In this document: piece after piece, positions 1 to 64,000 of the stretch | Numbering within the stretch: the stretch's first letter is position 1 | Layout of the letters: each line of letters opens with the position of its first letter | Assembly: GCF_018873765.1 (NCBI RefSeq) | Contig: NC_057922.1 | Location: 39,948,321 to 40,012,320 of the forward strand | Direction: 5' to 3' | From: Telopea speciosissima | Lineage: Eukaryota > Streptophyta > Magnoliopsida > Proteales > Proteaceae | DNA length: 64,000 nt | Position numbers and translations under genes: made by a program | Notes under the pieces: generated by a model | The model's database searches: none | Seen by the model: the letters and a program-made list of their open reading frames with translations, nothing else | What the model was told of the DNA's origin: nothing

Positions 1-362
1 CCAATCCAGATCGATATCATATCGGTTTTGTGTGTTGCCGATACCCATTCCGATACCATGCACAAAAACCATGGTTGGGATACAATTTGATGGATTTTTA
101 TCTCTCGACGCATTTGACAGAGCAGCATGACAAATGAACAAAACTAATACTTGAAAAACTTAGAAAGCAAAACAATCTTGTGGAAAGTTGGGGACCAGAA
201 GAAGTTTAAAAGAAGGTGGGACGAAATCTTCAGTTTTGTTAAAGAAGAATAAGGGTGTCTCTTTTCTGATGTGTCAGTTTAAGCCTATCTATGAGTATAT
301 GATAATATAATTGACTCGTGATGCATGTGTTGCACCCGCGTGAGCGTGACGAATCAACGATG
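1..362. other. AT-rich leader, no gene
   Basis: No coding potential is visible. The first ~80 bases contain several 'gatatc/gataccat' motifs. Read in reverse they resemble the 'ggtacgatatcgggata' sequence at about 22490-22550, so this is probably the edge of a dispersed repeat. Confidence 0.4.
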
Positions 363-464
363 AGGTTAGTATATTAGGAAGCAGTTTTCTGTCATGGAGT
401 GTGGTCACTAGCATTTTCATGTATCTATCTCTCTCCTCCTCAAAACAACGATGCAGATGTGTTA
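363..464 (+). repeat. Truncated MITE-A, copy 1
   Basis: This ~100-bp stretch matches 7138-7235 and, more distantly, 54831-54900. All share 'tctatctctctcctcctcaa'-like sequence. It is the left part of a short hairpin repeat whose right part is missing, because LINE-A copy 1 begins at 465. It also marks the start of a tandemly duplicated block (copy 2 starts at 7134). Confidence 0.65.
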
Positions 465-491
465 AATTTTTTTTTTTGGTAAAACTTAAGT

Positions 492-2462
492 TTATTGAAG
501 GCAAGAAACACACAAGGCTCGGGAACAAACTTCCTGGAGCCAAGGACTGGAAATAGGCCACTCTGTCTTACTTGCCAAAGAGAGGGCCTTCCGGGCTAGG
601 GTATGGGCAATGCCATTAAAGTCCCTAGAAAGAAAAGAAAATACACACGAGTCAAAGGTTGACATAAGGTGGCGTATATTTGCCACAAAACCAAAGATCG
701 ACGACGGGGGATGCCTATGGTCTTCATCCTCCAGAAGTAACTTGATAAGATATTCATTATCAGAGTGGAGGTGTAAATTGGCGAAGCCCCTATCCTGAGC
801 ATGAAGCAGCCCGGCTCTGATGGCGTAGGCTTCCCCTACTAGTACCTCTGAGAAGGGGACTGGATCCGAGATCGCTTCTAAGGCTGCTCCCTTGTGGTCC
901 TTGGAAAATAGCCCAATACCACCCATTTCGCCATTTATCGGAAGAGCCGCATCACAGAAAAGGAGAGTGCGATAACTCCCGCCATCCTCCCCTTCTTGAC
1001 CTCCCCTAGGAGGTAAGGGCTGGAATATCTCCGACTGATTGGGATTAGGGTGTTGGGTTGTAGTCCAGAACTCCTCGAAGGCCACCTGGGCTTTAGAAAA
1101 CACCTTTTGTGGAGACCACCTTGACCGCCCAAACACCAGGTCATTTATGGCAAACCAGAGATGCCAGCAGATGAAAGAGCATAGAGAAAGAACCTCCCGT
1201 CTTTTAGCTTTGGTTGGAAATTGAAGCACGTCCCGTTTTGAAAGCCATTCGACTATGGAAGGGTTGCCGTGATTAGGGACCACAAAAGACAGATTGCAAT
1301 CGAACCATACTGCCCTAGTGAAAGGGCAGCTGAGAAGTATATGATCCACAGATTCGACCAAACAGCCACACCTCCTGCAGGAAGGATCTCGAAAAAATGC
1401 GACGAGAGTGGAGGTTCTCCCCTGAAGCAATCCCGTTGGCGCATACCCTCCAAAGGAATGATTTAATCTTCGGGAGGGATTTACAGTTCCAGATCAGCTT
1501 CCAAACTTTCGAAGGAACATTCTCCCAGCTGTGCACTCGAGAAGACGACCCGCGATTTGTGGCCAAATGGTCTCTTTGATTAAATAAGAAATGGTATGCA
1601 GCTTTTGTTGAGAAGAGGCCATTCCTGGAGGTGCCCCACATAAGCCTATACGCTCTGGGGATGATGCTCAGCTTGATCTTCAGAATTTCCTTTTTATCGA
1701 CAGAGTTGAAATAGCGGTCCAAGAGGTCCAGTCTCCAAGACCTATTAGGCCCATCGATAAGATCAGATACCATAAGGACATCACAGTTGATAGGGTGATA
1801 TGATGTGACCCTGAAATCCGGGTTGGATGGTATCCAATTGCTCTCCCAGATGTTTATACACTCCCCATCACCAACATCCCAACATAAACCATCGAGCAAC
1901 ACCTTCTGGCCCACCAAAGCACTCCTCCAGGCCCAAGAGGGCTTATGGCCCGGCTTCGCATGGAGGAAGTCCGAGTTGGGAAAATACACTGCCTTTATAA
2001 ACTTGGCCCACAGCGAATCAGGTTCCTGAAACAATCTCCACGCCACTTTGGACAACAACGCCCGATTATGAAGTATAGGGTCACGGAATCCAAGCCCACC
2101 CCTTTCCTTAGACCTGCAAAGTCGGTTCTAGGAGATCCAATAAACCTTCATTTCGTCCTCCTTTTGTCCCCAATAGAAGTTGCAAACACCTTTCCTGATT
2201 GTGTCATGGACCGAGGCTGGAAGGGCAAAATGTGAAGCTGCATAGTTCGATATGGAGTAGGCAACCGACTTAATTAGAACTTCTCGGCCAACTTGTGAAA
2301 GCAATTGATTTTTCCACCCCTGGATTTTCTTGCGCATCTTACTCGCAATCTCCTTAAAGACTTCTGATTTTGAGATCCCAATCTCGGAAGGTAAACCCAG
2401 ATATTTCGAGGGACCATCCCCATAGGGTATTTGGAGAATCCTCGAGAACCAACGTTTAAACC
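492..2462 (-). pseudogene. LINE-A ORF2, 3' half (RT C-terminal region, zf-RVT, RNase H)
   Basis: Reading down from 2462, the protein passes through the post-RT region ('KIQGWKNQLLSQVGREVLIK'), then a zinc-binding RT-associated region ('CRRCGCLVESVDHILLSCPF'), then an RNase H domain with 'LHSDNEYLIK' and C-terminal 'AHTLARKALSLAS'. The frame changes near 2130, 2060 and 1400. In the family, ORF2 performs target-primed reverse transcription; this copy cannot make an intact protein. It continues upstream at 5187 after the LTR insertion. Confidence 0.88.
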
Positions 2463-5186
2463 TGTTATACCCGCACCCCGGGAGTATAATTAATTATTAA
2501 TTCTTCCCTGTGACGTGTAGTTATCACTGCCACATATGCTGGTGAGTTGTTCTCACTGGTGGTCAAACCCAGCTATAAACTTATTGACCATAGTACGAGT
2601 TTGCCTGTGGAAACTAGTCGGGACCACGGAGGTTGCACCTTGACATGTCAGGGGTAAGTAGTTGACCAAATTTGTTGTGTGCTTACTGCCCTCTCAAAAC
2701 CCTCGAAGTGTGGTCCAAAGGCCCTGACCTCTTATGGTGGGAACCACCTTCCTACTCGCATAAGAGGCAAGGTTACTGGCTGCCTCCGACCCTGCATCCA
2801 ATGCTGCTGACAAGGACCCTTGTGGGTGAAACCCTGTGGCTAAGGTACTATTGGTGTCCTGCCATGTTTGACCCTACCCTTACCCCTTTTTACTAACTTG
2901 ACCTTATGTGGGCCTTGGGGCCCAAGTTAGGATTTTTAAAGCTTGTGTAGGGATGGATGGTTGTTTGACCCTATCCAAACAGACCCTAGCCTACATTTAT
3001 GAGGCCTTATCCAAATAGGCCAATAAAGGTGATTTTTATATGAGAGAGATGGGTAGTACTATTCCTTATTCTCTTTTTCTTTCCTAACCTAATCGTGAAA
3101 GGAGAGGAGAGCTTTGAAGAGAGGAGGCAACAAGGAGGAGAAGAAGGAGAAGGAGGGGAAGAAGAAGAAGGAAACGGCTGTTGGGTTTGGAGCTTTAAAG
3201 AGGGCACATCTTGTGTATCTCAGACCAGGTAAGCCAAGTGCCCCTTTTCCCCCCTTTTTCTCTCTTTCCCCCTTGCTTGTTTGAGCTTGGGTGGTTCTTT
3301 GGTTGCAGCCCCAAGATGGGGATTTCTTTTTTGGAAACCCAAAGGGTTAGCTCGAGCCATGTGTAGTTTTTCCTTGTAGGATGCTATCCTATTTTCATTA
3401 CAATCCTATAAAGACCTCTATTTGACCTCTTGTTGAATCTATTTGATTCTAAAGCTTCAACCACCAAAGAAAATCCCAAATCTGGATTTTTGAGCTTTTG
3501 ATCCTTTAAACCCCCCTTAAATCTTTGGATGTTGGGTGTTTCTAAGACCCAAATAGACTCCAAGACACCCCCTCCCTAGTCCCTTGAGGCTTAGAGAACC
3601 AAATGGGACAACCCTGGGCTTTTATAGACCTTGAAATCACACTTGGGTTGCATCAGAGGCAGAGTCTGCGTGAGTCCGATGTTGCCTCCGATGTGTCCTG
3701 AGCCTGCAGGGAAGGTCGGAGGCAAGGTCGGAGGCAAGACTGCGTGAGTCCGATGTTTGCCTCCGATGTGGCCTGAGCCTGCAGGAAGGTCGGAGGCAAG
3801 GTCGGAGGCAAGCCTACTGAGTCCGACGTTGCCTCCGATGCAGTTTTTAAGGCTTATAACTTATGTAAACTGTGGGGTTTCTCTATGAGGCCTCCCTTAC
3901 ACCCTCTCACACTCTTATTCACTTCCATAGGCGCCAACATATGTGCAATGGGGTGATTTTGAGCGGGAATCGTTGCGCTTATACAAATTCCATTTGAAGT
4001 AATTGGTGAGTGGGTTTGGGTGACTGTTTGAGCTTGTTTACTATTGCTTATTCATGCATTTATGAATTATATTGTGACATTATCATTAAAGCATGATTGC
4101 ATATTTGCATTTATTCTTATTCGATGATGATGATTTGGATGATATGGATTTATGTTGGGTTACGGTGCCGGGAAGTACTGGCACCGGAACCCCCGGATTA
4201 CGTGGAATTGTATATTGCATCTCATTCTTACCTGTATGCGCCGTGTTGTGCTGGTACCCGGGGGTTAGATGGAATGGAACGTTGACACACCCGGATGTAC
4301 CTCTCAACACGATAGGATTCATGTAATATATCTGTGGTTAGGCTCAGTTCCCTATGCTACGACCCTTACCAACAGGGGTTTAGGTGTTGGGTAGCCAGAG
4401 CACCTGCTGCCTGTGGAGAGTTAGAGAGGCCAGGCCAGGGGTAGTAATGGTTATCGGGGTCTGCCTCTGGGTGGTGATGACTACGACCGGCGCGGGCTCC
4501 ATAGTAATAATTGAGGTTGCATTGTGGTGAGAATGGAAGGATCCACAGTGTCTTCCCGAGTTATTGCAATAGCATATACCCATTGACTTAGCATTGTGTG
4601 TTAGGTGGTAAATGAATTAATAATGGCATGCACCATGGACTATTTATGATTGTGTGATTGTGCATCCCCTTTTCTCTCTCACTAGCTCGGTGGAGCTAAC
4701 CCCCATGTACACATTCTTTTTAGATTTTGATACAGATGATTACTGTGGAGCCAGAGACCGTGACTGAGGATCATGGCGATGGTTGCCCATGATGATTGTG
4801 CCTACGGGCTGTATTGATACTTGGGACTTGTTCCCTTCTTTTATTTTTTTTTTTGGGGCCACGTGCCTTGTATAAATATTTATTATTATACTTGTTTTGG
4901 GGTAGTGATGATATGGTCATTCGGGATATCCATCCAAACTATTTATGTATCACTTAGCCGTGTGAACATGAGGTAACTACTGTAAACGCTTCCGCTTATT
5001 TTATGATCGTTGGAAATGTAATATTCCTTTGTCTTTCGCACTCTGATATTATTGTATTGTAATATTGGTTTATGACTGTGAGTTGGCCACTGCATCGAGA
5101 TCCTGGCGGTGAGATGGGATGACGCGTGTCACCCCAATCATACCCTGATATTGTATTTTATCCCTTGTTGGGATAGGGGTGTGACA
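2463..5186 (+). mobile_element. Solo LTR (LTR family 1) inserted in LINE-A
   Basis: The element runs from TGTTATACCC to GGGTGTGACA, so it has TG...CA ends, and is flanked by a perfect 5-bp repeat 'aaacc' (2458-2462 and 5187-5191). The neighbouring LINE sequence joins without loss across it when compared with copy 2 at about 61713. No gag or pol lies inside, so it is a solo LTR, the usual product of LTR-LTR recombination. A related LTR lies at 34783-37444 in the opposite orientation and shares end sequences and the segment around 'accaacaggggttta'. Short ORFs inside are not genes. Confidence 0.92.
3668..3840 (+). repeat. Tandem ~73-bp units with internal inverted motifs
   Basis: About 2.4 copies of a unit are present. 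Each begins 'gtgagtccgatg', contains 'ttgcctccgatg', and ends with doubled 'aaggtcggaggc'. The motif TTGCCTCCG and its complement CGGAGGCAA occur in the same unit, so each unit can fold. The array starts about 1.2 kb into the LTR. The related LTR at 34783-37444 has a different array of similar period at a matching offset. Confidence 0.85.
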
Positions 5187-6451
5187 AAACCGATGCGGGG
5201 TGTTGGGACTAAAAGTTAGACCCGACTTCCTCAAATTTATCTCCTGCCCACTCACCTGGCAATATAAGTCCAGACAACCCTTCTAATGGACCACCTCATT
5301 AAGCTTCAGTTCTAAGAAGAGGAGAGCATCGTCGGCAAACAGCAGATGGGATATCCTTGGGGCACGGTTTCTGACTTTAATTCCTCTTGTTAGTTGAGCA
5401 GATTCAGCTGTCTCAATGATGGCGCTAAGAACCTGAGAACAAAGAATAAAGATGAAGGGGGAAAGAGGATCCCCTCGTCTTATACCCTTGGAGGGAGAGA
5501 AAGAACCTTTTATACAACCATTGACAAGAAGAGTGTAAGAGACCGAAGAGATGCAATCCATCACCATATTAACCCACTGACTACAAAAGCCTAGCCTACA
5601 AGGGATTCCCTTATAAAAACCCATTCCATCCTATCATATGCCTTTTTCATATCTAACTTAACAACCAAGAATTTTTTCCCCCCTTTTTTTGATGTTTAAT
5701 ATAGTGGAACATTTCATGAGCAATGAAAATGTTATCAGAAATCAGTCTATCGGGAATAAAGGCTGATTGATTAGGAGAAATGATACCTTGAAGCATTACC
5801 TTGAGTCTCTCGGCCATAATTTTGGAAATTACCTTAGAAATGACCCCACACAAGCTAATGGGGCGGAAGTGCTCTACAGACTCAGGAGAGAGAAATTTAG
5901 GGACTAGGCATATAAACGTTTTGTTGAGCTCCTTTGGCATGTGCCCGGTCGAGAAGAAATCCACCACACACCGGTACAGGTCCTCCTTCGTAATCTGCCA
6001 ATACTGTTGAAAGAAGAGAGGAGGGAAACTCTCTGGCCCTGGCGACTTTAACGGTCCCATATCCGTGAGAGCACGATGGACTTCCTCCAACGTAGGAATG
6101 GCGCACAGAGCAATATTCAGCTCCTCAGAAACCATTGGATGAACATTATGCAGCGCTTAAGCCAGGGCATCAGAGTCAATTCCCTGAGAGTGGACCGCAA
6201 AAATGAAGTGATTCAGAAGTTCATTACTCACTTCTGTCTCTGATCTAGACCAATCCCCCCGGGCCAGCTTAAGTTTAAGGATTCTGTTACTCTGCCTTCA
6301 TTGCAATGTCGAGGCATGAAAAAACGCAGAGTTCTTGTCTCCATGTTGGATCCAATCTATGCGGTATTTTTGATGCCACATTATCTCCTCCCATTCCAAT
6401 TCTTCTTCTAATCTCTGCGTAAGCTTGGTTTCCTGGTCCTGAGAGAAATAT
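5187..6451 (-). pseudogene. LINE-A ORF2, RT half
   Basis: Reading down from 6451, the order is the linker ('TQRLEEELEWEE'), the RT fingers ('LKSPGPESFPPLFFQQYW'), 'FRPISLCGVISKVISKIMAERL', '[14 protein letters not shown]', 'IRRGDPLSPFIFILC' and the catalytic 'LLFADDALLF'. The catalytic pair of aspartates is intact here, unlike the other copy. Frameshifts near 5650 and 6140 break the reading frame. The protein continues at 2462 beyond the solo LTR. Confidence 0.88.
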
Positions 6452-6589
6452 TGTGTTATATGCATTAAGATATATTGGATGTGTGCCAATACAAAATGGG
6501 GTATTTGATCGAATTAGACTAAGAAATTTAACATTTGGAGACCATGTCCTCTCTATCCTCAACTATGGGAATTGAAATATTAATTTTCT

Positions 6590-7133
6590 TTTCTTTTGGG
6601 TAGAAATTGCAACTTTATTTAATCAACGTGTAGTACACAAAAAATTATCACCTCAATATGCCTACTCGTCAATTTCTTTAATTCCCTTTAATAGAGGGAG
6701 GTGGACCCCACCTGGGCAGTATGTTCAAGCAGGGGGTAGGGTGGTCATTTCTCCCCCTATTAGATGGAATTGAGGAAATTAATGGATAGGTAAATTGAGG
6801 GGATAAAGATCCATAGTACACACAGGTGGAGAATTGACAAACTCCACAATCCATGGATCGAAAACAGGCTAGACTATTGTACACGTTACCGACAAAGCCC
6901 TCCTTGCAAGGGAGTTAGTAAAGCTATTTTGCTCCCTTGGAACATAAGAAAAAATACAAGAAGAAAGAAGGGATGACAAATAAATGATATTATCCAAGAT
7001 TGGCTTAACCTCCAGTAATATGGTACCACCACCTTGTTGAAGAAATTAGATAATGTCTTTCTGATCAGACATTACCATTAAAGCATCATAACCACCGGTA
7101 GTAGCCTCCACCGTAGCCGATCAGATAGCCAAG
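6590..7133 (-). pseudogene. LINE-C 3' fragment, copy 1
   Basis: This is a decayed tail of a third LINE family. Read on the minus strand it encodes the end of an RNase H domain ('WRPALLAREALSVTC'-like in broken frames, clearer in copy 2) and a 3' UTR with 'aaataaagttg'-type sequence. It is interrupted by MITE-B and stops at the duplication joint at 7133. Confidence 0.6.
6640..6813 (+). mobile_element. MITE-B copy 1 with 9-bp target duplication
   Basis: A 174-bp insert is present that the other copy of the duplicated block lacks. It is flanked by 'tagtacaca' on both sides (6631-6639 and 6814-6822). Its ends are roughly inverted ('attatcacctcaat' against 'attgaggggataaag'). A relative lies at 63712-63880. 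The 9-bp duplication suggests a Mutator-like origin, which is an inference. Confidence 0.8.
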
Positions 7134-7587
7134 GATTAGTATATTAGGAAGCAGTTTTCTGTCTGATAGTGTTTTTATAAAAAATGCCAACACTTTCATG
7201 TATCTACCTCTCTCCTCCTCAAAACAAGGGGCAAAGGTGTCTTTTCATATGGGGAGGAGACAGATAGACTTATGGAAATGCTGGTGTAGGCCTCATTCCC
7301 GGACATAGTGCTTTTTCTCTTATTATATTAATTATGTAATGAAAGGTGATGATTTAATAATCATAGAACAAATTTGACTCATTTATTTTATGTTTTTTTA
7401 AAATTATAATTCAAATCATTTGCCTTTAGTCAAATTAGGAAAGTACATAGTAATGTCTAAAATAGTGTTATATGCATTAAGATATATTGGATGCGTGTCA
7501 ATACAAAAGGGGGGTATTTGATTGAATTAGACTATGAAATTTAACATTTGGAGACCATGTCCTATCTATCCCCAACTATTGGAATTG

Positions 7588-7633
<46 letters not shown>

Positions 7634-7990
7634 TTTGGTGGAAATAACAACTTTATTTAATCAACGTGTAGTACACACGGGTGGAGAATTAACAAACTCC
7701 ACAATCCATGGATCAAAATTAGGCCAGACGATCGTACACGTTACCGACAGAACCCTCCTTGCCAGGTAGTCAATAAAGCTATTTTGTTCCCTTAGAACAT
7801 AAGAAAAAAATACAAGAAGAAAGAACGGATGACACATAAATGATATCATCCAAGATTGACTTAACCTCCAGTTATATGGTACCACGACCATGTTGAAGAT
7901 ATTAGATAATGTCTTTATGATCAGACATTACCAATAAAGCATCATAACCACTAGTGGTAGCCTCCACCATAATCGATCGGATAGCTAAGG
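7134..7990 (+). repeat. Tandem block copy 2, containing the fullest MITE-A
   Basis: This second copy of the duplicated block begins 'attagtatattaggaagcag', as at 363. It contains MITE-A at about 7140-7320, whose right end 'cattcccggacat' is inverted relative to 'gttcgggaatg' in the copy at 54849. About 150 bp of AT-rich sequence follows, then the LINE-C tail. The joint between copies is at 7133/7134. Confidence 0.75.
7592..7633 (+). repeat. (ATT)n microsatellite at a LINE-C tail
   Basis: A run of about 13 ATT units directly abuts the 3' end of the LINE-C fragment. It probably grew from the retrotransposon's A-rich tail, read on the opposite strand. Confidence 0.85.
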
Positions 7991-8031
7991 CCTCCCCTAT
8001 CATAATATTATTGAACACAATAGGTATAGAG
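7634..8031 (-). pseudogene. LINE-C RNase H fragment, copy 2
   Basis: Minus-strand reading gives an RNase H C-terminal half: 'GEALAIRSIMVEATTSGYD', then 'LVMSDHKDII', then 'IDYLARRVLSVTCTIVWPN' in shifted frames. Family knowledge places these around the helix and last catalytic region of LINE RNase H. LINE-B inserted into this fragment at 8031, and its continuation is seen just after 13776. Confidence 0.7.
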
Positions 8032-8108
8032 GAATCGGGCGATTGGAGCGATTTTTCCTCTAGTTGTGGCGATAGATAGTCTATCAGAAAGCTTCCTTTT
8101 CTTGCTCC

Positions 8109-9120
8109 ATGACCACCGGCGGTACTCCTCCGGTGGTCCCCCCTGTCCCCTGGCCCCCTGGTCAAGTAGGAGGCATTGTGCCTGGGCCACAAGATGTCTC
8201 TGATGGCCGGTGGTCCTCGCTCTTTTCTAATGCTGGTGGTAAGGATAAAGGGGTGTCATTATCCTTTGTGGAACCTGAGCAGATCGATGGTGTTAAAGTT
8301 GCTCACCTCTCGGCTCAGGACGTTGACGCTGAAATCGATCGGTGGAGCACAGCTTTGGTGGGGTATGTTCTTGGGCCTCGGCCTTCCTTTCCCTCCATGA
8401 GGCTCTTTGTTCAGGAGCACTGGGAGCCAGGCAGTGCGATTGAGGTCTTTGGGTTGGAAAGCGGGGTTTTTGTCTTTGATTTTCAGTCTGTGGAGCTTCG
8501 CCAGCAGGTACTGGATAATGGACCGTGGAGGTTTGGGGCCAGACCTTTGATCATTCGACCTTGGTCGACGGAGATTTCCCTCTCTTCTAAGCAGAAAGAC
8601 ATTCTTCCCTTATGGGTCCGTTTTCCTAGCCTCAACCTCCACCTGTGGGGAGATCGGTGTTTTGAGCGTTTGGCTACTGTCATCGGCAAACCCATATGCA
8701 CGGACCGGTGAACGATGACTAGGGAACGGTTATCCTTTGCTAGGGTTTGCGTTCTGATCCGAGCGGCGGATGGCTTACCTGATCAGGTCTCTATGGTGCT
8801 GGCGGATGGTACGCGCTTGTCATAGTTGGTAGAATATGATTGGTGCCCCTTGCTATGTATAGGGTGTGTTGCTTTTGGCCACTCCTCTAACTCTTGCCCT
8901 TCGGCGACAACCCCCTCTGCGGATTTCGAGATGCCTGCACCTTCCTGGTGGTAAGGACCTAGATCCCGTTGGCATTCCGACAAGCGGGCAGCACCCTCTC
9001 CTACTGTCAAAGCTGAGATGAATACTCCTATGGCTGAGCCGATTGTGATGGCAATTGATGCGATCGAACCAGACCCGGTTCAGGCCTTACTAGGTGCTGT
9101 GCACCCTGACTCCTCTACTG
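8109..9120 (+). pseudogene. LINE-B ORF1 (DUF4283 / zinc knuckle)
   Basis: The first 200 codons (8109-8711) are open and contain a DUF4283 domain. 'STALVGYVLGPRPSF' opens the fold, 'VFDFQSVELRQQVLDNGPW' is the core and 'LWVRFPSLNLHLW' ends it. A stop at 8709-8711 follows 'GKPICTDR'. The reading resumes with 'WCPLLCIGCVAFGHSSNSC', a CCHC-type knuckle at about 8840-8900. The family's ORF1 protein is an RNA-binding chaperone. The stop before the knuckle would remove RNA binding. The start is the first ATG, 77 bp into the element. Confidence 0.85.
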
Positions 9121-9574
9121 GCCCCCCCACCCATTGAGTCTTGTGCAGCTCCCGCGAAGTAGTCCACTCCTTGTCTGCAGCTTCTTGCAGGCCCTACTAC
9201 GCAACCTGTCCCTCCGCTGTCTGATGCGTCGTCTCTAGGGAGGACTGGCGGGTCTTCCTCTAGTTCGGTGTCTGGTAGTGATAGTCGCGTCGCCTTGCAT
9301 TTGCCTAGAAATGTCAAGGCTTTGGCGTGTACGCTGAATGGAAGTCACAAGAGCCCCCCGACAAATGGTAGAAGTTGAGTGTCCAATCGGTTCTCCCCCT
9401 GGCTGCTGATGATTATAATTTTGGGCCTCTGTCCACAGCTTCTGACCACTTCCGAGGACGACATCCTTCTGCGGCGTCGAGCCCATCCGATGGGTCTTTG
9501 CCCCTTCATCAGCGCGATCGCAGTCCGTCCTTAGGGAGTCTGGAGCATCTCCCCAACCCTCCCACTGGTGATCC

Positions 9575-12500
9575 ATGATCAGACTGGCTTGCTGGAACAC
9601 TCAGGGAATAAATGCCCCAGATAAGCGTCGACTTATAGCCAAGTGGATTCGATCCCAACATCTATCTCTTTTTGGGCTTCTCGAAACCAAGGTGAAGAAG
9701 CAGAATTTTGGGTGGGCCTCTCGGGGCTTTACCAACCAGTGGCAGTGCTCAACTAATTACGCTCACGCTACGCTGGGGGCGTATATGGCTTTTTTGGGAT
9801 CCTCTTATATTGGATGTGGACATTCTCTCCTCTTCCTCTCAGATGATTCATACTTCAGTCCGTATCAAGACAGCGCAGTAGGTCTTTTTGTGTACGATGG
9901 TCTATGGTCATAATTTCCCTGATCAATGGCGCCCCCTGTGGCAGGATTTAAGAAACATTGCAGTGGCTTCCTCAACTTCCTGGGTGGTGCTAGGGGACTT
10001 CAACTCGGTGCTCTACCCGCTTGAGAAACTTGGTGGACGGCCCATTATCTCCTCTATCACCCAACCCTTTGCAAACTGCCTTTAGGACTCAGAGCTGACT
10101 GATCTCAGGTGGAATGGTCACCCCTTTACCTGGACTAACTGCTCTATCGGCATGGATCGGATCACTTGCAAGTGGATCAGATTCTAGTCAATCAATAATG
10201 GATGGCCTTTTTTCCTACGGCCCAGGCGTCTTTCCTGAACTTGCTTGTTTCAGACCACTGCCCTGCTCTTTTTTGTTTGGGGGCACAACCGAGCAGGCGT
10301 GGACGATAATTTGCTTTTGTGAACTCGTGGACAGCGTATGATGATTTTTTACCCATTGTGAGCCAGGCTTGGGCGATTCCGCAGCAGGGAACCCCCTTTT
10401 TTGTGCTTCTAGCCCGATTGAATGAAGTTCGTCAGCGTCTAAAGGGATGGAGTCGCTCCTCTTTCCAGGACCTCGACAAACAGGTGGTTGACTGCAGGGT
10501 GTCTCTTGAGGCTACGTAAACTAGGGTGGCCCTCTCTCCCTCTGATTCGGTGCTCCAACAGGAGGAGCAAGAGTGTCGTTTTTGGCTGAGGCAGGTCTCT
10601 TTGGTTAGAGAGGGGGAGATACGACAGAAGTCTAGGGCAACGTGGCTAGACCAGGGCGATAACTGCACTGCATTTTTTCACCGTACCCTTACCTCTCGCC
10701 GCAGCCTTAATCGTATCAACACCATCTAGAACTCTCATGGTCTTTGGTTGCAAGCTGAGGATGATATCCATGATGAGGCAGTAAATTTTTTCCACCTTTC
10801 CTTTGGGGGCTCCCCGCCCGTGGTGTGCTCTGCTTCAACCTTCCTGTCGATCGTTCCCTCACCCATGAAGAGGGTCTATGGCTTGGTCGCCCTTTTTCGT
10901 CGGACGAGATTAAGCAGATGGTCTTCTCCTATGATGAAAACTCGGCGTCGGGCACTGATGGTTTTAACTCCAGATTTTTCATGGCCACCTGGGATATCAC
11001 TGGTCCGGTCTCTGTACAGCTATGCAGGAATTTTTTGTGAATAAGAGGCTGCTTTTGGAGATTAAGCTTTCCAAGCTGGTTCTCATCCCCAAAGGCGACA
11101 ATCCGTCCTCCTTTTCTGATTATCGGCCAATTGCGGTTAGCTCTATTTTGTATCGATTTGTTGCTAAGCTTATAGCAAATCGGCTCAAGAGGGTTATCCA
11201 TTGGCTGGTAGGGAAAAACCAGACGGCTTTTATGACTAGTAGATACATCTCGGACAATGTTCTCCTATGCCAAGGCTTACTCCATGACTACCATAGCCCT
11301 CTCGGTATGCCGCGGTTTGCTGCAAAGTTGGATCTCAAGAAGGTGTATGATTCCGTCCATTGGAGTTTTTTGTTCTCACTTCTCCTGCGATTAAACTTTT
11401 CGGCGAATGTTGTTGCGTGGATTGTAGAATGTGTGATAAACCCAAGTTTTTTGGTGGTTGTTAATGGCCAGCAGTCGCGGAAGTTCTCTGGTACCCGCGG
11501 TCTTAGACAAGGGTGCCCCCTTTCCTCTACTCTGTTCTCCATCGTGTGGCAAGTCTTCTCCGATTCGTTAGGAGTGCTTGCTGATTCTGGGCAATTTCAG
11601 TTTCATTCTCTGTGCGCTCGGCCGGGCATCACTTCCTTGTGTTTCGCTGATGACCTTTTTGTGTTGGACAAGGCTACGATGCAAAATGGTGAAGTTCTGC
11701 AGCGATGTTTTGATGACTTTTTGCTGCTGTCCGGCTTGTCACTCAACCATGCCAAGTCTCATGTGTACTACGCCAACTGTGATCCGAATCTCCAGATGCA
11801 GATCACTTCAGTGCTTGGTGTTCAGCTAGGCTCCTTTCCGATTACCTATTTAGGGGTCCCTATCTCATCCAAGAAATTGCGGCCCAATGATTTTGAGGTG
11901 CTTACGAAGTGGGTAGAGCACCGGTTATCATCGTGGACAAGCCGTGTCTTATCCTTTGCCGGCCATCTGTAGCTAATCCGCTCTGTCCTGTATGGTACTA
12001 TTTCTTATTGGCTTCAGGTTTTCAGGCTCCCCTCTTGCACGATTTCCCTCCTTGAGCGCCTCATGGCTCGGTTCCTGTGGTTGGGGCATTCTGATCATGG
12101 CTCGCATAAGGTGGCGTGGCGAACGGTGTGTCTCCCTAAGGCTGAGGGGGGCCTGGGTCTTTGCCGCCTCGCTGACATGAATCAGGCTTCCTTGATGCGT
12201 CATATTTGGAAGACCTCTTCTAACGCTGAATCTTGTTGGGTGGGTTTTGTGTCTTCGCGATGGCTGCGGCATCATTCCATATGGTCTCTACCAAGGCCTT
12301 CGACTTGTTCTGCTACTTGGAAGGCCATCTTGGACACTCAGCCTGTTGCCTTGCGTTGCTCTTGGGTCCTCCTCCATGATGGGCACAAGACGCTGCTATG
12401 GCATGATCCTTGGCTCGATGGGGGCCTTTTATCTCAGCTGGGTCTACTGCTTGCCCCTGCTGTTGGCCGTGATTTTTTTGCCCCTGTCTGTTCCATACTA

Positions 12501-13703
12501 CAGCGCCTTCCCTGCCCTGCTACTGATCCTGCCATGTTCTCTCGATGGCCTGAGATATGTGCATCTAGAACCTTCACCCGTCTGCAGGAAGACACTATGG
12601 TGTGGACAACAACCCCCTCAGACCGGTTCTCGATCCAGTCTGCGTGGAATGCCATTCACTCCTCCCAGCTTGAAGTTCCTTGGCATCAGCTAATCTGGGC
12701 AGCTTCAAATCACCCGCGGTTTTCCTTTATTGCTTGGCTGGCAACCAGGGAAGCGCTCACTCTTCGGACCAGGGCTGCAAATTGGGGGATTACTACCGAG
12801 AGAGCTAGCTACCTATGCAACCAGGGTGATGAGACTTTTGACCATTTGTTCTTTAGGTGCTCCTATACGAGGGCGATCTGGCAAGCGCTCCTCAAGCTGT
12901 GCAGCTACAACTGTGCACCCCTTGATTCATGGCAGGGCGAACTCGGCTGGGTTAGTGCTCATTTCATTGGCATAACACTTGTGGATCGTATTAAGAAGTT
13001 CTGTTTTTGTGCTACCATCTATCGCATTTGGGCTGAGCACAACAGCTGCGCCTTCCAAAATGTGGCACACCATTTCACGGCTGTTGTCTCCTTTGTGGTA
13101 GAGGATACCAGGGGTAAGTTCTTTATCCATGACCAGGCTACACCTGATACCCCCTCCTCTCGTGCCTTCCTCGAGAGGTGGTGCATTTCATCCTCTTTCA
13201 CCCTCGCCACTGGTACCCCCCATGCCTGGCTGGTTAGCCATTAACTGCGATGGATCCGTCCGTGCACAAGGCAGTGGGTTTGGAGCTATCGGTCGTAATC
13301 ACCTGGGCCAGCAAGTTTTGCTATTGCCGACGGGCCGACGGACCGGAGCATTCTGCAGATGGAGTTATGGGCTGTTCGTACTGGTCTTCGAAAGGCCCTG
13401 AACCTTGGATCGAGCTACATTGTGTGCATTTCATACTCTCTCCTAGCCGTACAGATTATTAATGGGTCTATGGCAGTGCCATGGGACGTCCTCTATGTTG
13501 TGCATGATATCTGGGACTTCTGCCACTCTTTCACCTCTATTGAGTTCCAGTTTCATGTCAGGGAAACCAACTTTTGTGCTGACTATCTTGCCAGCTTCCT
13601 TCACACCCCCCAGGAAATTCATTTTTGTGTGCATAGCTTACCTTTGGATCTTGTGAATCTTCTGCAGAAGGATGCCCAAGGGCATCGGTATTTTAGGATG
13701 TAA
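9575..13703 (+). pseudogene. LINE-B ORF2 (endonuclease, RT, zf-RVT, RNase H)
   Basis: ORF2 starts 'MIRLACWNTQGINAPDKRRL', an apurinic-type endonuclease N-terminus, with 'GLLETKVKK' and later 'VVLGDFNSVLYP'. After several shifts the RT is open at 11022-11972: 'LVLIPKGDNPSSFSDYRPIA', 'KLDLKKVYDSVHW', 'RQGCPLSS' and catalytic 'CFADDLFV'. zf-RVT lies at about 12600-12900 ('CNQGDETFDHLFFRCSYT'). RNase H begins at 'AINCDGSVRAQGSGFGAIGR' and ends at 'ADYLASFLHTP'. Frame changes occur near 9910, 10085, 10340, 10520, 11020, 11970 and 13250. The RT motifs are well kept even though the ORF is broken. Confidence 0.9.
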
Positions 13704-13790
13704 TCTCTTAAGGTAGGATGCAAGTCCTACCCTCTTTTATCTTCTAATATATTCCTTTCCTTTCTCCAAAAAAAAACAATAGGTATAGAG

Positions 13791-14352
13791 ACAACAAGAA
13801 GAGGAAACCTTGCTGGAGTCCTGAAAAAATATTATTTTTCCATGCGGCAGGGGTGTCAATTTTAGGCTTATAATGGTTAGCCCGATCAAGCCCAATTGGG
13901 AAAACCCGAGACTGTCGAGGACCGTTTATTAAACGTTTTGGGTTAAGCCTAGAATAAATAATATTTGATTGTTTGCAGTGCGAGGGTCCAACCCGACGGT
14001 TGCATAAATGGGACTAACTGCCTAATAGTCTGACTCAGTCCGATTCCCTAAGAGACCGATTAAGCCTGACTATTGTTGTTGATGAATTTGATGAATCAAT
14101 CTAAACCTCTATCATCAACGAATCGTTAGAATTTGTCAAGTGTTCAATTTGTACACCATTAAACTCTATAACTGGACAATTATCTTGGTAATACAGGCCC
14201 ATTTAGATATAAATGGCTCAATAGCCCGTTTAAGGTCCATTTAATCCGATTAGTGGAACCCAATTAAAGATTGGGACCCTGATGACTATTTATAAATGGA
14301 ACCATGCCTACCCTATGAGAACCGGATCAATCGATTGACATCCCTCTTTCTA

Positions 14353-14387
<35 letters not shown>

Positions 14388-14640
14388 TCATTATTATTTG
14401 TTAATATTATTAAGGTAAAGTACATCTGGCTGGTTCAAAATATTGTCACATGGTATCTGATTTGTCCAACTAGGTCTTTTGCTTACATGTTAAGTTTCAT
14501 TCAATCAAAAAAGGGAAAATTACATTGTCGACCACTGAGGTTTGTACTAAATACAGAGTGACCCCCTATGTTTCTAATTTATACAAACGCACTCCCTGAG
14601 TGGACGGTGTTAAATAATATAATGTAAAATGCCAACTTTG
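13791..14640. other. LINE-C remainder, putative hAT-like MITE, AAT repeat
   Basis: After LINE-B's target duplication, LINE-C sequence resumes for roughly 50 bp. A ~500-bp element follows (about 13849-14345) with imperfect inverted ends 'aggggtgtcaat' and 'attgacatccct'. An (AAT)n run lies at 14355-14389. The stretch 14510-14640 holds another dispersed-repeat end ('gaggtttgtactaaataca') with no gene. Confidence 0.5.
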
Positions 14641-16105
14641 CCCTCTAAAGTTCTGACAAGTCCACACGCACCCCCTGAAAATTCCACGGACCACCCCTAC
14701 TTTAACCCCCTAAAGCCATTAAGTCCAAATCGTTAACTTTAGGCATTAAGTGCAAAAAATTGACCAAACTACCCTTCCTTCTATCCTTTTTAAAATCTGA
14801 AATTACCTAATTGCCCTTACCTATTAGTTCACTACTTGGAAAGACATTTTTACTCTAATCTAATTTGAAAATACCCTATTGTCCCCACCCCCTACCCTTT
14901 TGCAATCGAACGCAGAGACGCAACCACCTCGTTGAACCCGATAGATCGAGTCAGAGAACATCTTGGCGACAAGGGTGGTGACTCGGATGGAGGTGACAGG
15001 GGAGGCAATATGAAGGTTGAAGTTGGTGATGATAACAGAGGATTCTTAGTCAAGTAAGAATCAAAAGAATGACGGAGAGGGGATACATCGAACGAATCAG
15101 ACGAAACAGGGGTTCTAGGGCTCTGCTGCGGCAACACTCGAAGCTGCTCAGGAGTGTGAGCGAAGAAGCAAACACGACGACGACAATTAGTCCCATCCTT
15201 GCAAGGCTGGGTACGATAATGAGCCGGGTGAAGCCAACACTCAATCAAACACGCCATGTGCAAACTCACAGGAATCCCCACTCTTGCAGTTCCCTTTACG
15301 AAAATCAGGACAAGCAGTGCCAGAGTAATGGAACTTACATGGGTCTCTACGCAGTGCTTTCTCACCGGGATGAACGTACGGACACTCAGTCCAGTCATGA
15401 GAACGGCCTCGTGCACACCGTCGCACCTCGAACTCATAGATGCGAAATTCATCCGTAGAGAATGGTCCCACCGGCATATCGGCCTCACGGCCCGGTGAAT
15501 CAGAATCAACATCAATATCGTTTGACGGTAGGTAGCGTTGCAGTGCCGCTAACGCTTCACCATACGGATAAGAAGAGTGGTCTCCTTCAGAGGCGGCGCC
15601 GCCGACACCACCACCGCCACCGCCACCGCCACCACAACCATTTGAAGAGATACCACTTGCAGGGAGAAAAAAGTTCATACCTGTAGAAGAATCATCAAAG
15701 AGAGTCCATGGAGGGACATGAACAGTGGGATTGTGATGGTTACCTTCTCAGTGGGACATGAAGAATCATCAAAGAGAGTCCAGTGAGTTCGATTGCAAAA
15801 GGGTAGGGATGGGGGCAATAGGGTATTTTCAAATTAGATTAGGGTAAAACTGTCTTCTCAAGTAATGAACTAATAGGTTAGGGCAATTAGGTGATTTCAG
15901 ATTTTAGAAAAGATAGAAGGAGGGGTAGTTTGGTTAATTTTTTGTATTTAACCTCTAAATTAACGATTTGGACTTAAATAGTTTTAGGGGGATAAAATAT
16001 GGATGGTACATGGAATTTTCAAGGGTGCATGTAGACTTATCAGAACTTTAGGGGGCATGAGGAATAATATTGGGTGCATTATAGGGGGTTATGTGTATTT
16101 AACCC
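14641..16105. mobile_element. Long-TIR element (Pack-type) carrying a CCCH gene fragment
   Basis: Two arms of about 265-320 bp (14641-14905 and 15788-16105) are inverted copies of each other. For example, 'aaaataccctattg' on the left is 'caatagggtatttt' on the right, and 'gttctgacaagtcc' pairs with its complement near 16030. Between them lies only a fragment of a host CCCH zinc-finger gene. The right end is 'tgtgtatttaaccc'. The left outer ~100 bp are replaced by another repeat. Long TIRs around a host gene piece with no transposase are the hallmark of Pack-MULE-like elements. The same arm family occurs at 29554. Confidence 0.85.
14886..15755 (-). pseudogene. CCCH tandem zinc-finger protein fragment (plant RR-TZF class), frameshifted
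   Basis: Translation from the minus strand gives '[14 protein letters not shown]' near the N-terminus, a glycine run, then the plant arginine-rich region ('[20 protein letters not shown]', '[12 protein letters not shown]'). Two CCCH fingers follow: '[19 protein letters not shown]' and, in the next frame, '[16 protein letters not shown]'. The serine-rich tail ends abruptly at '[11 protein letters not shown]', where the terminal repeat begins. A 4-bp duplication (TCAATCAA at 15241-15248 on the plus strand) shifts the frame between the fingers, just after 'EFAHGVF'. A stop also lies upstream of 'GNHHNP'. The family binds RNA in stress and hormone responses. This copy lacks its start, its C-terminus and a single frame, so it is a captured, intronless remnant. 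Identity is very secure from the spacing of the cysteines and histidines. Confidence 0.93.
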
Positions 16106-19100
16106 AAAAAAAAAATCTACTCTGCCTGCATTGGCTTTTGATGTTGCTCTGGAATGTCTTTGAAGTGCCTGAGTCACAATTTTTTAAGTTCTCTAATGCG
16201 CCATTATCCGTAAATGATCTCTGACTCTTTTTTTATTTTATTAAATTTATTAACTGCTTAGCTTATTCGTTCAAATCGTTTGGCATTAGAAGAAAAAAAA
16301 CCAATAAAAATGGGAAAAAAAACTATAACCTCGTTATTATTAATTTACATTTTTTTTTTTCTTTTTTTATATATATATGAAAAAACCAAGACGATGCCTA
16401 TAAGAGGCCAAACCAATCCCTTCGAACACCTTATCGGCCGGATGAAGAAGGAGAACAGCTAGAAGAAAGAGGTTAAAAGAAGAGGAAAGGGACGTGAGAA
16501 ACAGACCTAAAAAAGGGGAAGGAGATCATGAAGAAGAATAGTGAGAGTGAGAAAGAATCCTCCTTAATTACATGTTCAAGGGGACACCTCCGCCATCTAT
16601 ATTTATTGTTCAATTCATATGATAGGTCCTATGGTCCCTCACACCAATTAACGTCACTGTCTGAAGTGAAGTGAAGTGAAGCACAAGAGAGAGGAGTAGC
16701 AGTTGCACGTAGTGGACATTCTTTTGTTAAACCCAAAGAGGGTTTTGGAGGGAGAGGGGAAGAAAAGGTTTTGAAGCAATTTTAGAAAAGTATAGATCGA
16801 ACAACATGTATTACAAACCATACACCCTTAATTTTTTTGGGTTCAGTTCTATTTATTGGATTATTATGATTGACACTTAGAAAAGTATCAAATGAAAATT
16901 TGAAACCTAACTTTATTTTATACCTTAATTAAACATACTCACTGAGTTTGTATATGGTTATATGTTATATTCAGGGTATTTTTTGCTGCTTATAAATTCC
17001 AACTCATTGAATCTGTAGATGATTATATGTTATATTCACTTTAATATTTACTTTAATTTCATTTGTTCTTCTTTCAATAATTCTATGGAAACCCCATTTC
17101 CAAACACTTGTTTTTCAATCAAATTAAGCCATCAGTGAAAACCACTGACGTATGTATCATAAATGGATATCAATCGGAGAAGAAGGGGAAGGAATCCAGC
17201 CATCATTTCTACCAATTGAAAGAAACCATAAAATCAAAATTTTCTCAGGTTTCTTTTTTTGTAAAGAAACCATAAAATCACTGAACTTTGAACTTAAGTT
17301 GAAACGTTCTAAATAAAGAATCGATGAAGTAGAGAAGGAATAAGTAATAAAAGGAGAATCACTGAGCATGATCCGAATAAACCAAGCCTGAGAGAGTGGA
17401 TTGGGCCGCCGCCGATGGTTTTCCTTTGAATAGCGATGGGTATTTGCTGCCTCTCTTTCTATCTTCAATATTAAGTTAGGATTCCACCTTTAGAAGGTTG
17501 GAATGAAATGCCATTATAGTTTTAGATCAGTGAAGAAGAGGAAGAGGTTGTTTGCAGAAGAAGATGAATGCGGTTCAGATGTAAGGGACCGTGTTTATAG
17601 GAGAAGACTGCTCAGATTTGGGGGATCGTGTTTGCAAGAGATGAATAATTCACCGGCTATGTGGGTAAAGAGCAGGTAATGTGCTCTAGAAAAATGAACG
17701 TTCCAGATTAGATGATGGTAATTCAACGGTTCAGATTGATGGAGCACTGCTACCATTACTTTATAATGGCAGCACTCAAGCACTGCTACCGCTTGCTCAG
17801 AAAAGAAATACCTAAGGGGAATTATTACCATAACAAGGGTCTGTTATTTTTCCAAACATAACAAGACAGCACTACCCTCTTAAAACAACAGTTAGGGACA
17901 TGATTGAACATAAATTTACAAGAATAATTATGTAAATTCACATGCAATACTAGAAATTAAAAATAATTAAAGAAAACCAAGAAGTTTTAACTAGACTTTT
18001 TAAAAAAGGGTGAAAATGTAATTCAACACAACCCATCTTCCCATCTTCCCCAACATCACTCTCAGAACCAACACAACCTCTTTCTCTTGTTTCTGGCAGA
18101 GCTTCAAGTTACCGGCGAATTTTGCAAAAAATGCCACAACAGCATTCTAGGTCATTGACCGGCAAATCATCTCTTTCTTTGATACTTGAAACTTGGGGAC
18201 TGAGTCACTGAGCGAGCAGAAAGAGAGAGACCGGGACTGAAAGAGAGACGGAGAAGCAAAGGAACCAGAAAAGGTTTTTTCTGTCACCATTTCTGTCCAC
18301 GAGCCATCAATGGTCGCTGCTAGCAGATAATCTCTACCTATTTTCCCTTCCCTTCTTTGCCACCAGTTCTTGATTTTCCATTTTCCCTCTATACTTTTTA
18401 TTTTATTTTATTTTATTTAATCTCAAACTCCCTAAATTTGTTTTTTGCTGTCTTCTGATATGAATTTTCGCTATGATTGTTCACGCCTATTATGCAAATA
18501 GGAGGGCTTTTCTTCAGTTAGATGTATGGTTATTTGATGGTATGTTATATATTTGAATGGATAATCTCCAAGCTTCTCAGCTGAGAATGTCAAAAAATTG
18601 AGAGTTGCTTTAATCCTAAATAAATAAACGGATTTGCTTATTTTTTAATTTTCTGTTTAAGCATCTGATGAGAGAGTGTATAGGTTCTCCATATTAATGT
18701 AGTTCTAATGCTAGTTCAATTCATTGATTCTTGTATCTTTCTGTTCCTAGTGTTTGATCCTCTAAATTGTTTATAGCTGTACAGTAGAGTTGTAGAGTAC
18801 AAGATTCATTTGAGGAAAAAAGAACTTGACTCATTGTTCTCTGTTTCAAAATGATTATTTTGGCTTTATATTGTTCTATGTCAAAGAGATGTGCCATAGT
18901 GAGGCACAACTGAATTTTGAACACCCATTGCCCTTATTTTTGCAGTTTATCTTTGAATAAATGAGTATGTATCCCCAATCATTTTCTGGTTTCTAGGATT
19001 ATATTAAGCTTTCACCATGCAACTCCCTAAGAAGGCAAGGTTATAGGACTTTGTAATGACAACCCCTATCAAGAATCAAGATATGATTGTTACACAATTT

Positions 19101-19530
19101 TCAGGCACCTCACAAATGGCACAAAGAGATGATTTTTCAAAATTTCTTTAATTTCACATGGACTTGGCCTCTATTTGTGGCATTGAAGCCAGGAATTTGA
19201 TCATCTAAATCAATTGAAAGATCTGTGGTGCATGCTCACCTTTATTCATTTCAAATATATCACCAACCTTTTGTTTTAGATGAATATGACCTCTTTAGTT
19301 CCTGAGTCCTTCCAAACAATAAAGTTAATTTTGTAGAAATGGTTTATCCTATCATCAAAACTACAAGAGAATTTCTGATTTAGTACATATTTTCAACTTT
19401 TTGTATCATCTTCCAATATGGTAGTTGAAATCATTGCAGTAAGGCATATTGGAGGAAGGTGGGTGGATGACATTTCAAGATTCTTTTGGTAGTAATCTTC
19501 CGCATTTCTTATATTCTTCTTTTCTGCAAC
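16106..19530. other. AT-rich stretch without a recognisable gene
   Basis: There are poly-A/T runs, a short GAAGT repeat at about 16665-16680 and CT/GA-rich patches. The small ORFs are short and show no family motif. The segment 18050-18360 is pyrimidine/purine-rich and could be an untranslated leader of something lost. I see no splice-linked coding exons. Confidence 0.45.
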
Positions 19531-20330
19531 CTAAGCTGAATCTGAACTTGCCATTTGATGAGCCATGTCATAAGTTGCATGGACACCAACACCAACAAAA
19601 ACATAGTAAACCAGCATTATGATGGTACAGATACCAAACCTCACAAAAGCCTGGAAGCCAATAGAACCCATCAAGAACAAGTTTGTTGCTATCGATAAGG
19701 ATGGCAGCCAGGAATGAGAGGAACTCCCCAGAGTTTGGGAGTCTACTACTGTGGCTAAAGCAATGAAAGCCTCATTGTCCCAAAAATCTAGAATAAGGTT
19801 ATGGTGTAACCAAACCAACATATGGTCCTAGACCCAAAAAGCTAAATTCCCATTGAGGAAGCATAACACAAAGTCTACCAGTTTCAAGAAGTTTCTTGAG
19901 GAGCAATTCCTCTCACATTGTATCTCCTCACTAGGAATGCAATTGCCATCGTCGTAAAAAGAAAGAGGGTGCTGATGGATATCAAGCTCGACAGGACATC
20001 TAGCTAAGAACAAAGCAATACAAGCACTTGACAGGGTGATCAAGCGTGTAGCATAGATGGGTGTACTTGTTTTTGGGTGGACAAGAGAAAACCATGGTGG
20101 GATCATGTGAGCCCTTGCAATGTCAGTAGTATAGCGTGCTTGGCCAAGTGTTCCCACCAATAAAACAGTAGTCATTCCCTTGAGTACATCTAGAGCTACA
20201 AAATACTTTGCCCATTTCATCCCACACTCTGAAATGCAACAGAGTAGGCTGCATTTGCGTCCATATTTGTATACTTCTGAATCATACTCAATGACAGGGC
20301 CATCAAGCAGTAAATTACTCTGATTATTGA
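19531..20330 (-). pseudogene. Cationic amino acid transporter (CAT family) pseudogene, C-terminal part
   Basis: The minus-strand reading contains 'GMKWAKYFVAL', 'LKGMTTVLLVGTLGQARY', 'IARAHMIPPWFSLVHPKT', 'LITLSSACIALF', then 'WLPSLSIATNLFLMGSIG' and 'VRFGICTIIMLVYYVF', ending 'HATYDMAHQMASSD'. This is the order of the last several membrane helices of plant CAT1-like proteins of the APC superfamily, which import lysine and arginine. Three or more frameshifts are visible: before GMKWAK, after 'SACIALF' where 'STLFLFTTMAIAFLVRRY' continues in another frame, and near 19825. The first half of the gene is absent and no introns are apparent, so it is a truncated dead copy, possibly a retrocopy. Confidence 0.87.
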
Positions 20331-20865
20331 CATGAATATGGTGAAATTTTACCACTTGTCATTGACTAATATTTTAGGGAATTTGCTTATCTTAAAGTAA
20401 TATTGATTATCCATTATAACGTGCAACCATGACTGAGCTACACATGCCGCCCATGTGTTCATGTGGCTAAGGTCGAATGATATTGAAAATGGATCATACA
20501 AAAAGGAACTATGGTAGGTGGTTTTACATATGTCCTGTACAAGTTGTGCTCCATAATCTAATTTGATTTTGTCATATAAATAACCCTATATCAAGATGTC
20601 TCTAGGATCTAAGGGTCGGGTTCTGTTCATTTGAGATGAGTTGAGTTTGCATTTCAAATCATACAATGTAATCTCCTTTGAAAAATATTTTGGTAGTATG
20701 GGTCAAAAAGATAATGTGAGATAAGGTGTGAACTTTGGTTTATGCGCCATTGTTGATCCTAGGTTCCAGATCTAGTGGGGAAGGATTTGGTCATACCTCA
20801 AGAGTATTCCCTTCAATTTGTCACCTATGGGAGTCTCCCCTTAATCCCCTCTAATCTGCTTAGTT
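20331..20865. other. No gene seen
   Basis: This is unannotated AT-rich sequence between the transporter pseudogene and the satellite-like array. Nothing coding is recognised. Confidence 0.4.
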
Positions 20866-22345
20866 TTAAGAACCGTTTATTAAATGTTTTCACGGTTTCG
20901 ATTTTAATGGTTCGGTTTGGTTTCAGTAAATGGTTTTTGTTTGATTTCGACACATTTATGTACATCTAAGACTGTTAAACAGTCTGGTTTGATTTAAATC
21001 GCTTAATTAAACAGTCTCAATATTGAAACAATAATCGAACAATTTATTAAATAGTTTCGTGGTTTCAGTTTAAACAGTTTGGTTTCAGTAAACGGGTTTT
21101 GTTTGATTTCGACACATTTATGTACATCTAAGAGTGTTAAATGGTTTGGTTCGGTTTAAACCATTTAATTAAACGGTCTCAATGTTGAAACAATAATCGA
21201 ACCATTTATTAAATGTTTTCACGGTTTCGATTTTAATGGTTCGGTTTGGTTTCGGTAAACGGTTTTTGTTTAATTTCGATACATTTATGTACATCTAAGA
21301 GTGTTTAACGGTTCAGTTCGATTTAAATCGTTTAATCAAATGGTCTCAATTTTGAAACCATAATCGAATCGTTTATTAAATGTTTTCACGGTTTCGATTT
21401 GGTTTCGGTAAACAGTTTTTGTTTGATTTCGACACATTATGTACATCTAAGAGTGTTAAACGGTCCGGTTTGATTTAAATTGTTTAATTAAATGGTCTCA
21501 ATTTTGAAACCATAATCGAACCATTTATTTAAATGTTTTCGCGGTTTGGATTTTAATGGTTCGGTTTGGTTTCGATAAACGGTTTTTGTTTGATTTTGAC
21601 ACATTAATAATATCTAAAAGTGTTAAACGGTCCGGTTCGATTTGAATCATTTAATCAAATGACTCAATTTTGAAACTATAATCGAACAGTTTATTAAATG
21701 TTTTCATGGTTTCGATTTTAATGGTTCGGTTTGGTTTTGGTAAACGATTTTTGTTTGATTTCAACACATTATGTACATCTAAGAGTGTTAAATGGTCCAG
21801 TTCGATTTAAATCGTTTAAGTAAATGGTCTCAATTTTAAAACCATAATCGAAACGTTTATTAAATATTTTCGCGGTTTGGATTTTAGTGGTTCAGTTTGG
21901 TTTCGGTAAACGATTTTTGTTTGATTTTGACACATTATGAACATGTAAGAGTGTTAAATGGTCCGGTTCGATTTAAATCGTTTAATTAAATGGTCTCAAT
22001 TTTGAAACCATAATCGAACCGTTTATTAGATGTTTTCACGGTTTCGATTTTAATGGTTCAGTTTGGTTTCAGTAAACGGTTTTTGTTTGATTTTGACACA
22101 TTTATGTACATCTAAGAGTGTTAAACAGTCCGGTTCGATTTAAATCGTTTAATTAAACGATCTCAATGTTGAAACAATAATCGAACCATTTATTAAACAG
22201 TTTCGTGGTTTCGGTTTTAAACAGTTTTTGTTTGATTTTGGCACATTTATATATGTACAAGAGTGTTAAATGGTCCGGTTCGATTTAAACCATTTAATTA
22301 AACGGACTCAATGTTGAAATCATAACTGGTTCATTTATCAAACGG
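20866..22345 (+). repeat. Satellite-like tandem array, ~165-bp unit, about nine copies
   Basis: Units can be phased on 'ataatcgaac..tttatta', at about 20866, 21030, 21192, 21361, 21513, 21681, 21846, 22010, 22179 and 22321. Spacings are 142-169 bp. Each unit has 'ggttcggtttggttt', 'cacatttatgtacatctaa', 'gtgttaaa' and 'ggtctcaat.ttgaaa'. The unit at 21361 lacks ~16 bp of the 'gattttaatggttcg' segment. Two more diverged units lie at 28215-28585. No coding function is seen. Confidence 0.92.
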
Positions 22346-22596
22346 TTCGGTTCGGTATTGGTTAACTCGGAAACTAATACGGAATTGGATCGGTATGTAC
22401 AAGGATCGGTCATATTGGACAAATTTACCCTTGATCTTCCTTTAAAAATAATTTTTTTGATAGGTTTACCCCTTGTCCATACCGTGTCACTGGTACGATA
22501 TCGGGATATTGTATCGGCAAAGTGCAAAACCAGTATGGTACTTTGAACCATGGTTTTTTTTCTCACTTTGGCTTCAATTATATGAGATAAGAATGA

Positions 22597-22632
<36 letters not shown>

Positions 22633-25124
22633 AGATTATATAATGTCTTTATACCTCTTTGAGTGCAATCTCCATGAATGGGGTAGTATTTAGATTTATA
22701 TCATCTTAGTTACCTGTAAAGAGGGAGAGAGGAAAAAAAGGGGAAAATAAGAGGTAGTTAGATAATAAACGTTGGATAAAGACAAGGGAGATGGAAAGAA
22801 ATACCTCATCAATGGCTAATCTCATTGTATTATTCAAATATGCATCAGCTAATACGGAAGTGAGCAAATCAATAGAGGATATCATTCTCTTGCCAAGAAT
22901 GATATCCAAGGCAAAAGAGAAAGTCAACTTCTTCTATAAATCGTTTAAAGAGGCTTTCTCAATACTTCATTCAATCGATCAAAAAATGGAGCCAAGCAAC
23001 ACCCCTATGCATTATTGCAAACCAAAATCTCGTCCAGCCTCTTCTCCTGGTCTTAAGAATAAGAAAAAGAAAAGGAGCATGTGCACTTGCATGTGCAACT
23101 TGTGTGGTCGCCTTAAGTTAACTGTGTTCAATCAAGGAGAGTCCATGTTTACACTTCAAGCAAAATTTCATGCATCCCACATAGATGTGCCGAGGTTAAA
23201 AAAACACCATGCTTCCAAAATTGAATTGGGAATCGGTTTCAGATTGTCCATCTTAATATAATTTCTCATTCAGTTCAATAATAAGACGATAGCAATAAGA
23301 CCTTAAATCAATACAGAGCAACAAACTGTGGAACCAAAATCAACTTACTCGCAGCTAGGTCATGTGTCAATGCAGCAAATACCATTTTTCACAATGGGAC
23401 ACAAGTAACCATTATGCAAGATGACAACACTAATAACCCCTGAGTTGCAATCTCTAAGCATAAAGATAAAAAAAAACTAATGGCGGTTTTAACCACAAAC
23501 ACAAACTTAGGCCTGTACCAAGATGCACTCTCAGCAGTTATGCACCGGTACTGTGGCCAACATCCCCAAAATCATCAATCTCCTCAACAAAGTATTCATC
23601 CATCATCACTCTGGCACTGGTACATCCCCAAAATCATCAGTAGCATCCTTCCCTGCAAACAAAACACCAGTCATGACACATGAAACAGTAGCAAACTTGC
23701 AATGCACTGATCTATTGCTTTTTCTGGCTCCACATGAAACAGTAGCTTCCATGGTTTTGAAAGCTACACATACACACACACATCAGAAAATGAGTTAATG
23801 AAAGCCACTGTAGAACTAATGGAACAAGAAGGTGAACCAAACTTCCATAGTTTTCAAACAAAGAACAAAGCAGGGGTGGACATTCCCCGAGAAAACTGGT
23901 GATGAAGGTGGTCTCTAAATGGGATTTGGAAATTCACTTCGAAAGCTTTAAATAGAACAATCAAGCAGGGGTGGACATTCCCTTGACCTGTGTTGGTGTG
24001 CGTTACAGAGAGAGAGAGAGAGAGCGGAAATCATCGAAAGCTACAACTAAATCAAACAACAAATACAGATTTACTTCACCAAATCTCGAAGGGAAGGCAG
24101 TACAATCATATAGATGTGAACGAAAAGTGGAGACGAGATAAAGAGAGAACGAACGTAATAAATAAATCAGGAGATCTCTAACAAGAATGTCGAAAGAGAT
24201 AATGAAATGCAGGCTAAGAATAGGAAAACTAATAAAGAAGCATAAAGTTAAAAAAAAAAAAAAACTTACTGAGTTTTTTTCCTTGTCCACGAAACAAAGC
24301 AAATGAAAGCAGAAGTTTGCGAGAGAGACCGAGCCTGAGTCAGAGGAGCCGAATCCGTTGCCGTCTCTGAGGGTACTCCGGCAGATCGAGAGAGGTTCGC
24401 CGCAGGGACTGAAGTGTGAGGCTCTGGTTCGCAGCAGGGGCTCCGGCAGCGACAGATTTCGAGATTTCTTGAAGTAAATCAGCTTGCGTGAAAAAAGAGA
24501 GAAGAGTGGGTCACGTTGCAGAGGGCGCCGTCGTCGTTTGATGGTCACAGCGGAGCAGATGGGAACCCTTCCTATCCGATGGGCGGCTACTCCGGCAAAG
24601 ATCCTTGCGCTTCTCTGAGAGTGGGAGGAGTACACAGAGACACGGGAAACAGGGGATAGAGACTGAGAGAGGGTGGATGTTTGGGAAAAGTGAAAAAAAT
24701 TCACTTAAAAAATGACCGTTGGATGGAGATACGACACGTGTCAATCATCTAATGTATGTTATGAAATAATAGAAATACCATTTAATATGTCATTTACGAT
24801 ATAAACATTAGCATTTAATAAAGAAAATGAAATGTCCAAATTGTCCTATCTAATTGATACTTAAATGTTTTATTCTTTATTATTTATCAGTCTTTTCACC
24901 TTTTTGTTATATTTAGAAAGTAACCCACCCTTGTTACGCTAATAACAACCCAATACCTAAACCTTAAATTAAGAAAAGGCTTTTAAACAAAGAGAAGAGA
25001 TTTTTTTTCAAAAATGGCAGCCGCCATTCAAAAGTGGGAGAGAGAATTGAAAAAAAGAGATAAAAAGGACGAAAAAAGAAAATAGATAAAAGGACAAAAA
25101 CAAAAAGAGAGAGAGGAGAGAGGT
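22346..25124. other. Intergenic, low-complexity; no recognised gene
   Basis: Contains a dispersed repeat ('tggtacgatatcggga') next to the array and a (GA)n run at about 22597-22630. An open frame at 22791-23261 (156 codons, lysine-rich, with 'CTCMCNLCGRLK') matches nothing I know. Another minus-strand open frame covers 24003-24704 and is rich in S/R/L and low-complexity residues. Neither has domain support. GA runs recur at 24010-24025. Confidence 0.45.
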
Positions 25125-25390
25125 GGGTGTAAGGGTGTAAATGAATAGTCAAAATTCGTTTTTGTATCCGTGTCCGTATCCGTTTAGCATTATCTGAATC
25201 CATCCGAAAGCTAAAATAGATGCAGATACGGATAGGCTATAGCTATCCGAAAAGCTATATTTACATGTAAACGGATAAAATATTCGATTCGTATCCGATT
25301 AGCACTATCTGAATCCGTCCGATAGCTAATCGGATGCGGATGCGAATATAGCACTATCCGAGCCGAATCTGATCCGTTTACAGCCCTAGG
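25125..25390 (+). mobile_element. MITE-D copy 1 (TGTAAA ends)
   Basis: A ~265-bp element bounded by 'gggtgtaaatg' and 'cgtttacagccct', inverted at the ends. It is rich in 'cggat' and 'ctatccg' motifs that pair internally. It is almost the same as 25490-25766. It is non-coding. Confidence 0.75.
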
Positions 25391-25489
25391 TGAGGGGGGT
25401 GGAAAAAGAAAGAGGAGAAACAGAGGGGAGCACACATAGAGAAAAAAAAAAAAAGAAAACACAGAGAACCAAAAAATACTAAAAAGAAT

Positions 25490-25766
25490 AGGGGTGTAAA
25501 TGAATAGTCAAAATCCGTTTCCGTATTCATGTCGGTATTTGTTTAGCACTATCCGAATCCGTTCGAAAGCTAAACGGATACGGATACGGATAGACTATAG
25601 CTATCCGAAAAGCTATATTTACATGTAAACGGACAAAATATCCGATCTGTATCCGTATCCATATCCATTTAGCACTATCCGAATCCATCCGATAGCTAAT
25701 AAGATGCCGATGCGGATGCGGATATAGCACTATCCGAACAGAATCTGATCCGTTTACAACCCTAGA
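25490..25766 (+). mobile_element. MITE-D copy 2
   Basis: This is the second copy in the same orientation, only ~100 bp downstream, with 'aggggtgtaaatg' and 'gtttacaaccctag' ends. Both copies share 'agctatatttacatgtaaac', itself partly palindromic. The spacer is purine-rich and A-rich. Confidence 0.75.
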
Positions 25767-28214
25767 AAGGAATAGGGAAACAGAGGGTAAACGGAGGGGA
25801 AAAGAGAAACAGAGTGAGAAAAAGGAGAGAGAAAAACAAAAAAAAATAAATGAAGAGAGAGTGAGGTGGTCTGAAGCTTCCCTAAGCCAAGGGAAAATCT
25901 TCTCCGTTCCAGGATCGGACCCTCCCTGAATCGATGTTCTTCTTCTTCTTCGATTTCTTTTTCATCTTCCCTCCATTTTCACTTTGGCTAAAACCCTTTT
26001 CCCATTTTCTCTCCCAACAATCATCACCTCTGAAACTCCAACCTGATCAAAAATGACCGAAACCTCTCCATCTCATCTGTTACCTCAAGTAGCTGTAACC
26101 ACCATTTTCCATAGTTAGAAAACCCTTTCCCAACAGCAAATCCAGAATATCCACCATGTACTATAGCTGGCATTGCCATTGCATACCTCGTAGCATACCC
26201 CTGACATGGTCGAAGCAGTGGCGATCCCTTTCCTGGCTTATGGGATTCATCGGTCGATCTTCATCATCGTTGCTGCAGCGCATACGGAGTAGCATGCTTC
26301 GAATTCTTGGGTCCCAGCTTCTCCCTTCTCTCATAATCTTCACTTTTTTATTTTATTTTTCTGCCATTAGTCTGTAATAATCCCCTACCCCATTCTGGTT
26401 TCATCTTGTTTTTATTTCATTCATTGGTCTGTAATTAACTTCCCCATCCCCTGGCTTTGATTTTTCTGCCAACCGATACCACGACCAGCCTTTGGGTTCA
26501 AGCTGCCGACCATCTCCTTAGGTAAATTCCTTTGGCTTTATTTGTTTTATTACTTTATAAACTCCATGCCATGAGCCTGAATTCTTTTTATCTTAAGCTA
26601 TTTTGATTTATATTTATTGCCATGTCCCAAGAGCCTATGCTGTAACATATGTGATTGTTTTCATTAGATGCATAGTGAGATTTATTTTATAAAGTCATAT
26701 GATGCATGATCCCATCCCCATAGTTCTATAGTTTTATTTATGTTGATCGGCTGCCGATTGAATTACCTTAATGTGTTCATGGTGGTGACCATGTCAAGTT
26801 TAATTTTGATGGATAAAATAAATTCTGCCATAGTCATTCTCTTTCCCTATTCACTTGGTTAGGATTATTTGAGCAATCAAAGCGGTTTATCGGTCTAGGG
26901 CTTTGGATTTCATGAGTTAATTCTTGAATTGAAATATGTCTTATGGGCCGGGTTCCTATTGAATTAGATTCCTATTACAATAATCAAGTTTTGTTTAGTC
27001 TTTTAAATTTGGTTTGAAGCTTATTTGTCATTTGGGCCTTGGGCTGGGCTTTAATAGAATCAGATTTAGGACTTGATAAAATTAAGATTGTAAGATCTAT
27101 TTTGGCTTTTCTTTTTCGGTTTGGGCACTGACCCATCAACCAAGATTGAGTCATGTACGGCAAGATTGGGCCCATGCCTTGGGCCTATGAGTGGATTTGG
27201 ACTTTGTCTTGGGTTTAGGCCCACCGACTATTGATAAGTCATGTGTGGGGAGTTTGGGCCCATTGTTTCGGGCTTATGAGTGTATTTTTAATCCAAATTT
27301 CACATCTCCCTATTTCATTCGATTGGATTTAAGGGATTCCAAATGAATTTCTAAAATCAATTTTGGGTAGAATTAGAACGTGTGAGAAGGAAAAAGCCCA
27401 TCCGGTGGCCATGAGTTGAAACACGAAACATATTGGGACCTCGTGGGACGTAAATATGTAGGACGGGATTTGGGCTAGCCCGTCATCTAGTCCGTGGATG
27501 TTTAATAATCCTTTTGTTGCTTACTTGATACGAGTAGGATAATTAGATGTGCATGTTTTAATTATGTGAATTCCATGTATGCTATGTCTAGCCAAGTTAG
27601 AATAATTTAGCTATATATTGCATGCGCCAATGTGATTAGATTGTATATATTCACCATTTTTAATTAGCTTAATTGTTTGTTATGTCGATTTAAATCACTT
27701 TAAATACCCTAGGGTAGAATGATATAGGAACTTGGTGTAGGGTTGCCTAGTCTATACATAGATACCTAGTCTTAGGTGCCCAATTTTAGGATGACTCAGA
27801 TCTAGAATAATTAGCTTTAGGGTTTGCAAGCAAGCTTAGGCATAGCAATGGTCTAGAAAAGGATGACCAGTTATGGCCAGGCGGACTGGGTGCCTAACAC
27901 CTTCCCAATCCGTAATTTGACACTTACCTAGTGATCTGGCCAGATCGTAGCCTATCCATTGAGTCATTACTCTCTCCCCATCAGTGGGAGAAATTTGCGG
28001 GTCCTAAAACTTTATCTAGGTGGTGGCTCCAGTATTTACCCATTTACCCTCTTAAGAGGGATCAGGGTCCTTGCTTCAGGGTTCATTGGCAAAATCTGGT
28101 TCGCGCAAGGAAAGAACCACCCCTTGTCTGGGGATTTGGATTTTTTTGGGAATCCATGGTTCTTACACATAACTCTCAATCTATCCCTGACCCATTAGAC
28201 CTGCAACTCGCCGA
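25767..28214 (+). other. Probable Ty3/Gypsy LTR remnant
   Basis: No gene is seen. The part around 27870-27920 reads 'ggcggactgggtgcctaaca', followed by 'ccttcccaatccgtaa'. This is a stretch I associate with the transcribed part of plant Gypsy LTRs. 'ggtggcgactccaac' at about 28960, after the satellite-like insertion, resembles the end of the same kind of LTR. Boundaries are not resolved. Confidence 0.4.
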
Positions 28215-28585
28215 CTGTTGGCCCCGCCCCTAAGGGTGTTAAATGTTCTGATTTTGGTTAAACAGTTCAGTTTGGTTCAAACTGTTTAATTAAACGGTTT
28301 CAATTTTGAAATCATAATCGAACCATTTATTAAATGGTTTCACGGTTTCGGTTTTAAACGGTTCTGTTCGTTTCGGTAAATGATTTGTGTTTGCTTTTGG
28401 CACATTTATGTGCATTTAAGAGTGTTAAACGGTTTATTCTGTTAAACGGTTCGATTCGATTCAAACCATTTAACTAAATGGCCTCAATTTTAAAACCATA
28501 ACCGAACCATTTATTAAATGGTTTCACGTTTCAATTTAAATGATTCGATTCAATTTTGGTAAACGATTTTGATTTGATTTTGACA
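28215..28585 (+). repeat. Two diverged units of the ~165-bp repeat
   Basis: 'cataatcgaaccatttattaa', 'cacatttatgtgcatttaag' and 'agtgttaaacgg' repeat the motifs of the 20866-22345 array. The pair interrupts the LTR-like sequence on both sides. It therefore looks like an inserted element of two units rather than a decayed part of the main array. Confidence 0.75.
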
Positions 28586-29158
28586 CCCTTGTCCCCGCTC
28601 CACACCCTTGTTGAGTTTCCTTCTCATAGGATGATGCCACACGTTGGGTTTCCTCCTCAAGGGAGGGGATCACTTGGATAATGACTATCCAAAGGGAAGA
28701 AGGGGTGATGACATCACCCACATGATAGTTGTTGTAGTGATAGTGATTTACTCACTCTCTCACATCAGTTATTGAAGCCGACTTACATTTTCCTCTTCTT
28801 GTTTCTATATAAAGGAGGGAGAGTAAGAGATGTACTAATAGATTTCGAGATGAAGACTTATTGTGAGATCTCTTCTTTTGTGGATCCTAGACCCTAATAA
28901 TCAAAGTGCTATCATAGAGTTAATTTTTCTTTTGTGGGTCTTAGACCCTATTAATCTAGGTGGCGACTCCAACATTGAATTCACCTCTCTTCTCCCCAAA
29001 GAGTGGTGAGGTGGAGGACACATTGCGAACCCCTACCATATCATTGTCCTCACACATAACAACCCCTTCCTTAGAATCCCTTTGTAACCTAGGATTTCAA
29101 AGAGAAGGAGAGGAGGCGGAGAGCTTGTAGGACAACTCTCAAATCAAAACTGGAGAAT
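28586..29158. other. LTR-like remainder and element leader
   Basis: The sequence includes 'tttctatataaaggaggga', a TATA-like box (about 28802-28815), and 'ggtggcgactccaac' near 28960. The last ~120 bp precede a tRNA-Met primer site on the minus strand and are the internal leader of the element at 29159-29450. No coding sequence is seen. Confidence 0.4.
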
Positions 29159-29450
29159 GCTCTGATACCAATTTGGAAATGAGATCAATTCAAGAGAGGA
29201 GAGGAGAAGGTAGGCAGCGAGAAGAGAACAAGAGAAGATGGGAGGAAGAGAAGAGATGAGAAGAAGAGAAGGAGATGATAACAAAATGTTGGAGAGAGTT
29301 GATTTCTCTCCCCTATTTGATTTATTAATATGAAGTGAGAATTATAACCACCTCCCTTGGGAGGTAAGAGGTAAAAAAAGAAAATTATAACATAAGACAA
29401 TAAGACACTAAACTAGTGCCAATATTATCCTTATTACATAAACTCCAACA
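29159..29450 (-). mobile_element. LTR with tRNA-Met primer site (Copia or TRIM type)
   Basis: On the minus strand an LTR of 277 bp runs from TGTTGGAGTT (ending at plus 29450) to TTTCCA (plus 29174). It is followed after 3 bp by TGGTATCAGAGC (plus 29159-29170), complementary to the 3' end of initiator tRNA-Met. This fixes it as a 5' LTR facing left. No recognisable gag or pol follows. A partner LTR was not found. Confidence 0.8.
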
Positions 29451-29836
29451 CAATGTGCATGCATGTTTTGCATACTACCATGGGCCTGGCTACCAGGGCC
29501 ATTTATGGTTGGCCCTGCAAAGCCATGGCTTAAACTCGAACTAATTTAAGAAAGGGTTCAATATGCGTACCCCCCTAAAATGCACCCAATATTCCTCGTA
29601 CCCCGCTAAGGTTCTGACAAGTCCATGTACCACCCCTAAAAATTCCACGTACCACCCCTACTTTACCCCCCTAAAGCCATTTTAGTCCACACCCAGCATT
29701 AAATGCTAAAAAATGACCAAACTACCCTTTCTTCTATCTTTTCTAAAATTTGAAAAGACCTAATGCCCTGACCTATTTGCTAAAATTTGAAAAGGCCAAA
29801 ATACCCTCATCTTCCCCAAATCATCATCTTCTTTTA

Positions 29837-29963
29837 CAATGTAGATACCCAATACTACCACCACCACCACCCAACATTACCATCACCACCGTGAAGCCCC
29901 ACCTCCAGCACCACCTCCAACTCCTCCACCTTTACCAATTCCACCACCTAGTCCCCCTCCCTT
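29837..29963 (+). repeat. Inner inverted arm, left
   Basis: 'caatgtagatacccaata' followed by CCA/CCT-rich sequence is mirrored at 30754-30894. In one frame both arms read as proline-rich (PPP...TPPPLP), so they may themselves be a captured exon duplicated in inverse. Confidence 0.8.
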
Positions 29964-30004
29964 GCTTATTCGTCCACCAACACCGTCGCCCTTACCATTG
30001 AAAT

Positions 30005-30415
30005 TCAGGCACCCATGGCAGGTAAAGTGTGAACCTCCTCAGTGCTCCTAGGCTGTAGCAAAACCTTGCTCCAGCCCTTGTATTTCCGCATCCAATCCTC
30101 ATTTGCTGTCAACAGCCTATCTTCATCCTGAATGACATTTTTCTCCCCTAATATCTCTTTAAAATAGGCAGTGTCATCAGAATTTATCATTGAAAATGAA
30201 GGGTTCCTCTGAACTCTTGCAGCCCCCGAAGCAAAGGAACGACAATGGATTCTGTAAATTTTGTACAAATTTCTTGTTGGAAAATTTTGAAGGTTTCCAA
30301 TGGAATCTCTTAAAGGATGGGAATATGTTTCAACATTCTGCTTTTCATTTTCAAAATATCGCTCTACTCTTTCGAGATTATCTTTGGAACCTACAAAAGT
30401 GTCTTCCATTAGCAT
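30005..30415 (-). pseudogene. D-2-hydroxyglutarate dehydrogenase N-terminal fragment
   Basis: This is a 136-codon open frame. Residues about 58-128 read like the N-terminus of plant mitochondrial D2HGDH: 'VQRNPSFSMINSDD', 'YFKEILGEKNVIQDEDRLL', 'ANEDWMRKYKG' and 'KVLLQPRSTEEV'. The family is an FAD-linked enzyme that oxidises D-2-hydroxyglutarate in mitochondria. Here homology stops at 'STEEV', before the FAD-binding domain, and the frame runs into the proline-rich arm. Residues 1-57 are not recognised and may come from a second source. It cannot encode an enzyme. Assignment rests on remembered family sequence. Confidence 0.75.
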
Positions 30416-30753
30416 AAATCAAAAAACAAACATCTTTTGCATTTTCCCCCAAAAGATGAAAAGAAAGGAGTGTCCATCAACTCTTCCCAGTAAACTATTT
30501 CCAGAAGAATCAACTGCAATACCCTAGAATGAAAACGATACATAACACGAAGCTAGAAAGCAATCAAATGTCTTGAAACTTTTAACAGTATCCCGCCATT
30601 GTTCCACGGTTTTGGTAGTCTCCTTGGTCAGTGAATCAAGCAACAGTTGTGTTTATGATCAATCTCTGGAAATTAACACAAATTAAGTAGAGAAAAGGGA
30701 AAAATAATCTATGAAATTCCCTATAAGAAAATTCTAGATGGGGTGCAGAAAGG

Positions 30754-30894
30754 AAAGGGAGGGGGAATCGGTGGCAGAATTGGTAAAGGTGGAGGAGTTG
30801 GAAGTGGTGCTGGAGGTGGGGCTTCATGGTGGGGATGGTGTTAATGGTGGGTGGCAGTGGTGGTGGTGGTATTGGGTATCTAGTATCTACATTG
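30754..30894 (-). repeat. Inner inverted arm, right
   Basis: This is the inverse of 29837-29963, with small indels (an extra 'tagtatc' near 30880 and extra GGT triplets). The homology ends exactly where the Copia LTR starts. Confidence 0.8.
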
Positions 30895-31190
30895 TTGTTG
30901 ACAAAACAGGAATTTCGTGAATGGCTTGAATGATCAATGAGATCAGTCAAGCTCTCTATTTATAATAATAATAATAAAAGAGATTACAAAGGAAATACTG
31001 TTCATGACACTGTTCACGTGAACAGTGTCACAACCCAAATTATAATTCTACCCTTGTTCAAAAGTACATAATTAAAGCATAAATAAAATAACAAAAATAC
31101 CCTTATCATATCGGATAACACATCTCAACACTCCCCCTCAAGTTGGAGCATAGATATCACACATGCCCAACTTGACTAGACTAGGATAAA
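30893..31190 (-). mobile_element. Copia 3' LTR with polypurine tract and internal remnant
   Basis: On the minus strand 'caacttgagggggag' (plus 31131-31145) is a polypurine tract. It is followed directly by an LTR of 238 bp from TGTTGAGATG (ending at plus 31130) to CAACAACA (plus 30893). Inside the LTR is a perfect 26-bp palindrome at 31005-31030 centred on CACGTG. The same 'ctccccctcaagttggagc' stretch lies at 47301, where it follows a Copia pol. Only ~60 bp of internal sequence remains here. Confidence 0.8.
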
Positions 31191-31640
31191 ATAACTTCCC
31201 ACTGTCGTAAACAACTTTTACTTGTGCAAGGTCTCCGTTAGTCATTTAGACTAAGTTATCTAAAATACGAATTCGACATTAGGTCGTTATCCTTCTTGTT
31301 TTGTCTGGATACAAATTTGCATTTGGTATTCCTATTAGGGTTTCCACTCCATATGGGTTTGGTCCTTCTAACTACTTTAGGTTCATTCACCCACGGGGCT
31401 TAAGGATTTCCATCCCCAAGGGTAAGTCTTCCTCTCTCACCTAAGAGGGGAGCTACAGCATATACTAATGCCTGCCATTTTTTACCGGCTGGCGTGGCTG
31501 GCGTAGGCACTAACATTTCGACCTCACAACATCTAATTAGATTAAACAATAACCATGAATGGGCCAAACCACATGGCTGTAAAACTAGGGTATAGGCACA
31601 TAATCATCACATATAGGTGTGTCCACAAGGTCTCAAAATT
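31191..31640. other. No gene seen; unassigned LTR-like sequence
   Basis: No coding capacity is recognised. It lies between the Copia remnant and the repeated GGACGGA array. Confidence 0.35.
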
Positions 31641-31659
31641 TTGGGCTCAAATTCCTAAA

Positions 31660-31960
31660 AGAAAACGGACAGACTCACCGAATGAATCAATGTTGTGAGT
31701 CCGTTCGTGGCTCCATCGCAAAATAGGCAGGACGGACTAACAGATGGATTATGTAACATGAATCTGTTCGTTCTTCCATTCTCAGAAAGCTTTTTGGTTT
31801 GGTAAAAATACCGAGGCGAACGAAACTACGGGCGGACTCACAATGGTGGATCCGTTCGATGTTCCGTGCAGTTTTAGGAACGAAAATTTTCAATTTTGTG
31901 CTGGACGGATTCACGGACGGAATCACGATGGTGGATCCATTTGCAAAATTTTATAAAAAT
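31660..31960 (+). repeat. Tandem GACGGACTCAC / GTGAGTCCGTT units
   Basis: There are about four loosely repeated units of 70-95 bp. Each carries an 'ACGGAcTCAC' type word and its near-complement 'GTGagTCCGTTC'. The last unit ('gacggattcacggacggaat', then 'cacgatggtggatcc') closely matches the last unit of the array at 36120-36480, in the same plus-strand orientation. Confidence 0.8.
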
Positions 31961-32118
31961 AGAGCGACGAGTTTTTCAAACTCATTTTGGCTCCAAAAGG
32001 GAAGAACGAAACCGCAGCGTGCAGGGTCTCCAAGAAGCCTCCATTTGTGCTTCCCTCATCCCTCTCTTGGTGATTTTGGTGAACCAAGACCTCAAGGTCG
32101 ATCTCCTCTGACTCAAGG

Positions 32119-32804
32119 TAAGATTCTCTCCCTGCTTCTCTCTTCCTTACTCTCTTCCTTTCCATTTCTAGGGTTCTTTTATGCCCTTTCATTTTCTTCC
32201 TCTTCCCATCGATTTGGGATAACTATTTCAAATTTTGGTGTACATGTTGCCTTAGATTGCATCCTCATAACCATATAAACACTGGAATCATGCCGAAATC
32301 GATTGAGACTAGGGTTTCTAGTCGAATCAAGCCCTAACCATTTGATGCTACTGTTTTAGTAAATTTTGTATGTATAAAGTGTTTGGATTGAATCTTAAAA
32401 TTCCTTTCAAGGAACTCTAGAAATTAGTCAAGTTTACCATGCCTAGTTGAACTATTTTAGTTGTTTCTAGGTAATGGTTGGGATAAAATTCTCAAATCCT
32501 CACTACTTTGGGAAAAACCTCAAAGGCATGACTAATCCATTATATACCCTAAAATTTCATAGAAAATAATTCCGTTGACACATCCTCAAGCATGTTCACT
32601 TGTTCGTGTGGTTGTGAATATAGGATTTGAAATTCATGCTCTCCCATCTTATTCTATCATATTCCATCTTTGTCTCTTGTTGAGGTTTTCCATTTACTCA
32701 AATTACTTGTTTGATATTTGATTGGGGGTATAGAGTAGTCAAGAGTATAGGTTGTCCCTATCGATTTCATCCCTTCATGCCTATGCCCTAGGGATTTTAT
32801 ATGG

Positions 32805-32842
<38 letters not shown>

Positions 32843-33038
32843 CTTATCTCTTTTCCCCAAGTTAATCATACCTTCAAATAGTAATCATGTCTTATCTTAT
32901 CATTGTGTAACCCTTCTCATCCAATAACTTTCCATACAACATAGGCATTTGTATTTATATTTGTACTCGCTAATCATATCTTATTCATTCTAGTTTGGCT
33001 CAATTATTGTTGTCCTTTTTGGTGGTCTCTTGTGTGTA
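32119..33038 (+). other. Possible leader intron of the ORF at 33048
   Basis: 'tcaag|gtaagattct' at about 32118 and 'cttgtgtgtag|gaattttct' at about 33039 would make a plausible intron ending nine bases before an ATG. It contains an (AT)n run at 32811-32842. Splicing is inferred only from these sites. Confidence 0.35.
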
Positions 33039-33047
33039 GGAATTTTC

Positions 33048-34131
33048 TATGGCTCCTCGAAGGCGTAGTGATTTACCCATTGTGCAAGCTCCCCCTCTAG
33101 CCTTCAATATGGGGAGGTTTATATCAGTGGAGACCGAGGGAATTTATTGAGAGCATCTTCATAACAAAAAGATTCTGGTGGAAAGGGATATGATAGAGGA
33201 GGAATTGATTGCCTTCAAGATGGGCATCAGATTTGGTAAACTGAAGTGGAGTAGCATGCTAACTCACCCAGACTTTTACTATCCCACATTGGTTAGGGAG
33301 TCTTATTCCAATTTGGTGCTAGTCAAAGAAGATGGAGAAGGTGTTAGGTTGACCTCATTTGTGAAAGGGGTCACTATTGCCTTCAATGAAATGGAGTTAG
33401 GGATACTTTTGGATATTTTTGCAGAAGGGGATAGGGTCTTTTATGCACCGGGTAGTGATCCTAACAGATGTCTGTCCCCTGCAGATAGTCAAAAGTTGTT
33501 CAGGACACTCACCAACAACAAGTATGATGAAAATGAAGATCTTACCAGGTGTTCTCCCTCTCAGCGGGTTCTTACTTTCATTGCAAAGACCAACTTGGCT
33601 CCCTCTAAAAGACACAGCACACAACCCCCTTAGATGGCAGCAGCATTGGCGTACTCTCTCTATACTGGTCAGTAGACATGCCTTCTATATGTGATTATCC
33701 AGTACATGGCCCATGCGATGGCCAATCCTCGTCGTACGAACACATTGCCATACGGTAGACTGCTCACCCGAATTTTCCTATACTTTGGGATAGACCTCGA
33801 TCATGAATCCAAAGAAACAAGCTCTGAATGGCTGTTTGGGCTTAATGTCATGCAGAGGATGGGGTTGTATTGTGATTATTACAGCTCCAGGGAGCCGGTT
33901 AGATATGGGGAGGGAGGGGAACCCCAAGAGATTGATGATGATGATGAGGATATAGAGTTCATGGGATCCAGGCCGCATTCTGCAAGGGCTTCTAGTGCCA
34001 GAGAGGGAGGTGGAGGTGATGTTCTTTTGGCCATCAGGCGGATGAACCTGAGGATGATGGAGGGTTTGAAGAAGTTAAGAAGCAGTTCTCTTCTCAGGGC
34101 CAGCGGCTTGAGAGAATGGAGAAGGAATTGA
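33048..34131 (+). pseudogene. Retroelement 'putative plant transposon protein' ORF, with stops
   Basis: Starting from ATGGCTCCTCGAAGG the reading is 'MAPRRRSDLPIVQAPPLAF', with a stop near 33150. A long open part follows: 'FKMGIRFGKLKWSSML', 'YYPTLVRESYSNLVLV', 'ERDMIEEELIAF'. Stops recur near 33631, then comes 'YGRLLTRIFLYFGIDLDHES' and an acidic tail (EIDDDDEDIEF). The layout resembles the putative plant transposon protein domain (Pfam PF20167) found in non-autonomous plant LTR elements; its function is unknown. At least three stops or shifts break it. Assignment is from remembered family layout and moderately sure. Confidence 0.6.
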
Positions 34132-34767
34132 ATGACATCAACACCTTTCTCTACTATGGTGGTAGCGAGAGGACTGATGATCGTGACGGCATAGAGGACT
34201 AGCCCACTTCTCTCTCAGAATTAAAGTTGTCTTTGATCTGAAATTTTCTTGTCTTGACTTGGATTGGTTGTTGTTGGAACTATTTTCTTTTAGCTTTCCT
34301 TTGTTTTCTTGCTTTTCTCCTTTCCCCCTTTTTTTTATCAGCTAGTTTGGGAAGCTTGGTAATGGTGAAAGTATGTATTTGAACTGGGAAGGATACAATT
34401 ACCTCCAAGGGAGGAATCTGAACAATCTGACAGTTGGATTTGATTATATATATATATATATACCTATTTTCCTACTTGGATCATTTTTCTATTTTTTGAT
34501 TATTGTGGATTGTTAAGTGGGATTGACCATCTATCACTCACTTAGGACCTAACAAAATAGTATCACAGTTATCACTTAACAACATTTGTTTCAAGCCCTA
34601 ATTTTCATACTTGTCTATTATCTTCTAGGTTCTCAATTACACCAAAATCGGTCCTCTCCTATGTCTGCATACACTTATTTATGCTCTTGAGGCTTTTAAA
34701 TTAGAGTCCTAATTGTTTGAGAGTAAATCAAGAGTTACGCCAGACTGTGATTGGGGCAGAGCATCAT
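34132..34767. other. Element 3' tail and the start of a minus-strand LTR element interior
   Basis: T-rich sequence follows the ORF (about 34200-34330), then an (AT)n run near 34446, with no gene. The last ~60 bp lie just downstream, on the minus strand, of the primer site at 34768 and so are the interior of that element. Confidence 0.4.
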
Positions 34768-34779
34768 GCTCTGATACCA
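34768..34779 (-). other. tRNA-Met primer-binding site
   Basis: The minus-strand TGGTATCAGAGC matches the complement of the initiator tRNA-Met 3' end. It lies 3 bp beyond the LTR end at 34783. It fixes the orientation: the 5' LTR is to the right and the interior ran left. Confidence 0.85.
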
Positions 34780-34782
34780 CTC

Positions 34783-37444
34783 TGTCACACCCCATCCCAA
34801 TAAAGGGTATTTTACAAGAAAAGGGGGTGACTGAGACAACATGTGTCATCTCAATAATGCCAGGATCGCAGATACAGTGTCCCGAGCCACAGTCCACCCA
34901 GATATCAATTCCTGATAACATCAGAGGACGTATCCAATGGAATAAATAGCCCAATTACAGAGTTAGTGGAAGTAAAATTCATTTGAATCATATAGATATA
35001 GAGCATCGGTTCTCTAATGATAACCCATAATACAGTTTCAATACCCCGTATCCATCCGGTACATTCCGTACATTATACATAAAGTTTATACATAAATGAA
35101 GATGAATACAGAAATAAATAATTAAATCACGCAACTAGGGCACCATTCTTGGGTGTACATCGACATCCAAGTCCCAGCCACCGGCTCCACTTGATTCGCA
35201 TCCGTAGGTGCTCATCAAGAGATTACCTGCATATCAACTAAAAAAAGGTTGCGCAACGGGCTTAGCTCCACTAGCTAGTGAGAGAGCAAAAAGGAATGCA
35301 CATACACACAAACATACAATTTCCCAATTCATGATGCATGCTAATGTTAGATTCATTTTCCACCTAGCACACAAATTCTAAGTCAAGTGTATGCTACTGT
35401 GATAACTCGGGAGACACTGTGGGTCACTTAACTTATCGCCACAATGAAACCTCAGTTATCACGAGGCAGCCTACACTGGTAGAAGCCATCAGATCACCTA
35501 GTGGCAGACCCTGATAGCCATCGCTACCCCTGACCTGGCCTCTCTCCTCCACAGGCAACAGGTGCTCAGACTATCCAACACATAAACCCCTGTTGGCAAG
35601 GGTTGTAGCATAGGGAGCAAGAATCCTAACCATAGATATACTGCAGGCAAGTCCTATTGTCCTGAGAGGTATTCTGGGTGCATCAACGTCCCATTCCATC
35701 TAGTACCCGGGTACTAGCATGGCACGACGCATACAGATCAGAATGACAGTTAACAAGTTTCATAATTAATTCTGGAGTTCCGACACCGGTACACCCGACA
35801 CCATAACCCGATACCATAATAAAAATATTATCACTTCACATTAGTAACTGTCCACAATCAAGATTAATAATGCAATGCACAATATGCTTATACTCATATA
35901 ATAGCATGATAACGATTGTTTAATAGATATTCAAGCCCAAACAAATCACCCAAAACCCACTCATCGAACTTGGGTATCACCCGGCACGGTTGACATGAAT
36001 CTCATCGATGCACCTTCTATCCACTAAGTTGAGTAGCCTAAGAACGCAAAATCAAATGTAAAAAGATGTATAGAGGGGTCCCAAGTTATGCCCCTAAAGT
36101 TAAAATTGAGTTTTAACTAAGACAGCATGGACGGACTCACGGACGGAAGCAACAGGGTGAGTCCGTCCCTGACTCCGTTCAAGCCAAAAGGTCAAAACAC
36201 GAGGGACGGATCCATGGACAGAACTTCCACTGGATCCGTTCCTGCATCCGTTCGAACCCTGAGACCTACCCGAGAGCGAACGGAACCACGGATGAAACCT
36301 CTTCATGAATCCGTCCCTACATCCATTCGGTCCCTGAGACATTCCCGAGAGGGAACGAAACCACGGATGGAGGCAATAGAGTAAATCCGTTCCTGCATCC
36401 GTTCGAACTATTCTACAAGGATACACTAGACGGACTTACGGATAGAACCACGATGGTGACTCCGTTCATGCATCCGTCGAAGTTATTTCTGAGATTTCTT
36501 AAGGTTTTCTTGTCCATCTTGAAACCTGGAGTTCACATGGCACTCAAGGTCATGGAGGGGTGTCCCAGGTCTCCCTAGGGTCACTAAAACCTAGGCCTAC
36601 CTCATGGATCCAAGTTCACATAAGGATATAATCCTATTTTGGTCCAACATATGGTTTGGGGTTTGAAAACCAGGGGATTAGCAATTAAAGCTGCAAGGCA
36701 ACTGATAGAAGCCTCCAACAGAGTTTGGTCTTCACCATTAAAGCTCCATTCAAGGGCTAAGCCTCACCTTGAGTCCCAAATAGAACCCTAGGTTAGCTCA
36801 AACTCAAAACTTCTCAAATCAAGAGTATAAATGGAGAAGAGGGAGGTACCAAGAGATAGGACATACCTTGGTGTGTGGAGATCCAATCCCAGTCCTAGCC
36901 AGCCTTGAAGACCCACCTCCTCCTTTCTCCTTCTTCTCTTTTTCTTTTTTTCTTCAATCCTTGCTCGAACAGCAAGAGGAGGGAAGGTAGGGCAGCCAAA
37001 CCCATTTGGCATGCCTTCCATCTTCTTCCTTTCCCCTCCTATTCCTCTTCCTTACTTCTTCTTCTTCTTTCTTTCCTCTTCTCCTCGACGGTTTTGGCTT
37101 ATAGGGGAGAGATGAGAGAATATGGGGCTAAGCCCTATCTGTTAAGGACCAAAAGAGGCCGTAGGGCTTGTTTGCCTAAGTGTCTTTAAGACTAAGGATG
37201 GTCTTCTGGGTTTAATGAACCTTAGGGCTTGTTTGGCCAAGGTCACCACCTAATTAGTCTATTTAGTTAAGAAATGTTTGGGTCTGCCCTAAGTCTTATA
37301 AAGGACACATTAATCCTAGGGCTTGTTTGGTTCAAGCTAAGTAGAAGAATCCATTATTTATTTAAGTTAAGTCTTATGGGCCCACCTTCATGGCCCAACT
37401 AACTAATTAAAAGTAAGGGATATATTTCAGGTGTGGGTGTAGCA
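34783..37444 (-). mobile_element. 5' LTR (LTR family 1 relative), 2.66 kb
   Basis: On the minus strand it runs from TGCTACACCCACACC to GGGATGGGGTGTGACA. It shares with the solo LTR at 2463-5186 both ends, the 'caacaggggttta' segment, a purine-rich block (36900-36990) and the 'agggcttgtttgg' type stretches. It abuts Gypsy pol at 37445, inside the RNase H coding region, and therefore inserted into that element. The interior and 3' LTR are not found. Confidence 0.85.
36120..36480 (-). repeat. Array of five ~72-76-bp self-complementary units inside the LTR
   Basis: Each unit has an 'acggaTCCAtggacaga' type arm, a short spacer and a 'TGgatccgttcctgcatccg' type arm. Unit starts fall near 36120, 36203, 36276, 36350 and 36428. 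Sequence varies between units but the arms co-vary, which suggests that folding is retained. The array sits about 1.0-1.3 kb into the LTR, as does the array in the solo LTR at 3668. Confidence 0.8.
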
Positions 37445-38870
37445 GCATAGGCTATCTTCTCTATCTTGGTATACCTGGTCTTTGCATCGATCAACATGTG
37501 GCTGACATAGTAGATGGGCTTCTATTGTTTGCCTTATTCTTTCAGTAATACTACACTTACTGCTACTGGGGTTGCCACCAAGTAGAGCTACAATTCCTCA
37601 TTAGGTTCTGGTTGCCCCAACAACGGTGGACTCTCCAGCTATTTCTTTAATTCCTCGAAGGCTCTCTGGCATTCTTTCGTCCACATGAAGTCTTTGGGGC
37701 TTCTTAGGTTTTTTAAGGTTTTGAAGAATGGCAAGCACTTGTCCCCCGCTCACAACATAAACCTCATCAAGGTTGCTATCCTTCCATTCAGCCTTTGCAC
37801 CTCTCTTACTGTTCGGGGTGGCGACATCTCTTGGATGGCCTTGATCTTTGCCGGATTAGCTTCTATGCCTCGGGCCGAAACCATGACACCTAGAAACTTT
37901 CCTGAGGTTATGCCGAAGGTACACTTTGCCACATTCAACTTCATCTGGTTCTTTCTCAATGCCTTGAACATTTCCTTATGATTGGCTAGATGGTCTTCGG
38001 CCTTGATGCTTTTCACGAGCATATCGTCCCTATACACCTCCATGTTGCGCTTGATCTGTGCCTCAAACATTTTGTTGACCATGCTCTGGTATGTTGCTCC
38101 TACATTCTTTAGCCCAAATGGCATGATGCGGTAACAGTAGTTCTCCTGATCTATCTTGAATGTCGTGTAGGTCTCTTCCTTCTCATTCATGAGAATTTGA
38201 TTGTAGCCTGAGTACATGTCCATAAAACTCAGCATCTCATGACCTACAATCGCGTCGATTAATAAGTCAATCCTCGGCAGGGGGTATTCATCTTTGGGGT
38301 ATGCCATGTTTAGGTCAGTATAGTCCACGCACATTCTCCACTTGCCGTTTGGTTTAGGAACCATCACGACGTTTGTGAGCCAAGTAGGAAATTTCTTGCT
38401 CCTGTTGGATTGGCTTCTTAGATGGATACACGTGGAGCCTATGTTCAAAAATGTGTTGAGGTATGCTTGGTATGTCGGAGGCTGACCATGCGAAGATGTC
38501 TGAGTTCTCCTTCAAGAGTCGCCCCAACTTACCTTTCAGTTCTTCATCCAGCAACGATCTAACATGCACTATCTTGGTGGGTTCATCCTTGCTGAGAGGG
38601 AATGGGACGAGGTCTTCCATCGGCTTTCCTCTCCATTCTGTGAGCTCATCCCTCTGATCGCTAATGAGGTTCTCTATGCACAGAGCCATCCCCTGAGTGT
38701 TGCCGTTATTCTTCTTGACAAATAGTGTATAACACTCCCTAGCCTTCTTCTGGTCCCCCTTGATCCAACGCCCTTCTCTGTTGGGAACTTCATCTTTAGG
38801 TGTATCGGCGATACTATTCCCTTTAGGGCAGTTAGGGTTGGTCATCCCAGGATGCCGTTAGAGGATACGA
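37445..38870 (-). pseudogene. Ty3/Gypsy RT and partial RNase H
   Basis: The minus strand encodes an RT: 'VVMVPKPNGKWRMCVDYTDL', 'PLPRIDLLIDAIVG', 'LSFMDMYSGYNQI', 'YRIMPFGLKNVGATYQ' and the catalytic 'VYRDDMLVKS', in which the usual V before DD is R. A spacer 'GRIATL' follows, then RNase H motifs 'PIYYVSHMLIDAKTRYT' ending at 'KIEKIAYA', where the LTR at 37444 cuts it. Integrase is missing. Stops occur near 37600-37750. The style is that of the Tat/Retand branch, as an inference. Confidence 0.88.
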
Positions 38871-41220
38871 CTGACCTTACTACCATAAAAGTGATCATGA
38901 TCGTAACTTGCCGAGGGTGGTCTCTAAAGGGATTGGCAGTTCGATTGTTCCTCTAATGGAAGAGGAGGCTTCTGAGAACCCATGGAGGTAGGTTGCTTCA
39001 GGCTTGAGCTTATCATCACTAAATCTGAACTGCTTATAGGCCTCCAATAAGATTACATCCACGAATGCTTAGGTGTCAACCAGCATCCTATGCACGGCTC
39101 GATTGGCTATCTTCACGTGCACCACGAGGGCATCTTTATGTGGTAGGCTCACTCCTTCCAAGTCGGCATCCAAGAAGGAGATTACCATCTCTGTCTCGGC
39201 TATTTTGTTTGGCATCTCTGTTACCCCTACGAACCGAGCATGGGCTTTTTCCTTTCTTGTAGACTCCTATCTTGGTCCTCCCATAATAGTGAGGATTGGG
39301 GCTCCCCTGGTATTGCTTGGTCCTGGAGCATTTCTTCTTTCTTTGTGGCGGCATCTGTCCCCGTCATGATCTATTCTCCTCTCCTCTTATCGTGGGTCCT
39401 CTCTCCCCCAATCATGATCACTACCTTCTTGACCTGAATGGCCCTCTCGACCTCCCTTTATTTACTTGTTTAGGTTCCTCGTTTTGATGAGTTTTTCAAT
39501 CTCCCTCTTCAGTTGAATGCACTCTTCTATGTCATGTCCTGTGTCTTTGTGGAAGAGACAGTAATTGTTTGGATTTTGCTTCTCGGGTCCTACAAGCATG
39601 GGTTGCAGCCAATTGAGCAAGCCACAGTCTTGAATTTGCATAAAGATTTATGACCTTATGTTATTCAGGGGAGTGTAGTTGGGGCTTCCAGCTCGATCGG
39701 TCCTCTCTGGGCGACGCTCAATTTTTTTCGATCAGTGATCACCCATCTCCTGTCGGTACTCTGTTTTAGTCTATTTGCTTTCTCCACCATCATCCAACAC
39801 CAACCTCTTATTTTCCTGTGGTTTGGGTTCGATCACTTTCTTCCAGGCCTACAGTACTTCGGCCATGTTAGCGAACTCATTGCACCGCTCCAGTAGTTCT
39901 TTCATTGTCCTAGTCTCGTGCCTCGCTAGGTCCTTGATGAGGTCTAGGTCGTTTATGCCCCCGGCTAGGGCTACATGTTGAGTCTGGTCATCCAGGTCTC
40001 TAAGCTCTAGGGATTCCTTCGTAAATCTTGTGACATACTCCCTGAAGGACTCCCCTTGATTTTGTACCAGATTCAATAAGTTGACTGTGGTTTTCTTCTA
40101 TTTGACGCTGCTTTGGAAATCGATGACAAACTATTCGTAGAGTTCTGCGAAGGTGTTTATTGATCGAGGCTTAAGTCTTGAGAACCACGAAGTGTCCACG
40201 CCTTTGAGGGATGCTGGAAAAGCTCGACAAGTGATGAACTCTGATCCGCCATACAAGGTCATTATCCCATTAAAGTAGTTGATGTGATCATTGGGTCCGT
40301 GGTTCCATTGTAGAGTTCGAAGGTAGGTAACCTGAATCTAGAGGGGAGAGATGCGCTCATGATTTCTGCCAAGAATGGATGTTGGCTTGGTATGGAGCGT
40401 GTTTCACCTTTCGTCTGCTTCTTTAGTCCTTCCAACTTCTCATCCAATTCTTGGAGTCTTTTATCTAGCTCCGCATCACGTGACTGTCCATCATGCTTGG
40501 TTGCGTGTTCACTGTGAACACGCTCTCGACCCCTCCTTGATGTTTCCTCTCATGGTGAGTTTTGACATGATGGCGAGTGATCACGACGTGATGAGCCTTG
40601 ATGTGAACGTGAGGGACTTTCTTCACCATATGTCCAACTCGGCCTTGGTGTGCGACTTCCTCCTAGTCGCCCCTGGAACACCAATCTTCTGATTAAATCG
40701 TCCTGATTAGGTTCCACCGATCTATGTGTCGGTGATGCCCCATGTTCCAATCAGATCCGCAGATCCGCGGTTCTCATGAGTTGATGTGAAGGATTTCCTT
40801 GCTGATGGGTCGAACTTGTGCATCTCGCGAGTAGCTTCGATCTTTCACCTCCAGGGAGTGACCTCCTAGGGTTTTGCTCCTGTCGAGGGATTGGTTTTGT
40901 CCTTGGTAGTGGCACCACCCTCCTGCGGGAAGTCACCCGCTGCCTCAAATAATCCCAAAAAAGGTTTTGATCTTGGAGAATCTATCTCTGCAAGTCATTA
41001 ATCTTACCCACAATTGCCGGCATGTTTGGGTCAGGTACAGCCCCACGGCTACTATGTTATTGAGATTTACTTCTCCCATGTCGATGTGCTCAATCTCCGG
41101 GTCCTCCGTCTCTTGAAGTTCATGATTATTGGCTCTCTGACGACAGCTCTCTGATGGTGGCGTCTCATTCCTCTCCCTCGCGCCATTGGTGGAGGGAGCT
41201 GCCTTCTTATGCGGTGCCAT
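38871..41220 (-). pseudogene. Gypsy gag and protease
   Basis: gag begins at 'MAPHKKAAPSTNGARE' (41220). It passes 'LPSRFRLPTFELYNGTTDP' (about 40330) and the retrotransposon gag core 'QNQGESFREYVTRFTKESLE' (about 40050). The protease is at about 39050-39130: 'DALVVHVKIANRAVHRMLVDT', followed by a stop where DTG is expected, so its active site is lost. A CCHC knuckle region near 39500 is decayed. Several shifts break the frame. Confidence 0.85.
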
Positions 41221-41286
41221 TGAGTACTTGAGGAAGCAAGCTACTAAAAACGTTGGCTAACGTCATTCCCACAGACGGCGCCAATC

Positions 41287-41890
41287 TGTTGTGTCAGAAA
41301 ATCTCTAGTAGGTCCTTCGGATGCCGTAACTTGCAAAAGGACGTCAGGGACAAGGGAGAACCGGTGTGGTTCCGGCCTAGGACTCTCCGATGCCAAAGTT
41401 AGATCTCTCTCAGGAATAGATGAACTACTAGAATTCAAGATGAATAATGGGTTAGAATACCTGAGTATTTATAGTTGAGTATGGCGGTGTGGAGAGTCCC
41501 TGTTGGTGATAAGTATTCTTCATGGAAGAGTCTATCACATAGTAGGGTTTCTCTTTATAAGACGTAGAGTCCTGGTAGGGAAGTGGTTCCCAACAGATAG
41601 ATATGTGTTCTTCATGTGTTGGATAACGATCCTTGATGTATGAGTCTGGATAGGATCACATCTCTTTGGGATAATGTCCTTCTAATGATAAGATGACGTA
41701 GACCTTGGCGGTGACATCATGGTTGGACCTCGTTGGCTTGCATGGAAGACTTAGTCTTTGGATGACTTCTTGGGTCTATTCCTCTTGGATTTGTCGAATG
41801 GGTTCTGTTGTGGCCCAGCTTGGGCCAACCTCTCCTTTGGGCCAGGACACGTGGCATCTCAGGATTGGCCTGTGTATTTGTGGTTTATCA
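41287..41890 (-). mobile_element. 5' LTR of the Gypsy element (LTR family 2)
   Basis: The minus strand runs from TGATAAACCACAAATACA to CTGACACAACA, followed by 'gattGGCGCCGTCTGTGGGA', a common leader of this Gypsy branch. It shares 'gatctaactttggcatcgga' and 'ctctccacaccgccata' with the solo LTR at 57407-58130. It inserted next to, and truncates, the RGLG-type pseudogene that begins at 41893. Confidence 0.9.
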
Positions 41891-41892
41891 CT

Positions 41893-43193
41893 GAATCTTT
41901 TTGCTAAGGATATAAAGTGTTTTGGATTTGGTGATGGTAAGTACCCTTTCACCAAGTACCTGAAATATATTATGTTGCAAACATTTTCCTTTAACTAGTT
42001 GTCTGATTGTGTTTCCTTTCTTTCTATTTTTTTTTGGTTGGGGTGGGGGGGCGCTTTTCCCTTTAGCATCAACACATGGGTAGACTGTCTTCAAACTCTT
42101 TCCTGATGGATGACCTTGTCATGGTATTAATGATACTCTTGCAAGATACAAAGAGACTATTGCTTGTTTAGAATTGTCAAGTTTGTAATCCTTTATTATT
42201 TTCTCTCTTCTGCTCTAAAAATGTGGGTTTCATATGGATGATACCTTTTGTTAAAGTGTATTGAGTAATTAGGGCTGGAGATAATCTTGACTAGGATATC
42301 CTAGTCGAGATTCCTCTCTAATTAACTCCTATTTTTTCTATTATGATTTACTTCCAAGTTTAGTTTATTTTTTATTTTATATCTATGGATCCTAATATGA
42401 TTAGGAATCCTCTTTTGTAACCTGAGTATGAATAAGACAATAAAGGGAGAGTGGGGGACTGTTATGCTCGGTTATTGCAACCAACAGTCCTCTTTCCTCT
42501 TCTTTCCTCACTCTCGGTTATGGTATTTTAGTGTTCTGATCTGCTACAACTTATTCAGAACACCCGTTGGTGTGATGTGTAGATTCTTCCCCATACTGCC
42601 CCTCTCCTTTTTCTATTTTCCTCCTCTTTTGAAACCTATCAGTGAACTATAAATTTAAAAATCCTTTTCACATAATTTGAAGAATTAATTATATCCTCTT
42701 GTACATTGGTTCATATAGATCCAACCTCTTTTGCACCAATTATTATTAAGGCATCACTTGATATAGTGGAGAGAAGCAATAGGAAATATCACATTCTAGT
42801 CATCTTTTCTGATGGGCAGGTTTGTAATCTTTCTTTTGTGGCAAGGATTTCTTGTTTTTTCTTTCCACTCTTAGCCATGCATTTATTTTGCTTTCCCATT
42901 CCATTTATAGATTGCAAGGGAGAATAATTTACAAGATGAAATGCTTAGTCCACAGTAACAAGAAACTATAGATTGTATAGTTGAAGCTAGGTAAAAATAT
43001 TGAGAATGTGGACCCCTATCAATTTAAAAATATGTTCTGCTTGATACTTCTACTGACTGATGGAGTTTCTTGATATTTAGCCAATATCCTCTCTCAATTA
43101 TTTTGGTTGGTGTGGGCGATGGGCGATGGCCCATGGGATGCTATGCAAAGAGTAGTTAATAAAATTCCTCAACGGTCATTTGATAACTTCAAG
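41893..43193 (+). pseudogene. RGLG-type E3 ligase (copine/VWA domain) pseudogene
   Basis: Five exon-like pieces keep plant splice sites: 41893-41936 ('FAKDIKCFGFGDG', then gtaagt), 42067-42181 ('PCHGINDTLARYKETIAC'), 42719-42819 ('TSFAPIIIKASLDIVERS', 'YHILVIFSDGQ'), 42911-42990 ('QETIDCIVEA') and 43081-43193 ('YPLSIILVGVGDG', 'NKIPQRSFDNFK'). This matches the copine-like domain of RGLG RING ligases in the right order. In-frame stops occur in the second and fourth pieces, and a 7-bp duplication near 43120 shifts the fifth. The N-terminal part is cut off by the Gypsy LTR and the RING part is absent. In the family these proteins build ubiquitin chains in hormone and drought signalling. Confidence 0.82.
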
Positions 43194-43264
43194 GTACTTA
43201 AATCACTTAACAACTACTACACTCTGGTTTACATTATAATGTGTCTCGCCCAGTTTTATTTGTT

Positions 43265-44290
43265 CCACTCCCTATGATTGCATGTGGTTAAGGATGTAGG
43301 CAGTGGTCAACATAGCATCCCCCCAAAAATATATTGGGAGGTTGGCCTACGCCATCATTGATCTAACAAGATCTAAAAGCGTCCTATTCCTCTGCTCCGC
43401 TACACCATTTTGTTGCGGGGTGTGGAGAATGGTTAGCTGTCTGGTGATTCCTTTCTCCTCACACATCTATTTAAATTGATCTGACAAATATTCGTGTCCT
43501 CGGTCAGTGTGCAGAGTTTTTAAACTCTTGCTCTGTTGATTTTCAACCTCTGCAATAAAGCGTTTGAAGCAATCTAGTGCTTTGTAGCGATGAGCGATCA
43601 AATAGACATAACCAAATCATGAGTAATCATCGATAAATGTGAGAAAATAGGAAGCTTTATGACATGCCTTCACATTCATTGGTCTGCAAATGTCCGAATG
43701 GACAAGCTCTAGGGTCTGGGTTAACCGTTTAGCCATTCCAAAAGGCTTCCGATGGGCCTTACCCATTAAACATGCCTCACATGTCGGTAGGTTGACTTTA
43801 GCGAGTGAGCCAAGAAGGCCTTCTCTAGCTAGCCATCCCATTCTATCTCGACCTATATGTCCCAGTCTAGCATGCCATGCAAGTGAATCCGAACTAATAT
43901 CAGAATTAACCACAAAAGATGAAGAGTAAACAGTAGGAATTATCAAATCTAATTTAACAAAACCATTCTCAAGTTTGCAATATCCAAAAATACTACCATC
44001 CAAACGTATCTCAAACGAGTCACTATAAAAAACAAAGGAATAACCTAAAGTCAAAAGTGCAGTAATGGAAAGTAGATTATGTTGGATTTTCGGTGTGTAT
44101 AGCACATCAAGAAGTAGCAAGATGCGCCAAGTGCGCAAGGTAAGATGATAAGTACCAACTCCTCGAACTGCTTCACTCGTGCCATTCCTATGCGTTGTTT
44201 TATCAGCAGGTGATGCATTGACACAAGGGTTCCATCTTCATCGTCTACCCGTTCGAACACCAAATCAACACTCCATAATGTATACAAGGC
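43265..44290 (-). pseudogene. Copia gag-pre-integrase and integrase fragment
   Basis: The minus strand reads 'TPKIQHNLLSITALLTLG', the zinc-binding region 'LAWHARLGHIGRDRM' and 'CEACLMGKAHRKPF', and the integrase core beginning 'ELVHSDICRPMNV'. The core shows 'FLTFIDDYS', 'TLHTDRGHEYLS' and 'TPQQNGVAEQRNRTLL', which supply the D, D and E positions. Stops lie after FIDDYS and near 43440. It is truncated on both sides, before the protease and before RT. Confidence 0.88.
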
Positions 44291-45749
44291 TACAACTTCA
44301 GGTTCCGGACCTATAATCGGATTCGGGTTAGGGACTTACAACCAAAGTTCAAATTAGTCCAGATTTTGGGCACGAGTGTAACATTCAATGTCTCAGATAA
44401 CCAACCGATGAAGAACTATACCTCTCTAACTCCCAACATCTCAACATAGAATCCAGACCATTCTTTATCCCACATCCCACATGTATTAATACAAATATTG
44501 CATTTATTATTATTTTTTTAACAGATTCATATACAGGGCAAGCCTTCAACCAAGATTAGGTTACCTAGCCAATTAAGCAAAGTATTAGTTTTCTTTGGTA
44601 AGAGGAGTTCATAGCAATTATTCTTTTTTTTTTTGTAACAAAAACTTTATTGAAAAGAGTGCTTGGCGTTGTTTTCTCCTGTTTAGATAATCAGGCCTCG
44701 TGGACCAAGTCATGAATGTATTTCTATTTAGTAAATTGATTATCGATCCATAATTGGGTTTTAAATGACATAATTGACTAATTGGGCTACAAACAGTCTT
44801 TTAACAAATTATAAACCCATAAACAGTTCTTCAACTTAACATGCCATAAACAGTTATAATCTACCTAAAAGGATATAATTAAGGCTAATTGGGCTATAAA
44901 TGGTCAGTCACAACATTTGATTGGTCATGATAGGGTGATCCTTTTGTCACTACCTTGCATCAAGAGCGTCCGATTATTAATGGGTCAGTGTTTGAACCCA
45001 ACACAACACGTCTAGTAATTAATCATAAGGAATTACCCCCTAATGAGTGGATCTTAGGAATTGCCTGTCTATCAACAAGATTTAGGCATGCCTAGTTCTA
45101 TCTCTAACTCTTTTAGTACCTTTAATTACACAAATCGATATGGGCCTCGGGCCCAGTTCAAACCACCCACAAGGGGCAGGCCAACCCAACCCACAAGCAT
45201 GGAGAGAGCCGGCCACTTAAGTGGCTGACTCTCTCCCCCCCCCTCTCTTGTAGAGTCCTAGAGTGAATCTAAAAGGGGGGTAGGCCTTAGGGTTTTTGGC
45301 TTTATATAGATAGCCTCTAACCCTAAGGCGAGACACACTGAAAACCAAATTTCCAATTTCTCTTTGCTCTCCAAGTATTTGTGTTCTCTTTGGGATCCCA
45401 TCTCTTCCCAGGGATTTGTGGTGTGTACTTCTCTGTGGAAAAACCTGACAAGATATTTGAGACTGAGTTGAGTTGAGTTGAGTTTATTTTCTTCAATAAA
45501 GAAATATTTTCTTCTAATGGCCAGGTACACGTATAGTGAACTTTCACTTCCTAATCTGTCCTTGAGCAAAATATCTCTCTTCATGCTTTCTAATATGAAG
45601 CTTGAATCAACAAAGTGCTATGGATATTGACTAGTCCGACAGATGAGTCAGCTTAAAGGGAGCAAGCATACAATGATTAATGGTATATCTTCTACAAATT
45701 TATGAGCTCCCCTATAGTGTGTCCAAATTAATTTATCATCACCTCCATT
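44291..45749. other. Unassigned, with a LINE-like tail and an LTR-like block
   Basis: 44627-44660 is a poly-T run followed by 'aacaaaaactttattgaaaag', the look of a LINE 3' tail in reverse. 45240-45610 holds 'ggctttatatagatagcc' (a TATA-like box), then a transcript-like leader ending 'tgaatcaaca', suggesting the 3' part of an LTR in plus orientation. No gene is recognised. Confidence 0.4.
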
Positions 45750-45763
45750 GGGGATACTCATTA

Positions 45764-45969
45764 TTTATTTATTTATTTTTTGATAGTTGGGCCCCAAAGA
45801 GAATTGAACTCGTGACCTTTTCTTTGTAAGATGTTGGTCCTTGCCAACTGAACAACCCCCTTGTGGTTTAAAAAGGGAGTTTTTTTCATAGAGAGATTGT
45901 TTCCAAACTCGAACACGTGATCACTTGGTCATAATGAAGGAACCTTGAACGTTGCACCAAGGCCCGTTC
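45764..45969 (-). mobile_element. Dimeric tRNA-derived SINE with 14-bp target duplication
   Basis: It is flanked by 'ggggatactcatta' at 45750-45763 and 45970-45983. On the minus strand the 5' half resembles the widespread Au-type plant SINE: 'cttggtgcaacg' as an A-box-like site (45950-45961) and 'gatcacgtgttcgagtttgg' as a B-box-like site (45903-45922). The 3' half has a second pair: 'ttgttcagttgg' (45844-45855) and 'ggtcacgagttcaattc' (45801-45817). It ends in an A-rich (TAAA)n tail. One target duplication surrounds both halves, so they moved as one unit. Confidence 0.82.
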
Positions 45970-45983
45970 GGGGATACTCATTA

Positions 45984-46400
45984 ATTTCTTTTCTCTCTAA
46001 AAGTCATTTTCATCTATAATTTTGATCAATTCCTTATTGAGAGTAATCTATTTCTTTATTTGTTCGAAAAAAAAAAAAAAAACCCAAAGGGAAGAACCTC
46101 AAACATTTTGAACCATAATAGATAATCTATTTTGACATGTGGGTGATGGAGAGAATTCCCCCTATCTTTTTTAATAATTTTTCCAAACAACTCAATTCTT
46201 TTTCTTTTTTTTGGTTAAAAAAACCAATTCAATTCATATGGCGAAAAACAATGTGACAAGGAGCTGCTACAATACTGGGTAACAACTAGGAAGACTGAAA
46301 GAGGGAATGGAGTAAAACAAAATAACCATGGTTAAGCACCAAGGATAAAAAGATTTGCTCACTCTGAACCAAGGTGTCTTGTGAGTGTATGTTGTATAAG

Positions 46401-46437
<37 letters not shown>

Positions 46438-47072
46438 GTCTTGGTGTTGATGAAGATGCTTGAGCCGGTCCGAGGCTCCCGGCCAATGCTTCCTTTCTGT
46501 AACTTGGGGGGCTATAGGAGACTCAACAAAGAGCTAGCAGGATTTTGGATTTTAGGAAGTCCTTTTTCTTAAGGTTCAAAATTTGTAATATATTCAAAGG
46601 AGTGTAATTTTGATTTATCTAATATTGACACTGCCATCAAAATTTAATGTTTATGAAGCACTAATGTGTTTGCCACATCTTTCATTGATGCATGTATCAT
46701 GTCGTCTATAATCACATAATCGAAACAAGGTTCAATAAAAAAAAAATAATAATAATCAAAACAAGGTTAGGAGATATAAGTGGGTTTGAGTCATGCCACC
46801 GGTCACTCTCTTTAAGACTTTAGTTCCCCCTTATTGTTACAATCGGGTTGATGCGAACTAGTCTCCCGAGATAAAACAATCCATGTTGGCCCTCTAGTGC
46901 ATATGCACTCGCTGATTAAGCCCTATCAGAAAGCCCGTAGGTTGTGCTCAACTTTAGAAAAGTAGAAAACAACTTCAAAGCAATCAATATGGTATGTGCA
47001 AAACTGAGAGAGAGAGAGAGTACAAAAATTAGATGTCAATGATGTTCTTGACAATTAAGATTCTGTTAATAG
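45984..47072. other. No gene; poly-A and GA repeats
   Basis: Poly-A runs occur at 46066-46082 and 46740, a poly-T run at 46205-46215 and a (GA)n run at 46407-46436. Short open frames overlap these repeats and are not convincing. Confidence 0.45.
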
Positions 47073-47188
47073 GAAAATCAAGAGAATAATCTTAGATCTT
47101 GTTATTGCATATGAAAAGGAATGATATAAAGAAAATCAAGAGAATAATCTTATATCTTGTTATTGCATATGAAAAGGAATGATATAAA
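47073..47188 (+). repeat. 58-bp tandem duplication
   Basis: Two consecutive copies (47073-47130 and 47131-47188) beginning 'gaaaatcaagagaataat' and ending 'ggaatgatataaa' differ at one base (tagatc against tatatc). They lie in what should be the 3' LTR of the Copia element at 47306. The near-identity points to a recent duplication. Confidence 0.92.
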
Positions 47189-47300
47189 CACAAGAAAGTT
47201 TCCTACCATGGAGTTTATGTAGAAGGAAAGGACGCCTAATGCAATCTAAATACATGGAAAGAATAAACGTGCTTAGGTGGAGGAGATATCCCGTAGTACT

Positions 47301-48890
47301 CCCCCTCAAGTTGGAGCGTGCAAATCCCGAACGCCCAACTTGGACGTTAGAAACTCAAATTGCTCGAGACCAAGGGCCTTGGAGAACACATCGGCCAGCT
47401 GAAGCGAGGAGGCAATCTTGCATGGTAGGATGAGTCCTTGTTGGAGTTTTTCACAAATAAGATGGCAATCAATCTCAATATGCTTCATGCATTTGTGAAA
47501 GATAGGATTGGCGGCAATGTGTAAAGCGGCCTGGTTGTCATAGTGTAGGGGAATGGAGGATGTAGAAGACAAGCCAATTTTAAGAAGTAAGGATTTCAAC
47601 CATACTAATTCGCATGTGGTAACTGCCATGGCATGGTACTCGGCCTCAGCCAAAGAATGGGAGGTAGTAGACTGCTTCTTTGTTTTCCAAGAGACCAAAC
47701 TGTCACCTAACAGAATACAGTAACCGGTGGTGGAGCAACGAGTCATAGGGCAACTAGCCCAATCGGAGTCACAATAAGCGCGTAAGGCCAAAGATGAAGC
47801 AACCAGATAAAAAAGTCTCCGAGCCAGAGAGCACTTAAGATAATGCAATAAGTTATGAGCAACTTCTATGTGAGGTTGCCTAGGCTGATGCATAAATTGG
47901 CTTAAGATGCTAACAACATGAGCTATGTCGGGCCTGGTTACTATAAGGTAAATCAAGCGGCCAATGAGGCGCCGATAAGGAGTAGGATTAGGAATGATGT
48001 TGCCCAAAGCATCAGTTAACTTCAAGTGAAGTTCCATTGGTGTGTCTGCAGGTCGAGCCCTAGTGTATCCAGAGTCAGCCAATAAATCAAGCACATAATT
48101 CTGCTAAGAGAGATATAAGCCTTTGGTTGAACGGGCAATCTCGATGCTCAAAAAATACTTGAGAGGACCCAGATCTTTGATATGAAACTGATTATGTAGC
48201 ATGGTCAGAACCTCTTGAATGAGTGTGAGATCGGTTCTAGTGATTAGCAAATCGTCAATAGATAATAAGATGAACATAGTAGCAGATTCCCGGTGAAGAA
48301 TAAAGAGCGAATGATCTACATCAGAATGATGAAAACCATAGGCACAGAGGGCTGCAGAGAACTTGGAGTACCATTGCTGAGAGGCCTGCTTAAGGCCATA
48401 TATGGATTTGTGTAGGCGGCAAACAAGTGACTCCCCCTTACAACGATAACCAAGGGGAGGAGTCATGTAAACTTCTTTGTCAAGATCACCATGCAAGAAA
48501 GCATTGTTAACATCCATTTGTAAAAGGGGCCAATCACAAACACTTGCCAAAGCAAGAAGAACGCGTACAGTGACAAGCTTCGTGACCGGGGCGAAGGTGT
48601 CATGGTAATCAATGCCCTCAATTTGGAAATACCCTTTAGCAACAAGGCACTCCTTGTACCTGTCAATGGTGCCATCAGAACGACGCTTGATCTTGTACAC
48701 CCATTTAGAACCAATGGGCTTCTTTCCAGGAGGTAGAGGAACAAGGGACCAAGTCTGATTTTCAGAGAGAGCATGGATTTTGGCCTGCATGGCGTCTCTC
48801 CACTCCTTACATTCCATGGTGTCAAACCCTGCTCCTGTCTGGCTGGAATTTTGATTTAAGGATAGGAACCCCTGACCAGGCAACCAGGAA
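47301..48890 (-). pseudogene. Copia RT-RNase H with polypurine tract
   Basis: RT begins at 'TMECKEWRDAMQAKIHALSE', with 'TWSLVPLPPGKKPIGSKWVY', 'LQMDVNNAFLHGDLDKEVY' and 'KSIYGLKQASQQWYSK'. The usual YVDD catalytic motif is 'SIDDLL' here. After one in-frame stop at 48101 come RNase H motifs 'LRAYCDSDWASC', 'SLAEAEYHAMA', 'LHYDNQAA' and 'HIEIDCHLI'. The protein ends at 47306 and 'caacttgagggggag' (the polypurine tract) follows. The 5' part is cut at about 48890. A single stop separates two long open frames, so this is one of the younger pol remnants here. Confidence 0.92.
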
Positions 48891-50340
48891 CACTGTGGAG
48901 TATCACTCCAGTGACTTGGATTAATGAGGAAACCCTATGCATGTCTTCCTGTATACCTGTCAGAAGGTGGATAGTAGACCCCTGCAGCTACACAGCTCAT
49001 AGCATGATGTATGGCCTGGACTCCAGGTAATCTTTCTCCTCTCCATAACTATGGGACCCACCTCTGGAAAAGTATGTAAAAACACCATGGGGACAATGCT
49101 CTGACCAAGGATCAAACCCCTGTGCAAGCCCCACTGAGATTCAGCTTTGCTGAAATCTCTGGGCGATGGCACTGGGCGATGCAGATAAGGCCTAGAGACA
49201 TCGCCCAGTGAGATAGACAGCTGATTTAATTAATTTTAAATTATGGGGACCACCCATAATGGACATGGGCACCCTCCATAGATAGAGGGGAGTCTGAGGG
49301 ACCACCTCATACCCTTGGATCACTGTGGACCCCACCAGTGTGCCCAGAATCACTGAGAAACAGTTTAAAAACTCATTTTCAAAAGGGGCCTTAGCAGCCA
49401 AACAGACCCTAGTAGGGACTGGGCCTATAAATAGATGAGCCTTGGGCTCATTTAGAGCTCTTACTACTGCTCATTTCGTGGGAGAGAAAAGGAGAGAAAG
49501 AAGAGAGAAAAGAGACGAAAAGAGAGGGAGAAGGAAGGGAAGAAGGAAGGATTGGGTGGCAGCCTTGCATCCAAGCTTGGGATCGAGCTTCTCAAACCTG
49601 GGCAGGTATAAACAACACTGTTCCTACTTGCTGCTACTATTAAACTCATATAGTTGATGTGTTCTTGCCATCTGGCAGCCCAGAATAGCTGGGAAATGCT
49701 AGGGATGGCTCTAGATCTGCCATGCAAGCATAGAGCATGGGAGATCTGAGATTTTTAGTAGATTTCATAAGCCTGATATGCTATTCTTAGAGCCAAAATC
49801 TGGATGTGCACGGCTGCACTGCCAAATGCTTAGTTGCTTGGCTATTTGGAACCCTGGATGTAAGGTTGGCTGCATGGGACCAAGCCCTAGGTGGTAGCGG
49901 CCTTGAATCACCATTTTACATCTGTTACCAGCTTAACATATAGCTGAAACTGAGTTTCATACCTGGAGAAAACCCTGTGATACTATTCACTAAGCTGCCT
50001 AGTCAGCCTCTGGCAGCCAAGTGGTGGGCCCAGTAGAGAATCCACTTAGACCAAAAGGTAGATCACCCCTGGGGCTACCTAACACCCTAACATGCATGGG
50101 GTGATGATTTGGTCACTGCCCATGGTCTGCAACCTAGGAAACTCAGCCAGATGTCGATTTGAAGACTCTAGGCGATGCACCCAACGCCCAGAGCCATCGC
50201 CCAGTGAATAAAAGTTGGCAGAATTGATGATCTGGCTTAGGGAACTGATGAGCACATTTATGTGTGAAATCTTAGGGCATAAAGCATACATTTTACCACA
50301 TTGGACAGAGTTACTCGGTGCTTTCTTGTGCTTTTCAGGT
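48891..50340 (+). other. LTR-like sequence, family 1 style
   Basis: No gene is seen. It has the same architecture as the solo LTR at 2463-5186: a TATA-like 'cctataaatagatgagcc' (49430), a purine-rich leader (49480-49550) and 'ctgggcaggtata'. A self-complementary motif is present: 'cactgggcgatg' (49169-49180) with perfect complement 'catcgcccagtg' (49198-49209). A second cluster lies at 50165-50205. Ends and target duplications were not found. Confidence 0.5.
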
Positions 50341-51965
50341 TTTAGGTGAATTCTTGTGAAAAATGGAGGAGATGATGTTAAGGAAATGTTTTTAAGCTGT
50401 TTAGAGGTGTTAATGACTTGGATGCGTAGCCCATCGAGTTAGCTTCGCAACGGTTCAAATGACACTTGATTCTGAGTTGAAACGAAGAAGTTACGGCAGT
50501 TTCCATAGCGAAGCGCGAAAATGGTCTATAGGGGTTTATTTATAATTATTGACAGTCGGCCGGGGACAAAGTGAAGCGAAAGTTTGAATTCTAGGGGCTT
50601 TAACATAATAACCAAAAGTTATATTTCCTGTACCCGAAATATTTCCATTTGGAGGGCTCTGGACAGTCCAACTTCAACTTGAGATATCTTGGGCTCCCGA
50701 ACTCCAAATTGGACGAAATTTGGATCTATTTTGGGTGATTTTTCACAAGGAACACAATGGTGAGGCCTATATAAGCACCCCATGCTCCACGTTTTCTGAA
50801 AGACAGAATGGGTATTTTATTTATTCTTAAAGGAATCCTAGTCATCACCCTTACTCTCTCTCTCCTCCAACTTCTCAAGGGCACTTCTGAAATTCTACTT
50901 GGGATAGATTTATTTTGAAAGATATTCTCTCACCTATGGAAGTTGAAAAGTCAAAGATGCTTTGATTTTATTGCTTGGAGAAGATATCTACAAAGAAAAG
51001 AAAGCACTTGTTAGAATTGGAAGTTTACTTTTCTAGAAATAGAAGGTCTATGTAAACAATCTTCTCTTCTTCTTCTTTCTATTTTTTTCTTTTTTCTTAG
51101 GATTCAAGGCATTGTAAAAGAGGAAGGAGAAGAGAATATTCTCTTTTCTTAGGGAATATTTCTCCTACACTTCCCTCTTCTCTCTTCTCCTCTCTTCCCC
51201 CTATAAATACCCCTTGCCCTTTGGCTTGTAACAAGTGAGTTTTTTAGTTCAGTTTTTAGTTAGTTTCTAGTTCAATTTTAATTCAGTTTTTTAGTGTAAT
51301 TTTTACTTCATTCACTTAATGAAATTTTCTCTTCTTTTCCTATTTTTGGCTTAAGTTCTTAGTTTTGATTTCAAGTTCTTAGTTTTGATTTCATAAGTCT
51401 AGTTTAATGGTTGTAATAGTTTTAGTTTAAAGCTTCCTAGTCTAAGTTCCTATGTTGATGACAAGACATGGAGATTTAGAAGAGGAAGCCATGGTGAGTT
51501 TATTTAAGTATTCAAGCACATCAAGGTATCTCATTCTCTAAACCCTTAATCTCATTCTCCCTCTCCTCTATCTCTCTCTATCTTCTTCTTCTTCTCCCTC
51601 TATTTCTTTTATTTTTTTTTTATATGGTTGTGGTTTGTGGATGCACTTTTATTCCCTTATTCCTTTTTATGTGGTTATTATATGTGGCTGCATTTTTATT
51701 CCTTTCAATTTGCGTTAGTCTGATAGGTTAGATGCTCATGTGTTAGGACGCCAATTTAATCCCTTAATTTTGTTAGATGCTTATGAGTTAGGATGTATTA
51801 ATTTTCATTAATTTAATTAGTTTAATTTAACACTTTAATTTGGTTCACTTTGCATTACTTTTAAGTTAGTTAAATAGAGTGGCATATATCTCCTCGTGTT
51901 CGACCCGTAGCTACGATTGACCCGTACGCTTGCGGTATTAAAGGGGGGTTGATCCAATTCCTGAG
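50341..51965 (+). other. Second LTR-like sequence (Gypsy style)
   Basis: Contains 'ggcctatataagcaccccat' (a TATA-like box near 50768), a long CT-rich leader and, near its end, 'tcctcgtgttcgacccgtag' and 'gacccgtacgcttgcgg'. I associate these with the 3' part of plant Gypsy (Athila/Tat-like) LTRs. No ORF is recognised. Boundaries are uncertain. Confidence 0.45.
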
Positions 51966-52017
51966 ACACAATGGGAAAAAAACTGCATAAATCGTCAGAG
52001 AGCAACACAGAGACAGT

Positions 52018-52134
52018 GAAAGAGAGAGAGAGATAGAGAGGGAAAAAGCGAGAGAGAGATGCAGAGACTGCGAGAGATAGAGAGGGAGAGAGAGAGACAG
52101 AGAGAGGGAAAGAGCGAGAGAGAGATGCAGAGAC

Positions 52135-52196
<62 letters not shown>
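52018..52196 (+). repeat. GA-rich microsatellite with a ~60-bp higher-order repeat
   Basis: (GA)n is interspersed with 'gatgcagagactgcgagaga', which occurs twice (about 52059 and 52124). A pure GA run of about 58 bases follows. Open frames here on both strands (RERERE, SLSLSL) are artefacts. Confidence 0.92.
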
Positions 52197-52198
<2 letters not shown>

Positions 52199-52617
52199 CA
52201 CCTTCTTAGGGTTGCAGAGCGAGATCTGCTTTCGTCTCCAAAGTTCCGAGGGCAAGAGAGCTCTTCCACACTTCAGACTCGTCACGGGTTTTCTCTCGAA
52301 AAATCACGGGTTGAAAGTCATTTGTCCCCTTCGTTTTGTTCTCGTTCTTTGCAGACCGTCTCAGAGACGGTCTATAAAGAACGTTCTTTTGGTGATAATA
52401 ACCTCCGGTTCGTTCTAAAAGAACAAAAAAACAAACTGAATTACCAAACGCATTTTCATGTTATTTTGTTCTAAAAGAACAAAAAAACTGTTCTGAACGG
52501 CGTTCTGAACGTTACCAAACACCCTCTAGAAATATTCTGACATTGACACCTTTCTGTTACGTTAATGACATAATAATGTCACTTTCAAATTATTTTTGAA
52601 AACACTTTTACACCCTT
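52197..52617. other. No gene seen
   Basis: The sequence includes an inverted pair 'cagaccgtctcagagacggtct' in part, around 52350, and duplicated 'gttctaaaagaacaaaaaa' at about 52413 and 52468. This could be the end of a small DNA transposon. Confidence 0.4.
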
Positions 52618-53290
52618 AACTTAAAGGAACTTTCGAAAATAAGACAAGAGAATCAAGGGAATGTGTAAAGTTCTAAATATACATATAGAGGTGTCATTAA
52701 GACACTCTCTTTTTTAAATACCTAAGATTGGCATTTTGATACGAGAAAAAAGATTTCCACAAACTTGGAGTGGGATTCCTTCTCACACCATCTCACATAA
52801 TAAGCCATGAGTCTGCATTCTACACTGACACTCTCTCTCCTTGATTTAAAGAACTTTCGAAAAGAAGATGAGAGAATCAAAAGAAGTGTCAAGTTCTAAT
52901 TACACCTATAGAGGTGTCATTAAGACACTCCTTTTTAAATACCTAAGATTGGAATTTTGATATGAGAAAAAGATTTCCACAAAGCTGGAGTGGGATTCCT
53001 TCTCACGCCATCTCACATAATAAGCCATGAGTTATGCATTCTACACTGACACTCTCTCTCCTTGACTTAAAGAACTTTCAAAAAGAAGACAAGAGAATCA
53101 AAAGAACGTGTCAAGTTCTAAATACACCTATAGAGATGTCATTAAGACACGTTTTTTTAAATACCTAAGATTGACATTTTGATATGAAAAACAATAATTC
53201 CACAAAGCTTGAGTGGGATTAATTCCTTCTCACTCACAAATAAGCCATGAGTTTGTATTCTACGCTTGACACTCTCTCTCTCTCTCTCTC
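52618..53290 (+). repeat. Three ~215-228-bp direct repeats upstream of the pectin methylesterase gene
   Basis: Copies start near 52618, 52845 and 53064. Each begins 'cttaaaggaactttcgaaaa' or similar, contains 'gtgtcattaagacac' and 'tacctaagattg', and ends 'cactgacactctctctcc'. Copy 3 has lost bases near 53225 and ends in an expanded CT run. They lie 400-1080 bp upstream of the ATG and could be promoter sequence or an intergenic satellite. Confidence 0.9.
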
Positions 53291-53650
53291 TCCTTAGGGA
53301 AAAATGTGAGCCCAGCTGGAAAATGTGTGGGATACCTCTTCACTTCTCTTTCTTCTTTCTTCTTCTTCTTTTTTGTGTGCGTGTGTGTGTGTTATAGGAT
53401 ACCTCTTCACTTCTCATTTCTTATTCTAAGAACTTTTGGGCTTTTTGGTGGGCCACTCAACCGAAAGAGTCAAGACAAATACCCAAAGCATGGAAGAATA
53501 AACCTTGCCCATTTAGCATTCACCCTACCTACACAAAAAAAGCATAACTTCATCTATGGCTTCAGGAAGGCATAAAGTTTTCGACCCCTTGCTTGCTATC
53601 AGCGCCAAAGAAAGTAGAAACCCAAAGAAAGATCGATCTCACATTCCCCA

Positions 53651-53658
53651 TTTATAAG
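53651..53658 (+). promoter_or_regulatory. Candidate TATA box for the pectin methylesterase gene
   Basis: 'tttataag' lies 40 bp before the ATG at 53698. It would give a very short leader, so an upstream TATA is possible, but none is as clear. Confidence 0.45.
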
Positions 53659-53697
53659 AGAACCAACTTCTTCTAATCCATACTCCTCATTATAATC

Positions 53698-56165
53698 ATG
53701 GCTTCAATCAATCTTCCTCTTCTTCTTCTCCTACTCAATCTCCTTCTAATGCTTCCTTCCTTCCATGCTAACCCACAAGAAGGAAATTTAGGAAATGGGT
53801 TTATCCAAGATTTGATCATTCAAGCTTGTGCCAACACCACTAACCATCAATCTTGCCTTTCCAACCTTCAAGCTGAACTTGTCCACACGGGTAAGGGTAG
53901 CCCAAATTCTGTCCTTCGTGCAGGGATCAGTGCTACCTTGACCCAAGTAAATCGTGCCATATCAATGATCACTAAAGTTAGTACCTTATCAGTGGATCCC
54001 CGTGAACAAATGGCCGTGGAGGACTGCAAAGAGCTGCTCGATTTCTCCGTATCAGAGCTATCGTGGTCGTTATCGGATATGCGAAACATCCGATCAACCA
54101 ACCCGAGCAGTCACAACCCTCAAGGTAACTTCAAAGCATGGCTTAGTGCTGCTCTCACTAACCAAGACACATGCCTTGAAGGCTTCGAGGGTACTAATGG
54201 TCACATTAGAGATTACATGGAGGGGAGCTTACAACAAGTCTCACAACTCATCTCTAATCTTTTGGTTATGTATCATAAGATGCATAGTATACCTCTTACA
54301 CCACCAAGAGATGAAACACAGGAGAATGGGGAAGAATTGGTGTCTGGTTTCCCGAAATGGGTCACGGAGGAAGATCGAGAGCTTCTATTGGCAGCAAGGC
54401 CACATAGTAGGAGAATAGATGTGGTAGTAGCCTTGGATGGGAGTGGGCACTATAGATCGATCACAGAGGCAGTGATGGAAGCTCCTAATTACAGTGGAAG
54501 GAGGTATGTTATCCATGTGAGGAAGGGAGTTTACAGAGAGAACTTGGATTTGAAGAAGAAGAAGACCAATATTTCGCTTTTGGGAGATGGGATTGGAGCC
54601 ACTGTTATCACTGGCGCTCGTAATTTCATGCAAGGTTATACAACTTTTCGAACACCTACCATTGGTAAGTCCTTCAACTTAGATATTTACAAAATTTATT
54701 TTTTTATTGGGCAAGAGATTGCTGTCAAGTTGCATGGCCTCTACACGAGCATGGTGGTCAATGTGAGAGCATATATCAACATGAATGGGGTTTTTTTATT
54801 TCATGGGAGGTGGGTATGTAGTAATTTCACAGGAAGCAATTTTCTGTTCGGGAATGTGGCTTGCACCAGCACTCTCATGTGTCTATCTCTCTCCTCCTCA
54901 AAACATCAAGGCAAAGGTGTCTTTTCATATGGAGAAGAGAGACATAGACTCATGGGAGTGTTAATCCAATTTGGATCCTCTACTGTCGAGCTGCCAGGCA
55001 GGACCCTACTGCCAAGACACAGCAAGACGGGGAATGACTGCCTTACCCCCACTCGGGCAAGGCGTTCGGGCAAGGGAGCAAGGGGGCAAGGGTAAGGCGG
55101 TCATTCCCTACCTTGATGTGTCTTGGCAGTAGGGTCCTGTCAGGCAGCTCGGTAGTAGAGGATCAGGTTCCCTCACACTCTACTCTGCAAAGTCCAAAAT
55201 ATCCTATGGAGACGATAATTTTCGAGTCCGGTGAATCTTCACGTACTTGAACGACTCACAACCGTTCAAATGGAATATTCTCACAGATTAGATTCCATCT
55301 GAATGACTATGAGTCGTTCACATATGCTCACATACGTGAAAATGATTCCCCGCTCACATAGCACTCTGGTTAAGAGATTCTCTCAAAAAAAAGGGGGTCA
55401 GATAAATATATGGGGGAAAAAAATTCAACAAATCATCAGTTGATCGTTACTTCTGACTTTAAGATCCCATTGTATTTTTGGTGGGGTTTTGCAGCGGTTT
55501 CTGGACGGGGTTTCATAGCAAAGGACATGACGTTCCGTAACACGGCAGGACCAGAGAACCATCAAGCGGTGGCTCTCCGAGTTGACTCAGACCTCTCAGC
55601 CTTCTACCGGTGCAGCATGGAAGGTTACCAAGACACACTCTACTCCCACTCACTCCGTCAATTCTACAGAGAATGCAACATCTACGGCACCATCGACTTC
55701 ATATTCGGGAACGGACAAGCAGTGTTTCAGGAATGCAAGATCTTCACCAGGAAACCCTTACCACTACAGAAGGTGACCATCACTGCCCAAGGAAGGAAAG
55801 ACCCACACCAGAGCACTGGATTCTCCATACAACACAGTGAGGTTCTGGCTACGTATCCCACTTACTTAGGGAGGCCATGGAAATTGTACTCTAGAACTGT
55901 ATACATGAATACGTTCATGAGTTATCAGGTTCAGCCACGAGGTTGGCTGGAATGGTTGGGGAATTTCGCATTGGATACATTGTATTACGGGGAATACAAT
56001 AACTATGGACCCGGTGCGGGGTTGGGTGGACGAGTGAGATGGCCAGGTTTTCACATCATTAAGGATGCTGCCACTGCTAGTTTCTTCACAGTTGAGCGTT
56101 TCATCGACGGGCTCCGATGGTTGCCATCCACTGGTATTACTTTTACTCTCGGTTTAACCGAATAA
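53698..56165 (+). CDS. Pectin methylesterase, type I (PMEI-PME), two exons
   Basis: Exon 1 is 53698-54664 and exon 2 is 55495-56165, joined at attg|gtaagt ... tttgcag|cggtttc, giving 545 residues with no stops. Residues 1-24 are a signal peptide (leucine run ending SFHA). About 33-190 is a pectinesterase-inhibitor domain with conserved cysteines ([24 protein letters not shown]). The catalytic domain starts near 245. All key residues are present: Q346 (QAVALR), Q368 and D369 (QDTLY), D390 (DFIFGN), R449 and W451 (LGRPWK). The family removes methyl groups from cell-wall homogalacturonan after secretion, and the inhibitor domain is normally cleaved off. The usual basic RRLL-type cleavage site is DRELL here. 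The intron carries two MITEs. It is the only apparently intact gene in the window. Confidence 0.95.
54831..54966 (+). mobile_element. MITE-A copy 3 inside the intron
   Basis: 'tctgttcgggaatgtggctt', 'cagcactctcatgtgtctat' and 'gtgtcttttcatatgg' match the copies at 363 and 7140. The right end is cut where MITE-C begins. Confidence 0.8.
54975..55164 (+). mobile_element. MITE-C, long hairpin inside the intron
   Basis: The left arm (54975-55050, 'gatcctctactgtcgagctg') and right arm (55083-55164, ending 'agctcggtagtagaggatc') are inverted copies over ~76-82 bp, with a ~32-bp loop. Paired blocks include 'aggaccctactgccaagaca' and its complement. It is a foldback element that would form a stable hairpin in the pre-mRNA. 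Confidence 0.9.
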
Positions 56166-56282
56166 CTATCTCTCTTTCTCTAATTAGAAAGTCATTATAT
56201 TTATGTAATGTACAACAGTTTGACCTATTTATACTTCCGTGTAATCGGTGATGAAAATTTATAATCTTGATACGATATTCTG

Positions 56283-56288
56283 AATAAA
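56283..56288 (+). terminator. Candidate polyadenylation signal
   Basis: AATAAA lies 118 bp after the stop codon, in AT-rich sequence that also contains TGTA motifs. It fits a plant near-upstream element for the pectin methylesterase transcript. Confidence 0.5.
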
Positions 56289-57406
56289 TTGATTTTTCAC
56301 AGGCTCAAGCACATTTATATTATGTGGAGTATGACATCTCTTAAGAAATAAAATAAAAGGGTAGTTATTGGTGTCAAAAAATTTGTAACATTTTTAAAGT
56401 CACAAGAGAAAATTATCTTTGGCCATTGTGACTTGCGAGTGGGGATTTTTTCGCGCAAGGAAAATTGCCATTACTTACACCCCATTTTCCGCCTTGTGCG
56501 TGTTACAGTCCGCCTTGTGCGTGTTTGAAGCAGCATTTCTCCCCACTGAGAGCGAAAGACCTCTGACCTTACAGTCATGGCGCCGTTTGATGAAGAGTTT
56601 TTGGAAGCATTTGTGGACCCTTTGATATGTCATCTCTTCATTGTAGCCCTCCTATTTGCCTACTTCTGCCTTGAGATGTTTGGAGCACTCATCTTCCTTC
56701 TCGAGTTTCTTCTGTGAGTCTGTACCTCGCTCTGCTACCCTGTTCTTTCCCTTTCTCCCCCTCCACTCATAATCCCTTCCTTGATTGAGTCTGCGCTGGG
56801 TCCTTTCATTCTGCTAGTCCCTGGCTCTTCTCCCCCGTTCCTTCTCCCCTATACCCAGAGCTGGTAGCAGCACTCTGAGCGTGCTCTGCTCGGGTCCTTC
56901 ACTTTTTCTCACTCCCTGACCTGCTTTGTCCGGTGTTTGTGACCTTCGTTTTCCTGGGTCCTCTCCCCCTCTAATGGAGTCCAACCCTGAAACCCCTCCT
57001 ACAAACCTCACACTCTCTCTCCCTCCACCATCCCACCCCACCCCCACCAGTCTCTCCGGCCCAACAGAACTCTCGCCCAGCCACACATGAAGACATTGCT
57101 TCAGATTCCAATGATGAGGTTTTTATTGACGCAGCGACTGAAGCGAAAGCCTCCCACCAATGGAAGAACTCGTTAGTCGGTTATGTTCTTGCAGGGAAAC
57201 CATATCGGAAATAGGCCGTTTATGAGGGCTTGTTAACTACCTGGAATGCCAGACATCGGGAGGAGGTCTCCCCCATACAAGACAGGCTCTTCTTGTTCCA
57301 GTTCCAGCACGCAATGGCTAAAGCGAATGTTCTTCGGGAAAGCCCCTGGTCGGTCTCAGGGAACCTCTTGGTTCTGGAGGAATGGAACCCAGAACAGATA
57401 TGGGCT

Positions 57407-58130
57407 TGATACATCCAAGATTCACCGGACCAATCAGCGGCTGCCACGTGTCACCGAACGACCCGCTCCAGAACCAAGGAGAACCAACCGAGGGTCCCAC
57501 CCGGGCGCGGCCTCTCACCAGGGCGCGGCCTCTCACCAGGGCGCAGCCTCTCACTCAGGCGGGCCTGCACCCAGGCGCGGTCTCTCACCCAGGCGCGGCC
57601 TGCACCCAGGCGCAGCAACGTGGACCCAGACGTGATGTACACGGACATCGGGGCTACTCGTCTATGACCCAATCGTGTCACTACAGACTCATGTCACCAC
57701 CAGGACTCTAGGCCACCGCTTAGAAGTCACATCACCCAGACGGATTCAAGCACCAATGACGTTATCACCACACGCAGGTATCTATCTACCAAGGATCTTG
57801 ATACCACCAGGATACTCCCTCCTGCGGGGAGATGGCCAATCAGGATAGAGCCCCGTTACCCAGGGCCTCTATCCACTCAACGGCACAATCGCCATCAAAC
57901 TGGGACTCTCCACACCGCCATACACTACTATAAAAGGCAAGGTACACAACCCCATTGGGGGACATTTGAACTCATATTGAATAATCACTATTCATCTGTT
58001 TGCTCAGGAGATCTAACTTTGGCATCGGAGAGCCCTAGGCCGGGACCACACTGATTCTCTCTGTTGACCCTTTGGTCCACTTGCAGGTGACAGCACTCGC
58101 AGGACCACTCGATGATTTCTTGACACAACA
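57407..58130 (+). mobile_element. Solo LTR (family 2) inside LINE-A ORF1
   Basis: This runs from TGATACATCC to TTGACACAACA and is 724 bp. It is flanked by 'gggct' and 'gggcc' (one mismatch) as a 5-bp target duplication. DUF4283 coding resumes in frame directly after it. It shares 'gatctaactttggcatcgga' and 'ctctccacaccgccatac' with the Gypsy 5' LTR at 41287-41890, so it is the same family. A TATA-like 'actactataaaaggcaagg' lies at 57926. Confidence 0.92.
57509..57616 (+). repeat. GC-rich ~18-bp minisatellite in the solo LTR
   Basis: Five to six units of the type 'cagggcgcggcctctcac' occur, some as 'caggcgcggcctgcaccc'. The related LTR at 41287-41890 lacks it, which explains about 110 bp of the length difference. 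Its high GC content contrasts strongly with the AT-rich surroundings. Confidence 0.88.
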
Positions 58131-59503
58131 GGGCCTTCAACCAATGTGATTTCTGGGTACAACTTTTCACGGTGCCGCTGGATCTCTGTGAAGCTGAAGT
58201 GATGCTAAAGCTTACAAGTAAGATTGGCACTCCTTGCACCATTATGCTGATAGAGGGTCAAAGATTTGGGGAACGAGTGAACTTCGTGCAGGAAAGAATT
58301 TCAGTGGATATTCACAAACCCTTAAGGAGCGCCATCTCAATCAAGTGTAACCACGGTGGGAAATCGAGTATTGAGGTAAGGTTCGAGAGACTACCTCTTT
58401 TCTGTTACTTCTGTGGTCTACTGGGGCACGATGACATGAGGTGTACTACCATGTTTGAGGAATTGGAGTTACATAGAAGTATCCATGGCTGCAAGCCCGA
58501 AATAGATTGTGATGCCCTTCCCAAGGCTAGGTGTGGTACTAACATCAGAGGCACGGTACCTGATGATAGGCTCATCTAGAAAGCTGTCGTAATATTCCAG
58601 AGCAGTGACTCTCCTCAGAGTAATCCGACTACTGGTGTGATGGAAGATGACCGAAACCCTAATCCCTTAGCCAAGCTAGCCAGTGTCAGTATGACTGCCA
58701 ATTCACCTGCCACAAGTCATTCTACCCAGGAGACACCCCAAGTGGGCGTTATGGTAGGGACCACACAAATAGCTGCCCAACCTCAGCATCATAATACTCA
58801 TTTTGTCCCTGTGGCGCCAGCCAATTCACTACCCAACAACTCAGCCATAGCCCCTTTCCTCCCTTCATCCAGCCCCACTTCTAATCATCAGCAGGCCCAT
58901 GATCCGATACCTGTCACCCAGATCCCCATACCCCCCTCCCTCCACGCATATCTCCAACAACGGCCTGACCATCAGGAGGCAATACTATCATTGCTGAACC
59001 ACATGTCAATGGTCTCCTTATCCGGGGCCCACTCCATCACTACTCCCCAAGCCAACCCAATCACTCTTGCACTACCATTAGCCAAAGTCTGGCCCACCTA
59101 CCCAGAGACCCCATTTGATCGAACCTCCCTCAACCTTCTCCCTACCAATCCGCTGGGTCTTAGCAACATCCACCCTCTCCCACCAATTCAACCCCAGAAC
59201 CAAATATCTCCCACTGATAACCAGTACATCTCTGCTGCTATCCCTCACTCCAGTGGCATGCTGACCCACGCTGTGTATCAGGCGCACCCACAACCTATCC
59301 CCTTTCAGGCCTAGATCCAAGATTCCCAACAACCACCAATCCCAGCCTAAACGTGCTAGACATGAAGAAGACAGTGCTGAGGCATCGTCTATGACGCTTC
59401 AGATCTCAGAGCAGGACCATGGAAGCCACCACCATCATCTTGAGGGACATTTTTTATCAGCTGGACCCGTGGAGACTGGGGTTTATCAGTCCCACGGGTC
59501 AGA

Positions 59504-62500
59504 ATGAGAATTATGAGTTGGAATTGCGGGGGTTTGGGGAGCCCCCGGTCAGTTTGGATTCTTCAAAATCTCTCCAAGGAGGATTAACCTAAAATATTAT
59601 TTTTGATAGAGACGAAATGTGACAAAGTGAAAATGGAGAAGATAAGGCAGAAGTTGAAGTTTCAGCATTGCATGGCGATCAATTCAGTGGGGGCTCCGGG
59701 GGGCCTAGCTCTCCTGTGGCATCATTATATAACTATCGATCCTCGGATTGTAGATAACAGGATTGTTGATGTTGAGGTATGTGTTACCCATGACCACAGA
59801 TTTTGGCTGTCGTGCGTTTACGGTGATCAAGTAAAGGAGAGAAGGCATCTTGTTTGGGATCGTTTGAAGACCATTGGGCAAAATCGCACTGAGCAATGGC
59901 TTTGTCTGGGGGATTTCAATTCCCATCTTGCGTGGTTTGAGAAGGAGGGAGGAACTAAATCCTGCTCTAGGGACTCCGTGCAGTTTCAAGACATGTTGAA
60001 CCATGCAAATCTCTTAGATTTGGGTTCCCAAGGGCCACTTTTCAAGTGGAATAACAGACGCAAGGGGACAGAGAACATATGAATCCGTTTGGATCAGGCC
60101 CTTGCTAATTCTGCATGGCTGATGAAGTATGAAGATTATGCTGTCTTTGTTCGCCCAACAATCTGGTTTGATCACAATCCTCTACTTGTGGATACTGAGG
60201 GTAGTAAGCCTAGGGGCACCAGGCCCTTCAGATTCAAAAAAATGTGGATGTGACACCCGCAATGTAAGGCACTGGTCTCTCAAGCTTGGTCTACCTCAGC
60301 CCACGGTGACTCTTCCACAGTGCTAGACACGTAGATGAGCAGATGCAGAGATGCCCTTAAAAAGTGGAACCGGGAGGAATTTGGTTTAGTTCATGAGAAT
60401 ATCAAAGCTCTTAAACTTCAACTAGCGATTGTGCAGGGGCAGCCAACCTCAAATTTCTCTCAGGACCAGGTAACCGAGCTTACACAAAGATTGGAAGAAG
60501 AATTGGAATGGGAGGAGATAATGTGGCATCAAAAATCCCGCATAGATTGGATCCAGCATGGAGACAAGAACTCTGCATTTTTCATGCCTCGACATTGCAA
60601 CGAAGGCAGAGTAACAGAATCCTTAAACTTAAGCTGGCCTCGAGGGATTGGTCTAGATCCGAGACTGAAGTGTGTAATGAACTTCTGAATTACTTCATTG
60701 GTGCGGTCCACTCTCAGGGAATTAACTCTGATGCCCTGGCTTAAGCACTGCATAATGTTCATCCAATGGTTTCTGAGGAGCTGAATATTGCTCTGTGCGT
60801 TGTTCCTACGTTGGAGGAAGTCCATCATGCTCTCGCGGATATGGGACCGTTAAAGTCGCCAGGACCAGAGGGTTTCCCTCCTCTCTTCTTTCAACAGTAT
60901 TGGCAGATTACGAAGGAGGACCTGTACCTGTGTGTGGTGGATTTCTTCTCGACCAGGCACATGCCGAAGGAGCTCAACAAAACATTTATATGCCTAGTCC
61001 CTAAAGTTCCCTCTCCTGAGTCTGCAGAGCACTTCCACCCCATTAGCTTGTGTGGGGTCCTTTCTAAGGTAATTTCCAAAATTATGGCCGAGAGACTCAA
61101 GGTAATGCTTTAAGGTATCATTTCTCCTAATCAATCAGCCTTTATTCCTGATAGACTGATTTCTGATAACGTTTTCATTGCTCATGAAATGTTCCACCAT
61201 ATTAAACATCAGAAAAAGGGGGGGGGGAAATTTCTTGGCTGTTAAGTTAGATATGAAAAAGGCTTATGATAGGATGGAATGGGTTTTTATAAGGGAATCC
61301 CTTTGTAGGCTGGGCTTTTGTAGTCAGTGGGTTAATATGGTGATGGATTGCATCTCTTCGGTCTCTTACACTCTTCTTGTCAATGGTTGTATAAAAGGTT
61401 CTTTCCCCCCCTCTAGGGGTATAATACAAGGGGATCCTCTTTCCCCCTTCATCTTTGTTCTTTGTTCTTAGGTTCTTAGTGCCATCATTGAGACAGCTGA
61501 ATCTACTCAACTAACAAGAGGAATTAAAGTCAGAAATCGTGCCCCAAGGATATCCCATCTGTTGTTTGCCGACAATGCTCTCCTCTTCTCAGAACTGAAG
61601 CTTAATGAGGTGGTCCATTTGAAGGGTTATCTGAACTTATATTACCAGGAGAGTAGGCAGGAGATAAATTTGAGGAAGTCGGGTCTAACTTTTAGTCCCA
61701 ACACCCCGCATCGGTTTAAACGTTGGTTCTCAAGGATTCTCAAAATACCCTATGGGGATGGTCCCTTGAAATATCTGGGTTTACCTTCCGAGATTGGGGT
61801 CTCAAAATCAGAAGTCTTTAAGGAGATTGCGAGTAAGACGTGCAAGAAAATCCAGGGGTGGAAAAATCAATTGCTTTCACAAGCTGGCCGAGAAGTTCTA
61901 ATTAAGTCAGTTGCCTGCTCCATGTCGAACTATGCAGCTTCACATTTTGCCCTTCCAGCCTCGGTCCATGACACAATCAGGAAAGGAGTTTGTAACTTCT
62001 ATTGGGGACAAAAGGAGGATGAAATGAAGGTTCATTGGATCTCCCGGAACTGGCTTTGTAGGTCTAAGGAAAGGGGTGGGCTTGGATTCCATGACCCTAT
62101 ACTTCATAATCGGGCGTTGTTGTCCAAAGTGGCGTGGAGATTGTTTCAGGAACCTGATTTGCTGTGGGCCAAGTTTATGAAGACAGAGTATTTTCCCAAC
62201 TCGGACTTCCTCCATGCGAAGCCGGGCCATAAGCCCTCTTGGGCCTGGAGGAGTGCTTTGGTGGGCCAGAAGGTGCTACTCGATGGTTTATGTTGGGATG
62301 TTGGTGATGGGGAGTGTATAGACATCTGGGAGAGCAATTGGATACCATCCAACCCGGATTTCAGGGTCACATCGTATCGCCCTATCAGCTGTGATGTCCT
62401 TATGGTATCTGATCTTATCGATGGGCCTAATAGGACTTGGGGACTAGACCTCTTGGACCGCTATTTCAACTCTGTCGATAAAAAGAAAATTCTGAAGATC

Positions 62501-63655
62501 AAGCTAAGCATCATCCCCAGAGCGGATAGGCTTATGTGGGGCACCTCCAGGAATGGCCTCTTCTCAACAAAAGCTGCATACCATTTCTTATCTAATCAAA
62601 GAGACCATTTGGCCACAAATCACGGGTCGTCTTCTCGAGTGCACAGCTGGGAAAATGTTCCTTCGAAAGTTTGGAAGCTGATCTAGAACTGTAAATCCGT
62701 CCCGAAGATTAAATCATTCCTTTGGAGGGTATGCGCCAACGGGATTGCTTTAGGGGAGAACAACCACTCTCGTCGCAGTGTTCCAGATCCTTCCTGCAGG
62801 GGGTGTGGCTGTTTGGTTGAATCTGCGGATCATATACTTCTCAGCTGCCCTTTCGCTAGGGCAGTATGGTTTGGTTGCAATCTGTCTTTTGTGGTCCCTA
62901 ATCACGACAACCCTTCCATAGTCGAATGGCTTTCAAAATGGGACATGCTTCAATTTCCGACCAAAGCTAAAAGACGGGAGGTTCTTTCTCTATGCTCTTT
63001 CATCTGCTGGCATCTCTGGTCTGCCAGAAATGACCTGGTGTTTGGGCAGTCGAGGTGGTCTCCACAAGAGGTGTTTTCTAAAGCCCAGGTGGCCTTCGAG
63101 GAGTTCTGGACTACAACCCAACACCCTAATCCCAATCAGCCGGAGATGTTCCAGCCCTTACCTCCTAGGGGAGGTCAAGAAGGGGAGGATGGCGGGAGTT
63201 ATCGCACTCTCATTTTCTGTGATGTGGCTCTTTCGATAAATGGCGAAATGGGTGGTATTGGGCTATTTTTCAAGGACCACAAGGAAGCAGCCTTAGAAGC
63301 GATCTCGGATCCAGTCCCCTTCTCGGAGGTACTAGTAGGGGAAGCCTACACCATCAGATCTGGGCTGCTTCATGCTCAGGATAGGGGCTTCACTAATTTA
63401 CACCTCCACTCTGATAATGAATATCTTATTAAGTTACTTCTGGAAGATGAAGACCATAGGCATCCCCCGTCGTCGATCGTTCGTTTTGTGGCAAATATAC
63501 GGCACCTTATGTCAACCTTTGACTCGTGTGTATTTTCTTTTCTTTCTAGGGACTTTAATGGCATTGCCCATACCCTAGCCCGGAAGGCCCTCTCTTTAGC
63601 AAGTAAGACAAAGTGGCCTATTTCCAGTCCTTGGCTCCAGGAAGTTTGTTCCTGA
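59504..63655 (+). pseudogene. LINE-A ORF2 (endonuclease, RT, zf-RVT, RNase H)
   Basis: It starts at ATG 59504: 'MRIMSWNCGGLGSPRSVW', then 'LIETKCDKVKMEKIRQKL', 'RFWLSCVYGDQ', 'WLCLGDFNSHL' and 'IWFDHNPLL' (endonuclease). RT motifs are 'LKSPGPEGFPPLFFQQYW', 'LDMKKAYDRMEWVFIRES' and 'IIQGDPLSPFIFVLC'. The catalytic motif is 'LLFADNALLF', with the second aspartate changed to asparagine (about 61565-61580). The long frame 61562-62686 and then 62813-63655 cover zf-RVT and RNase H ('LHSDNEYLIK', 'ARKALSLASKTKW'). Stops or shifts occur near 59575, 60082, 60251, 61111, 61230, 61470 and 62686. Confidence 0.92.
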
Positions 63656-63711
63656 GCCTTGTGTGTTTCTTGCCTTCAATAAACTTAAGTTTTACCCACA
63701 AAAAAAAAAAA

Positions 63712-63880
63712 AGAGAAAATTATCTCTAGTTCTTTGTCCCGTCCAATTCGCTGGTGCCTCTAATAAAGGGAGGGGGTAGACCCTACCTGGGCAGCGTGTC
63801 TGGGCAGGGGTAGTTGTGCCCCCCTTGTTAGGGGCACTGGGGAACTAGGCCCGACAGGGAACTGGAGGGGATAAAGATCC
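63712..63880 (+). mobile_element. MITE-B copy 2
   Basis: It resembles 6640-6813, sharing 'acctgggcag' and 'ggggataaagatcca'. Its ends 'ctctagttctttgtc' and 'gacagggaactggag' are roughly inverted. LINE-A copy 2 inserted at its left edge, so the MITE is older than that LINE insertion. Confidence 0.7.
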
Positions 63881-64000
63881 AAGTCACCATCCATTTTTAT
63901 GCTTTTTCAAATCTAAATCATCCAACTCATAATAAGGAGAGTGTACAACATGGTTTTAGTAATCGGTATCAGATCATAAATCCCTAGTGTACAATGATGC

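Follow-up and report, generated by a model that had tools for sequence, protein, structure and literature searches.

Two elements carrying pieces of two different host genes were found in the window, a stretch of 64,000 nucleotides of Telopea speciosissima DNA that forms part of contig 7 (C7) of an 823 Mb assembly of 1287 contigs, in which the chromosome-sized ones are numbered 1 to 11. We assign both to a single family of non-autonomous Mutator-like elements (Pack-MULEs), with a probability of about 0.9. This assignment is based on the shared arms and termini, on 9-bp target duplications, on donors for the D2HGDH, CCCH, LEAFY and COG4 pieces (the four pieces for which donors were sought) and on captured pieces recurring at unrelated sites. 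The first-pass annotation could not match the family to a named one, but Pack-MULE fits it by the 9-bp duplications (9-11 bp being the range for this class), the long terminal inverted repeats (TIRs), the host gene pieces matched to donors and the non-autonomous make-up.

The D2HGDH-carrying element begins at position 29554 with the sequence GGGTTCAATATGCGTACCCCCC, and its complete left arm (29554..30022, forward strand) belongs to a repeat found throughout the genome. Most family copies share their first bases, GGGTTAAATAC, and start at the same base. The outer 224 bp of the arm (29554-29777) align with 16105-15872 on the reverse strand (77.3% identity in 238 columns, E 8e-46). With the order kept, 29602-29777 also aligns with 14641-14825 at 80.1% (E 1.5e-42). 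The claim that the outer 200 bp or so resemble the arms of the element at 14.6 kb in both order and sequence is thus borne out by the two alignments. The arm is complete on the left side only. What remains on the right (30755..30895, forward strand) is an inverted return of the inner part of the arm with 88% identity to 29842-29963 of the left arm, and the outer 280 bp or so of the right arm were not found in the remainder of the window to the right. A Copia-like long terminal repeat, called by eye from its TGTTGA...TCAACA ends and the purine tract preceding it, lies at the break (about 30896; 30896..31129, reverse strand); no second copy of it was found within the window. The element is a damaged family copy, and its right end was probably lost later, at this Copia-like repeat.

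The innermost part of the left arm encodes, in the outward direction, a glycine-rich peptide (29889..30022, reverse strand, by translation) with a counterpart at the inner end of the right arm (30740-30841, forward strand). The left-arm peptide reads GGGLGGGIGKGGGVGGGAGGGAS. Judged from the translations, these inner arm ends may represent an older captured piece of a host gene that is now present in both arms.

The cargo between the arms (30023..30734, reverse strand) matches the 5' end of the native D2HGDH gene. It comprises about 480 bp of upstream sequence, one exon and the first 10 bp or so of the next intron, the exon end being inferred. The part encoding the N-terminal residues (30032..30241, reverse strand) was located by tblastn with an Arabidopsis query, and the encoded protein matches the D-2-hydroxyglutarate dehydrogenase structure PDB 6lpn (E 1e-7). 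The Pfam search gave no D2HGDH family for this piece and the name rests on tblastn and PDB; an influenza domain that Pfam matched weakly (E 0.005, short of the cut-off) was dismissed as chance. The native gene is found on C5, with one exon at 8082-8303 of locus L011, the next at 8741-8848 and further matches in locus L012. The cargo is 93.6% identical to 7602-8313 of L011 over 714 columns, and the description of the cargo as the N-terminus of a mitochondrial dehydrogenase agrees with both the structural match and the donor gene.

As the cargo extends about 10 bp beyond the inferred exon end, it was copied as DNA, and the retained upstream sequence and intron start show that it is no processed copy, from which introns and upstream sequence would have been removed. 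These features also weigh on the possibility that an ordinary duplicate of D2HGDH, processed or segmental, lies by chance beside an unrelated inverted repeat. The incomplete right arm is in favour of such a duplicate, as is the lack of a target duplication at the window copy, although each of the two window elements is missing one terminus. The limits of the donor match nevertheless nearly coincide with the limits of the arms (30022/30023 and about 30734), and elsewhere the same arms enclose other genes in the same place. A chance neighbourhood of this kind is therefore most improbable, and the piece is better read as the cargo of a Pack-MULE.

Another D2HGDH start was observed on C10, in an element (5885-7790 of locus L013) that has a different pair of inverted arms (78.6% identity over 243 columns) and whose right end reads GGGTTAATTCC. 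The C10 piece is 94.8% identical to 7333-8259 of L011, and its arms have only stretches of 16-31 bases in common with the window arm. As both the limits and the arms differ, the C10 piece is read as a second capture, the gene start having been taken up on at least two occasions. In an alignment of 640 columns, the native gene alone differs in 7, the window copy alone in 30 and the C10 copy alone in 17, and all three sequences differ in 3. Four of the 7 that set the native gene apart from both copies resemble CpG loss by eye, and for this reason the differences shared by the two copies are not taken as proof of a common capture.

The second element in the window has a left arm at 14639..14914 (forward strand, by alignment; its outer 48 bp or so are absent) and a right arm at 15784..16105 (reverse strand) with the terminus GGGTTAAATACACATA. 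Its cargo (14915..15783, reverse strand) is a CCCH zinc-finger gene piece (AtC3H23 type, E 9.6e-19) whose frame is broken. The interval C7:59689777-59690604, which is 93% identical over 835 query bases, is the likely donor as judged by this match.

The arms of both elements belong to a large family. With the window stretch as the query, 97 arm matches were found among the best 40 of 2467 candidates scored, and a pattern of 29 bases for the terminus, with 3 mismatches allowed, has at least 452 matches (223 forward and 229 reverse), the same pattern read backwards giving 0 in either direction. From 36 loci around arm matches (L015-L050), 24 copies with two arms were delimited; the other 12 show a single arm in the stretch examined, most of the later ones being 2.4-2.5 kb long. 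The arms are about 300-480 bp long, mostly 400-480 bp, and agree well up to position 420-440 or so, beyond which they diverge. In a separate analysis of pairs, 39 arms and 99 termini from the matches listed were combined into 138 places, with some arms counted twice and one terminus on a small contig omitted. Twenty-three head-to-head pairs were found among these places, and 21 of them span 1.0-2.7 kb, with one of 7.5 kb and one of 20.8 kb (on C6). The pair of 7.5 kb (C1:71070466-71078031) was considered as an autonomous element and rejected, being by eye an ordinary-sized copy with a nested Copia-like retrotransposon.

Exact target duplications of 9 bp were observed in 14 of 21 copies when a one-base shift was allowed, compared with 1.7% of 420 mispaired ends, and 10-bp repeats occur at the ends of only three. 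Seven of the 21 have no such exact repeat, and among those that do, several repeats consist of A or T runs. CACTA elements have a CACTA terminus and a 3-bp duplication, hAT elements have an 8-bp duplication and short arms, and Helitrons have neither inverted arms nor target duplications. This family, with duplications of 9 bp rather than 8 or 3, ends of GGGTTAAATAC rather than CACTA, and inverted arms of hundreds of bp, differs from all three. Membership of another TIR superfamily (as Pack-hAT or Pack-CACTA elements) is therefore very unlikely, even though no transposase was linked to these ends in the places searched.

Recognisable pieces of host-type genes were found in 13 of the 24 delimited copies (11 without the FAR1 pieces). 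The interiors are mostly unlike between copies and have 35-51% GC rather than being GC-rich. Among the pieces are a LEAFY SAM domain (L020; Pfam E 1.5e-38, also PDB 4ude) and a TMK-type receptor kinase (L032; PDB 4hq1, E 3e-51). A further TMK-type kinase piece was recognised in L017 through its leucine-rich repeats, and L043 was counted as a receptor kinase on the 96% DNA identity of its interior to that of L017, its own two frames having given no Pfam match. A FAR1 domain occurs in L018 and L037; this domain is related to MULE transposases, and the two pieces could be transposase remnants. The remaining copies carry a legume-lectin domain (L031), a BTB domain (L049), a reductase akin to cinnamoyl-CoA reductase (L016), an F-box protein (L047; PDB 9kkx, E 3e-13, with MAX2 homologs at only E 0.008), an F-box/LRR protein (L046; PDB 6o60, E 9e-7), a thioesterase (L029) and a MATH domain below its cut-off (L021). 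For the other 11 copies there is no recognised host gene or the scan was incomplete: L026 has no interior, L025 was unscanned, L019 has no 50-aa frame, 6-7 frames each were scanned in L033, L040 and L045, and L015, L022, L023, L024 and L030 were scanned within the 12-copy Pfam set.

That set consists of 12 copies with long flanks, a small sample chosen by similarity to the window arm, in which Pfam was run at E 0.001 on frames of at least 50 aa (78 inside the arms and 129 in segments of equal length on both sides). Host-type families were found inside six of the 12 copies (L016, L017, L018, L020, L021 and L029), or five if FAR1, which was counted as host-type, is set aside. The 24 flank segments contain two host-type families (Cpn60 and HORMA) and five transposon-type families, DUF659 being assumed by us to be of the latter type. 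The comparison of six of 12 interiors with two families in 24 segments gives a Fisher P of 0.009, the flank families not being assigned to segments and the two host-type ones being taken as two segments. The claim that one arm family carries unrelated host genes is thus upheld both by the shared arms and by this enrichment. An ordinary transposon family, in which gene pieces are chance captures no commoner than in the flanking DNA, would agree with the gene pieces in the flanks and with the 11 of 24 copies in which no gene was recognised. The excess in the interiors argues against it within this small sample, as does the lack of any retrotransposon or hAT family in the 78 interior frames of the 12 copies compared with the transposon-type families of the flanks, and we consider such an explanation quite improbable beside that of a gene-capturing Pack-MULE family.

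In one copy, a captured piece was also found inside another. At 3293-5236 of L020 (on C5), LEAFY sequence lies between two parts of COG4, together with a long AT repeat. The COG4 donor is on C3 (Pfam COG4, E 9e-75) and is matched at 93% and 89%, and the LEAFY donor on C8 is matched at 91% and 97%. At the left junction the LEAFY and COG4 matches meet at an identical base of the element, and the arrangement may be the product of two successive rounds of capture.

The elements are non-autonomous, as no transposase family was found in the 78 frames of the 12 interiors except for the ambiguous FAR1. MULE domains (PF10551) were searched for among the best 150 of 827 candidates scored, and all of them are more than 50 kb from the 138 places (arms and termini) compared, the nearest being 51 kb away. 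The family arms also have no match at eight MULE loci. A MULE transposase in autonomous copies, which the first-pass annotation had suggested looking for, was accordingly not found in the part of the genome's matches that was searched. In each element, two long inverted arms enclose part of a host gene whose DNA was copied from another place in the genome, and the element would be moved by a MULE transposase supplied in trans. Capture may occur as an element that has broken or stalled is filled in with sequence copied from an unrelated gene, through template switching or gap filling.

Different histories were observed for copies that share a cargo. L017 and L043 are alike in both cargo and flanks, and one is therefore a segmental duplicate of the other. 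L032 has the same cargo as L017 at an unrelated site, as do L018 and L037 with respect to each other (69-350 bp of flank compared), which means that elements moved after capture. The family had been described as active, and this description is not supported. The arms within one copy are 75-94% alike (6-25% different) in 18 copies, none of which has near-identical arms, and most captured pieces have diverged from their donors by 5-11%. Copies look old because of both divergences, the divergence between arms being only a loose sign of age because arms need not start identical.

Elements of this kind are known, and the present family is a rich example of Pack-MULEs. The sacred lotus (Nelumbo nucifera), a basal eudicot, is credited with 1,447 Pack-MULEs in its genome (PMC4053705); these are likewise Mutator-like elements with genes or gene fragments, the comparison being one of description. 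Among the papers listed in the literature search, none on Telopea speciosissima has this transposon family in its title, and the combination of Pack-MULE and Proteaceae gave the lotus genome only. Those described from rice, tomato, maize and Arabidopsis (PMC3310237; also PMC8903248; review, PMC13317346) are alike in their long arms, 9-11 bp duplications, non-autonomous nature and captured gene pieces. Table 4 of PMC3310237 gives them as 1.6-9.4% of all MULEs in the four genomes, compared with 13 of 24 copies with host-type pieces here, which is only a hint as the denominators differ. Animal Pack-TIRs have the same layout, and PMC8277862 proposes that they arise by gap filling or by fork stalling with template switching; according to the same source they are mostly single-copy, whereas in the present family no fewer than two captured pieces are found again at unrelated sites. 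It is a tentative and rather doubtful suggestion that a single MULE family has an unusually high rate of capture (about half of the copies, with host genes of different kinds) in successive layers. A glycine-rich gene piece would by then have become part of both arms, with COG4, and then LEAFY within COG4, copied in between them, and one stretch of D2HGDH would have been taken up at least twice by two families with different arms.

With its numerous captured plant genes, of which four have a donor located here, its layered LEAFY-in-COG4 piece and the two separate captures of one gene, this family is good material for studying the way host genes are copied by such elements. Gene annotation can be confused by pieces of regulators such as LEAFY, and these pieces could conceivably feed silencing RNAs directed against their donors.

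Two other repeat features were observed in the window. Near-identical inverted stretches (94-96%) occur towards its ends, 467-2462 being paired with 63707-61713 and 5187-6449 with 61717-60453, and these are probably oppositely oriented copies of a single element. Finally, units of about 165 bp form a tandem array at 20870-22347, with a related stretch 6 kb away at 28257-28586.
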